From: Lysobacterales bacterium
Lineage (GTDB): Bacteria > Pseudomonadota > Gammaproteobacteria > Xanthomonadales > Xanthomonadaceae
Assembly (NCBI GenBank): GCA_017302075.1
Contig: JAFLEB010000006.1
Coordinates: 1-43,199 of the forward strand
DNA: 43,199 nt
Direction of reading: 5' to 3'
Part shown: piece after piece, positions 1 through 43,199 of the stretch
Layout: each line of letters opens with the position of its first letter
Position numbering within the stretch: the stretch's first letter is position 1
Translations under genes and position numbers: made by a program
Notes under the pieces: generated by a model
Told to the model about the DNA's origin: nothing
Database searches by the model: none
The model's input: only the letters and a program-made list of their open reading frames with translations

Positions 1-1499
1 ATGGCGCCACCGCCTGCGCGGTGGGCGTGCGCGGGCTGCGCATGCTCGGTGCAGCGGACGTGGCGCACGCGGTGCCGAATCGCGCGGTGCATGGCTACGG
101 CCTGACCCCGGGGCTGGTCGAGGAACTCGACGCGCTGCGGCCGGAGGTGCTGGTCACCGTCGACCACGGCATCGCCTGCCACGCCGGGATCGCCGCGGCG
201 AAGGCGCGCGGCTGGCAGGTCCTGGTCACCGACCACCACCTGCCCGGCGACACGCTTCCGGATGCCGATGCCATCGTGAACCCGAACCTGCCCGGGCATG
301 CCTTTGGCAGCCGCGCGCTGGCTGGTGTCGGGGTGGTGTTCTATCTCCTGCTGGCGCTGCGCCGCCACCTGCGCGATGCCGGGCGCTTCCCGTCGGGCGC
401 CCCGGACCTCGGCCAACTGCTCGATCTGGTCGCGGTGGGCACCGTGGCCGACTTGGTGCCGCTGGACGCCGCCAACCGCGCACTGGTCGGTGCCGGCCTG
501 CGCCGCCTGCGCGCGGGGCAGGGCTGCGCCGGCCTGCGCGCGCTGGTCGAGGTCGCCGGTCGCCACGAGGCGACGCTGACCACCAGCGACATCGGCTTCG
601 GCATCGGCCCGCGGATCAATGCAGCCGGGCGGCTGGAAGACATGGCGCTGGGCATCGCCTGCCTGCTGGAGGACGACATCGGCCGCGCCCGCGTGCTCGC
701 CGCGACGCTGGATGCGATCAACCGCGAACGCCGCGAGCTGCAGCAACAGACCACCGACGAAGCCGAAGCCGTGCTCGCCCGGTTGCCCTCGCCGGAGATC
801 CTGCCGCCGGTGCTGGTCCTCCATGACCCTACCTGGCATGCGGGCGTGGTCGGCCTGGTGGCCTCGCGCATCTCGCAGCGCGTGCATCGCCCGGCCTTCG
901 TGTTCGCCCCGGCGCAGCCCGGCAGCGACGAATTGCGCGGCTCCGCACGCTCGATCCCGGGCCTGCACATCCGCGACCTCATCGCCCGGGTCGATGCCGC
1001 GCATCCGGGGCTGGTCCTGCGCTTCGGCGGGCACGCGATGGCGGCCGGGCTCACCCTGGCCCGCGAGCGCCTGCCCGCGTTCGACATCGCCGTGCGCGCC
1101 GCGACCGAGGCCATGCTGGACCCGGCCCTGCTGCAACAGGAGCTGCTCAGCGACGGTGCGTTGCAGGCCCACGAGTTCGCCATCGGCACGGCGATCGCCC
1201 TGCGCGATGGCGGCCACTGGGGCCAGGCCTATCCGGAGCCCTTGTTCGACGGCGTGTTCGACGTGCTGCGCTGGCGCAAGATCGGCGAGCGCCACCTCAA
1301 GCTGGAACTCGCTCCGTCGGGTCCGGGCGTCGGCGGCATGCGCCTCGACGCGATCCGCTTCGGCGGCTGGAGCGGCGCGCCGCCGCCGCCGCGGGTGCGC
1401 ATCGCGTATCGGCTGGCGCCGGACGACTACCGCGGCGGCGAGGCTATCCAGCTGGTGATCGTGCACCTGGAACCGGCATCGGCCGACGATCCCGCTTGA
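1..1499 (+). CDS. recJ: RecJ single-stranded-DNA exonuclease (5' end missing)
   Basis: RecJ is the 5'-3' single-stranded-DNA exonuclease of recombination and mismatch repair, a DHH-family phosphoesterase. The reading frame is open from the first base and begins inside the motif DGATACAV (base 3 onwards), so the true start lies left of the window and the GTG at 21 is not a start. The DHH block follows (VTVDHGIACH, then VTDHHLPGD, about residues 50-75 of the visible part). The C-terminal DHHA1 part has GSARSIPGLHIRDL and the glycine-rich GGHAMAAGL, and an OB-type tail ends the protein. All family landmarks after the first motif are present. The last 56 bases overlap the convergent acyltransferase gene. 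In Xanthomonas recJ also lies beside the rpf genes. Identity is very secure. Confidence 0.96.
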   Translation, partial: GATACAVGVRGLRMLGAADVAHAVPNRAVHGYGLTPGLVEELDALRPEVLVTVDHGIACHAGIAAAKARGWQVLVTDHHLPGDTLPDADAIVNPNLPGHAFGSRALAGVGVVFYLLLALRRHLRDAGRFPSGAPDLGQLLDLVAVGTVADLVPLDAANRALVGAGLRRLRAGQGCAGLRALVEVAGRHEATLTTSDIGFGIGPRINAAGRLEDMALGIACLLEDDIGRARVLAATLDAINRERRELQQQTTDEAEAVLARLPSPEILPPVLVLHDPTWHAGVVGLVASRISQRVHRPAFVFAPAQPGSDELRGSARSIPGLHIRDLIARVDAAHPGLVLRFGGHAMAAGLTLARERLPAFDIAVRAATEAMLDPALLQQELLSDGALQAHEFAIGTAIALRDGGHWGQAYPEPLFDGVFDVLRWRKIGERHLKLELAPSGPGVGGMRLDAIRFGGWSGAPPPPRVRIAYRLAPDDYRGGEAIQLVIVHLEPASADDPA

Positions 1500-2631
1500 G
1501 CCCGAACAGCGGGCGTAGCCAGCCGATCCTGCGGATGGCCTCGTAACCGAGCAGGCACAGCGCATAGGTCGCCACGACCAGGAAGGGTCCCTCGATGGCA
1601 GGCGGGACCTGCAGCGGCTTAAGGGTGTGCGCCATGACCACGATCACCGTTTGGTGGAGGATGTAGAGAGGGAATACCGCAGCGGTGAGATAGCGCAGCA
1701 AGGGGCTGTCCCCGGGGTTCCAGGCCCGCGCATACCCCAGGATGGCGGCGATCGCGCTCCATTCCATGACCCCCCACAGCGTGCGCAAGGCGGCAATGGG
1801 ACCGGTGGGGATCGCATCGACATCGTCGAATCGCAGGTAGCCGGCGATCATCAGCGCATAGCTGCCCAAGGCCAGGGCCAGCATTCCATGGCGGCTGCGA
1901 CGCAGCTGTTCCCAAGACCCATCCGCCTTCGCCAACAGGTAGCCGAGGGCGAACGCCAGGCCGTATTGCAGGTGGTTGTAGTAATCGTCCACCAAGTCAT
2001 GGGTCGAGGGGAAATGCGGCGAGACGAAGACCCGTGCCAGCACCAGCACCAGCATGGGCCAGCCGATGATGCCGAAGCCGCTGCACGCGCCTCGGACAAG
2101 GTGGCCGGCTCGGTCGCGCAGGGACTGCGGCAACAGCCGGCCGCCCGCCCAGAGCAGGACGGTGTACACCCAGAGGTAGGCGACGAACCACAGGTGGTTC
2201 CAGGTGGGGCCGTCGATGCAATCGCCCGGCGCCATGCAATACAGGTCGCCACCCCGCATGTAGCCCGACAGGAAGTCCAGGTAGCCGGCGTGGTAGCCCC
2301 CGGGAACCTTCTCGACCAGTTCCAGGTAAGCCTGCGGCGGGACCACCACGTACATGCCGAACAGCAGCGGCAGCAGCAGGCGCCAGGAACGCTGGCGCAG
2401 GAAGCCCACCGGCAGCTTGTCGCTGAGGTAGCGAGTGGCCACCCCCGAGACCAGGAACAGCAGCGACAGTCGCCACGGGGCACTGAGGATCATCAGTGGC
2501 TCAATCGCCGCGACCGGCGTCGGGCTTTTCACGTGCCAGTCCCAGCTCACGTAATACATGCCGACGTGGTACGGGACGAGCAGGGCGAATGCGAGGACGC
2601 GTACCCAATCGAGGTCGAAGCGGCGTGGCAT
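1444..2631 (-). CDS. Acyltransferase-3 family membrane protein
   Basis: This is a 395-residue polytopic membrane protein of the acyltransferase-3 family (OpgC/OafA-like), which transfers acyl groups to sugars or other envelope molecules. The N-terminus has the family signature DLDWVRVLAFALLVPYHVGM, with the conserved His in PYH. About ten hydrophobic segments follow, with an extracytoplasmic loop containing PTWNHLWFVAYLWVY and a late PLYILHQTVIVV, both typical of the family. The open frame runs far upstream of this start, but the membrane topology and conserved N-terminus fix ATG 2631. The substrate cannot be told. The gene converges on recJ with overlapping ends and diverges from the LytTR gene across about 155 bases. 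Confidence 0.88.
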   Translation of the reverse strand: MPRRFDLDWVRVLAFALLVPYHVGMYYVSWDWHVKSPTPVAAIEPLMILSAPWRLSLLFLVSGVATRYLSDKLPVGFLRQRSWRLLLPLLFGMYVVVPPQAYLELVEKVPGGYHAGYLDFLSGYMRGGDLYCMAPGDCIDGPTWNHLWFVAYLWVYTVLLWAGGRLLPQSLRDRAGHLVRGACSGFGIIGWPMLVLVLARVFVSPHFPSTHDLVDDYYNHLQYGLAFALGYLLAKADGSWEQLRRSRHGMLALALGSYALMIAGYLRFDDVDAIPTGPIAALRTLWGVMEWSAIAAILGYARAWNPGDSPLLRYLTAAVFPLYILHQTVIVVMAHTLKPLQVPPAIEGPFLVVATYALCLLGYEAIRRIGWLRPLFGLKRDRRPMPVPGARSPAG

Positions 2632-2775
2632 GGCGGTCGGTTCCGGCACGGAAGTTGTCGCCAGCCTGTGTGCCCGGTGATGTCGCTGCGAGCCCGGAGT
2701 GACCGCGCGATGCGGGTTTGGGATAGGGCGCGGGAGCAGGGGACGAGCCGGGGAAGGTGGCGCTGGCCGCACCCC

Positions 2776-2787
2776 TACAATGCGCGG
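2776..2787 (+). promoter_or_regulatory. Possible -10 element of a leaderless rpfD-like transcript
   Basis: TACAAT at 2776-2781 lies six bases before the ATG at 2788. That places the expected transcription start at or one base from the start codon. No Shine-Dalgarno sequence precedes the ATG and no good -35 box is visible. The assignment is inferred. Confidence 0.45.
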
Positions 2788-3666
2788 ATGGATCCCGCCA
2801 AGCCGACCTTCCTGCAGCGCTACCAGCCCCTGCGCCGTTCCCTGGAAATCGGGTTCTGGGTGGGGAGCTACCTGTTCAGCGCGGTCGCCAACAGCCTCAC
2901 CGTGAACATGGACGTGCGCCGGCTGCACCTGGGCTTCGCGGCCTGGCAACCGGTCGCGTGGGAAGCCAGCAGCGCGATCGTCGCGCTGGCGCTGGTGCCG
3001 GCGGTGGCGTGGTTCACCCGGCGCTGGCCGATCCACCTGGACAACTGGCGGCGCATGCTGCCGGTCCACCTGCTGGCCAGCATCGCCTGGGCCTTGCTGC
3101 ACGTGGCGGGGATGGTGGCCCTGCGCAAGCTGGCCTACGCAAGCCAGGGACTGGACTACGACTTCGGCCCGTGGTGGCGGGAGTTCGGCTACGAATACCT
3201 GAAGGACGTGCGCTCCTACGCCGGCGTGGTGCTGGTCATCGAAGGCTATCGCTTCGTCATGCGCCGGCTGCAGGGCGAGGCCAGCCTGCTGTCGGCCCCC
3301 GATGCAGGCCCGCCGGTCGAGCCATTGGACCGCCCCGGGCGCTTCCTGGTCCGCAAGCTGGGACGCGAATTCCTGGTCGCCGCCCACGACATCGAATGGC
3401 TGCAGGCCGCGGGCAACTACGTCAACCTGCGCGTGCGCGGCCACGACTACCCCCTGCGCAGCACCATTGGCGGGATCGAGGACAAGCTCGACCCCGCCCG
3501 CTTCGTGCGGATCCAGCGCAGCTATATCGCCAACCTCGACCACGTGGCCTCGATCGAGCCGCTGGACACCGGCGACGCCCGCGTGCACATGAAGGACGGC
3601 GCCAACCTGCCATGCAGCCGGACCTACCGCAGCGGGTTGAAGCAACGCTTCGGCGGCGACGCCTGA
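2788..3666 (+). CDS. rpfD: Membrane-bound LytTR-type DNA-binding regulator (RpfD-like)
   Basis: This 292-residue protein has four hydrophobic segments (about 22-38, 58-76, 93-112, 142-158) and a C-terminal LytTR DNA-binding domain (about 186-288). The domain shows its usual features: FLVAAHDIEWLQAAGNYVNL, then RFVRIQRSYIANLDHV and a final CSRTYRSGLK. LytTR proteins bind direct-repeat promoter sites. A membrane sensor fused straight to LytTR suggests a one-component regulator anchored in the inner membrane. The gene lies between recJ and prfB in the rpf neighbourhood, and the X. campestris gene rpfD also encodes a LytTR protein, so the symbol rests on family plus position. ATG 2788 was chosen because the transmembrane part begins soon after it and no in-frame Met lies close upstream. 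The signal it senses and its targets are unknown. Confidence 0.8.
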   Translation: MDPAKPTFLQRYQPLRRSLEIGFWVGSYLFSAVANSLTVNMDVRRLHLGFAAWQPVAWEASSAIVALALVPAVAWFTRRWPIHLDNWRRMLPVHLLASIAWALLHVAGMVALRKLAYASQGLDYDFGPWWREFGYEYLKDVRSYAGVVLVIEGYRFVMRRLQGEASLLSAPDAGPPVEPLDRPGRFLVRKLGREFLVAAHDIEWLQAAGNYVNLRVRGHDYPLRSTIGGIEDKLDPARFVRIQRSYIANLDHVASIEPLDTGDARVHMKDGANLPCSRTYRSGLKQRFGGDA

Positions 3667-3678
3667 AGCAAGCGCAAC

Positions 3679-3687
3679 TGGTAAACT
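3679..3687 (+). promoter_or_regulatory. Possible extended -10 promoter of prfB
   Basis: TGGTAAACT at 3679-3687 fits an extended -10 element (TG-N-TANNNT). It lies about 30 bases before the prfB ATG, in the 50-base gap after the LytTR gene. The -35 match is weak. Inferred. Confidence 0.4.
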
Positions 3688-3716
3688 CCACGGCCTTTTC
3701 CGCCGTACTTTCCCTC

Positions 3717-4845
3717 ATGATCGAGCTCAATCCCATCCGAGCCCGCATCGCCGACCTGACCGGCCGGCTCGATGCGCTCCGGGGGTTTCTTTGACTACGA
3801 CGCCAAGCGCGAGCGCCTGGAAGAAGTCGAACGAGAACTGGAACACCCCGATGTCTGGAACAACCCCGAGCGCGCGCAGGCGCTGGGGCGCGAACGGTCG
3901 ATGCTGGACAAGACCGTCAACGGCATCCGCGACCTGAAGGACGGCCTGTCCGGCGCGCTGGAACTGCTGGAACTCGCCGAAATGGAGGACGACGAGGACA
4001 CCGCGCTGGCGGTGGTCGCCGACGTCGACCGCTTCGACAAGGGCGTCGGCCAGATCGAGTTCCAGCGGATGTTCTCCGGCAAGATGGACGGCGCCAACGC
4101 CTTCGTCGACATCCAGGCCGGCGCCGGCGGCACCGAGGCGCAGGACTGGGCCGAGATGCTGCTGCGCATGTACCTGCGCTGGGCGGAATCGCGCGGGTGG
4201 AAGACCGAGCTGATGGAAGTCAGCGGCGGCGACGTCGCCGGCATCAAGTCGGCCACGTTCCGGGTGGAAGGCGACTACGCCTACGGCTGGCTGAAGACCG
4301 AGATCGGCGTGCACCGGCTGGTGCGCAAGTCGCCGTTCGACTCCGACAACCGCCGCCACACCAGCTTCACCAGCGTGTTCGTGTCGCCGGAAGTCGAGGA
4401 CGACATCGACATCGAGATCAACCCGGCCGACCTCAAGACCGACGTCTACCGGTCCTCGGGCGCAGGCGGCCAGCACGTCAACAAGACCGAATCGGCGGTG
4501 CGCATCACCCACGTGCCCAGCGGGATCGTGGTCGCCTGCCAGAACGGCCGCAGCCAGCACCAGAACCGCGACACCGCGATGAAGATGCTGAAGGCCAAGC
4601 TGTACGAGATGGAGATCCAGAAGCGCAACGCCGAGCGCGACGCGCTGGAAGCCACCAAGTCCGACATCGGCTGGGGCAGCCAGATCCGCAACTACGTGCT
4701 CGACCAGTCGCGGATCAAGGACCTGCGCACCGGGATCGAGCGCTCCGACACCCAGAAGGTGCTGGACGGCGACCTCGACGAGTTCGTGGAAGCCAGCCTG
4801 AAGTCGGGGCTGGAGGCGGGCGCGAAACGCAGCGACGCGGCCTGA
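3717..4845 (+). CDS. prfB: Peptide chain release factor 2, made by programmed +1 frameshift
   Basis: RF2 ends translation at UGA and UAA codons. It is encoded in two frames: 25 codons from ATG 3717 ([14 protein letters not shown]...) reach an in-frame TGA at 3792-3794. Skipping base 3792 then continues as [11 protein letters not shown] from 3793 to the stop at 4843-4845, giving 375 residues. The stop-recognition tripeptide SPF falls at 205-207 and the catalytic GGQ at 250-252, the same positions as in E. coli RF2, which confirms the join. RF2 regulates itself: when RF2 is scarce, slow termination at the internal UGA favours the shift. An annotation starting at 3772 or later in the second frame would lose the true N-terminus. 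Confidence 0.97.
3780..3795 (+). promoter_or_regulatory. Programmed +1 ribosomal frameshift site of prfB
   Basis: The site reads CGGGGGTTTCTTTGAC. A Shine-Dalgarno-like CGGGGG lies three bases before the slippery CTT, followed by the stop TGA and then C, a poor termination context. Order and spacing match the well-studied E. coli prfB site. The protein frame before it (-1 relative to the rest) and after it both match RF2. Confidence 0.96.
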
Positions 4846-4852
4846 TGCTGCG

Positions 4853-4929
4853 ATCCCGGCGGAAGCCGGGATCCAGCCTTCCCGATCCGTCCGACACACC
4901 CCTGGATTCCGGCTTTCGCCGGAACGACG
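4853..4929. repeat. Dispersed-type inverted repeat between prfB and lysS
   Basis: The left arm (4853-4876, starting ATCCCGGCGGAAGCCGGGAT) and the right arm (4902-4924, starting CTGGATTCCGGCTTTCGCC) form a long imperfect palindrome, and each arm is itself a short hairpin. Elements of this kind, built on CCGGCGAAAGCCGG, are common between genes in xanthomonads. It fills nearly the whole 94-base prfB-lysS gap. It could fold in RNA and affect readthrough into lysS. I see only this copy in the window. Confidence 0.8.
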
Positions 4930-4939
4930 AGCAAAGCCA

Positions 4940-6454
<1,515 letters not shown>

Positions 6455-6617
6455 GGCGGGTGGCCTCTTCTTGCGCTGGCCTGCGTTCCGGGGATGAACG
6501 GCACGACGTGCGGCATGCGACGCTCGCCATGCCAACGGTACTTGCCATGATGGCGCTTTGCGCACAGGATGCCCCGACAGGTGGCCTGCTCAGAGGGTCG
6601 GACAGGGGGAACGACGC

Positions 6618-7676
6618 ATGGATATCGTGATCGTCGACGACCAGGCATCCGCGCGCACGATGCTGCGGCACATCGTGCAGGACATCGGACCGCAACTGGA
6701 CGTGCACGACTTCGGCGACCCGGGCGTCGCGCTGGATTGGTGCAACGACAACCGGCCCGACCTGCTGCTGCTCGATTACCGGATGCCGGGCATGGACGGG
6801 CTGGAGCTCGCCAAGGCCTTCCGCCAGCCGTTGCGCAACCGGGACGTGCCGATCGTACTGGTCACCGTCGTCGGCGACGAGCCGGTGCGGCAGGCCGCGC
6901 TGGATGCCGGCGTCATCGATTTCCTGGTCAAGCCGATCCGCCCGCGCGAACTGCGCGCGCGTTGCCGCAACCTGCTGCAGCTGCGCCAGCAGTCGGAGTC
7001 GGTCAAGCAGCGGGCGCTGTCGCTGGAGCAACGCCTGCTGGCCAGCATGCACGAGGTCGAGGAGCGCGAGCGCGAGACCCTGTCGCGGCTGGCCCGCGCG
7101 ATCGAGTTCCGCGACGCCGGCACCAGCGCCTACCTCGAGCGCATGTCGCACATCGCCGGCCTCATCGCCGAGGCGATGGGCCTGCCCGAGGACCAGGTCC
7201 GCACCATCGAACTGGCCGCGCCGCTCCACGACATCGGCAAGATCGCCATCCCCGACTCGTTGCTGATGAAGCCCGGCCCGCTGGACGAGCAGGAACGCGA
7301 ACGGATGAAGCAGCACCCGCGGATCGGCTACCAGCTGCTGCAGGACAGCCAGAACCGCTTCATCCAGGTCGGCGCGCAGATCGCGCTGCGCCACCATGAA
7401 CGCTACGACGGCCTGGGTTACCCGGATGGCCTGGCCGGCGAGGACATCCCGCTGGAGGCGCGGATCGTCACCGTTGCCGACATCTTCGATGCGTTGATCT
7501 CGCCGCGTCCGTACAAGGAAGCCTGGAGCATCGGTCGCGCGGTCGAATACATCGGCGAGCAGAGCGGGCGGATGCTGGACCCGCGCTGCGTGGCCGCGCT
7601 GATGGACAACCTGCCTCGCGTCTACGACATCTGCGACCGCTACTCGCACGTGGCCGCGCACCCCGAGTGGCGTTGA
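6618..7676 (+). CDS. rpfG: RpfG: response regulator with HD-GYP cyclic di-GMP phosphodiesterase
   Basis: RpfG is the output of DSF signalling: phosphorylated by RpfC, it hydrolyses cyclic di-GMP and so changes motility, biofilm and exoenzyme production. The 352-residue protein has an N-terminal receiver (about 1-120) with acidic pocket DD at 7-8, phospho-acceptor Asp53 in [13 protein letters not shown], and Lys105 in FLVKP. A helical linker follows, then the HD-GYP domain with His204-Asp205 in [26 protein letters not shown] (GYP at 267-269), and later [13 protein letters not shown]. All catalytic motifs are intact. A purine-rich GGGGGAACG precedes ATG 6618. The stop lies 7 bases before rpfC, so the two are surely co-transcribed. 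X. campestris has rpfH between these genes; it is absent here. Confidence 0.96.
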
Positions 7677-7683
7677 GCCGGTG

Positions 7684-9864
7684 ATGCGGGGGCTGCATTG
7701 GCTTCGTTCGCGCCTGCGCGGCCGCGCGGACAGCGAACACGCGCAGGTCTTCGTCCGCATCGCGATCACCGCGCTGTTCTCGGCCTACCTCGGGTGGGAG
7801 GTCAGCGACGGCAACCGCAACCCGGCGCTGTTCGCGACCTGGCTGATCCTGATCGGCGAGTTGGCGGGCGCGCTCGGCCTGCTGGGCGCGATCCTGGCAT
7901 CGCCGGCACCGTCCGACGTCCGTCGCTGGATCGGCATGCTGCTCGATTACAGCGCCATGGGCGGGGTGATGTACCTGCAGGGCGAATCCGCCTCGCCGCT
8001 GTACGCGGTTTACCTCTGGGTGACCATCGGCAACGGCATGCGCTACGGGCCGCGCTACCTGTATAGCGGCACCTTGTTGGCGGCGCTGTCGTTCGCGCTG
8101 ATGATGCGGACCACGCCGTACTGGCTGCAGAACCCCTACCTGTCCTGGGGCCTGCTGCTGGGCCTCATCGCGGTGCCGTTGTACTTCGCCTCGCTGCTGA
8201 AGGCCTTGACCCACGCGATCGAGGACGCACGCCGCGCGAACCTGGCCAAGAGCCGGTTCCTCGCCAACATGAGCCACGAATTCCGCACGCCGCTCAACGG
8301 CCTGTCCGGCATGTCGGAGCTCCTCGCCAGCACGCGCCTGGATCCCGAACAGCGCGGTTACGTCGAGACCCTGCAGGCGGCATCGCGTTCGCTGCTGTCG
8401 CTGGTCGAGGACGTGCTGGACATCTCCGCGATCGAGGCCGGCAAGCTCAAGCTCAAGCAGGAGGCATTCGCGCTGCGCGACCTGCTGGCCGAGATCGACC
8501 TGGTGATGCGCCCGCAGGCGCGGGCCAAGCAGCTCGACTACGTGGTCGAGGTCGATGCCGCGGTCCCGGACCGGCTGCGCGGCGACGCCGGCCATTTGCG
8601 GCAGGTGCTGGTGAACCTGCTGAGCAATGCGATCAAGTTCACCCCGACCGGCGAAGTGCGGCTGGAGATCGCCGCCAACGGCAGCCCGCAAGGGGGCAGC
8701 CAGCGGTTGCGCTTCACCGTGACCGATACCGGCGTCGGCATCCCGGCCTCGGCGCGGGCGAAGTTGTTCGAGGCCTTCGAGCAGGCCGACAACAGCCTGT
8801 CGCGCAAGCACGCCGGCAGCGGCCTGGGGACGACTATCGCCAAGGGCCTGACCGAGGCGATGGGCGGCTCGATCGGATTCGAAAGCCGGGAACACGCGGG
8901 CAGCCGGTTCTGGGTGGAGCTGCCGTTCGAGCTCGTGGCCGCCGAGGTCTCGGCCAGCGTGCCCGCGGAGCAGGGCGTGTCCCGCCTCGAGCCGATGCCG
9001 CCAAGCGAGGCCGCGCGCAATGTCATCGCCTTCAGCGATCCGTTCCTGCGCCATCGCGCACGGGTCCGCCCGTTGCGCACCCTGGTCGCCGACGATCACG
9101 CGGCCAACCGGATGGTGTTGCAGGGCGTGCTGCAGAAGGCCGGGCACCGCGTGTTCGTCGCCGACGACGGCGAGGCCGCGCTCGATGCGCTGGCCGCCAG
9201 CGAGTTCGACCTGGCGCTGGTCGACCTGCACATGCCCGGGCTCAGCGGCGTCGACCTGATCCGGCAGTTGCGGGTGATGGAGGCAGGCAGCCCGCGCCGC
9301 ACCCCGGTGGTGGTGCTCAGCGCCGATGCCACGCCCGAGGCGGTCCAGGCCTGCACCACCGCCGGCGCGCGTGCCTTCCTCACCAAGCCGTTCGTGGTGG
9401 CGCGCCTGCTCGACGTCATCGCCGACATCGCCGCCGGCACCAGCACCTTGCCGATGGTGGAGGATGCGCGCGCGCATGCCGCCATCCCGCCCACCAGCGA
9501 GATCCTGGATCCCGCGGTGCTGGACGAATTCGCCTCGCTGGGCATGGGGGCCGAGTTCGAAGCCGAGTTCGTCGGCCAATGCGTGGCCGATGCACGGGTC
9601 GCGGTCCAGCGGCTGCGGATCGCGGCAGGCGCGTCCGACTGGGAGCAACTGCGCGAGCAGGCGCATGCGCTCAAGGGCATCGCCGGCAACATGGGCCTGG
9701 TCCAGCTGGCCGCGCACAGCGGCATGCTGATGAAGATGACCGGGCTGGAACTCGGGCGGGACTGGGCCCGCCACGCGGATACGCTGGCCGAGCGCCTGCG
9801 CGCCGGCGAGCAGGCGCTCGCGGCGCGCGGCCGCTGGCAGCCCGCGCGCGAGGAGCGCAACTGA
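7684..9864 (+). CDS. rpfC: RpfC: hybrid sensor histidine kinase for the DSF signal
   Basis: RpfC is the inner-membrane receptor for diffusible signal factor. It passes phosphate to RpfG and, in Xanthomonas, also binds and restrains RpfF. At 726 residues from ATG 7684 it has the same length as the X. campestris protein. Order: five hydrophobic segments (about 22-175), the kinase dimerisation domain with phosphorylated His198 in [12 protein letters not shown], an ATPase domain ([32 protein letters not shown]), a receiver with Asp514 in [10 protein letters not shown], and a C-terminal Hpt domain with His661 in [10 protein letters not shown]. His198 matches the published Xanthomonas numbering exactly, and the other two are within a few residues. 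A GTG one codon upstream (7681) is a possible alternative start. The gene ends 7 bases from the convergent rpfF. Confidence 0.97.
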
Positions 9865-9871
9865 GCCGCGA

Positions 9872-10762
9872 TCAGGCGGTCGCGGCGTTCGGCTCGGCGT
9901 GGCGCTTGTACTGCGCGCGCACCAGGCGTTCCATCGTGCGCAGCGGCTTCTCGCCCAGCTGCATCGCGGTGTCCACCCAGACCTCGGTGATGCCCATCAT
10001 CTCCTCGAGGGTCACCGGCTGCGACATCGCGCGCACGCGGTGCATGGCCGCGCGTGCATGCGGAATGCGGCGGTTGGCGCGGATCACCTCGTCCACCGCC
10101 TGCTGGCCCTGGCCGCGCGGCGCGAGTACGTCCACCAGGCCCATCTTGTAGAGGTCTTCGCTGGCATAGACGTCGCCGCTGAGCATCATCTTCTCGGCCT
10201 GGTGCGGCGGGATGCGCTTGCACAGGAAGGAGTAGGCGCCCATGCCCGGGAACAGGTCGAACAGCACTTCGGGCAGGCCCATGCCAACGCCTTCCTCGGC
10301 CACGATGGTATGGCAGCTCAGCGCGGCCTCGAAGCCGCCGCCCAGCGCGTCGCCCTGGACCAGCGCGATGCTGTGCGCGCCGGCATCCAGCCCGGTGTGG
10401 AAGGCATGCACGCCGCGCACGCACTGGCGCGCGTAGGTCAGCAGCGCGTGGCGGTCCTGGCGGCGGATCGCATCGCAGAAGTATTCGAGGTCGCCGCCCA
10501 GGTTGAAGGCATCGCAGTCGGAGGCCAGCACCACGTGGCGCAGGGGGTCGTCGCCGTTGCTGCGTTCGCGGCGCAGGCGGTCGGCCAGGCTCCACTGGTA
10601 CTGCAGGATTTCGTTGACCAGCGCCGGCTTGAAGCAGGCACGCCCGGGCGCACGCGCCAGGTCGGCGTGCATGTGACACCAGTGCACGCTGGCGTCCGCG
10701 TTCTCGGTGACACGCAGGGTGGTATAGCGGGGGACGGGGGACAGTTTCTCGATGGTGACCAT
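9872..10762 (-). CDS. rpfF: RpfF: DSF synthase, crotonase fold
   Basis: RpfF makes DSF (cis-11-methyl-2-dodecenoic acid and relatives) from 3-hydroxyacyl-ACP by combined dehydratase and thioesterase action. The 296-residue protein has the crotonase fold. Its catalytic glutamates are Glu145 in GGGFEAALSC and Glu165 in GLPEVLFDLFPGMGAYSF, corresponding to Glu141 and Glu161 of X. campestris RpfF. The segments VVLASDCDAFNLGGDL and ITEVWVDTAMQLGEKPLRTM are also typical. ATG 10762 is preceded by CGGAG at good spacing; the frame is open further upstream but those codons do not match the family. The gene lies downstream of rpfB on the same strand, with 167 bases between them, and its 3' end faces rpfC. 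Confidence 0.96.
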   Translation of the reverse strand: MVTIEKLSPVPRYTTLRVTENADASVHWCHMHADLARAPGRACFKPALVNEILQYQWSLADRLRRERSNGDDPLRHVVLASDCDAFNLGGDLEYFCDAIRRQDRHALLTYARQCVRGVHAFHTGLDAGAHSIALVQGDALGGGFEAALSCHTIVAEEGVGMGLPEVLFDLFPGMGAYSFLCKRIPPHQAEKMMLSGDVYASEDLYKMGLVDVLAPRGQGQQAVDEVIRANRRIPHARAAMHRVRAMSQPVTLEEMMGITEVWVDTAMQLGEKPLRTMERLVRAQYKRHAEPNAATA

Positions 10763-10868
10763 GGCAGCGCTCCGGGCGATAGCCGCCGGCCCGGGCCTGC
10801 CGGCGGTCATAGGACAGGGGACAAGGACCCGTGCGGGCCTGTATGCGCCCAAAACGCCCAAAGCGCAA

Positions 10869-10902
10869 GGCGCCGGGAGCGGTCCGTCCCGCGCCCGGCG
10901 CC
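10869..10902 (-). promoter_or_regulatory. GC-rich hairpin in the rpfB-rpfF gap
   Basis: A perfect 9-base inverted repeat, GGCGCCGGG / CCCGGCGCC, flanks a 16-base loop in the leader between rpfB and rpfF. No T-run follows on either strand, so it is not a standard terminator. It could modulate readthrough or RNA processing and so give rpfF different expression from rpfB. Function inferred. Confidence 0.45.
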
Positions 10903-10929
10903 CTGGGTCACGCGGCCCTCACGCCGCGA

Positions 10930-12609
10930 TCACGCCGCCTTGGGCGGGTCCCGCAATTCCTTGCGCAGGATCTTGCCGACGTTGCTCTTCGGCAGTTCGT
11001 CGCGGAACTCGACGTGCTTGGGTTGCTTGTAGCCGGTCATGTTCTCGCGGCAGAAGGCCTTGATCGCATCGGCGGACAGCGCCGGGTCCTTCTTGACCAC
11101 GAACACCTTCACCGCCTCGCCGGACTTGTCGTCGGGCACGCCGATCGCGGCTACTTCGAGCACGCCCGGCATCATCGCGATCACGTCCTCGACCTCGTTC
11201 GGGTACACGTTGAAGCCCGACACCAGGATCATGTCCTTCTTGCGGTCGACGATGTAGAAGTAGCCCTGCGCATCGACCCGCGCCATGTCGCCGGTGTGCA
11301 GCCAGCCATCGGCATCGATGACCTTGGCGGTCTCCTCCGGGCGCTGCCAGTAGCCGCGCATCACCTGCGGGCCGCGCACGCACAGCTCGCCGACCTCGCC
11401 GCCCGCGACCAGGTGGCCGTCGTCGTCCTTGATGCAGACCTCGGTGGACGGCACCGGCAGGCCGATCGAGCCGTTGTACTCGCGCAGGTCCAGCGGATTG
11501 ATGCAGACCGCGGGCGAGGTCTCGGTCAGGCCGTAGGCCTCGGCCAGGGTGCAGCCGGTGACCTGCTTCCACTTGTCGGCCACGGCGCGTTGCACCGCCA
11601 TGCCGCCGCCGAGGGTGAGGTGCAGCCTGGAGAAGTCGACCTGGTCGAAGCCTGGGGTGTTGAGCAGGCCGTTGAACAGCGTGTTGACGCCGGTGATCGC
11701 GGTGAACGGCACCGACTTCAGTTCCTTCACGAAGCCCGGCATGTCGCGTGGGTTGGTGATCAGGTGGTTGTGCGCGCCGAACTTCATGAACACCAGGCAG
11801 TTCGCGGTGAGCGCGAAGATGTGGTACAGCGGCAGCGCGGTGACGATGACTTCCTCGCCCATCTTCGCGTTGCCGCCCACCCAGGCCGCGGCCTGCTGCA
11901 TGTTGGCGATCAGGTTGCGGTGGGTCAGCATCGCGCCCTTGGACACGCCGGTGGTGCCGCCGGTGTATTGCAGGAAGGCCAGGTCCTCGGGGCCGATGGC
12001 GACCTTCGGCAGCGTGTGCATGCGGCCGAGGGTGAGGGTGTCGCGGAAGCGCACCGCGCCCGGGATGTCGTAGTCGGGCACCATCTTCTTCACGTGCTTC
12101 AGCACGAAGTTGACGATCGCCCCCTTCGGGAAGCCCAGCAGGTCGCCCAGGCCGGTGGTGATCGCGCGCACGCCCGGCATCTGCGCCAGCACGTCCTGCG
12201 CCACGTTGCCGAAGTTGTCCATCACCAGCAGCACGCTGGCGCCGGAGTCCGCCAGCTGGTGCTTGAGCTCGCGGGCGGTGTACATCGGGTTGGTGTTGAC
12301 CACGGTCAGGCCCGCGCGCAGCACGCCCAGGATCGCGATCGGGTACTGCAGGCAGTTGGGCATCATGATCGCGACGCGATCGCCCTTCTTGAGCTTGAGC
12401 TCGCCCAGCAGGTAGCCGGCGAAGTCGCGGCTCATCCGGTCCAGGTCGCTGTAGGTGATCGACTTGCCCATGTTCGAGAACGCGGTCTTGCCGGCGAACT
12501 TCGCCAGCGCGGCCTCGAACACGTCGGGGATGGCGGAGAACTCGTTGAGGTCGATCTCGGCAGGCACGCCGGCGGGGTAGTGGGCCAACCAAGGACGTTC
12601 GGAACTCAT
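10930..12609 (-). CDS. rpfB: RpfB: long-chain fatty acyl-CoA ligase
   Basis: RpfB is a FadD-type enzyme that activates free fatty acids to acyl-CoA; in Xanthomonas it takes part in DSF turnover. The 559-residue protein (560 in X. campestris) carries the AMP-binding motif YTGGTTGVSKGA (215-226), AYGLTETSPAVCINPL, and the fatty-acyl-CoA synthetase signature region DGWLHTGDMARV followed by IVDRKKDMILVSGFNVYPNE. The C-terminal Lys in KSNVGKILRKELRD is the usual adenylation lysine. Two starts compete, 12615 and 12609; AGGGG sits about 9 bases from 12609 but too close to 12615, so 12609 is preferred. The gene is first in the rpfB-rpfF unit and shares a 120-base divergent upstream region with a lipoprotein gene. 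Confidence 0.95.
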   Translation of the reverse strand: MSSERPWLAHYPAGVPAEIDLNEFSAIPDVFEAALAKFAGKTAFSNMGKSITYSDLDRMSRDFAGYLLGELKLKKGDRVAIMMPNCLQYPIAILGVLRAGLTVVNTNPMYTARELKHQLADSGASVLLVMDNFGNVAQDVLAQMPGVRAITTGLGDLLGFPKGAIVNFVLKHVKKMVPDYDIPGAVRFRDTLTLGRMHTLPKVAIGPEDLAFLQYTGGTTGVSKGAMLTHRNLIANMQQAAAWVGGNAKMGEEVIVTALPLYHIFALTANCLVFMKFGAHNHLITNPRDMPGFVKELKSVPFTAITGVNTLFNGLLNTPGFDQVDFSRLHLTLGGGMAVQRAVADKWKQVTGCTLAEAYGLTETSPAVCINPLDLREYNGSIGLPVPSTEVCIKDDDGHLVAGGEVGELCVRGPQVMRGYWQRPEETAKVIDADGWLHTGDMARVDAQGYFYIVDRKKDMILVSGFNVYPNEVEDVIAMMPGVLEVAAIGVPDDKSGEAVKVFVVKKDPALSADAIKAFCRENMTGYKQPKHVEFRDELPKSNVGKILRKELRDPPKAA

Positions 12610-12729
12610 GCGCATTTCCCCTGCGTGCGTGGCGCCGCGCGAATGCGGCGGCGTATGGATTGCACCCGATTTGAGCATAGGCTCCAATGGCTGACAAGGC
12701 GATCCGCCGCGTCGTCGAGGCATGCCGCA

Positions 12730-13185
12730 ATGCAGCAATTCCGCGGGTTCCAGGGGATCGGCAGGCTGGCCTGCATGGGCCTGTTGCTGGTGGTGTCCGC
12801 CTGTTCGCGCAGCGATCCGGAACAGGCCGTGCGTGCGCAAGTGGATGCGTTGCAACAGGCCATCGATGCCCGCGACGCCGGCGCGGTGGAGGACCTCCTG
12901 GCCGAGGACTTCATCGGCAACGAGGGCATGGACCGGCGCGGCGCGAAGCAACTCGCGGCCGGCGTGTTCCTGCGCCATCGCGAGATCGGCGCGCGATTCG
13001 GCCCGGTGACGGTGGAACTGCGCGGGGAGCGGGAGGCCATCGCCCGCTTCAGTGTGCTCGCCACCGGCAGCTCCGGCGGGCTGCTGCCGGAGCAGGGGCA
13101 GGTCTACCAGGTGCAGACCGGTTGGCGCCTGCAGGATGGCGACTGGAAGCTGCTCAACGCCAGCTGGACGCCGCCGGGCGTGTGA
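12730..13185 (+). CDS. Small lipoprotein with NTF2/SnoaL-like domain
   Basis: This 151-residue protein starts with a lipoprotein signal peptide: a hydrophobic stretch GLLLVVSAC with the lipidated Cys at 25. The rest (about 30-150) looks like an NTF2/SnoaL or DUF4440-type alpha-beta cone: VRAQVDALQQAIDARDAGAVEDLLAEDFIG near the front and GWRLQDGDWKLLNASW at the end. Such domains are small pockets used for ligand binding or catalysis, with no fixed function. The protein is probably held in the outer membrane facing the periplasm. It diverges from rpfB, so a shared control region is possible. The family call rests on pattern only. Confidence 0.75.
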   Translation: MQQFRGFQGIGRLACMGLLLVVSACSRSDPEQAVRAQVDALQQAIDARDAGAVEDLLAEDFIGNEGMDRRGAKQLAAGVFLRHREIGARFGPVTVELRGEREAIARFSVLATGSSGGLLPEQGQVYQVQTGWRLQDGDWKLLNASWTPPGV

Positions 13186-13197
13186 GGGGGCGGCGCA

Positions 13198-13653
13198 TCA
13201 GCGTTCCGGCATGCGCTCCGCGTCGCGCGGACGCGGCAGGCCGGGGAAGCCCGGCAGCGATGCATCGATCGGCATCCAGCCTGGGGCATGCGCCAGGAAG
13301 GCATTGGCCTTCGGCACGTAGCGGCTGATGTCGTCGAGGGTGCCGGCGCGGATCGACTGCAGCGCCGGCACCATGTCGACATGCGCGGTGACCTGCGCCC
13401 CGCAACGACCGCAGAAATCGCGGCGGATGCGGCCGCCGCTGCCCCCGCGCGAGGCGAACGACACCAGCGGCCCGTCGATGCGCAGTGCCTGCGCGGGGAA
13501 GAACATCAGCGGAAGCATTGCTGCGCCGGTGGACTTCCGGCAGTCGATGCAGTGGCAGTTGAACTGGAACACCGGCGGCGCCGTGCTGCGCCAGCGCACC
13601 CCGCCGCACAGGCAACCGCCGGTCCAGGGCACCTCGGCATCGGGCATCGTCAT
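13198..13653 (-). CDS. GFA-family (glutathione-dependent formaldehyde-activating-like) zinc protein
   Basis: This 151-residue protein has the zinc-binding cysteines of the GFA/CENP-V family: GGCLCGGVRW near the N-terminus, then FQFNCHCIDCRKSTGAA and DFCGRCGAQVTAH. Family members are S-hydroxymethylglutathione-type or unassigned zinc enzymes; the substrate cannot be read here. ATG 13653 overlaps the stop of the upstream PEBP gene by four bases (ATGA), which points to coupled translation and favours this start over the internal ATG at 13647. It is the last gene of the minus-strand run. Confidence 0.88.
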   Translation of the reverse strand: MTMPDAEVPWTGGCLCGGVRWRSTAPPVFQFNCHCIDCRKSTGAAMLPLMFFPAQALRIDGPLVSFASRGGSGGRIRRDFCGRCGAQVTAHVDMVPALQSIRAGTLDDISRYVPKANAFLAHAPGWMPIDASLPGFPGLPRPRDAERMPER

Positions 13654-14225
13654 CGGGCGTAGCGCGCGGTGACCGAGGCCTGCGCGATCGCATGCCGGTG
13701 GATCAGGAAGCGGACCATCGCCGGGGTCGCGTCCGCCGGAATCTCCAATGCGTCGACATCCAGCGCATGCACGGTGAAGACGTAACGATGCGGCGCATCG
13801 CCCGCAGGCGGGCAGGCACCGCCATAACCGGGCGCGCCGAAGTCGTTGCGCGCCTGCCGGGCGCCCGCGGGCAGGCCAGCGCCATCCGCAGTGCCCGCCC
13901 CGGCCGGGAGTCGGGTGGTGCCGGCGGGCAGGTCGTAGGCGATCCAGTGCCACCATCCCGATCCGGTCGGGGCATCCATGTCGAACGCGGTCACCGCGAA
14001 GCTGCGCGCGCCGGGCGGCACCCGCAACCAGCGCAGGGCCGGCGAACGGTTGCCGCCGTGGCAACCGAAGGCATCGGCGACCTGCGCCTGCGGCAGGCGA
14101 TCGCCTGCCATCGCGACCGGACCCAGCAGGGTGAAGCCATGCGCGCTCGCCATCGCGGGCGGAGAGAGGCAAGCGAGCGCAAGCAACAGCTGCGGCACAA
14201 GCGGCACGTGACGTCGAGGATGCAT
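13650..14225 (-). CDS. Secreted PEBP/YbhB-type protein
   Basis: This 191-residue protein belongs to the phosphatidylethanolamine-binding / Raf-kinase-inhibitor-like family (YbhB, YbcL). It starts with a signal peptide (LLLALACLSPPAMASA, cleavage about residue 28). Family marks are GGNRSPALRWLRVPPGARSF, the pocket segment FDMDAPTGSGWWHW, and YGGACPPAGDAPHRYVFTVHAL. It is probably periplasmic; the ligand is unknown. AGGAG lies 8 bases before ATG 14225, confirming the start. It is coupled to the GFA gene downstream by an ATGA overlap, and a 41-base gap separates it from the hydrolase upstream. Confidence 0.9.
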   Translation of the reverse strand: MHPRRHVPLVPQLLLALACLSPPAMASAHGFTLLGPVAMAGDRLPQAQVADAFGCHGGNRSPALRWLRVPPGARSFAVTAFDMDAPTGSGWWHWIAYDLPAGTTRLPAGAGTADGAGLPAGARQARNDFGAPGYGGACPPAGDAPHRYVFTVHALDVDALEIPADATPAMVRFLIHRHAIAQASVTARYAR

Positions 14226-14266
14226 CGGACGACTCCTGGGGGAGGAATGGCGGGAAGGCGCGGGCC

Positions 14267-15352
14267 TCAGCGTTGCGCGCGCACCTGGGCGAGCACCTGC
14301 GTGATCGCGTCCACCACGTCGCCCGGGTTCTCGACCTGCAGGTTGTGCCGCGAATACGGGACGATCCGTTGCTCGCCGCGGGTGGACAGCGCGGCGGTCA
14401 GCGCATGCGCCTGCCGCCATGCGTGGAAATCGAGTTCGCTGGTCGGCTCGGACATGTCCCACAGGCCGTGGGTGAGGACCAGCAGCGGCAACGCGCCAAG
14501 CGGGGCCTTGCCGGCGAACAGCCGGGCATAGCGCGCATCGGCCTCGGGGTGCCGGCCATACAGGCTGTCCGCCAACTCGCGCCACTGCGTGTCCTGGTAG
14601 CTCGCTCCGGCCTGCAGGCGACGACGCTCGGCGAGGATCCCGGCACCCAGCGCAGTACGCACCGGATCCGTGCAGGCGCGGTAGCGCGGCTCGGCGAGCG
14701 GTTGCACCCGGGCGTCGCGGGCGCAATCGCGGAAGCGCGCGATCAGGGCCGCGATGCCGGCATCGTTCTCGGTCTGCCAGGTGTCCACGAGGGGCTGCCC
14801 GAAGCGCGCCGCAAGGGCCGGTCCCACGCGTTCCCCCAGGCGTTCTTCGGACGGATCGACCAACACCATCCCGGCCACGCGGCCGGGATGCGTGGCCGCG
14901 AACAACTTGGCGTAGAAGCCGCCGAGCGAATGCCCGACCAGTACCACGGGCTCGTCGATGCCGGCCCGGTCGAGCAGGGTCGCCAGATCCTCCACCACGG
15001 CGGCGGGCGTCCGTGTGGTGTCGACCGGGTCGCTGTAGCCCATGCCCGCACGGTCGTAGCTGCAGGCGCGGGTGGCGCGCGCGACGGCGGGCTGGATCAA
15101 CGCCCAGGTGTTGGACCAGTCGCTCAACCCGGATTCGAAGACCACGGTGGGATGTCCGCTGCCCATGCAATGCAGGTTGATCCGGCGCCCGCCGCCGACA
15201 TCGATGCGCTGCTGCGGCCGTGCATAGGCAGCGCCGACCTGCTCGACCGGCACCAGGTCCGTCGGCGCGGCGACCACGCCAGGCGACAGCAGCAACGCAC
15301 ACCAGGACAGCGCCGTGCAGGCCGCGCGCAGGGGGAGCGGGGAGGGCGTCAT
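14267..15352 (-). CDS. Secreted alpha/beta-hydrolase
   Basis: This 361-residue alpha/beta-hydrolase has a signal peptide (hydrophobic ALSWCALLLSPGVVAAP, cleavage about 29). The nucleophile elbow is GHSLGG with Ser142. The oxyanion region is near FESGLSDWSNTW, and a late His in PYSRHNLQVENPGDVVDAI is the likely catalytic base. SYDRAGMGYSD is typical of this fold. It is probably a periplasmic or secreted esterase or lipase-like enzyme; the substrate is not evident. ATG 15352 overlaps the stop of the dehydrogenase-cupin gene by four bases (ATGA), so translation is probably coupled. Confidence 0.88.
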   Translation of the reverse strand: MTPSPLPLRAACTALSWCALLLSPGVVAAPTDLVPVEQVGAAYARPQQRIDVGGGRRINLHCMGSGHPTVVFESGLSDWSNTWALIQPAVARATRACSYDRAGMGYSDPVDTTRTPAAVVEDLATLLDRAGIDEPVVLVGHSLGGFYAKLFAATHPGRVAGMVLVDPSEERLGERVGPALAARFGQPLVDTWQTENDAGIAALIARFRDCARDARVQPLAEPRYRACTDPVRTALGAGILAERRRLQAGASYQDTQWRELADSLYGRHPEADARYARLFAGKAPLGALPLLVLTHGLWDMSEPTSELDFHAWRQAHALTAALSTRGEQRIVPYSRHNLQVENPGDVVDAITQVLAQVRAQR

Positions 15353-16764
15353 GTGCGGTGTCCTTGCGTGGATGGCGTGAGTCCGGCGGCGGGCGCAGGG
15401 GTCGTGGGGTATGGCCGGCCGTCCTTGTGGTGGAAGCGCCAGCCGTTGCCATCGGCATGCGCGACCAGGTCGTCGTCGGGGTACTGCACGCGATCGCCGG
15501 GCGTGCGATCGCCGATCTCCAGGTACACCGCGTCAACATCGCCGCGGTTGACCAGGTGGTGCGCATCGCCGCTGCCTGCGCGGAAGCCCGCGCACATGCC
15601 CGGCGCCAACGCGGTTTCGCCGGCATCGGTGCGCAGGACCGGCGTGCCCTCGAGCACGAACACGAACTCGTCCTGTCGTGCATGCGCGTGGCGCAATGCC
15701 GATTGCGCGCCGGGCGCCAGCCGGGTGAGGTTGACCCCGAACCGGCGCAGGCCGAATACGTCGCCGAGCGCCTTCTTGTCGCGGCCGGCGACGCGCGCGT
15801 CGAACGGGGGTGGATACAGGCTGCGCCGCGCGCGCGAGGGAATGCCTGCGGCCACGCAAGCCACGGGGAATGCCCCCTCGGTCGCATCGACGGTGGCGTC
15901 GGTCCCTGCGGCGAAGGCATGCACCACGGCGGCCATGTCGGCGTCGCCGAAGCCGGCCGCCAATGCCGTGCGATAGCGGCTGGCGGTCTCGCGGATCAAT
16001 GGCGCGTCGCGGCCCGCCTCGATGCAGTGCTCGACCACCAGGGTGGCGATGGTGCTGACGTCGCGGATCGCCGCGTGCGCGGGAAACAGCCCCGCCACCA
16101 GCATCGCCAGCTTGTCGCGCGAGACCGCGCTGTCCATTGGCCCCGCGGCGATCACGTCCTGCAACAGGCGCAAGTCCAGCCCGACCGCGCGGGCGGCATC
16201 GGTGGCTTCGGCCAGCACCGCGACCAGGCCGATCAGCACGTGGTTGGCAGCCAGCTTCATGCGCAGTGCGCCGGGCACCGCGCCGCAGGCGAGCACCCGC
16301 GCGCACAAGGCATCGAGCAACGGGCGCACCCGGGCGACCGCCACGTCGTCGCCGGCGACCATGCCGACCAGCCGTCCCTCGATCGCCGGCCCGCGCGACC
16401 CCGACACCGGCGCTTCGACATAGGTGCCGCCTGCCACCCGCACGTCGTGTTCGAGCGCCTGCGAATACGCGGGCGAGGTGGTGCCGAGGTGGACCAGCGT
16501 CCGCCCGCGCACGCGCGCGGCGAAGGCCTCGCCATGCCGCCCGAGGGTGGCATCCACCGCGGCCTGGTCGAGCAACATCAGCATCGCGACATCGCAGCCG
16601 GCCAGCGCGTCGTCCACGCCGTCGGCCTGGCGCGCACCGGCAGCGACCAGCGGCGCGCACTTCGCCGGCGTGCGGTTCCACACCGTGACCTCGAAGCCGG
16701 CACGCAGCAGGTTGCGGGCCATCGGCTCGCCCATGTGGCCCACGCCAAGGAAGGCGACCTTCAC
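15349..16764 (-). CDS. 3-hydroxyisobutyrate-dehydrogenase-type oxidoreductase fused to a cupin
   Basis: This 471-residue protein has two parts in one unbroken frame. Residues 1-300 are a beta-hydroxyacid dehydrogenase: NAD(P)-binding FLGVGHMGEPMARN at the start, HLGTTSP, EAPVSGSRGPA, and catalytic Lys170 in MKLAANH. Residues about 315-455 are a cupin barrel with metal-type ligands His359, His361, Glu366 and His402/403 (ALRHAHARQDEFVFVLEG, HHLVNRGDVDAVYLEIGDR). Each part is normally a separate protein of about 290 and 150-160 residues. The start is GTG at 16764, overlapping the upstream stop (GTGA), and its own stop overlaps the next ATG. The fusion suggests that dehydrogenation and a cupin step or sugar/acid binding act on one substrate. 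Reaction unknown. Confidence 0.87.
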   Translation of the reverse strand: MKVAFLGVGHMGEPMARNLLRAGFEVTVWNRTPAKCAPLVAAGARQADGVDDALAGCDVAMLMLLDQAAVDATLGRHGEAFAARVRGRTLVHLGTTSPAYSQALEHDVRVAGGTYVEAPVSGSRGPAIEGRLVGMVAGDDVAVARVRPLLDALCARVLACGAVPGALRMKLAANHVLIGLVAVLAEATDAARAVGLDLRLLQDVIAAGPMDSAVSRDKLAMLVAGLFPAHAAIRDVSTIATLVVEHCIEAGRDAPLIRETASRYRTALAAGFGDADMAAVVHAFAAGTDATVDATEGAFPVACVAAGIPSRARRSLYPPPFDARVAGRDKKALGDVFGLRRFGVNLTRLAPGAQSALRHAHARQDEFVFVLEGTPVLRTDAGETALAPGMCAGFRAGSGDAHHLVNRGDVDAVYLEIGDRTPGDRVQYPDDDLVAHADGNGWRFHHKDGRPYPTTPAPAAGLTPSTQGHRT

Positions 16765-17597
16765 AGCAAGCCCTCCGCGACCACGCCGTGGCCGGGCAGC
16801 AGGCGCTGGCGCAGGAACGCGAGCACCTCGTCGCGCGCACGCAGCGTGGGTTCGCCCTCGGCGTCCACCAGGTGCGCGGTGAACACGCTATGCGGCCCGC
16901 CCACCACGTCGCGGAAGAACGGCGGTGGCGACGGATGCGCCGCGGCATCGGGCAGCACCCGGCCCACGAAGCGCGGGCCCAGCGCGGCCTGGTACGCGGC
17001 GAAGCGCGCGGTGCTGCAGTGGCGGTCGCCCTCGAATCTGTACGCCAGCACGGTGAGGTCGTCGCGTTCCAGCCGCGCACGCACCGCGAAGAGTTCGTCG
17101 GCATCACTTTCCACCCGGGCCGGGTCGTCCAGCGGCAGCGAGGGCTGCGCCAGCACCGGCGCGAGCATCGCCGGTTCCAGCATCATCGACAGCGCGAAGT
17201 TGCCGGTGAAGCACATGCCGATCGCGCCGACCCCGGGACCGCCGCACTCGGCCATCGCCTGCCGCGCCAGCGCACGCAGCCACGCCGTCACCGGGCTGGC
17301 GCCCTGCCCGGCCAGCGCATGGAATTCCGCGCTCATGCACGCGCGCCGCAGCACCTGCAAGCCGGCGTCAGCGGTGGGGTAGGCGCCATCCACCCCGAAC
17401 AGCGAAGGCAGGTACACGCGGAAGCCGGCATGCCGCACCCACCGTGCGAAGCGCGCGACATGCGGGCTGATGCCCGGCATCTCCGCGATCACGATCACCG
17501 CCGGGCCGCTGCCGGAGACGTGGACGCTGCGGGTCGTGCCGAGTAGCGACACCGACCGCGCATGGAAGTCGTCCAGCGGATCGTCGGGCGTGTGCAT
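16761..17597 (-). CDS. Dienelactone-hydrolase family protein
   Basis: This 278-residue alpha/beta-hydrolase is of the dienelactone hydrolase (carboxymethylenebutenolidase) family. The nucleophile is Cys129 in AIGMCFTGNF, and Glu39 in AEMPGI matches the Glu that activates this cysteine in the family. The His and Asp of the triad lie in the C-terminal half, probably around GGPHSVFTAH. The family hydrolyses cyclic esters from aromatic breakdown, but many members act on other substrates. ATG 17597 has GAGGA 7-8 bases upstream; ATG 17612 has no such site. It heads the coupled run with the dehydrogenase-cupin and hydrolase genes and diverges from an AraC-type regulator, the likely controller. Confidence 0.85.
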   Translation of the reverse strand: MHTPDDPLDDFHARSVSLLGTTRSVHVSGSGPAVIVIAEMPGISPHVARFARWVRHAGFRVYLPSLFGVDGAYPTADAGLQVLRRACMSAEFHALAGQGASPVTAWLRALARQAMAECGGPGVGAIGMCFTGNFALSMMLEPAMLAPVLAQPSLPLDDPARVESDADELFAVRARLERDDLTVLAYRFEGDRHCSTARFAAYQAALGPRFVGRVLPDAAAHPSPPPFFRDVVGGPHSVFTAHLVDAEGEPTLRARDEVLAFLRQRLLPGHGVVAEGLL

Positions 17598-17699
17598 GCA
17601 GGGTCCTCGCATCGGGCAGGGCAGGTGGCCGGTGCATTACAGCCTCGACAGCGCCCGCGGCGTAGTGTCCAATGCGACATCTTCCGAGCGGAAACGGAC

Positions 17700-18686
17700 A
17701 TGAAGGATTTCGAGGTCCTGGTCGTCCGCGGCACCAATCCCAGCGGCGTGTCGATGACCCGCGACATCCTCGCGGCGGCCGCGGTGTTCGCCGAACGCCA
17801 GGGCGAGTCGGTGCCCACGTGGGGGTTCCATTCGCCAGGTGGCGGACGCGTGGAGTTGCAGGGCGGCATCGGCATCGAGACGCGCAAGCTGCCGCGGCGC
17901 CGCAGGGGCAGCGCCTCGATCCTGCTGGTGCCCGGCATCTGGGTGGTCGACGCGCGGCAGCTGGCCGCGCGCCTCGCCGAGGACGATTGCCAGCAGGCGA
18001 TCCGCGCCATCGCCGCGCACGTGGCCGGCGGTGGCGAAGTGGCGGCATCGTGTTCCGCGGTGTTCCTGCTGCAGGCCGCGGGCGTGCTCGCCGGGCGCCA
18101 GGCCACCACCACCTGGTGGCTGGCCCCGGCGCTCTCGCGGCTCGCGCCGGACACCACCGTGGATGCCAACCGCATCCTCTGCGTCGATGGCCCGGTGATC
18201 ACCGCAGGCGCCGCGTTCGCGCAGTCCGACGTGATGCTCTACCTGCTGCGACGCCGCTTCGGTGCCAAGGTCGCCGACGGCGTGTCGCGCGTGCTGCTGC
18301 TGCAGGAACGCGCGGAGCAGGCGCAGTTCGTGGTGCCGGCGATGCTCGCCAGTGGCGATGCGCTGGTCACCCGGCTCACGCGCCGGGTGGAGACCGCCTT
18401 GCCCGACGTGCCTTCGGTGCCGGCGCTGGCCAGCGAGTTGTGCGTCTCCGAACGGACCCTGGGCCGGCATGTGCGCCGCGCCACCGGCATGGGCACCAGC
18501 GACATGATCCAGAGCATCCGCCTGCACCGCGCGCGCAGCCTGTTGCAGAACAGCCGCATGAGCATCGACCAGATCGCCGCGGCGGTGGGCTACCAGGACG
18601 CCACCGCGTTGCGGCGGCTGATGCGCAAGATCGGGGGCGCGACCCCGCGCCAGTTCCGCAGTTCGGCCAGCGTCGGCGCGCCATGA
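17700..18686 (+). CDS. GlxA-family transcriptional regulator (DJ-1/PfpI plus AraC domain)
   Basis: This 328-residue protein has an N-terminal DJ-1/PfpI (class I amidotransferase-like) sensor domain (about 5-190). The Cys in GGEVAASCSAVFLLQAAGVLAGRQATTTWW is at the usual elbow. A C-terminal AraC helix-turn-helix pair (about 220-322) includes VPALASELCVSERTLGRHVRRATG and MSIDQIAAAVGYQDATALRRLMRKIGG. Such regulators usually control an adjacent divergent operon. The 102 bases to the dienelactone-hydrolase gene would hold the shared promoters. The SDR gene starts 22 bases after its stop, so the regulator may be co-transcribed with it. Inducer unknown. Confidence 0.92.
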   Translation: MKDFEVLVVRGTNPSGVSMTRDILAAAAVFAERQGESVPTWGFHSPGGGRVELQGGIGIETRKLPRRRRGSASILLVPGIWVVDARQLAARLAEDDCQQAIRAIAAHVAGGGEVAASCSAVFLLQAAGVLAGRQATTTWWLAPALSRLAPDTTVDANRILCVDGPVITAGAAFAQSDVMLYLLRRRFGAKVADGVSRVLLLQERAEQAQFVVPAMLASGDALVTRLTRRVETALPDVPSVPALASELCVSERTLGRHVRRATGMGTSDMIQSIRLHRARSLLQNSRMSIDQIAAAVGYQDATALRRLMRKIGGATPRQFRSSASVGAP

Positions 18687-18708
18687 CCCGGCACACGGAG
18701 ACGACCCC

Positions 18709-19467
18709 ATGAACGAGGCAAGCCCGGGCGTGTTGCTCGTGACCGGCGGCAGCCGCGGCATCGGCGCGGCCACCGCGCGGATGGCGGCGACGCGCGGTTG
18801 GCGGGTGTGCGTGAACTACCGCCACGATGCCGACGCCGCGCAGGCGCTTGTCGCGCGGATCCAAGCCGCCGGCGGCCACGCGCTGGCGCTGCAAGCCGAC
18901 GTCGCCGACGAGGCCGCGGTGCAGGCGATGTTCGAGCGCTGCACCGCCGCGCTTGGCGACATCACCGGGCTGGTCAACAACGCCGGCATCCTGGGCCGGC
19001 AATCCACGCTGGCCTGCATGGACATGGCGCGCATCCGCGCGGTGCTGGAGACCAATGTCGTCGGCAGCCTGCTGTGCGCTCGCGAGGCGGTGCGGCGGAT
19101 GGCGCGTTCGGCGGGCGGCGCTGGCGGTGCGATCGTCAACGTGTCGTCGGCGGCGTCGCGGCTGGGGTCGCCCGGCGAATACGTGGACTACGCCGCGTCC
19201 AAGGGCGCCATCGACAGTTTCACCCTGGGCCTGGCCAAGGAAGTCGCCGCCGAGGGCATCCGGGTCAACGCGGTGCGCCCCGGTTTCATCGACACCGACA
19301 TCCACGCCAGCGGCGGCGAACCGAGCCGCCTGGAACGGCTCAAGGCCAGCCTGCCGCTGGGCCGCGGCGGCACCCCCGGGGAAGTGGCCGAGGCCATCCT
19401 CTGGCTGCTCTCGCCCGCTGCCGCCTACACCACCGGCGCGCTGCTCGACGTCAGCGGCGGGCGCTGA
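18709..19467 (+). CDS. Short-chain dehydrogenase/reductase
   Basis: This 252-residue SDR of the classical type shows every landmark: cofactor motif TGGSRGIG (12-19), NNAG (90-93), catalytic Ser in NVSSAASRLGS (146-147), Tyr161 and Lys165 in YVDYAASKGAID, and VRPGFIDTDIH after the active site. The sequence resembles the FabG/glucose-1-dehydrogenase branch. The substrate is unknown. GGAG lies about 9 bases before ATG 18709. It follows the GlxA-type regulator closely and may belong with the divergent enzymes in one pathway that oxidises or reduces a hydroxyacid or aldehyde; this link is inferred from position. The 121 bases after it hold no gene. Confidence 0.93.
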   Translation: MNEASPGVLLVTGGSRGIGAATARMAATRGWRVCVNYRHDADAAQALVARIQAAGGHALALQADVADEAAVQAMFERCTAALGDITGLVNNAGILGRQSTLACMDMARIRAVLETNVVGSLLCAREAVRRMARSAGGAGGAIVNVSSAASRLGSPGEYVDYAASKGAIDSFTLGLAKEVAAEGIRVNAVRPGFIDTDIHASGGEPSRLERLKASLPLGRGGTPGEVAEAILWLLSPAAAYTTGALLDVSGGR

Positions 19468-19588
19468 GCCCGCACGCCGCGGTTGTCCGGATTCGCCCGA
19501 AGCGCGTCGCCTGCGGCGCTGGGCGTTGGCTGCCGCGTGCCCTGCAATGACCGGGCCAGGCGGACTGGCGTGGAGAGGGGGACGCCGA

Positions 19589-20185
19589 TTGGACACGCGC
19601 ATGCTGGTGGCGACCGCGGCCTTCGCCTGCGTGGCCACGGTGACCCCCGGGCCGAACAACACGATGCTGGCGGCATCGGGCATGGCCCATGGCATCCGCC
19701 GCACGCTGCCGATGATGGCCGGCTTCCTGTGCGGCTTGCTGGTCCTGCTGGTGCTGGTGGCCGCCGGACTGGGCGCGGTGCTGGTGCGCCTGCCTGCATT
19801 GCACCTGGGCTTGAAGGTCGCCGGCGTGGCCTACCTGCTGTGGCTGGCCAGCCGGCTGTGGCGTGCCTCCGCAGGCAGTGATGCGGCGCCCGTGCCCGCG
19901 CCACTGGGGTTCCTCGCCGGTTGCGCGTTCCAGGCGATCAATCCCAAGGCCTGGATGATGACCGTGAGCGCGGTAGGGGCGTACGCATCGCCCGGCGCCG
20001 GCTATTGGCCTTCGGTCGCGCTGCTGGTCGCGGTGTTCGCACTGTGCGGCCTCTCGTCGGGGCTGTTGTGGAGCGCCTTCGGCAGCGCGTTGCGCCGGCA
20101 ACTCACGGATCCGCGCCGCGCGCGCCTGCTGGGCCGGGCGATGGCGGTGCTGACCGCCGCCTCCTGCCTGCTGGTGCTGGACTGA
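19589..20185 (+). CDS. LysE-family amino-acid exporter
   Basis: This 198-residue inner-membrane protein has about six hydrophobic segments and the family motif VTPGPNNTML near the N-terminus, followed by GIRRTLPMMAGF. FQAINPKAWMM in the middle is also typical. LysE/RhtB proteins export amino acids or related small molecules. The start was chosen as TTG 19589 because GAGAGGGGG lies 7 bases before it; the first ATG (19601) is too far from that site and would give 194 residues. The stop is 8 bases before the next gene, so the two form an operon. Substrate unknown. Confidence 0.9.
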   Translation: MDTRMLVATAAFACVATVTPGPNNTMLAASGMAHGIRRTLPMMAGFLCGLLVLLVLVAAGLGAVLVRLPALHLGLKVAGVAYLLWLASRLWRASAGSDAAPVPAPLGFLAGCAFQAINPKAWMMTVSAVGAYASPGAGYWPSVALLVAVFALCGLSSGLLWSAFGSALRRQLTDPRRARLLGRAMAVLTAASCLLVLD

Positions 20186-20193
20186 GGCCGCCC

Positions 20194-20829
20194 ATGGCCG
20201 CGGTGACCTGGTACTTCGATGTCGTTTCGCCCTTCGCCTACCTGCAATGGCAACGGTTGAAGCCGATGCACGGCATCGCCTGGACCTTCCGCCCGGTGTT
20301 GTTCGCCGCCTTGCTGCAGCACTACGGCCACTGCGGCCCGGCGGAATTCGCGGAGAAACGCCGCTTCACGTATCGCCACCTGCAGTGGCGCGCGGCACGC
20401 GCCGGCATCCCGCTGCGTTTCCCGCCCGCGCATCCCTTCAATCCGTTGCCGGCACTGCGCCTGTGCTGCGTCGCCGGCAACACCGCGCAAGCCATCGACC
20501 ACGCCTTCGACTTCGTCTGGCGCGAAGGCCGCGGCCTGGTCGATCCCGGCGACGTGTCCTGCCTCGCGCATCGGCTCGGCATCGACGATCCCGCTGCCGC
20601 GCTGGCCGATCCCGCCGCCAAGGCGGCGCTGCTGGCGAATGCCACCCGTGCCATTGCCGATGGCGTGTTCGGTGTCCCCAGCCTGGTCGCGGGCGGCCAC
20701 GTGTTCTGGGGCGAGGACGCCACCGACATGTTCCTGGATTACCTGGCCGATCCCGGCCTGTTCGACACCCAGGCCATCCGCCGCCTTGATGCGTTGCCAG
20801 TGGGTGCGGTGCGGAAGCGTGGCCCCTAG
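20194..20829 (+). CDS. 2-hydroxychromene-2-carboxylate isomerase-like protein (DsbA fold)
   Basis: This 211-residue protein is of the kappa-class glutathione transferase / HCCA isomerase family. The opening TWYFDVVSPFAYLQWQRL carries the active-site Ser12 where thioredoxin-like relatives have Cys. The helical insert and the closing GVFGVPSLVAGGHVFWGEDATDMFLDYL, including the cis-Pro turn GVPS, fit the fold. Known members isomerise naphthalene breakdown intermediates with glutathione; many chromosomal copies have no known substrate. It starts 8 bases after the exporter. It is the last gene before the repeat-rich accessory region. Confidence 0.9.
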   Translation: MAAVTWYFDVVSPFAYLQWQRLKPMHGIAWTFRPVLFAALLQHYGHCGPAEFAEKRRFTYRHLQWRAARAGIPLRFPPAHPFNPLPALRLCCVAGNTAQAIDHAFDFVWREGRGLVDPGDVSCLAHRLGIDDPAAALADPAAKAALLANATRAIADGVFGVPSLVAGGHVFWGEDATDMFLDYLADPGLFDTQAIRRLDALPVGAVRKRGP

Positions 20830-20954
20830 CGCCGCCTGACGATCGGCGACTTGGTGGGGCATGGGGGTATCGTCGACGCCACTGTTCACCGCTTCCTCAA
20901 ACGGGAGAGCGAGCATCACGCTTGCGGGAGAGGTCGCGCCGCAGGCGTGGGTGA

Positions 20955-21079
20955 GGGCCGGGAAAAGGGTATCGGAGTGGATTTTTCGCAAGGGGAAATG
21001 GCACGCCGCTCTTCCCCCTCCCTTGCGCAGCAGGGGAGGGTTGGGGAGGGATTGCCCCGCCATGGCGCATGCCCCGGAT
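20955..21079. repeat. Palindromic repeat, copy A
   Basis: About 125 bases are repeated almost exactly as copy B, which begins 131 bases later. Both contain TCGGAGTGGATTTTTCGC, then CTTCCCCCTCCC and GGGGAGGGTTGGGGAG facing each other around TTGCGCAGCA, then CCCCGCCATGGCGCATGCCCC. A more decayed relative lies just upstream (about 20909-20950, CGGGAGAGC...GCTTGCGGGAGAGG). It has no credible protein. The 20830-21210 stretch is otherwise empty. Confidence 0.85.
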
Positions 21080-21085
21080 CGTAAG

Positions 21086-21208
21086 GGGCCGTGGAAATGG
21101 TGTCGGAGTGGATTTTTCGCCGGTGCGCCACGGCCGCTCTTCCCCCTCCCTTGCGCAGCAGGGGAGGGTTGGGGAGGGGTTGCCCCGCCATGGCGCATGC
21201 CCCGATCC
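21086..21208. repeat. Palindromic repeat, copy B
   Basis: This is the second near-tandem copy of the element at 20955-21079. The main difference is the segment after ATTTTTCGC (CGGTGCGCCACGG instead of AAGGGGAAATGGCACG). The palindromic core CCCTCCC-TTGCGCAGCA-GGGGAGGG is unchanged, consistent with pairing being what is kept or with a recent duplication. Confidence 0.85.
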
Positions 21209-21210
21209 CA

Positions 21211-21576
21211 AGCGTCATCCACGCCCCAACAAGCGGCATGCACCTCGCTTCCAGTGCCGTGCACGGGCCAAAAAGCCGCATGCGCCTCGCTTCAAATGCC
21301 GTGCACGCCCCAAAAAGTGGCGTGCACCTCACCGCAAGCGCCATCCACGCCCGCCGCCTGCCGCATGCACCTCGCTCGAAGTGCCGTGCATGCCCGAAAA
21401 AGTGCCGTGCACGGGCCAAAAAGTGGCATGCACCTCACTCGAAGTGCCGTGCACGCCCGGAAACGTGCCGTGCACGCCGCAACCAGCGGCATGCACGCAG
21501 CCCCCGCGTGCGTCGCAGCCGCTGCGATGGGCGTGCGTTCCACTTGCAACCCCATCCACGCCACCGAGGGCTGCAT
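21211..21576 (+). repeat. Phased 21-base tandem repeat array, about 18 units
   Basis: Cores of the form CATGCAC, CGTGCAC or CATCCAC recur every 21 bases. Their T falls at 21218, 21239, 21260, 21281, 21302, 21323 and 21344, then after one extra base at 21366, 21387, 21408, 21429, 21450, 21471 and 21492, with weaker units in phase at 21555 and 21576. Units alternate between GGCATGCACCTCGCTT and GCCGTGCACGGGCCAAAA forms. Twenty-one bases is two helix turns and also seven codons. Read on the plus strand it gives a heptad such as SAVHARK or SGMHLAS, but the one-base insertion at about 21345-21365 changes frame midway. The last unit forms the start of the zinc-ribbon gene. Confidence 0.85.
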
Positions 21577-21775
21577 GTCGCTGGTGCCCTGCCTGTCCTG
21601 CGAACGCCCGGTCTCCACGCTGGCCACCGCCTGTCCCGCCTGCGGCGCACCGGTTCTGGACGACGCGCCCGGATGCCTGTCCGTGGTCCTGGGCATCGCC
21701 TATGCCGGCCTCCTGCTGCTGGGGCTCGGCGTGGGCCTGCTGTTCCTGGTCGCGCTGGTCGCCGTGGTGCTGTGA
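21575..21775 (+). CDS. Small zinc-ribbon membrane protein
   Basis: From ATG 21575 this is a 66-residue protein with two CxxC pairs (Cys6/Cys9 in VPCLSCERPVS and Cys20/Cys23 in ATACPACGAPV), a zinc-ribbon pattern. One strong transmembrane segment follows (about 36-64), rich in Leu, Val and Gly, to the C-terminus. Small proteins of this build are common and unassigned. The frame is open upstream through the second half of the 21-base array, so a longer product starting at ATG 21365 (136 residues with heptads such as SAVHARK) is possible. No good ribosome-binding site precedes either start. It lies 88 bases before the restriction-modification gene. Confidence 0.6.
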   Translation: MSLVPCLSCERPVSTLATACPACGAPVLDDAPGCLSVVLGIAYAGLLLLGLGVGLLFLVALVAVVL

Positions 21776-21863
21776 GCGCGCCGATGCGGGAATTTGTCAC
21801 ACGGTGGCGCAACGCGGATGCGCCATCCGGCCCCGTGCGTTAGCCTCCGAGGGGGGAGGGGAC

Positions 21864-24800
21864 ATGACGGACACGGACGTGGCGGCCGCGCAGGCCTTCA
21901 TCGACAAATGGAAAGGGGTGGCGGCCAGCGAGCTGTCCACCTCGCAGAGCTTCCTGATCGACCTGTGCGAGCTGCTGGGCGTGGACCGCCCGCATCCCAC
22001 GCCCGAACAGGACTACATGTTCGAGCGCCCGCTGACCTTCCAGCATGCCGACGGCAGCACCAGCCCCGGCCGCGTGGACCTGTACCGGCGCGGCGCCTTC
22101 GTGCTGGAAAGCAAGAAGATCAAGGCCGGCGCGCATACCCGCGGCTTCGACGAAACCATGCTGCGCGCGCATTCGCAGGCCCAGGCCTACGCCCGCGCCC
22201 TGCCGGCCGCGGAGGGCCGCCCGCCGTTCCTGCTGGTGGTGGACGTGGGCCACCGGATCGAGGTGTTTTCCGAGTTCAGCCGCAGCGGCGGCAACTACGT
22301 CCCGTTCCCCGATCCGCGCAGCCACCGCATCGCCCTGGACGACCTGCGCGACCCCGCGGTCCGCCAGCGCCTGCGCAGCATCTGGCTGGACCCGCTGGCG
22401 CTGGACCCCAGCCGCGAATCCGCCCGCGTCACCCGCCAGATCGCCGCCCGCCTGGCCGAACTGGCCAAGTCGCTGGAACAGGCCGGCCACGCCCCGGAAG
22501 CGGTGGCGCAGTTCCTGATGCGTTGCCTGTTCACAATGTTTGCGGAAGACGTGCGCCTGCTGCCGGCCGACAGCTTCCGCACCCTGCTGGCCACCCACCG
22601 CGAGCGCCCCGACGTGGCCATGCGCATGCTGGCCCAGTTGTGGCAGGACATGGACGGCGGCGGCTTTTCCGCGGTGCTGGCGGAAGACGTGCTGCGCTTC
22701 AACGGCAAGCTGTTCAAGCAACCCGACACCCTGCCGCTGGACACCGCGCAGGTGGACCTGCTGATCGAGGCCGCCCGCGCCGACTGGAAGCACGTGGAGC
22801 CGGCCATCTTCGGCACCCTGCTGGAGCGCGCGCTCAGCCCGCAGGACCGGCACAAGCTGGGCGCGCACTACACGCCGCGCGCCTACGTGGAGCGGCTGGT
22901 CCTGCCCACCGTGATCGAGCCGCTGCGCGCCGAATGGAGCGATGCCCAGGCCGCGGCGTTCACCCTGGTGGCGGAAGGCAAGCAGGACGAGGCCGTGGCC
23001 GAACTGCTGCGTTTCCACCATCGCCTGTGCACCGTCCGCGTGCTGGACCCGGCCTGCGGCTCCGGCAACTTCCTCTACGTCACCCTGGAGCACCTCAAGC
23101 GCCTGGAAGGCGAAGTGCTGGGCGCGCTGGACGACCTGGGCCACCGCCAGACCGGCCTGGCCCTGGGCGGCGAGCGTGCGGACGCCGCTGCCGGCGAAAC
23201 CGTCGACCCGCACAACCTGCTGGGCATCGAGCTCAACCCGCGCGCCGCCGCCATCGCCGAAGTGGTGCTGTGGATCGGCTACCTGCAATGGCACTTCCGC
23301 ACCCGCGGCGACGTCAACCCGCCGGTCCCGGTGATCCGCGATTTCCGCAACATCGAGAACCGCGACGCGGTGCTGGCGTACGACCGGGTGGAATACGTCA
23401 CCGACGCGGCCGGCGTGCCGGTAACCCGCTGGGACGGGGAGACGATGAAGGTTTCGCCGGTCACCGGCGAGAAGATTCCGGACGAGACCGCGCGCAAGCC
23501 GCTGGAGCGCTACGTGAACCCGCGCAAGGCCGCGTGGCCGCAGGCGGATTTTGTGGTGGGGAATCCGCCGTTTATCGGTACCAAGCGCATGAAAGCGGCG
23601 TTGGGCGAAGGGTATGTGGAGGCGCTCCGCAAAACGTGGCCAGAAGTGCCCGAGTCCGCGGACCTGGTGATGTACTGGTGGCACCACGCTGCAACTTTGG
23701 TCGCCCGGGGTGCGTTGCAGCGATTCGGGCTGATTACCACCAATAGCCTCAAGCAGACATTCAACCGGGAAGTCCTGAATGTCGCTCTCTCGGGGAAAGC
23801 CCCTGTCACCTTGGTATTTGCGGTTCCGGATCACCCATGGGTGGACAGTACGGACGGAGCCGCCGTACGCATTGCCATGACGGTTGGGTCGGCCGCCGCT
23901 GGGAAAGGCCGACTGGCTGAGGTCGTGGAAGAAACCGAAACTGCGTCCGGCGAGACCGAGGTGACGCTGTCAGGGCGAAGCGGAATCATCCATGCGGACC
24001 TTCGGCTGGGCGCGAACGTGGCCGCAGCCGGGCCTTTGCGTGCCGGCGAAAAGATCGCCGGCATGGGGGTGGCGTTGCATGGATCCGGCTTTATCGTCGA
24101 GCCGGACGATGCGCGGCGCCTGAGCGTTCATGGCACTGCCGTCGTCAAACCGTATCTCGGTGGCCGCGATTTGTTGCAAGACAGGCGCGAACGCTACCTG
24201 ATCGACTTCAGCGGCATGACCCAAGAGGAGGCGCGGAACGCGAACTCGGCGGCTTTCCAGCACGTCATCGACTACGTGAAGCCGGAACGAGACCAGAACA
24301 ACCGGAAGGTGCTGAAGGATCTCTGGTGGCGCTTTGGTTGGGAACGCCCAGTATTGCGTGCCGCCCTGAAAGGGTTGTCGCGCTATATCGCTACAACGGA
24401 AACGTCGAAGCACCGCCCGTTCCAGTTTATCGATGGCACGTATCTTTGTGACCACTCGATTGTGTGCATCGCAATAGAAGACGCACTAGCTCTCGGCATT
24501 CTCTCCAGTACCTTGCATCACAAATGGGCTTTGGCAGCAGGATCAAGGCTCGGCGTTGGCAATGATCCTCGCTACAACAAAACACGTTGCTTCGATCCAT
24601 TTCCGTTTCCGGACGCGAATGCCGAACAAGCAAGCCGCATCCGCACCTTGGCCGAACACCTCGACGCCCACCGCAAACGCCAGCAGGCCGCCCATCCCGA
24701 TCTCACCCTGACCGGCATGTACAACGTGCTGGACAAGCTCCGCAGCGGCGAGCCGCTCACCGCCAAGGAGCGCGTGATCCACGAACAGGGCCTGGTCTCG

Positions 24801-25454
24801 GTGCTGCGGCAACTGCACGACGACCTGGACGCCGCCGTCCTCGACGCCTACGGCTGGTCCGACCTGCTGCCGCTGCTGCGCATTGCGATGGGCATGGATG
24901 CCCGAGTGCCGCGGGCGCAGGATGCGCAAGAGCGGCTGCACGGAAACGACGCCCCCGCCGAAGGCCAGACCCGCGACGATGCCAAGCGCGCCTTCGACGA
25001 GGCCATCCTCGAACGCCTGGTGGCCCTGAACGCCGAGCGTGCCGCCGAAGAAGCCCGCGGCCACATCCGCTGGCTGCGCCCCGAGTTCCAGAACCCACAA
25101 CACGCCCGCCCCGACGCGCCCGCAGACGCCGCGCCGGAGCAAGGCGATGCCTTCGCCGACGCGGACACCGGCACCGACAGCCCCTCTCCCCTTGCGGGAG
25201 AGGGTGGCGCGCAGCGCCGGGAGAGGGGAACGCCCGACAAGCCCATCCCCTGGCCCAAGGACACCGTGGCGCAGGTCCGCGCCGTCGCCGACGTGCTGGC
25301 CGCCAGCCCCGCGCCGCTGTCCGTGGACGACATTGCCGCGCGCTTCACCGCCCGCGGCCCATGGAAGAAGCGCCTGCCGCAACTGCTGGACATGCTGGTG
25401 GCGCTGGGCCGCGCCGAACCCCGCGAGGGCGGGGTGTATGGGGTGGGGCGGTAG
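21864..25454 (+). CDS. Single-chain type IIL restriction-modification enzyme (MmeI-like)
   Basis: This 1196-residue protein appears to hold both nuclease and methyltransferase. The N-terminus carries a PD-(D/E)xK-type site, Asp72 in GRVDLYRRGAF and Glu82-Ser-Lys84. A helical spacer (about 190-340) is followed by LGAHYTPRAYVERL, the SAM-binding DPACGSG (395-401) and the catalytic NPPF (567-570), an adenine-methylase type. The target-recognition region (about 600-930) includes DPRYNKTRCFDPFPFPD. The C-terminal tail ends in a winged-helix-like segment (about 1135-1190). Such enzymes methylate one strand and cut at a distance, with no separate specificity subunit. Bases about 23540-24640 are visibly less GC-rich in third positions than both flanks. 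A palindromic repeat lies inside the tail. GGGGGGAGGGG precedes ATG 21864. Confidence 0.87.
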   Translation: MTDTDVAAAQAFIDKWKGVAASELSTSQSFLIDLCELLGVDRPHPTPEQDYMFERPLTFQHADGSTSPGRVDLYRRGAFVLESKKIKAGAHTRGFDETMLRAHSQAQAYARALPAAEGRPPFLLVVDVGHRIEVFSEFSRSGGNYVPFPDPRSHRIALDDLRDPAVRQRLRSIWLDPLALDPSRESARVTRQIAARLAELAKSLEQAGHAPEAVAQFLMRCLFTMFAEDVRLLPADSFRTLLATHRERPDVAMRMLAQLWQDMDGGGFSAVLAEDVLRFNGKLFKQPDTLPLDTAQVDLLIEAARADWKHVEPAIFGTLLERALSPQDRHKLGAHYTPRAYVERLVLPTVIEPLRAEWSDAQAAAFTLVAEGKQDEAVAELLRFHHRLCTVRVLDPACGSGNFLYVTLEHLKRLEGEVLGALDDLGHRQTGLALGGERADAAAGETVDPHNLLGIELNPRAAAIAEVVLWIGYLQWHFRTRGDVNPPVPVIRDFRNIENRDAVLAYDRVEYVTDAAGVPVTRWDGETMKVSPVTGEKIPDETARKPLERYVNPRKAAWPQADFVVGNPPFIGTKRMKAALGEGYVEALRKTWPEVPESADLVMYWWHHAATLVARGALQRFGLITTNSLKQTFNREVLNVALSGKAPVTLVFAVPDHPWVDSTDGAAVRIAMTVGSAAAGKGRLAEVVEETETASGETEVTLSGRSGIIHADLRLGANVAAAGPLRAGEKIAGMGVALHGSGFIVEPDDARRLSVHGTAVVKPYLGGRDLLQDRRERYLIDFSGMTQEEARNANSAAFQHVIDYVKPERDQNNRKVLKDLWWRFGWERPVLRAALKGLSRYIATTETSKHRPFQFIDGTYLCDHSIVCIAIEDALALGILSSTLHHKWALAAGSRLGVGNDPRYNKTRCFDPFPFPDANAEQASRIRTLAEHLDAHRKRQQAAHPDLTLTGMYNVLDKLRSGEPLTAKERVIHEQGLVSVLRQLHDDLDAAVLDAYGWSDLLPLLRIAMGMDARVPRAQDAQERLHGNDAPAEGQTRDDAKRAFDEAILERLVALNAERAAEEARGHIRWLRPEFQNPQHARPDAPADAAPEQGDAFADADTGTDSPSPLAGEGGAQRRERGTPDKPIPWPKDTVAQVRAVADVLAASPAPLSVDDIAARFTARGPWKKRLPQLLDMLVALGRAEPREGGVYGVGR
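25181..25230 (+). repeat. Palindromic repeat inside the restriction-modification gene
   Basis: CCCCTCTCCCCTTGCGGGAG continues to GAGAGGG and then a second CGGGAGAGGGG: the same CTCTCCC/GGGAGAGG hairpin family seen between genes at 29803-29846 and, more weakly, at 20909-20950. Here it is read in frame as SPSPLAGEGGAQRRERG in the linker before the winged-helix tail. The codon frame stays open, which is consistent with an inserted repeat tolerated in a disordered linker. Confidence 0.75.
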
Positions 25455-25499
25455 CGTGCCTGAGCATGCATTTTTGTTAATGACTCTTGGGGGAAATCC

Positions 25500-25979
25500 A
25501 TGAAAAGCATCAAGCATGTGTGGTTGGCGTTGCTCGTCGCGTCCGTGTTGTCTGGTTGCGTGACCACAAATGCCGCTGTCTTGGGAACTCAATCCGAACA
25601 GCGTCCCCCGGTGCTCCCCGAGAACGTGAAATTGTTCCGATTCGCGAGCCAGGTTCCCGGTCAATACGAAGAAATCGCATTGTTGAATTCGGTAGGCGAT
25701 TCCGGATTCACCGATGAAGCGAAGATGTTCATGTCGATGCGCAAGAAGGCAGGGGAGCTCGGCGCCAACGGCGTGATCCTGGATGCTGTCAGCGAGCCTG
25801 GAGCGGGTGCCAAGGTGGCGGCTGCAATTTTCGGCGTGTCGGCAGAACGCAAAGGCAAAGCCATCGCGATCTACATCTTTCCGGGCACACAAGGTCAGGT
25901 CCCATCCGCCAGCACGCCGCAAACGAACGGTGCGGATCAAAACTGCGTGGCTTGCGCAAAGATCGGTAAGCCGTTGTAA
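25500..25979 (+). CDS. Small lipoprotein, function unknown
   Basis: This 159-residue protein has a clear lipoprotein signal, WLALLVASVLSGC, with the modified Cys at 20. The mature part contains YEEIALLNSVGDSGFTDEAKMFMSMRKKAGELGANGVILD, a pattern found in small periplasmic lipoproteins of the DUF4156 kind, then a polar tail with CVAC. It is probably anchored in the outer membrane. GGGGGAAATCC precedes ATG 25500. Base composition is lower in GC than the flanking genes. It lies 45 bases after the restriction-modification gene; whether it is functionally tied to it is unknown. Confidence 0.7.
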   Translation: MKSIKHVWLALLVASVLSGCVTTNAAVLGTQSEQRPPVLPENVKLFRFASQVPGQYEEIALLNSVGDSGFTDEAKMFMSMRKKAGELGANGVILDAVSEPGAGAKVAAAIFGVSAERKGKAIAIYIFPGTQGQVPSASTPQTNGADQNCVACAKIGKPL

Positions 25980-26061
25980 CCGCAGGGACGGGAGGTAAGC
26001 GACGTTCGCGCCTCCGCCCCGGTCCTTGATTTGTCAGTCGTTCCAACCCGCAACGAATCCC

Positions 26062-26709
26062 ATGCCCGACATCGTCTACGTCCTCACCAATGAAGCCATG
26101 CCCGGCATCGTCAAGATCGGGCTGACCACCGACAGCGTGGAATCGCGGCTGGCCGGGCTGAACAGCCATAGCGGCGTGCCATTGCCGTTCGAGTGCTACT
26201 TCGCCGCGGAAGTGGATTCCTGCACCCGCATCGAGCGCATCCTCCACCAGTTGTTCTCCGAGCACCGCATCAACCCGCGCCGGGAGTTCTTCCGCGTGGA
26301 CCCGGAGAAAGTGGTACTGGCCATCAGCATCGGCATGTACAAGGAAGTGACCCCGGGCAGCGTGATCGCCGAGCCGCAGGACCAGGAAGCCCTGGAGAAG
26401 GAGAAGGCGCGCCGCCCGCGCATCCGCCTGGATGCCCTGGGCATCCCGGTGGGCGCGGAGCTGACCCTCTCGCGCGACGAGACCATCACCGCGACGGTCG
26501 TTCCCGGGAACAAGGTGATCTACAACGGCCAGGTGTGCAGCCTCTCCGCGGCCGCCTTGCAGGCCTTGCACGGGCTGGGCTATCGCACGCCGTCCGCCAG
26601 CGGTTCCGAGTACTGGCAGTTCGACGGGGAGTTGCTGGACGAACGCAGGCGGCGGATGGAGTCGGAACGCTTCGATGCGCCGTCGGCCAGTGCGGAAGGC
26701 GAGGGGTAG
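26062..26709 (+). CDS. GIY-YIG-type (T5orf172-like) protein with RAMA-like C-terminus
   Basis: This 215-residue protein opens with VYVLTNEAMPGIVKIGLT, then SRLAGLNSHSGVPLPFE and RIERILHQLFSEHRINPRREFF. That is the pattern of the T5orf172/MUG113 branch of GIY-YIG nucleases: the core strand pair, the Arg, and a Glu-bearing helix. After a charged linker (about 115-135) comes LDALGIPVGAELTLSR, then YNGQVCSLSAAALQAL and SGSEYWQFDGELLDERR. This resembles the RAMA domain found on restriction and modification enzymes, thought to read modified DNA. A DNA-targeting defence or repair role is likely but unproven. ATG 26062 begins the conserved part; an in-frame ATG at 26026 has no support. It lies in a plus-strand run with other nuclease-like genes. 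Confidence 0.75.
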   Translation: MPDIVYVLTNEAMPGIVKIGLTTDSVESRLAGLNSHSGVPLPFECYFAAEVDSCTRIERILHQLFSEHRINPRREFFRVDPEKVVLAISIGMYKEVTPGSVIAEPQDQEALEKEKARRPRIRLDALGIPVGAELTLSRDETITATVVPGNKVIYNGQVCSLSAAALQALHGLGYRTPSASGSEYWQFDGELLDERRRRMESERFDAPSASAEGEG

Positions 26710-26800
26710 CTGGAGGAGCGCAGCATCGCAAGCGATGCGATGCCTGTGACGGAAACTGAGAACCGAATCCGGTAATACGGGCTTTTGGAGGGGAATGCAG

Positions 26801-27592
26801 ATGAAGCGTTGCGCCATGCTGGGAATGCTCATGCTGGCCCTGGTGTCGCCGGTCGCGGCCCAACAGCCCACCCAAGCGTCCGAGGTCGTGATGCAGTCGC
26901 TGTACAAGCGATTGGCGTCGACCCGTAGTGCGGTCTTGCTGGATGCCGCATCCGACAACGCGGCCGTGCTGGGCCACGTGTACATGTACGACCGCCCGCG
27001 CTGCATCCTGTCCGCGCCCGAAGTGCTCAAGCGGGGCCTGCCGGTCAGCATGCAGACCTACGACACGCCGATCGATGTATCGGACATCACCCTGGTATCG
27101 CGCGAGGCCAAGCAGACCGGGAGCTACACCGTCAGCAGCAGCCTGGCGGCGGAGCTCGCCGCCGACCTGAAACAGAGCGGCATGGTGGACGCATCCGTGT
27201 CGTTGAAGGCACTGACCGAAGGGCTCTCGCGCTCCAGCATGAGCTTCCGGGTGGTTCGCGAGGAAGTGGTGTACGCGAAGATGCGCAACCGCCTGGGGCG
27301 GTATCCGGTGATGCTGTCGAACATCCCGGACGAGTACGAAGGCCTGCTGATCCCCATCGCGAAGTTCTACATCACCGACTTCAAGTACAACACCAACGCG
27401 ACCCGCACCCTGGGCGGCGGCGCGAGCCTTGCGGCGGATACCTTGAACAAGCTGTTCGGCGATCTGGAATCGTCGTTCAAGGCGGAGCGCCGGAAGCTGA
27501 CCGAGGGTAGCGTGGAGATCGAAACCTCCGCGACCTTCGCCTTCAAGCCCAACGTGCTGATTGCCCGCAACAAGAAGTGCCCGCGCTGGTAG
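26801..27592 (+). CDS. Secreted protein of unknown function
   Basis: This 263-residue protein has a signal peptide (AMLGMLMLALVSPVAAQ, cleavage about residue 20) and no other hydrophobic segment, so it is probably periplasmic. I do not recognise the family. Readable features: a central region rich in Ser and Ala (TGSYTVSSSLAAELAADLKQ), a Gly-rich stretch TLGGGASLAADTLNKLFGD, and a basic C-terminus ending NVLIARNKKCPRW. GGAGG lies 9 bases before ATG 26801, favouring it over 26795. The gaps to neighbours are 91 and 46 bases. A secreted protein within a nuclease-rich run is odd; it may have its own transcript. Confidence 0.65.
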   Translation: MKRCAMLGMLMLALVSPVAAQQPTQASEVVMQSLYKRLASTRSAVLLDAASDNAAVLGHVYMYDRPRCILSAPEVLKRGLPVSMQTYDTPIDVSDITLVSREAKQTGSYTVSSSLAAELAADLKQSGMVDASVSLKALTEGLSRSSMSFRVVREEVVYAKMRNRLGRYPVMLSNIPDEYEGLLIPIAKFYITDFKYNTNATRTLGGGASLAADTLNKLFGDLESSFKAERRKLTEGSVEIETSATFAFKPNVLIARNKKCPRW

Positions 27593-27638
27593 GGGCGGAC
27601 ACGACAAGCGAGGAGGGCGGTAGCGCCGCCCTGACCCC

Positions 27639-28511
27639 ATGAAAGGACTCAAGAACGTCCGCCACCGCCGCAGCGATGCGCTGACCCAGGTCGGCTGGGA
27701 TCGCCTGGAATCGATGCTGGCGGCCTACTACGCCGGCCAGGGCTACCGGGTGGAGCACTGCGGCACCGGCGCCAGTCGCGCCCGCTTCGATGGCGGCATC
27801 GACCTGAAGCTGCGCAAGGACGAGGCCTACCTGCTGGTGCAGTGCAAGCACTGGAACGCCAAGCAGGTGCCGCACAACGAGGTGCACCAGCTGATCGGCC
27901 TGATGGTCACCGAGCGCGCGACCGGGGCGGTCCTGGTCACCAGCGGCGAGTTCACCCGCGCGGCCATCGAGGCGGCGGCCAAGCAGCCGCAGCTGCAGTT
28001 GGTGGATGGCGACGACCTGCGGACGATGCTCGGGCCGTTGCCGGAAGTGTCGCCGCCAGCGGCGCGGTTGCCCGACGTGTCGGCGCCGATCCGCCATGTC
28101 GCCACCCGCGTCGGCGAACGCCTGTTGTCCGCCGCCGAGGACCGCATCCGCCACGGCGCGGGAGGCCGCGGGCGGGCAGGGCGTCGCGGTGGCGGGGTGG
28201 TGGCGCAGGCCATCGGCACCGGGCTGGGGATCATCCTGGCGAAAGTGGTGTTCGTGCTCATTGGCTTCTTGCTGTTGCTGGCCGCGATCCAGTTCGCGAG
28301 TTCGCGCCTGCGCGATGCGGCGCATCGGCCGGCCAGCCCGCCATCCGTGGGCGTGGTGACAGTGGGCAGCCCGAGGCCGATGCCATCCGCGCAGGCCACC
28401 ACGACGGCTGCGCCGGTGGGCCGCGAGCCAACGCCCGAGGAAATCCGCGCATCGCAGCGGCGGGCCGACGAGGCGATCCGGGTGATCGAACACAGCACGC
28501 CGGAAATGTGA
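27639..28511 (+). CDS. Membrane-anchored Mrr-type restriction endonuclease
   Basis: The N-terminal about 130 residues of this 290-residue protein form an Mrr_cat nuclease domain. WDRLESMLAAYYAGQGYRVE leads to the active site, Asp55 in DGGIDLKLRK and Gln68-Cys-Lys70 in LLVQCKHW, then ERATGAVLVTSGEFTRAA and a closing LVDGDDLRTML. The Q-x-K form of the PD-(D/E)xK site is usual for Mrr proteins, which cut modified or foreign DNA. After an Arg/Gly-rich linker there is one transmembrane segment (about 195-219) and a 70-residue low-complexity tail. Positive charges before the segment suggest the nuclease faces the cytoplasm. A membrane-tethered nuclease in an operon suggests a defence role. The next gene starts 9 bases later. 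Confidence 0.85.
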   Translation: MKGLKNVRHRRSDALTQVGWDRLESMLAAYYAGQGYRVEHCGTGASRARFDGGIDLKLRKDEAYLLVQCKHWNAKQVPHNEVHQLIGLMVTERATGAVLVTSGEFTRAAIEAAAKQPQLQLVDGDDLRTMLGPLPEVSPPAARLPDVSAPIRHVATRVGERLLSAAEDRIRHGAGGRGRAGRRGGGVVAQAIGTGLGIILAKVVFVLIGFLLLLAAIQFASSRLRDAAHRPASPPSVGVVTVGSPRPMPSAQATTTAAPVGREPTPEEIRASQRRADEAIRVIEHSTPEM

Positions 28512-28520
28512 GGAACCCCC

Positions 28521-29147
28521 ATGCCCAAGTACAAGGCCGAGATCTTTCCAAGTGCTGGCGGGGCGTCGCATCGGGCCTACGTGGAAAGCGACGACCAGTG
28601 GTCGGCCGAAGCATTGCTGAAACTTCAATACCCCGGCTGCGAGGTGCGTTGGGTCGAGGAGGTGCGTGAGAAGCCGGAGCCCTCCAAGGCAAAGGCCACC
28701 GCATCCGACGATGGCACCTCCAGCTCCCGCGAGTTCCTCGGCATCGTCTTGGCAGTGGCCATCGGGGCACCGGTCATCCACTGGGTCAACCAGACGTTTT
28801 TCGATGAGGCGCCACCTGCACAAGTGGCGGCGGAAGTGGATGCGGCCGCGTCGCAGCAGCGAGATGTGCCGGTGCCAGCGGTGCCCGACACCGCCGCGAG
28901 CGCCGTGCCAGCGGTGATGCCGGATGCGGCATTGCCAGCCGCGGACACGCCCGCCGTGCCAGCTGCGCCAGCGCCGGAGGTCACGGCTTCGGCCGCGCCA
29001 CAGCTGCAATCCTTCGACGTCGTGGTGCAAACGCCGGACGGCGGGGAAGCGACGCTGGCGGTGTCCGCGCGCGACGAGGCGCACGCCTTGCAGATCGTTC
29101 GCGATTTCCGTGGCAATCCCCCGGTGGTCCGCGTGGTGCAGCCGTGA
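28521..29147 (+). CDS. Single-pass membrane protein with two similar terminal modules
   Basis: I do not recognise this 208-residue protein. It has an N-terminal module of about 45 residues (YKAEIFPSAGG to CEVRWVEEV), one transmembrane segment (about 73-92, LGIVLAVAIGAPVIHWV), and a long Ala/Pro/Val-rich linker (about 95-160). A C-terminal module of about 45 residues follows (FDVVVQTPDGG to PPVVRVVQP). The two modules align without gaps and share the pattern strand, turn GG, strand, helix (SAEALLKLQ / HALQIVRDF), then strand with VRWV/VRVV. They would lie on opposite sides of the membrane. GAGGA lies about 7 bases before ATG 28521. It is almost certainly co-transcribed with the Mrr-type gene. 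Confidence 0.75.
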   Translation: MPKYKAEIFPSAGGASHRAYVESDDQWSAEALLKLQYPGCEVRWVEEVREKPEPSKAKATASDDGTSSSREFLGIVLAVAIGAPVIHWVNQTFFDEAPPAQVAAEVDAAASQQRDVPVPAVPDTAASAVPAVMPDAALPAADTPAVPAAPAPEVTASAAPQLQSFDVVVQTPDGGEATLAVSARDEAHALQIVRDFRGNPPVVRVVQP

Positions 29148-29172
29148 GTCCGCGCGGGGGACGGGGTATGGC

Positions 29173-29787
29173 ATGCGGGAGACGCTGACCCCCGAGCAGG
29201 CGTATCGGCTGCAGTTCCTGGGCTACGGCGATCCTGCAAGCCCGGTGTGGTTCATCGGCATCGAGGAGGGCGGCGCATGGCGCGAGGCGCAGCCCGAGAC
29301 CCATCGCGCCTTGCGCCTGGACGGGCGTCGCGCCACCTACGATCCGTCGCTTCCGGTGGCCGACGGGCGCGAGTCCTCGGTGTGGCGGATCAGCCGGCAA
29401 CTGGCGCAGGCGGCCGGGGCAGGGACCGGCTATTTCTTGGCCAACATGGCGCCGTTTCCGCGGCCCTCATTGGCATCGCGCTTGGACGGCATCGATCCCG
29501 GCGATTACGTGCGTCTGGTCCGCGAGGTGCGGATGCCGTGGTTGATCGGTTGGCTGCGGGCTTTGCGTCCGGCCGCCGTGGTATTCCACGGCAAGGCGGC
29601 CTGGCGTGGGTATCGGGTTCGCGAATCGCTCGGCCTGCCCGTGAGTGATGCCCGCGTGCAGGTGCATCCCGATCAGGGGCTGGCATTTGCCCCGTTCTTC
29701 AGCAGGCGACTTGGCATCCTCTCGGTGGCGGATATCCAGGCATTGACGGCGTTCCTTCGCACAGCAATGCAGCGCCCGGCTGGATGA
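29173..29787 (+). CDS. Unassigned protein, weakly like the uracil-DNA glycosylase fold
   Basis: This 204-residue soluble protein starts at ATG 29173, 25 bases after the membrane-protein gene. It opens with GDPASPVWFIGIEEGGAW and later has FLANMAPFPRPS, LRPAAVVFHGKAAWRGYR and a late VQVHPDQGLAFAPFFSRR. The order of a buried strand followed by GIEEGG, then an HGK segment, recalls uracil-DNA glycosylase superfamily proteins (a GxNPG-like loop and a later His-bearing strand), but no motif is decisive. The role is unknown; if the fold is right it would be a base-excision or DNA-binding protein. The gene ends before a perfect hairpin that may stop transcription. Confidence 0.6.
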   Translation: MRETLTPEQAYRLQFLGYGDPASPVWFIGIEEGGAWREAQPETHRALRLDGRRATYDPSLPVADGRESSVWRISRQLAQAAGAGTGYFLANMAPFPRPSLASRLDGIDPGDYVRLVREVRMPWLIGWLRALRPAAVVFHGKAAWRGYRVRESLGLPVSDARVQVHPDQGLAFAPFFSRRLGILSVADIQALTAFLRTAMQRPAG

Positions 29788-29802
29788 CCTAGCGAGGTGG
29801 TG

Positions 29803-29846
29803 CGCCCTCACCCCAACCCTCTCCCGCAAGCGGGAGAGGGGGGGCT
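29803..29846. repeat. Perfect palindromic repeat between converging operons
   Basis: The core at 29817-29840 is CCCTCTCCCGC-AA-GCGGGAGAGGG, 11-base perfect arms with a 2-base loop, preceded by CTCACCCCAA and followed by GGGGCTGG. It belongs to the same hairpin family as 25181-25230. It sits between the end of the plus-strand run and the end of the minus-strand toxin-antitoxin pair, where it could slow transcription from both sides. No T-run is present. Confidence 0.8.
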
Positions 29847-29885
29847 GGTCATGCCTACGGGAAGGGATTGAAGCGTACGCAGCCC

Positions 29886-30269
29886 TCAGGCCGCCACGAT
29901 GCGGAACTCGGTGGCCTTGCTGACCGGACGGACGGCCTTGTCCTGCCGCTGCAATTCCACGAAACCGTAGCGCGACATGGTTTTCAGCGTGCGCGACAGA
30001 TTGCTGGTCTTGCGGCCCGTGGTGACCGCCAATTGGGAGATGGACTGCGGCTGCGTGTCCCGGATGACTCTCAACAGCGCGCGGTTGTCGTCGCTCAGGA
30101 CCTCGGCCAGGGACTTCATCGAGGTGAACCAGATTTTGGGTTCACCGGGCTTCGGCTTGTGCTTGCCCTGTGCGATGGCCAGGACGCGCGCACGGATTTC
30201 CTGCTGCGATGCGATACCAATCGTCACCCGGCGGGCAGCATTCCTTGGCGCATGGCGTGTGGTGGTCAT
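29886..30269 (-). CDS. Winged-helix regulator, probable antitoxin of a TumE-type pair
   Basis: This 127-residue protein has a winged-helix DNA-binding domain in its second half: DNRALLRVIRDTQPQSISQLAVTTGRKTSNLSRTLKTM then YGFVELQRQDKAVRP (the wing). The N-terminal half is basic with KPKPGEPKIWFTSMKSLAEVLSD, as in the HVO_A0114-like regulators often found beside DUF6516/TumE toxins. ATG 30269 overlaps the toxin stop by four bases (ATGA), giving coupled translation with the toxin first. It probably neutralises the toxin and represses the operon at the palindrome upstream. Pairing with a winged helix rather than an Xre-type TumA antitoxin is worth noting. Confidence 0.8.
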   Translation of the reverse strand: MTTTRHAPRNAARRVTIGIASQQEIRARVLAIAQGKHKPKPGEPKIWFTSMKSLAEVLSDDNRALLRVIRDTQPQSISQLAVTTGRKTSNLSRTLKTMSRYGFVELQRQDKAVRPVSKATEFRIVAA

Positions 30270-30628
30270 GGGGCTTTCTCCTCTGGTAGCACGCGATCCA
30301 CGGCTGCAAAGAAATCCTGGAGCAGTTGATTCGCGTCGGTGTATTCGTATGGCGTGCCCTTGTCTGTGCCATGCCGATGTTGATGGTCATGGGTCAAGAC
30401 GCGGCCGGCATACTTGAACTTCTTCGGTGGCTTGACCGCGTGAGCGTTGTCGAAGCCGAGCTGGCGAGTCCCATAGCGGTCGTGCAAGGTCAGGCAATAC
30501 GCGATGCCATGCGGAACTCCAGCCGTCGGTGCGATCCGCCGGGCCTCGATCTTGATCCAGTAGCCGTTGCCCTGGTCCAGGATGCTGCCGTCCAGTTCAA
30601 GTAGCGTGTCCACGCCAGGGTCGACCAT
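30266..30628 (-). CDS. TumE/DUF6516-family toxin
   Basis: This 120-residue protein has LLELDGSILDQGNGYWIKIEARR, then GIAYCLTLHDRYGTRQLGFDNAHAVK and YAGRVLTHDHQHRHG. The segment YGTR-LGFDNAHAV and the later His-rich DHQHRH are characteristic of the DUF6516 family, whose characterised member TumE is the toxin of a toxin-antitoxin pair that acts against translation. The start ATG 30628 lies 10 bases from a perfect palindrome that probably binds the antitoxin. The gene order (toxin, then antitoxin with overlap) matches HigBA-like layouts. The pair marks the right part of the accessory island. Confidence 0.8.
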   Translation of the reverse strand: MVDPGVDTLLELDGSILDQGNGYWIKIEARRIAPTAGVPHGIAYCLTLHDRYGTRQLGFDNAHAVKPPKKFKYAGRVLTHDHQHRHGTDKGTPYEYTDANQLLQDFFAAVDRVLPEEKAP

Positions 30629-30638
30629 GCTGCAAGGT

Positions 30639-30653
30639 TATCACCTGGTGATA
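30639..30653 (-). promoter_or_regulatory. Probable autoregulatory operator of the TumE-type operon
   Basis: TATCACCTGGTGATA is a perfect 7-base inverted repeat with a one-base centre, starting 10 bases before the toxin ATG. Position and symmetry fit a site for the dimeric winged-helix antitoxin. The surrounding 30629-30880 stretch is lower in GC and holds no believable gene. Confidence 0.6.
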
Positions 30654-30880
30654 GCAATGCAACCGATGCGGGGTAGATGCATTCGATTGTTGGCGGGCCA
30701 TGCGTCGCGCTGCTTCCGCGCGTGGTCTCAGCGCATGCGACGTCGAAAACCGCACATGACGATGTTTCACGAGAACGCAGTGCAAGAGGCCATCTTCCGG
30801 AAATCGAGATGCGATGCGGATTGCAAAGGCCTAGCATCCGTGGAACATCGTGCGCAAGCGGCATCGGTCACATTTCAGCG

Positions 30881-30909
30881 TTGACACTGCATTTTTAGGG
30901 ACCTACGGT
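30881..30909 (+). promoter_or_regulatory. Possible promoter for the gene at 30981
   Basis: TTGACA at 30881-30886 is a perfect -35 box; 17 bases later TACGGT (30904-30909) is a fair -10. The start codon follows about 70 bases further on, leaving a leader of about 65 bases. This lies in the gene-free stretch 30629-30980, in which I see only this and the toxin operator. Confidence 0.45.
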
Positions 30910-30980
30910 GAATACGCCGACACCACTACATCTGGTTGTCGGTACGACGTTCATCCCCTAAACAGTGAGGTAATCACGCA

Positions 30981-31484
30981 ATGGCACTTGATCGAATCAC
31001 CCTGACCCTGCCCACCGCCAAGCTGACCGCCATAGACAACGCGCTGGTTGCCCTGGAAACCGCCCTGACCGAGCTGGTCGCCCTGGAACCGGAGGACCGC
31101 AAGCGCCTGCCGAAGATGGGCGACAAGTCCGAGGCCTTCTGCCGCCAGACCCTGACGGTGATGGCCCAGAACCCGCAGATCGTGAACCCCAGCCTGGGCC
31201 TGCCGGCCGCGCAGGCGGACCTGGCGGCACTGGACGTGTTGCGGCCCCGCCGCCAGCGCGTGCAGGCCCTGCTGGAACGCATGCAGGACACGGAAACCCT
31301 GCTGGGCAGCGACGTGATGGCCGCGGCACTGGAGGCCTACGGATTGCTGAAGGTCTCCGGCAAGAGCCAGGGCCTGAGCGCGTTGCGTGCGGGCTTGTCC
31401 GCCCGCTTCAACAAGGGCAAGTCCAGCTTGAAGCGGCTGCGCGCCGCCAATGACGCGGACGGCGGTAGCGGCAAGGTCGCCTGA
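30981..31484 (+). CDS. Hypothetical protein, mostly helical
   Basis: I do not recognise this 167-residue soluble protein. It is rich in Ala and Leu and probably nearly all helical: LTLPTAKLTAIDNALVALETALTELVAL, then RKRLPKMGDKSEAFCRQTLTVMAQNPQIV and VLRPRRQRVQALLERMQDTETLLG. The basic tail (ARFNKGKSSLKRLRAAN) could bind nucleic acid. The segment around PKMGDKSEAFCRQTL looks like the most conserved part. GAGG lies 11 bases before ATG 30981. It stands alone with its own possible promoter and a strong terminator, so it is probably well expressed. Confidence 0.75.
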   Translation: MALDRITLTLPTAKLTAIDNALVALETALTELVALEPEDRKRLPKMGDKSEAFCRQTLTVMAQNPQIVNPSLGLPAAQADLAALDVLRPRRQRVQALLERMQDTETLLGSDVMAAALEAYGLLKVSGKSQGLSALRAGLSARFNKGKSSLKRLRAANDADGGSGKVA

Positions 31485-31536
31485 CCCCGGGCTGCGCCGT
31501 CAGGGGAGCGGCGACACCAGGGGTTGCGTGACAGTG

Positions 31537-31564
31537 ATCGGGCCCTGCGGGGCCCGATTTTTTT
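31537..31564 (+). terminator. Strong intrinsic terminator
   Basis: ATCGGGCCC-TGCG-GGGCCCGAT forms a perfect 9-base stem with a tetraloop, followed by a run of T (31558-31564). It lies 53 bases after the orphan gene and ends the accessory region on the plus strand. Confidence 0.95.
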
Positions 31565-31666
31565 GGGGACCAACACCCCACCGCCGTGACCAACCGCCCG
31601 CCGCATCGACAGCGCGCGCGGCTTGCGCTTCACTCGCGGGCTGATGCCAACAGGCGAGGAACGGCA

Positions 31667-32164
31667 ATGCGGATGAGCGGATGGATCGGTGCGATGGCGT
31701 TGTGGGCGATCGCGGGCAGTGCGTGGTCGGGCGAACCGGTGGCCTCGCCGCTGCATGGCACGTGGGCGGTCGATGTCGCGCGCCTGCCGATGCCGCCGGA
31801 GGCGCGCCCGCGCAGCGTGCAGATCCGCTTCGCGCCGGCGCCGGACGGGCGCCTGTCCACCCTGGTCGAGGTGGTCGGTCCCGATGGCATGCGGATGTCC
31901 GCGGCCAGCACCAGCAGACTCGACGGCGTGCCGGTGGCGGTGCAGGGCAACCTGGAGGCCGACACCGCCTCGACCACGATGCCGCGCCCCGACGTGCTGG
32001 TGATGCAGCTCTCGCGCGCCGGGGTGCCGGGCTCCACCCGCATCTACACGCTGGATGCCTCCGGCGACACCATGACCGAAACCGGGGCCAACTACGGCGA
32101 CGACGGGCGGCCGGTCACGCGCATCAACCACTTCGCGCGGGTGGTCCCGCGCGACGCGGACTGA
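31667..32164 (+). CDS. Secreted protein of unknown function
   Basis: This 165-residue protein has a signal peptide (WIGAMALWAIAGSAWSGE, cleavage about 21). The mature part is a short beta-rich domain: HGTWAVDVARLPMP near the start, SVQIRFAPAPDGRLSTLVEVVGPDGMRM, and TRIYTLDASGDTMTETGANYGDDGRPVTRINHFARV at the end. This alternation recalls small lipocalin-like or META-like secreted domains, where GTW opens the first strand, but I cannot place it. GAGGA lies 6 bases before ATG 31667. It converges on acnA with only 15 bases between stops. Confidence 0.7.
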   Translation: MRMSGWIGAMALWAIAGSAWSGEPVASPLHGTWAVDVARLPMPPEARPRSVQIRFAPAPDGRLSTLVEVVGPDGMRMSAASTSRLDGVPVAVQGNLEADTASTTMPRPDVLVMQLSRAGVPGSTRIYTLDASGDTMTETGANYGDDGRPVTRINHFARVVPRDAD

Positions 32165-32179
32165 GGCGGCGCCCGCATC

Positions 32180-34936
<2,757 letters not shown>

Positions 34937-35033
34937 GAGGGGCTCCGCGGCGGGGGAGCGCCCGAGTGTACGCCCGGGCCGGTGTCGGCTTCGTGGCGGG
35001 TGCGGCATCGGCCGTCAGTTCGGTACGCGCCCG

Positions 35034-35060
35034 AAAGTATGTATAATCCATGCATACTTT
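35034..35060 (+). promoter_or_regulatory. Promoter and palindromic operator of the AbrB/PIN pair
   Basis: A -10 box TATAAT (35042-35047) lies inside an inverted repeat with 11-base arms, AAAGTATGTAT and ATGCATACTTT, differing at one position and separated by AATCC. A weak -35 (TTCGGT, 35019-35024) is 17 bases upstream. A dimer bound here would block RNA polymerase, the usual way toxin-antitoxin operons repress themselves. GGAGG before ATG 35081 completes the signals. Confidence 0.7.
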
Positions 35061-35080
35061 TTCGTGCGTGGAGGTGCCGC

Positions 35081-35275
35081 ATGGAAGCCACCGTGGCGGA
35101 ACGCGGGCAGATCACCCTGCCCAAGGCCGTGCGCGACGCGCTGGGCCTGACCAAGGGCAGCGTGCTCAAGGTCGAGCTGGACGGCAGCCGCATCGTGCTG
35201 AGCAAGCACGTGGACGACGCGATCTCGCGGGTGCGCGGCAAGTTCGCGCTGGACGCCGGCGACGGCAAGGCCTGA
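35081..35275 (+). CDS. AbrB/SpoVT-type antitoxin (VapB/MazE-like)
   Basis: This 64-residue protein has the swapped-hairpin AbrB fold: EATVAERGQITLPKAVRDALGLTKGSVLKVELDGSRIVL, where RGQITLPKAVRDALGL is the core motif, and a short acidic/basic tail that would bind the toxin. Such proteins both bind the operon's palindrome and neutralise a partner PIN toxin. GGAGG lies 8 bases before the ATG. The toxin gene starts 4 bases after the stop. The pair sits between the divergent acnA and the co-directional acnB. Confidence 0.9.
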   Translation: MEATVAERGQITLPKAVRDALGLTKGSVLKVELDGSRIVLSKHVDDAISRVRGKFALDAGDGKA

Positions 35276-35279
35276 GCCG

Positions 35280-35678
35280 ATGATCGCCGTCGACGCCCCC
35301 GTGCTGGTCGAGCTGCTGGTGGACGGCCCGCGCGCCGACGCCGCCGAGACCTGCCTGCGCCAGGCCCTGGCCGGTGGCCGGGTAGTGGTCTGCGATGCCG
35401 CGCTGGCCGCGGTTTCGGCCACCCTGCGCAACGGTGCCGACGCGCTGGCCGCGCTGGAGGAGATGGGCGTGCACTACAGCCCGGTCGAGTCCAAGTCCGC
35501 CCTGCGCGCCGGCGAGATGCAACGCCGCCAGCGCCAGCGCGCCGGCGAACCGCGCGCGATCGCCGACTTCCTGGTCGGTGCCCACGCGCTGCTGCAATGC
35601 GATGCCCTGATCACCTTCGACGCGGCCTTCCACCGCGACTACTTCAAGGGCCTGAAGCTGATCCAGCCCAAGGCCTGA
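35280..35678 (+). CDS. PIN-domain protein, VapC-like toxin
   Basis: This 132-residue PIN-domain protein begins [13 protein letters not shown] (Asp5) and ends with [30 protein letters not shown] (Asp96 and Asp114). VapC toxins are metal-dependent RNases that cut tRNA or rRNA. The second conserved acidic residue, a Glu usually in the helix after the second strand, is not evident: the segment reads [15 protein letters not shown] with Ala where Glu is expected. The protein may therefore have reduced activity or use another acid such as Asp39. It follows the antitoxin by 4 bases and precedes acnB by 31 bases with no terminator between. Confidence 0.85.
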
Positions 35679-35709
35679 CCCCCGACTTCCGCTTCCCCAG
35701 GAGACGCCC

Positions 35710-38313
35710 ATGCTTGCCGCCTATCGCCAACACGCCGCCGAGCGCGCCGCCCTCGGCATCCCGCCGCTGCCGCTGACCGCGCAGCAGACCGCCGACGTCA
35801 TCGAACTGCTGAAGGCCCCGCCGGCAGGCGAGGAGGGCTTCCTGCTCGACCTGCTGGTGCAGCGCGTGCCGGCCGGCGTGGACGATGCCGCCAAGGTCAA
35901 GGCCAGTTACCTGGCCGCACTGGCGTTCGGCAGCGAGGCCAACCCGCTGATTTCGAGCGCGCGCGCCACCGAACTGCTGGGCACCATGCTCGGCGGCTAC
36001 AACGTCGCGCCGCTGGTGCAGCTGCTGGACGACGCCGAGGTCGGTGCGGTCGCCGCCGACGCGCTCAAGCACACCCTGCTGGTGTTCGATGCCTTCCACG
36101 ACGTGGAAGAGAGGGCCAAGGCCGGCAACGCCAACGCCAAGGCGGTGCTGCAGAGCTGGGCCGACGCCGAATGGTTCACCAGCAAGCCGGAGGTGCCGGC
36201 CTCGCTGACCATCACCGTGTTCAAGGTGCCGGGCGAGACCAATACCGACGACCTGTCGCCGGCGCCGGACGCGACCACCCGTCCGGACATCCCGCTGCAC
36301 GCGCTGGCGATGCTCAAGAACAAGCGCCCGGACGCGCCGTTCGTGCCCGAGGAAGACGGCAAGCGCGGCCCGATCGCCGAGATCCTGTCGCTGAAGGACA
36401 AGGGCCACCTGGTCGCCTACGTCGGCGACGTGGTCGGCACCGGCTCCAGCCGCAAGTCGGCGACCAACAGCGTGCTGTGGTTCACCGGCGAGGACATCCC
36501 CTACATCCCGAACAAGCGCTTCGGCGGCGTGTGCCTGGGCAGCAAGATCGCGCCGATCTTCTACAACACGATGGAAGACGCCGGCGCGCTGCCGATCGAG
36601 CTCGACGTGTCGAAGATGGAGCACGGCGACGTGGTCGAACTGCGCCCCTATGCCGGCCAGGCGCTGAAGGACGGCGCGGTGATCGCCGAATTCCAGGTCA
36701 AGTCCGACGTGCTGTTCGACGAAGTGCGCGCCGGCGGCCGCATCCCGCTGATCGTGGGCCGTGGCCTGACCGGCAAGGCGCGCGAGGCGCTGGGCCTGCC
36801 GGCCTCGACCCTGTTCCGCCTGCCGCAGCAGCCCGCCGACACCGGCAAGGGCTACACCCTGGCGCAGAAGATGGTCGGCCGCGCCTGTGGCCTGCCCATC
36901 GTTAACGGTACGCAGCAGGGCGTGCGCCCGGGCACCTACTGTGAGCCGAAGATGACCTCGGTGGGCAGCCAGGACACCACCGGCCCGATGACCCGCGACG
37001 AGCTCAAGGACCTGGCATGCCTCGGCTTCTCCGCCGACCTGGTGATGCAGAGCTTCTGCCACACCGCGGCCTACCCGAAGCCGGTGGACGTCAAGACCCA
37101 CCACACCCTGCCGGAGTTCATCTCCACCCGCGGCGGCATCTCGCTGCGCCCGGGCGACGGCATCATCCACAGCTGGCTCAACCGCATGCTGCTGCCCGAC
37201 ACCGTGGGCACCGGCGGCGATTCGCACACGCGGTTCCCGATCGGCATCTCGTTCCCGGCCGGCTCGGGCCTGGTCGCGTTCGCCGCGGCCACCGGCGTGA
37301 TGCCGCTGGACATGCCGGAATCCGTGCTGGTCCGCTTCAAGGGCCGCATGCAGCCGGGCGTGACCCTGCGCGACCTGGTCCACGCGATCCCGCTCTACGC
37401 GATCAAGCAGGGCCTGCTGACGGTCGAGAAGAAGGGCAAGAAGAACATCTTCTCCGGCCGCATCCTGGAGATCGAGGGCCTGCCGGAGCTGAAGATCGAG
37501 CAGGCCTTCGAGCTGGCCGATGCCTCCGCCGAGCGCTCCGCCGCCGGCTGCACCGTGCGCCTCGACCAGGCGCCGATCGTCGAATACCTCAAGAGCAACA
37601 TCACCCTGCTCAAGTGGATGATCGCCAACGGCTACCAGGACGCGCGCTCGCTGGCCCGCCGCATCGCCAAGATGGAGGCCTGGCTGGCCAACCCGCAGCT
37701 GCTGCAGCCCGACGCCGACGCCGAGTACGCCGCGGTGATCGAGATCGACCTCGACCAGATCGTCGAGCCGATCGTGTGCTGCCCGAACGACCCGGACGAT
37801 GCCAAGACCCTGTCCGACGTCGCCGGCGCGAAGATCGACGAGGTGTTCATCGGCTCGTGCATGACCAACATCGGCCATTTTCGCGCCGCCGCCAAGCTGC
37901 TGGAAGGCAAGCGCGACATCCCGACGCGCCTGTGGATCGCGCCGCCGACCAAGATGGATGCCGCCGAGCTGACCAACGAAGGCCATTACGGCACCTTCGG
38001 CACCGCCGGCGCGCGCATGGAGATGCCCGGCTGCTCGCTGTGCATGGGCAACCAGGCGCAGATCCGCGAGGGCAGTACCGCGATGTCCACCTCGACCCGC
38101 AACTTCCCGAACCGCCTGGGCCGCAACACCCACGTCTACCTGGGCTCGGCGGAACTGGCGGCGATCTGCTCGCGACTGGGCCGCATCCCGACCCGCGAGG
38201 AGTACATGGCGGACATCGGCGTGATCAACGAGAAGGGCGCCGAGATCTACCGCTACATGAACTTCGACCAGATTGAGGCGTACAAGCAGGTGGCGGATAC
38301 CGTCGCCGCCTGA
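35710..38313 (+). CDS. acnB: Aconitate hydratase B
   Basis: This 867-residue AcnB is the main growth-phase aconitase in many proteobacteria; it also handles 2-methyl-cis-aconitate and can bind mRNA when its cluster is lost. It has the AcnB order: an N-terminal HEAT-like helical domain ([20 protein letters not shown]), the early swivel domain with DDLSPAPDA and [15 protein letters not shown], then the catalytic domains. Cluster cysteines are in [17 protein letters not shown] and [12 protein letters not shown]. Length matches E. coli AcnB (865). An AGGAG sequence precedes ATG 35710. Transcription may come partly from the AbrB/PIN promoter. A strong terminator follows. Confidence 0.97.
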
Positions 38314-38334
38314 GCCTTGCGGCATCGGTCGACG

Positions 38335-38360
38335 AAACGCCCGGCAGTGCCGGGCGTTTT
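38335..38360 (+). terminator. Intrinsic terminator after acnB
   Basis: AAACGCCCGGCA and TGCCGGGCGTTT pair as a near-perfect stem with a tiny loop, followed by TTTTC. Located 22 bases past the acnB stop. The stem's A-rich left side reads as T-rich on the other strand, so it may also stop transcription leaving hflD. Confidence 0.9.
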
Positions 38361-38382
38361 CGTTGGTGCAAACACGTGGCGC

Positions 38383-38991
38383 CTAGCGCATCAGCTGGTC
38401 GATCGCCGCGGCCATGTCGCGGCGGCGGAACAGGAAGTCCCACAGGCTGCCGCCCATCTGCCGCCACAACACCGCGGCGCGCAACGCCGCCAGCAGCAGG
38501 GCGCGGATCTCCGCGACCACGCCGGCCTGGCCGAGGTAGTGCGGGTTGCCCTGGACCATCACCCGCGGGCGCAGGTGGCTGATGGTGTCGGCGTACAGGC
38601 TGGCGAGGCCGGCCACCACGTCGTGGTGTGGGCTGCCCAGCCGTTCCACCGGCCCCTGCAGGGCGCGCAGCCCGGTACGCACGCGTTCGGTCATCGCCGC
38701 ATCGGCGACGAAGCGGCGCTCCAGTTGCATCACCGCCATCGCCAGCTTGCCGAGGGCCTCGTCCTTGTTGGTCCCGGCCAGGTAGTCGCGCAGCAGGCGC
38801 AGGCCCGGCCGCACCGCGTCCACGCCGCCGACGGCGGCGGCGGTATCGGCGGGATCGAGGCGGAACACGCTGTCCAGCGCGACCTGCAGCGTGGCGGTGT
38901 CGGACTGCCCGGTCTCGGCGATCCGCCGCACCTGCGAGAGCGCGACCAGCAGGGAGCCGAGGGCAAGGACGCGGTCGTCGAACGGGGTCAT
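38383..38991 (-). CDS. hflD: HflD (lysogenisation regulator homologue, DUF489)
   Basis: This 202-residue inner-membrane-associated, mostly helical protein is of the HflD family; the E. coli protein (213 residues) binds the lambda CII activator and lowers lysogeny. Its normal cell role is unclear. The sequence starts [24 protein letters not shown] and includes [32 protein letters not shown] and a basic tail [20 protein letters not shown] 38991 overlaps the mnmA stop (ATGA). Third gene of the nudJ-mnmA-hflD operon, an order shared with E. coli, though no purB follows here. Confidence 0.92.
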
Positions 38992-40115
38992 GCGGCGGGG
39001 CTCCAGGCGTGGTCGGGGGCGATGGCGGGGGCGTCGGTGGTGGCGATCACCGCGCCGCCGAGGCAGGCATCGGCATCGTAGAGGACGACCGATTGACCCG
39101 GCGTGACCGCACGCTGCGGGCGCGCGAACCACACCCGCAGGCTGCCGTCGTCGCGCACCTCGACCTCGCAGGCCTCCTCGGCCTGGCGGTAGCGGGTCTG
39201 CGCGGTGCAGGCGAAGCGGGCGGCCGGGGGCGCGCCGGCGATCCAGTGCGCGGCCTCGCTGTGCAGGGTGCTGGACTGGAGCCAGGGGCTGTCGTGGCCC
39301 TGGTCGACGTAGAGCAGGTTGCGCGCGAGGTCCTTGCCGACCACGAACCACGGCGCCTGCGGGCGCCCGCGCACGCCGCCGATGTGCAGGCCTTCGCGCT
39401 GGCCGAGGGTGAAATAGAACACCCCCGGATGGGTGCCGACGCTGGTGCCGTCTGGCGTGCGCATCTCGCCGGGCCGGGCCGGCAGGTACTGGGCGAGGAA
39501 GCTGCGGAAATCGCGCTCGCCGATGAAGCAGATGCCGGTGGAATCCTTCTTCGCGGCGGTGGGCAGCCCGGCCTCGGCCGCGATCCGGCGCACCTCGCCC
39601 TTGTCCAGTTCGCCCAGCGGGAAGCGGGTCGCGGCCAGTTGTGCCTGCCCGAGCTGGTGCAGGAAATAGCTCTGGTCCTTGCCGCGGTCGCGGGCGCGCA
39701 GCAGCCGATGGCGGCCGTCGATGCAGTCGATCCGCGCGTAGTGCCCGGTGGCGATGGCTTCGGCCCCGAGCTCGCGGGCGGCATCCAGGAAATGCTTGAA
39801 CTTGATCTCGCGGTTGCACAGCACGTCGGGGTTGGGGGTGCGCCCGGCGGCGTATTCGTCGATGAAGTGGCGGAACACGCCGTCCCAGTACTCGCGCGAG
39901 AAGTCGCGGAAGCGGATCGGCAGGCCCAGCCGACCGCACACCGCCACCGCATCGCGGCGGTCGTCCTCGGCCCGGCAGTTGCCCGCGGCATCGTCCTCGG
40001 CCCAGTTCTGCATGAACAGGCCGATGACCTCGGCGCCGGCATCGCGCAGGAGCAGGGCGGCGACCGAGGAATCGACGCCGCCCGACATGCCGACGACGAT
40101 GCGCGGCCCGCTCAT
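38988..40115 (-). CDS. mnmA: tRNA-specific 2-thiouridylase MnmA
   Basis: This 375-residue enzyme adds sulfur to uridine 34 of tRNAs for Lys, Glu and Gln, improving decoding. Its ATP-binding P-loop is [12 protein letters not shown] near the N-terminus. Catalytic cysteines are in [12 protein letters not shown] and [12 protein letters not shown], both at the usual places, with GKDQSYFL between. ATG 40115 overlaps the nudJ stop (ATGA) and its own stop overlaps hflD's start, so all three are translationally coupled. Confidence 0.97.
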
Positions 40116-40591
40116 GCCAGGTGCCGGACCAGGTCCAGCGGATGCCGGCTGCCGCCGAGGTAGTCGGCGACCGCGCGCCAGACCAGCGGGCTGCGATGCC
40201 GCGACGCCATTCCGCGCAGCGCCTCCGGGGCCAGCCATAGCGCGCGCACGATGCCTTCGTCGAGGCGGGCATCCGGCAGCTCGCGCACCGGCTCGGCGGC
40301 GAACGCGAAGCGCAGGTAGTGGCGACCGCCGCTGCCGTTCGCCTGCAGCGGTGCCTTCCACTGGTAGGCACCGACGAAGGCGGTCAGGCGCACCTCCCAT
40401 CCGGTTTCCTCGCGGGTTTCGCGAAGGGCGGCGTCGAGGAGGCTCTCGTCCGGCTCCAGGTGCCCGGCCGGCTGGTTCAACACCAGCGCGCCGTTGGCGC
40501 GTTCCTCGACCATCAGCAGCTGGCCGTCGCTCACCACGATGGTGGCGACGGTCACGTCGGGTTGCCAGAAGCGGCCTTCACGGTAGCTCAT
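40112..40591 (-). CDS. nudJ: NUDIX hydrolase NudJ
   Basis: This 159-residue NUDIX hydrolase has the full motif [20 protein letters not shown] followed by TGW, that is GX5EX7REUXEEXGU. It opens with [17 protein letters not shown] and QPAGHLE, as in the phosphatase NudJ (YmfB), which acts on thiamine pyrophosphate-type and nucleotide substrates. Its place directly before mnmA and hflD, as in E. coli, supports the symbol. The gap to the upstream YbjN-like gene is 39 bases, so it may be read from that gene's promoter. Confidence 0.92.
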
Positions 40592-40630
40592 GCGCGCGCC
40601 ACCGGCGCCGGGCCGAACTGCTGCCGCGAA

Positions 40631-41113
40631 TCAGAGGTCGTCACGGGCACCCGAGAGTTCCAGTTCCATGTCGTCGGCGGTCTGCGCCGCGATGTCCATG
40701 GCAGATTCCAGTTCCGCCGCCGACGCGCTGTCCGGCAGCTTGATCACGAACAGCAGGACGTCGCCGTCGGTCTCCCAGCTGCCCAGCTTGTTCGTGCGGC
40801 TCTCGGCCAGCAGTTCCAGCGCCTTGGCGCCGTTCACGCCGTCCTTCTCCAGCCGCGCCGCCGGCGAGAACACCTCGCGGATACTGAAGCCGCCCACGGT
40901 CTCGGTGCCGCCGGACACGAACACGAGTTGGGTGCGGCCTTCCTTCTCGTAGCTGTAGGTGACCTTGTAGTCGCCATCATCGTCGACGGTGTGCTTGATG
41001 CCGCGGGCGTCCAGGCGGGCCTTGACCGAGGCATCGGAGGCCAGCGCCGAGGCCGGACCCGCGAGCAGGGCGAGGGCGAGGAGGGCGGCGAAAGGTGTCG
41101 GCGGCGCGTGCAT
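40631..41113 (-). CDS. Secreted YbjN-like domain protein
   Basis: This 160-residue protein has a signal peptide ([19 protein letters not shown], cleavage about 25). The mature part has [43 protein letters not shown] near the start and later [13 protein letters not shown] and [27 protein letters not shown], a pattern of YbjN-type (type III secretion chaperone-like) alpha-beta domains. It is probably periplasmic. Function unknown. It diverges from clpS with 90 bases between. Confidence 0.8.
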
Positions 41114-41190
41114 GGCGAATCCCCGGGGCGAAGCCCGGATTCTCGCGCCAACGCCGGGGCGCGTCCATGCCGCGTCCACGTCAGGCTCCC

Positions 41191-41203
41191 TATAATCCGC
41201 GCC
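41191..41203 (+). promoter_or_regulatory. -10 element of clpS, probably leaderless
   Basis: A perfect TATAAT at 41191-41196 lies 7 bases before the clpS ATG (41204), so transcription should begin at or next to the start codon. No Shine-Dalgarno sequence is present in the 7 bases. The same layout is seen before the LytTR gene (2776-2787). Confidence 0.6.
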
Positions 41204-41533
41204 ATGCCGACCCCGACCGACAAGCCCCAGCACGACCACGAGCACGGCGTCGTCGTGGCCCCGGCGCGCCCGGACACCGCGCGGCCGCCGCTGTATTCGG
41301 TGCTCCTGCTGAACGACGACTACACCCCGATGGACTTCGTGGTCGACGTCCTGATGCGTTTCTTCCCACTGGACCTGGAGCGGGCCACGCAGGTCATGCT
41401 CCACGTCCACACCCGCGGCTGCGGCGTCTGCGGGGTGTTCACCCGCGAGATCGCCGAATCCAAGGTCGCGCAGGTGAACGAATACGCGCGGATGAACCAG
41501 CACCCGCTGCTGTGCACGATGGAACGCGCCTGA
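41204..41533 (+). CDS. clpS: ClpS adaptor for the ClpAP protease
   Basis: ClpS brings N-degron proteins to ClpAP. The 109-residue protein has a flexible polar N-terminus (HDHEHG) that inserts into ClpA, then the folded core: [27 protein letters not shown] (the NDDYTPM N-degron pocket), [21 protein letters not shown] and a final [10 protein letters not shown]. All pocket residues look intact. It lies directly upstream of clpA on the same strand. Confidence 0.97.
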
Positions 41534-41547
41534 TCCGCATCCGGCAC

Positions 41548-41576
41548 TTGCCCCGGGGCCGTAGGCACCCTACATA
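41548..41576 (+). promoter_or_regulatory. Possible promoter of clpA
   Basis: TTGCCC (41548-41553) and TACATA (41571-41576) are separated by exactly 17 bases, 30 bases before the clpA ATG. This would let clpA be transcribed apart from clpS. Inferred. Confidence 0.5.
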
Positions 41577-41605
41577 GAGGGTCAGCGTTCCGGAGGACAG
41601 CCCCC

Positions 41606-43199
41606 ATGTTCAGCAAGGACCTCGAGCACAGCATCGGCCAGTGCTACAAGCGCGCCCGCGAGGCGCGCCACGAGTTCATGACCGTCGAGCACCTGATGCT
41701 CGCGCTGCTCGACAATCCCTCCGCCGAGTCCGTGCTCAAGGCGGTCGGCGCCGATTTCCCGCGCCTGCGCCAGGAGCTGGAGGAGGCCATCGAGGTCTCG
41801 GTCAACAAGCTCGCCGAAGACGATGGCCGCGACACCCAGCCGACGCTGGGCTTCCAGCGGGTGTTGCAGCGCGCGGTCTACCACGTGCAGTCCTCCGGCA
41901 AGAAGGAAGTGACCGGCGCCAACGTGCTGGTCGCCATCTTCGGCGAGAAGGATTCCCACGCGGTGTACTTCCTCAATCAGCAGGACGTGCACCGGCTCGA
42001 CGTCGTCAACTACATCTCGCACGGCATCGCCCGCGCCGAGGACGAGCCGTCCTCGCAGCCGCAAGAAGGCGAGGGCAAGGCCGAGGGCGGCGAGGGCGAG
42101 TCGAAGTCCGACCCGCTGGCCGAGTTCGCCAGCAACCTCAACGAGTTGGCCGCGGCCGGCAAGATCGACCCGCTGGTCGGGCGCGCGGAGGAAGTCGAGC
42201 GCACCATCCAGGTGCTGTGCCGCCGGCGCAAGAACAACCCGCTCTACGTCGGAGAGGCTGGCGTGGGCAAGACCGCGCTCGCCGAAGGCCTGGCCAAGCG
42301 GATCGTGGAGGGCGACGTGCCCGAGGTGCTGACCGAGGCGGTGATCTACTCGCTCGACCTCGGCGCGCTGGTCGCCGGCACCAAGTACCGCGGCGATTTC
42401 GAAAAGCGCCTGAAGGGCGTGCTGGCGGCGCTGAAGAAGCTGCCGCACGCGATCCTGTTCATCGACGAGATCCACACCATCATCGGCGCCGGTTCCGCCA
42501 GCGGCGGGACCATGGATGCGTCCAACCTGATCAAGCCGATGCTGGCCAGCGGCGAGCTGCGCTGCATCGGCTCGACCACCTTCCAGGAATACCGCGGGAT
42601 CTTCGAGAAGGATCGCGCGCTGGCCCGGCGCTTCCAGAAGATCGACATCGTCGAGCCGACCGTGGGCGAGGCGATCGAGATCCTGCAGGGCCTGAAGCCG
42701 AAGTACGAATCCCACCACGGCGTGAGCTATGCCGACGAGGCGATCAAGGCGGCCGTGGACCTGTCGGTCAAGCACATCGGCGACCGCCTGCTGCCCGACA
42801 AGGCGATCGACGTGATCGACGAGGCCGGCGCGCGCCAGCGCCTGCTGCCGCCGGAAACGCGCAAGCACCTGATCGACGTGGAGGAGATCGAGACCATCGT
42901 CGCCAAGATGGCGCGGATCCCGGCCAAGCAGGTCAGCGCGTCCGACAAGGACGTGCTGCAGCACCTCGAGCGCAACCTGAAGATGGTCATCTTCGGCCAG
43001 GACGAGGCGATCGGCAGCCTGACCTCGGCGATCAAGCTGGCGCGCAGCGGCCTGGGCAACCCGGACAAGCCCATCGGCAATTTCCTGTTCGCCGGCCCCA
43101 CCGGCGTGGGCAAGACCGAGGTGACCAAGCAGTTGGCGATGCAGCTGGGCATCGAACTGGTCCGCTTCGACATGTCCGAGTACATGGAACCGCATTCGG
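41606..43199 (+). CDS. clpA: ClpA, ATPase subunit of the ClpAP protease (3' end missing)
   Basis: ClpA unfolds substrates and feeds them to ClpP. The visible 531 residues hold the N-terminal double-Clp-repeat domain (FSKDLEHSIGQCYKRAREARHEFMTVEHLMLALL). An acidic linker follows (about 145-180, EGEGKAEGGEGESKSDP). The first AAA+ module has Walker A GEAGVGKT (216-223) and Walker B ILFIDE (283-288). The second module begins with Walker A GPTGVGKT (497-504). The frame runs open off the right edge; about 230 residues, including the ClpP-docking loop, are outside the window. GGAGG lies 9-10 bases before ATG 41606. Confidence 0.97.
   Translation, partial: MFSKDLEHSIGQCYKRAREARHEFMTVEHLMLALLDNPSAESVLKAVGADFPRLRQELEEAIEVSVNKLAEDDGRDTQPTLGFQRVLQRAVYHVQSSGKKEVTGANVLVAIFGEKDSHAVYFLNQQDVHRLDVVNYISHGIARAEDEPSSQPQEGEGKAEGGEGESKSDPLAEFASNLNELAAAGKIDPLVGRAEEVERTIQVLCRRRKNNPLYVGEAGVGKTALAEGLAKRIVEGDVPEVLTEAVIYSLDLGALVAGTKYRGDFEKRLKGVLAALKKLPHAILFIDEIHTIIGAGSASGGTMDASNLIKPMLASGELRCIGSTTFQEYRGIFEKDRALARRFQKIDIVEPTVGEAIEILQGLKPKYESHHGVSYADEAIKAAVDLSVKHIGDRLLPDKAIDVIDEAGARQRLLPPETRKHLIDVEEIETIVAKMARIPAKQVSASDKDVLQHLERNLKMVIFGQDEAIGSLTSAIKLARSGLGNPDKPIGNFLFAGPTGVGKTEVTKQLAMQLGIELVRFDMSEYMEPHS

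What the first reader, a model, noticed from the sequence alone, without database searches (positions are those of the whole stretch)
21211..21576. Strictly phased 21-base repeat array running into a zinc-ribbon gene
About 18 cores of the form (C/G)(A/G)T(G/C)CAC fall every 21 bases, with one single-base insertion at about 21345-21365. The period is exactly two DNA turns, so all cores face one side of the helix, as for a protein that binds cooperatively. It is also seven codons: before the insertion one plus frame reads heptads such as SGMHLAS and SAVHGPK, and after it another frame continues with SAVHARK and SGMHLTR straight into the zinc-ribbon membrane protein. So it is either a phased binding array or a repeat-bearing secreted or membrane protein gene recently broken by a one-base shift. 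It stands 288 bases before a restriction-modification gene, and most cores contain or extend GTGCAC or GCATGC.
Basis: seen in the sequence. Interest (0 to 1): 0.75.

Follow-up and report, generated by a model that had tools for sequence, protein, structure and literature searches.

The report
Phased 21-base array with gene
A non-coding row of near-palindromes spaced exactly two DNA turns apart resembles rows in related bacteria, several of which lie just behind a small gene of unknown function, which suggests an undescribed DNA scaffold and its partner protein.

Summary
The array is real. It spans 21212-21564: 14 strong 21-bp units with one +1 slip, plus two weak in-phase units. It is non-coding: codon-phase G+C bias is absent across it, and related arrays have one-base slips and often stops.

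A profile from this array and one in a congener matches 24 of 395 family genomes (those two included), in 11 of 54 genera. The better arrays share one design: a 5-bp A/T spacer plus a 16-bp imperfect inverted repeat.

In ten loci (eight in this family, in five genera, plus a Scytonema and a Treponema MAG) the array lies -8 to 130 bp behind the stop codon of one ~160-aa protein family, which has no significant match in Pfam, NCBIfam or the PDB. The window has a copy at 30981-31484, but 9.4 kb from its array. Most array loci show no such gene in the sequence held.

Best reading: a phased DNA scaffold for cooperative binding, probably by the linked protein or a partner. Binding is inferred, not shown.

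The parts
21212..21353 (+). Array block a: 7 units of 21 bp, each a 16-bp imperfect inverted repeat plus a 5-bp A/T-rich spacer
   Evidence: dyad z=3.4, p=0.002
21354..21359 (.). Spacer holding the one-base slip (unit spacing 22)
   Evidence: a 22-bp step also occurs in 9 of 12 further arrays
21360..21501 (+). Array block b: 7 units of 21 bp
   Evidence: dyad z=4.3, 0 of 2000
21528..21564 (+). Two weak in-phase units at the distal end; the unit between (21507) is not recognisable
   Evidence: scores 3.4 and 4.1
30981..31484 (+). Gene for a 167-aa protein of the array-linked family (no Pfam, NCBIfam or PADLOC match); 72% identical over 143 aa to the protein beside the G003 array
31536..31564 (+). 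Intrinsic terminator-like hairpin with T run behind the gene; a matching one lies between gene and array in L194
   Evidence: read by eye
21864..25454 (+). MmeI-type (type IIG/IIL) restriction-modification enzyme; its homologue also follows the array in G003
21575..21775 (+). 66-aa zinc-ribbon membrane ORF directly behind the array; no match to it in G003
20955..21204 (+). 1.9 copies of a 128-bp repeat holding a ~37-42-bp dispersed repeat of the genus; borders the array

Best explanation
The array is a non-coding DNA scaffold. Each 21-bp unit is a 16-bp near-palindrome plus a 5-bp A/T spacer, so successive dyads lie two helical turns apart on one face of the DNA. A dimeric protein most likely binds the units cooperatively. 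The best candidate is the ~160-aa protein whose gene lies just upstream of such arrays in ten loci, or a partner of it; other arrays in the same genomes would be bound in trans. In the window this module is split: array at 21.2 kb, gene at 31.0 kb, with the restriction genes between. Shown: architecture, a family of arrays, non-coding state, gene linkage and its fixed side. Inferred: protein binding, which protein binds, and what the scaffold does.
For: A model trained on 220 units from other genera (window and L194 left out) finds 16 window units at 156.9 bits; in 1.2 Mb of G003 it finds only the one known array, and none (25 bits or more) in that sequence reversed or with 5 column-permuted models. 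The R2 profile (built from window plus L194) matches 24 of 395 family genomes; I printed 22 loci from that search and fetched 12 more at further hits, and all 12 hold chains of 15-22 units. Dyad symmetry within the window alone: p=0.002 and 0 of 2000 for the two blocks. Outer arm pairs do not covary within arrays (z -1.5 to 0.5); only central pairs 7-10 and 8-9 do (z 3.8, 8.8), too close to form a hairpin. Phase is kept while sequence changes: L320/L331 arrays are 67% identical over 289 bp with 0 indels, against 28 gaps over 2632 aligned bases outside; L310/L326 gaps are 42, 21, 2+19 and 21. The array lies 3' of the gene in 10 of 10 loci that hold both, -8 to 130 bp from the stop; a terminator-like hairpin, judged by eye, separates them in 7 of 8 family loci. 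In 1.2 Mb of G003 there is one such gene and one such array, 122 bp apart.
Against: No binding data. Only 7 of the 34 family array loci held, plus L194, carry the gene (about 1.5-2 kb each side held), and only 2 of the 114 pattern-selected loci from genome contigs do. The ten gene-bearing loci are not independent: four are from one genus, g17, with L320/L331 and L310/L326 near-orthologous. In the window gene and array are 9.4 kb apart. The unit model is not fully specific: 9 of 114 unrelated pattern-selected loci reach 25 bits, the best (L109, a Chloroflexota MAG) 121.7, though L109 units show no dyad (p=0.6). The protein's pI ranges from 5.2 to 9.7 and no DNA-binding fold is recognised. The pair L314/L336 shows gaps that are not multiples of 21, at 51% identity where the alignment is unsure. 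In some arrays, L194 among them, an odd centre in the spacer scores as high as or higher than the even one. Single-strand folds beat shuffles (z -3.4, -4.3, -4.9), so a structured RNA is not excluded.
Confidence: 0.5

Rival explanations
1. Selfish interspersed repeat: arrays multiply and spread (like REP elements with a RAYT transposase), and the linked protein helps them move or amplify; no host function.
For: Seven genomes hold 2-5 separate array places; two arrays of G175 share 601 bp at 87%. Window and G003 carry array, MmeI, Mrr and gene at different chromosomal places, in orders that are cyclic permutations.
Against: The protein shows no family match to a transposase. Copy number is low: one array in 1.2 Mb of G003. 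A purely selfish repeat does not explain strict 21-bp phase with 33% substitution and no indel (L320/L331).
Confidence: 0.25
2. Ordinary minisatellite: slippage built a 21-bp tandem repeat in an intergenic gap, nothing more.
For: 21-bp arrays with unrelated units turn up in many bacteria; higher-order 42- and 63-bp periods fit tandem duplication; one unrelated array scores 121.7 with the unit model.
Against: One unit design in several genera, phase kept after divergence, dyads, and the fixed place behind one gene family.
Confidence: 0.15
3. Array of the MmeI-type enzyme's own targets or a control region of that gene; MmeI cuts about two turns (20/18) from its site (PMC4833311, passages read), matching the 21-bp period.
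For: The array lies just upstream of the enzyme in two congeners; the two enzymes differ most at residues 601-900 (30-62% per 50-residue step, against 62-98% over residues 1-600), where the target-recognition domain lies by Pfam, and the array cores differ too.
Against: Of 34 MmeI-homologue rows scanned (24 family, 10 class; several are pieces of one gene), only the window and L194 have an upstream array. The 20 neighbours scanned of family arrays gave no RM match. MmeI domains are no commoner in array-bearing genomes. The window's CAC core is not kept in G003 units.
Confidence: 0.05
4. A repeat-protein gene broken by a one-base insertion.
For: The three plus frames through the window array are open. 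Unit variation in the G003 array is 3-periodic (0.54 against 0.33 and 0.38), but the frames that would fit it hold 7 and 2 stops.
Against: No codon-phase signal in the window; steps of 20, 22 and 43 in related arrays; stops in all six frames in L341 and L342.
Confidence: 0.03

Closest known systems
REP/BIME repeats with RAYT transposases (PMC2817692, start of abstract seen in a search listing)
   Same: Palindromic extragenic repeats, regularly spaced in composite structures, dispersed; one protein family linked to some copies
   Different: Strict 21-bp two-turn phase with A/T spacers, low copy number in G003, no GTAG-type head (a recalled feature) in the units, linked protein not a recognised transposase
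BrickBuilt minisatellite inside a MITE of Porphyromonas gingivalis (PMC4596501, passages read)
   Same: Intergenic tandem array of short units (23 nt), several copies per genome
   Different: BrickBuilt has terminal inverted repeats like those of insertion sequences and no transposase remnant; here dyad units and a fixed place behind one gene family in ten loci
Plasmid iterons and ParR/ParB-type centromere arrays (recalled)
   Same: Helically phased direct repeats bound cooperatively by the product of an adjacent gene
   Different: Chromosomal, unit is dyad-symmetric, array behind the gene, protein not a Rep, ParB or ParR match in Pfam
MmeI type IIL enzymes (PDB 5hr4; PMC4833311, passages read)
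   Same: Domain order of the neighbour enzyme; reach of about two turns
   Different: No evidence that the array is its target

Membership tests
REP/RAYT | Imperfect palindrome repeated in intergenic DNA | tested here: met
   (16 of 20 loci overlap no G+C-supported ORF)
REP/RAYT | High abundance (>100 copies per genome, per the PMC2817692 abstract) | tested here: not met
   one array of 12 units in 1.2 Mb of G003
REP/RAYT | Linked tyrosine transposase | tested here: not met
   linked protein has no NCBIfam match, no Pfam match over cut-off, and only weak PHROGs hits of unknown function
MITE with minisatellite | Terminal inverted repeats and target duplications around the array | tested here: inconclusive
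   L194 has similar palindromic repeat copies at 1-75 and 1333-1410, both sides of gene and array, in the same direction (read); not tested elsewhere
Repeat-protein gene | Open frame kept, codon-phase bias | tested here: not met
MmeI target array | Array occurs with the enzyme | tested here: not met
Iteron or centromere array | Phased repeats beside a gene of one protein family | tested here: met
   10 of 10 loci holding both, array 3' of gene; 27 of 34 family array loci show no such gene in the sequence held
Iteron or centromere array | Rep, ParB or ParR homology of the protein | tested here: not met
Iteron or centromere array | Product binds the repeats | not testable with these tools
   needs an experiment
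Known structured RNA | Rfam match | tested here: not met
   window 20000-23000, 0 matches at gathering score

The most novel reading that the evidence does not exclude
A previously undescribed two-part system, spread over at least three phyla (the window's family, Cyanobacteria, Spirochaetes): a ~160-aa protein and, directly behind its gene, a helically phased array of dyad sites that it binds as a cooperative filament, with further arrays elsewhere in the genome acted on in trans; accessory and defence genes accumulate at these loci.
Probability: 0.35. Interest if true: 0.9.

Novelty: categorically new. Interest (0 to 1): 0.78.

Why it matters
A conserved protein family of unknown function would gain a physical partner: a phased DNA array at a fixed place behind its gene. 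That makes its role directly testable. It also gives a case where the spacing of a non-coding repeat is kept over large sequence divergence, and a lead for some of the unexplained 21-bp arrays in bacterial intergenic DNA.

Tried and rejected
Coding repeat, RNA hairpin and enzyme-target readings were tested and set aside (see rivals). Unit-by-unit orthology of the window and G003 arrays was not shown: mean identity at shift 0 is 9.0 of 21, other shifts 8.2-10. Their unit consensuses match better than in all 1000 column permutations, but 3 of the 88 pattern-selected arrays score as well or better. The window-only profile R1 did not detect the G003 array. A viral-contig scan for core triplets with variable gaps gave 34 stretches with no excess of 21. 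Plasmid and phage searches for array and protein, and viral contigs for the protein, found nothing. Among 75 unrelated 21-bp arrays, 14 show dyad symmetry at p<=0.05, L078 and L033 among them, so it is not general but commoner than chance. The 5' leader of the gene is not conserved beyond window and G003. PDB profile search gave no significant match (best E 0.058). Ten paper searches (on MmeI) listed no title on such arrays or this gene pair; the library is open-access only and listings were capped.

Full report
Observation. The array is as described. Cores fall every 21 bases from 21217 to 21343 and, after one extra base, from 21365 to 21491; weak in-phase cores follow at 21533 and 21554. Lag-21 identity is 0.526, above every one of 2000 dinucleotide shuffles at any lag from 15 to 30 (maximum 0.403). 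TRF also sees 42- and 63-bp periods.

Not coding. The G+C bias by codon position is strong in the DsbA-like gene before and in the zinc-ribbon and MmeI genes after, but nearly flat between about 20880 and 21480. Variation among units is not 3-periodic in the window; it is in the G003 array, but the fitting frames hold 7 and 2 stops. The zinc-ribbon gene has its own ATG at 21575 with a GAGGG just upstream (read from sequence).

First relative. The MmeI-type enzyme (Pfam, PADLOC) has homologues at E<=1e-100 in 19 of 247 family genomes, the own one included. One, in congener G003, has a 12-unit 21-bp array directly upstream on the same strand (L194). Of 34 enzyme rows scanned, several being pieces of one gene, only the window and L194 had an upstream array. 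The two enzymes differ most at residues 601-900, the target-recognition region. In 1.2 Mb of G003 other lag-21 peaks exist, but they lie in stop-free frames of 135-540 codons or in runs of N and I judge them coding or artefact; the array itself has a stop-free frame of 147. The window-only profile R1 misses the G003 array; the unit consensuses match in register better than 1000 of 1000 column permutations, yet 3 of 88 pattern-selected arrays score as well or better. Within the genus the joint profile R2 gave E<1e-11 only in G000 and G003, on whose units it was built; the next best genome is at 6e-4. Of the 18 other genus loci printed, only L250 and L258 show clear local 21-bp repetition, and these look coding (not tested).

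A family of arrays. R2 over 395 family genomes gave matches at E<=1e-4 in 24 genomes and 11 of 54 genera, G000 and G003 included, with filters that lose weak matches. I printed 22 loci from the search and fetched 12 more at further hits. Most share a 5-bp A/T spacer (AAAAA and TTTTT commonest) and a 16-bp imperfect inverted repeat G-Y-G-C-C-R-N-S|S-N-Y-G-G-C-R-C; some are short or weak (L311, L322, L331) and L321 has a 20-bp period. A model from 220 of these units, with window and L194 left out, scores the window array at 156.9 bits with 16 units and finds only the known array in 1.2 Mb of G003; the reversed sequence and five permuted models give none. The same model reaches 25 bits in 9 of 114 unrelated pattern-selected loci, at best 121.7 (L109), so it is not fully specific. 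A 22-bp step occurs in 9 of the 12 fetched arrays. Of 20 loci examined, 16 arrays overlap no G+C-supported ORF; neighbours are convergent in 5, tandem in 7, divergent in 1, unresolved in 7. Of 20 neighbour proteins, 11 have no Pfam match at 1e-5, four of them being the linked gene described below.

DNA-level dyads. Symmetry is significant in each of 16 blocks that I chose (window a, b and both together among them; p from 0.0195 to below 1 in 2000); in three the best centre lies in the spacer. The window's own blocks give p=0.002 and 0 of 2000. Within arrays the outer arm pairs do not covary; central pairs do, but they are too close together to pair in a hairpin, and the innermost may reflect CG/GC dinucleotide preference. 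This favours a duplex site over an RNA stem, though single-strand folds beat shuffles.

Phase is kept. The orthologous arrays L320 and L331 are 67% identical over 289 bp with no indel, while 28 gaps occur outside. L310/L326 differ by gaps of 42, 21, 2+19 and 21; L325/L330 by 16+5 and 41+1. L314/L336 show other gap lengths at 51% identity.

A linked gene. Comparing flanks showed one gene shared by eight array loci in five genera (g17 four times, g30, g35, g46, and g1 with G003). Its protein (158 aa in L194) has a 72% identical copy in the window at 30981-31484, and relatives beside 21-bp arrays in a Scytonema MAG (L078, E 8e-11) and a Treponema MAG (L033, E 4e-7), two loci chosen only by array pattern. 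A profile search over all held ORFs adds no other locus except L202 of G012, whose flank has a 65-bp-period repeat. Twelve columns are invariant across the 12 aligned members. There is no PADLOC or NCBIfam match, no Pfam match over cut-off, only weak PHROGs hits of unknown function, and no significant PDB match. In all ten loci with gene and array together the array lies behind the stop codon, at -8 to 130 bp; in 7 of 8 family loci a terminator-like hairpin, judged by eye, lies between, so the array is probably not part of that message. Counts against: 7 of 34 family array loci held, plus L194, show the gene, and 2 of 114 pattern-selected loci; the flanks held are short, so presence elsewhere in those genomes is unknown.

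The window's split module. G003 reads gene, array, MmeI, Mrr; the window reads array, MmeI, Mrr, gene, all on one strand: cyclic permutations of one order. The chromosomal genes on either side of window 13-32 kb are neighbours in G003 without this segment. Array, gene and two defence genes thus seem to have moved together. How is not shown.

Mechanism. I think the array is a scaffold for cooperative binding on one face of the helix, with the linked protein as the likeliest binder or partner. The steps shown are architecture, phase, dyads and linkage. The binding, the binder and the cellular role are inferred.

Names. The host family is unnamed in the tools; that it is Lysobacteraceae (Xanthomonadaceae) is my recollection from sequence character. 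The names for L078 and L033 come from record titles of MAGs, which can hold misplaced contigs.

Noticed in passing
window 20955-21204: 1.9 copies of a 128-bp repeat whose ~37-42-bp core is dispersed in 14 of 25 genus genomes, with up to 24 matches in one genome.
   Followed up: partly
window 25500-28511: Restriction/defence island: GIY-YIG T5orf172 protein (PADLOC PDC-S57) at 26026-26709 and Mrr-type endonuclease at 27639-28511 beside the MmeI enzyme.
   Followed up: partly
L202 400-900: Behind the distant homologue of the linked gene in G012 lies a repeat of about 65 bp period, not 21.
   Followed up: partly
L068 4644-5049: Opitutae MAG: a 19-unit intergenic 21-bp array with CGTGCACG cores and stops in all six frames, between a tRNA-like stretch (by eye) and recR, without the linked gene in the 8 kb held.
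   Followed up: partly
L109 1317-1585: Chloroflexota MAG: a 13-unit 21-bp array that scores 121.7 with the family unit model but has no dyad; relation open.
   Followed up: no
L073, L083, L119: Paenisporosarcina TG20 has 21-bp arrays with a CGTCCACT core on three contigs.
   Followed up: no
window 29886-30628: A winged-helix protein (HVO_A0114 family) and a small ORF without Pfam match in overlapping frames on the minus strand, perhaps a toxin-antitoxin-like pair.
   Followed up: no

What the first reader, a model, noticed from the sequence alone, without database searches (positions are those of the whole stretch)
21211..21576. Strictly phased 21-base repeat array running into a zinc-ribbon gene
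About 18 cores of the form (C/G)(A/G)T(G/C)CAC fall every 21 bases, with one single-base insertion at about 21345-21365. The period is exactly two DNA turns, so all cores face one side of the helix, as for a protein that binds cooperatively. It is also seven codons: before the insertion one plus frame reads heptads such as SGMHLAS and SAVHGPK, and after it another frame continues with SAVHARK and SGMHLTR straight into the zinc-ribbon membrane protein. So it is either a phased binding array or a repeat-bearing secreted or membrane protein gene recently broken by a one-base shift. It stands 288 bases before a restriction-modification gene, and most cores contain or extend GTGCAC or GCATGC.
Basis: seen in the sequence. 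Interest (0 to 1): 0.75.

Follow-up and report, generated by a model that had tools for sequence, protein, structure and literature searches.

The report
Displaced phased DNA repeat array
A run of 21-letter DNA repeats beside a restriction enzyme gene looks like a displaced example of an apparently undescribed arrangement, seen in several bacterial groups, in which the gene of a small helical protein is followed by repeats spaced two DNA turns apart; it could be a new kind of DNA element.

Summary
The array is real: 14 contiguous 21-bp units (21211-21505), one +1 slip near 21350-21358, decaying copies to about 21576. It is not coding: no codon-position pattern, little coding GC bias, conservation confined to a contiguous core. 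Diverged arrays in relatives led to a small all-helical protein family ('HB', my name; no Pfam/NCBIfam match above cut-off, no PDB relative found). Of 127 HB loci tested, 76 have a 21/42(/63)-bp array on the 3' side, against 5 of 123 on the 5' side, in gammaproteobacterial, Spirochaete and Bacteroidales-type sets alike. Period and core-plus-linker layout are shared; unit sequence is not. The window holds its genome's only detected HB gene (30981-31484), 9.4 kb from the array, across a restriction island (MmeI-type IIG, Mrr, T5orf172). In congener G003 the order is HB, terminator, array, MmeI. So the window array fails the adjacency test itself and is filed as probably displaced. HB-array pairs precede restriction or defence genes in several lineages, not in most loci. 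Best reading: a helically phased double-stranded DNA array forming a nucleoprotein platform with or for HB; binding and regulation are inferred. The repeat-protein reading is rejected. No description was found in 10 open-licence literature searches.

The parts
20955..21204 (.). two copies of a ~128-bp repeat just before the array (carry GAGTGGATTTTTCGC and a CCCTCCC...GGGAGGG stretch)
   Evidence: 88% match; 72-bp core 99%
21211..21351 (.). array part 1: seven 21-bp units in phase 0
21350..21358 (.). region of the single +1 base slip (cores at 21342 and 21364 are 22 apart)
21359..21505 (.). array part 2: seven 21-bp units in phase +1
21506..21576 (.). decayed in-phase remnants (21532, 21553)
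21575..21775 (+). 66-aa ORF with two CxxC pairs and a hydrophobic C-terminus ('zinc ribbon'); coding-like GC; no clear full-length relative in the limited correct-frame tests
   Evidence: no Pfam family on the whole 304-aa frame (first protein)
21864..25454 (+). MmeI-type (type IIG) restriction-modification gene
   Evidence: Pfam MmeI_N, MmeI_hel, MmeI_Mtase, MmeI_TRD; PADLOC REase_MTase_IIG E=0
26026..26709 (+). T5orf172/MUG113 gene
27639..28511 (+). Mrr_cat restriction endonuclease gene
   Evidence: PF04471 E=3e-24
30981..31484 (+). HB gene: small all-helical protein (167 aa), the only one detected in this assembly (86.8% complete)
31536..31566 (+). terminator-like hairpin plus T run after HB (by eye); its counterpart in G003 lies between HB and that genome's array
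   Evidence: G003 hairpin also found by script

Best explanation
The array is a non-coding, helically phased double-stranded DNA element: cores ~12-13 bp long, with dyad symmetry, recur every 21 bp (two B-DNA turns) and so face one side of the helix. It resembles, and by synteny with congener G003 probably derives from, arrays that lie directly 3' of a gene for a small all-helical protein (HB), with period and core-plus-linker layout shared and unit sequence private to locus or lineage. SHOWN: phasing, non-coding nature, HB-array linkage in three separate sets of genomes, self-complementary units, recurrent placement 5' of restriction/defence genes, and the changed order in this window (array-MmeI-island-HB, against HB-array-MmeI in G003). 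INFERRED: the array is a multi-site platform on which HB, alone or with a partner, builds a nucleoprotein complex; this complex probably sets expression or maintenance of neighbouring genes, here the MmeI-type R-M gene 288 bp on. In the window HB would have to act over 9.4 kb, or the array is a relic.
For: Array 3' of HB: 40 of 73 loci against 5 of 72 on the 5' side (mostly gammaproteobacteria; includes discovery loci of G003, G167, G179 and L106); loci fetched by HB score alone: 20 of 30 against 1 of 30 in the first family set (a subset of the 73), 19 of 26 against 0 of 25 in the family of Treponema genome G674, 17 of 28 against 0 of 26 in the order of Prevotellaceae genome G682. Terminator between HB stop and array in 36 of 72 array loci, 32 of them gammaproteobacterial (of 45), against 2 among control stretches. 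Dyad score p<=0.05 in 13 of 41 arrays, window p=0.025; fold energy against column-permuted arrays mean z -2.2 and -2.4 on the two strands, below -2 in 26 and 27 of 48. HB identity and array 5-mer similarity correlate (Spearman 0.59, n=38; 0.46, n=31 GC-rich; p 0.001; shared ancestry not removed). R-M/defence next door: G131 HB-array-HsdR-HsdM, G674 HB-array-KAP-methylase and HB-array-Abi_alpha, G702 HB-array-NACHT; next same-strand gene is a methylase or BspD6I-type nuclease in 4 of the 19 array loci; G003.
Against: HB proteins are mostly acidic (median pI 5.67, 15 of 72 above 8; window's 9.6), and neither HB model matched a solved structure convincingly, so direct DNA binding is unproven. Two Treponema paralogues with 88% identical HB have very different arrays (cosine 0.19), against simple sequence-specific recognition. 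51 of 127 HB loci failed the array test, the window's own HB among them; some of these have other above-null lags (in one search: 43 in five, 45 in three, 20, 33 and 18 in one each). Dyads were not significant in 28 of 41 arrays. In the set 12 of 19 arrays start within 50 bp of the HB stop, so a transcript is possible there. Most gammaproteobacterial HB loci have no R-M gene next door, and by eye none of the 28 loci has one as its first ORF (L462 has an HNH-like ORF).
Confidence: 0.5

Rival explanations
1. Ordinary minisatellite: neutral tandem array grown by replication slippage in an intergenic gap, with no function.
For: Only one such array detected in the genome and none of this sequence in 24 congeners; 42/63-bp superperiods look like stepwise duplication; tandem repeats of other kinds are common in the same family, and the reversed control pattern hits some of them too.
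Against: 3' linkage to HB in three sets with one period but unrelated unit sequences is not expected of neutral slippage; conservation is concentrated in a contiguous core (p 0.008).
Confidence: 0.2
2. Structured RNA: the array is transcribed as a chain of small hairpins that HB or another protein binds.
For: Self-complementarity above column-permuted arrays; 12 of 19 Spirochaete arrays start within 50 bp of the HB stop; HB mostly acidic.
Against: Terminator between gene and array in 36 of 72 loci; both strands similarly self-complementary; 21 bp suits B-DNA turns rather than the ~11-bp turn of an RNA duplex (recalled); no Rfam match in the window at gathering scores.
Confidence: 0.15
3. Selfish cassette: HB plus array is a small mobile or duplicating element that settles in defence islands, with no role for the host.
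For: Up to 12 HB matches (some of them fragments) in one genome (G131; G568); copies in G568 share ~240 bp upstream, HB and array but not flanks; truncated HB with array (G167 C48); changed order in the window relative to G003.
Against: No recombinase family matched HB; no terminal repeats or target duplications seen by eye in the one alignment made.
Confidence: 0.25
4. Coding: a heptad-repeat secreted or membrane protein gene, recently frameshifted.
For: 21 = 7 codons; the three plus frames of the window array are open.
Against: No codon-position pattern (p 0.92), weak GC codon bias, all plus frames closed in 6 of 48 arrays and all six in 2, lags of 20 and 43 in relatives.
Confidence: 0.02

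Closest known systems
Plasmid iterons (Rep-binding direct repeats spaced by whole helical turns)
   Same: tandem ~20-22-bp units in phase with the helix, near the gene of a presumed binding protein (iteron features recalled)
   Different: HB matches no Rep family in Pfam; many loci on chromosome-sized contigs; up to 12 HB matches per genome; unit sequence differs even between paralogues of one genome
parS/parC-type centromere arrays (ParB, ParR, StbA)
   Same: small protein plus array of direct or dyad sites (recalled)
   Different: HB matches no partition family in Pfam; partition ATPases were not searched for; placement next to R-M genes
CRISPR arrays
   Same: repeat array next to a protein gene, sometimes beside defence genes
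   Different: contiguous 21-bp units without unique spacers; cas genes were not searched for
REP/BIME elements with RAYT transposases
   Same: palindromic intergenic repeats (recalled)
   Different: tandem 21-bp period, HB instead of a Y1 transposase (one Y1-like neighbour by eye, L451)
C-protein operators of type II R-M systems
   Same: small regulator with dyad sites upstream of an R-M gene (recalled)
   Different: many phased units instead of one or two operators; HB matches no helix-turn-helix family in Pfam

Membership tests
HB-linked 21-bp array (arrangement defined here) | 21-bp period | tested here: met
HB-linked 21-bp array (arrangement defined here) | non-coding | tested here: met
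HB-linked 21-bp array (arrangement defined here) | array directly 3' of an HB gene | tested here: not met
   array is 9.4 kb away on the 5' side of the window's HB, which has no array beside it (L324). At the corresponding MmeI locus of G003 the feature is met. So the window array is called a probable displaced relative that may work like these arrays, not a full member.
MmeI-type (type IIG) R-M enzyme (gene 21864-25454) | N-terminal, spacer, methylase and TRD domains | tested here: met
Plasmid iterons | adjacent Rep initiator gene on a replicon | tested here: inconclusive
   HB has no Pfam match; not every gene of the window was scanned
CRISPR array | identical repeats separated by unique spacers | tested here: not met
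   units are contiguous
Minisatellite / VNTR | tandem units | tested here: met
Minisatellite / VNTR | copy number varies between strains | not testable with these tools
   one genome of this species held; none of 24 congeners carries this array
Heptad-repeat protein gene | codon-position constraint within the repeat | tested here: not met
   (p 0.92)

The most novel reading that the evidence does not exclude
HB plus phased array is a widespread, previously undescribed two-part genetic module: a small helical protein and a locus-private, helically phased DNA array that together act as a control or protection platform, repeatedly recruited in front of restriction-modification and other defence genes in at least three bacterial groups.
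Probability: 0.35. Interest if true: 0.9.

Novelty: categorically new. Interest (0 to 1): 0.78.

Why it matters
If right, a large set of almost unannotated genes (2868 relatives at E<=0.001 among the 7999 candidates scored; 482) comes with a DNA part that gene-centred annotation misses. Holding a 21-bp period while unit sequence changes, even between 88% identical paralogues, poses a sharp question about how a protein could read phase rather than sequence. The link to restriction and defence genes gives a place to test function.

Tried and rejected
Sequence-level searches for the array: none in plasmids or phages, in 20 relatives or in 24 congeners. A GTGCAC-type phased pattern in 395 family genomes gave 26 genomes, outside the own one mostly single hits, plus a 7-bp microsatellite (G049) and L023, a 21/22-bp CATCCAC array of unclear relation. 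HB was found in 7 of the 40 genomes behind loci that I chose (one is L106's own). Fold searches of two AlphaFold models gave nothing credible, nor did a profile search of PDB sequences; this does not show a new fold. Literature: 10 searches of open-licence PMC papers, listings and abstract starts only, no paper opened; nothing on such arrays or this protein family was seen. Most subscription papers and all preprints were not searchable.

Left out of the pooled counts: the 16 loci, since their genomes were picked for 21-bp arrays. There the best 3' lag was 21/42/63 above null in 9 of the 13 with enough sequence (others: 35, 41, 54, 18), and on the 5' side in 1 of 15.

R-M enrichment control: nearest large ORFs beside HB, 76 on the 3' and 76 on the 5' side, against 81 ORFs beside 44 other same-family loci. 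PADLOC at 1e-8 matched 0 of 81 controls. HB 3' side: at least 5 of 76 (L355 HsdR, L390 methylase, L312 type IIG, L394 KAP/PDC-S20, L398 Abi_alpha/PDC-S47); HB 5' side: at least 3 of 76 (type I methylases; two are L305 and L313, the third not identified) (members assigned, partly by eye; both family lists were cut at 25). The control holds no Spirochaetes or Bacteroidota, so it is only partly matched. The wide contexts were chosen largely because of these hits; they are examples, not a sample.

My own errors: (third protein), 24, 56, 57 and 116 read the 'zinc-ribbon' ORF in a wrong frame (21574 or 21576 instead of 21575) and say nothing about it. Correct-frame tests are first protein; one partial plasmid hit, 24 aa. 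The upstream gene was scanned in a wrong frame too; it starts near 20194 and looks DsbA-like from memory only.

Full report
Observation. The window is all of contig C182 of an unnamed 2.77-Mb assembly, 86.8% complete. It has 14 contiguous 21-bp units at 21211-21505 with one +1 slip between the cores at 21342 and 21364, and decayed copies to about 21576. Two-core pairs: 16 in the window against 0.53 expected, at most 3 in 100 shuffles. Two linker types roughly alternate, so a 42-bp period scores slightly higher than 21. The array ends 288 bp before a type IIG R-M gene with all four MmeI domains.

Not coding. Over 14 units, columns 1-13 vary less (mean entropy 0.56) than 14-21 (1.30; contiguous-core test p 0.008), with no codon-position pattern (p 0.92). 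GC by codon position is nearly flat across 20900-21500 and becomes biased in the following small ORF. Against this, the three plus frames of the array happen to be open. The small ORF (21575-21775) has coding-like GC but no strong relative in the limited correct-frame tests.

How relatives opened the case. Close MmeI relatives were found in G003 (71%), G012 and G005 (87%, both cut by contig ends); other congeners have only distant ones. G003 carries, just before the gene, a different 21-bp phased array sharing an AAGYG step and the near-palindromic 11-mer CACTCGAAGTG with the window (by eye); G012 and G005 show none by eye in the stretch read. A search for four AAGYG steps at 21 bp in 395 family genomes hit 27 genomes, many by 7-bp microsatellites, which the reversed control pattern hits in other genomes too, but also six diverged arrays like that of G003 (L273, L276, L277, L283, L284, L293). 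Four of these (L277, L283, L284, L293) lie just 3' of the same kind of gene.

The HB family. Proteins of ~155-167 aa, no Pfam or NCBIfam family above cut-off, no PADLOC family at a convincing score (best 0.011), no PDB relative. AlphaFold gives nearly the same helix order for the window's HB (pLDDT 82) and a Treponema HB (pLDDT 86). Relatives: 2868 at E<=0.001 among 7999 candidates scored and 482. Of the 120 listed in each call, those with a source name are called hypothetical or uncharacterized (organisms such as Lysobacter, Luteimonas, Pseudoxanthomonas, Treponema), except three JGI labels 'Mla subunit MlaD'. HB was found in 66 of 198 family genomes, 3 of 275 of a class sample (own, one of the same family, and G568), 47 of 195 of the family of G674 (Treponema by its record title), 28 of 247 of an order sample around G682 (Prevotellaceae by its title), and 7 of 40 chosen genomes. 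The own genome has one detected copy, inside this window at 30981-31484.

Gene and array go together. I scored the best autocorrelation lag within 900-1000 bp of HB against block shuffles. First set (73 loci, including discovery loci of G003, G167, G179 and L106): 3' side 40 of 73 with lag 21/42, 5' side 5 of 72; other above-null 3' lags were 43 (five), 45 (three), 20, 33 and 18 (one each). The 30 loci of this set fetched by HB score alone gave 20 of 30 and 1 of 30 in an earlier run. Spirochaete loci fetched by HB score alone: 19 of 26 and 0 of 25 (lags 21/42/63 in a scan of 14-69). Loci of the G682 order likewise: 17 of 28 and 0 of 26; above-null 3' lags outside the class were 20, 43, 43 and 66. 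Sum: 76 of 127 against 5 of 123. Misses include the window's own HB.

Anatomy. In 72 arrays already picked by period, well-matched neighbours are 21 apart in 218 of 219 cases. Unit sequences differ, for example GTGGACGTCGGCTCTCTGAGA, GTCGGAGTTCGGAGCTTCAAA and AAATCTAGTTCGGAGCTAGAT at three HB loci of one Treponema genome (read by eye). Self-complementarity exceeds column-permuted arrays (26 of 48 below z -2 on one strand, 27 on the other); dyads reach p<=0.05 in 13 of 41 arrays, including the window's (0.025). A terminator-like hairpin separates HB and array in 36 of 72 loci, against 2 among control stretches: 32 of the 45 gammaproteobacterial loci, 4 of the 27 others. In the set 12 of 19 arrays start within 50 bp of the HB stop.

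Neighbours. Counts and control are in Tried and rejected. Examples: G131 HB-array-HsdR-HsdM and a third gene that looks like HsdS; G188 and G210 HB divergent from a type I methylase; G682 methylase-HB-array-methylases; G674 HB-array-KAP-methylase and HB-array-Abi_alpha; G702 HB-array-NACHT. In the 19 array loci the next same-strand gene is an N6/N4 methylase (L419), C5 methylase (L422), type III Mod (L425) or BspD6I-type endonuclease (L424), so 4 of 19 (no matched control for Spirochaetes). By eye none of the 28 loci shows such a gene as first ORF, apart from an HNH-like ORF in L462.

The window's own arrangement. Array, small ORF, MmeI, T5orf172, Mrr, an HTH gene, then HB, while G003 has HB, terminator, array, MmeI. 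The array and HB bracket a restriction island in the window; a rearrangement of an ancestral HB-array-MmeI order is my inference. G012 has a distant HB relative about 180 bp from its MmeI gene, in divergent orientation. Because adjacency to HB was tested and not met, I call the window array a probable displaced relative.

Mechanism. Constant phase with changing letters, dyads and adjacency to one protein family point to a DNA-level nucleoprotein platform. That HB itself binds is inferred and is weakened by its usual acidity and by near-identical HBs having unlike arrays. Regulation of the next gene is my preferred role; mobile cassette, neutral satellite and RNA remain open.

Novelty. No family library searched names HB and no paper listing in 10 searches describes such arrays; only open-licence papers were searchable. 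I therefore rate the HB-array arrangement as categorically new, and the window's array as its probable displaced relative.

Noticed in passing
L023 1434-1620 (G159): Another intergenic 21/22-bp tandem array with CATCCAC cores in another genus of the family; relation to HB not seen.
   Followed up: partly
window 20955-21204: Two ~128-bp direct repeats immediately before the array, with a GAGTGGATTTTTCGC motif resembling the GGGGTCAGAGTGGATTTCC element next to the G003 array (by eye).
   Followed up: no
L333-L346, L367-L374 (G568): Several HB copies (12 matches, some fragments) in one gammaproteobacterial genome; in two of them (C105, C179) the HB match is split at the same place by about 41 bases. 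Copies share upstream sequence, HB and mostly the array, but not flanks.
   Followed up: partly
L273 (G203): HB and array lie 2.4 kb apart with a subtilase-like ORF (by eye) between them, so array and HB can be separated elsewhere too.
   Followed up: no
L041-L159 and L160-L256: Many phased 21-bp RTSCAC arrays in other bacteria and viral contigs, all but L106 without HB in the stretch held; not examined one by one.
   Followed up: no
L388 and L390: In a Spirochaetaceae and a Prevotellaceae genome HB follows ORFs with similar C-termini (...DNDGLENVE...), the latter a methylase.
   Followed up: partly
L451 (Bacteroidales set): Y1-transposase-like ORF (by eye) about 0.9 kb downstream of an HB gene with an array.
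   Followed up: no
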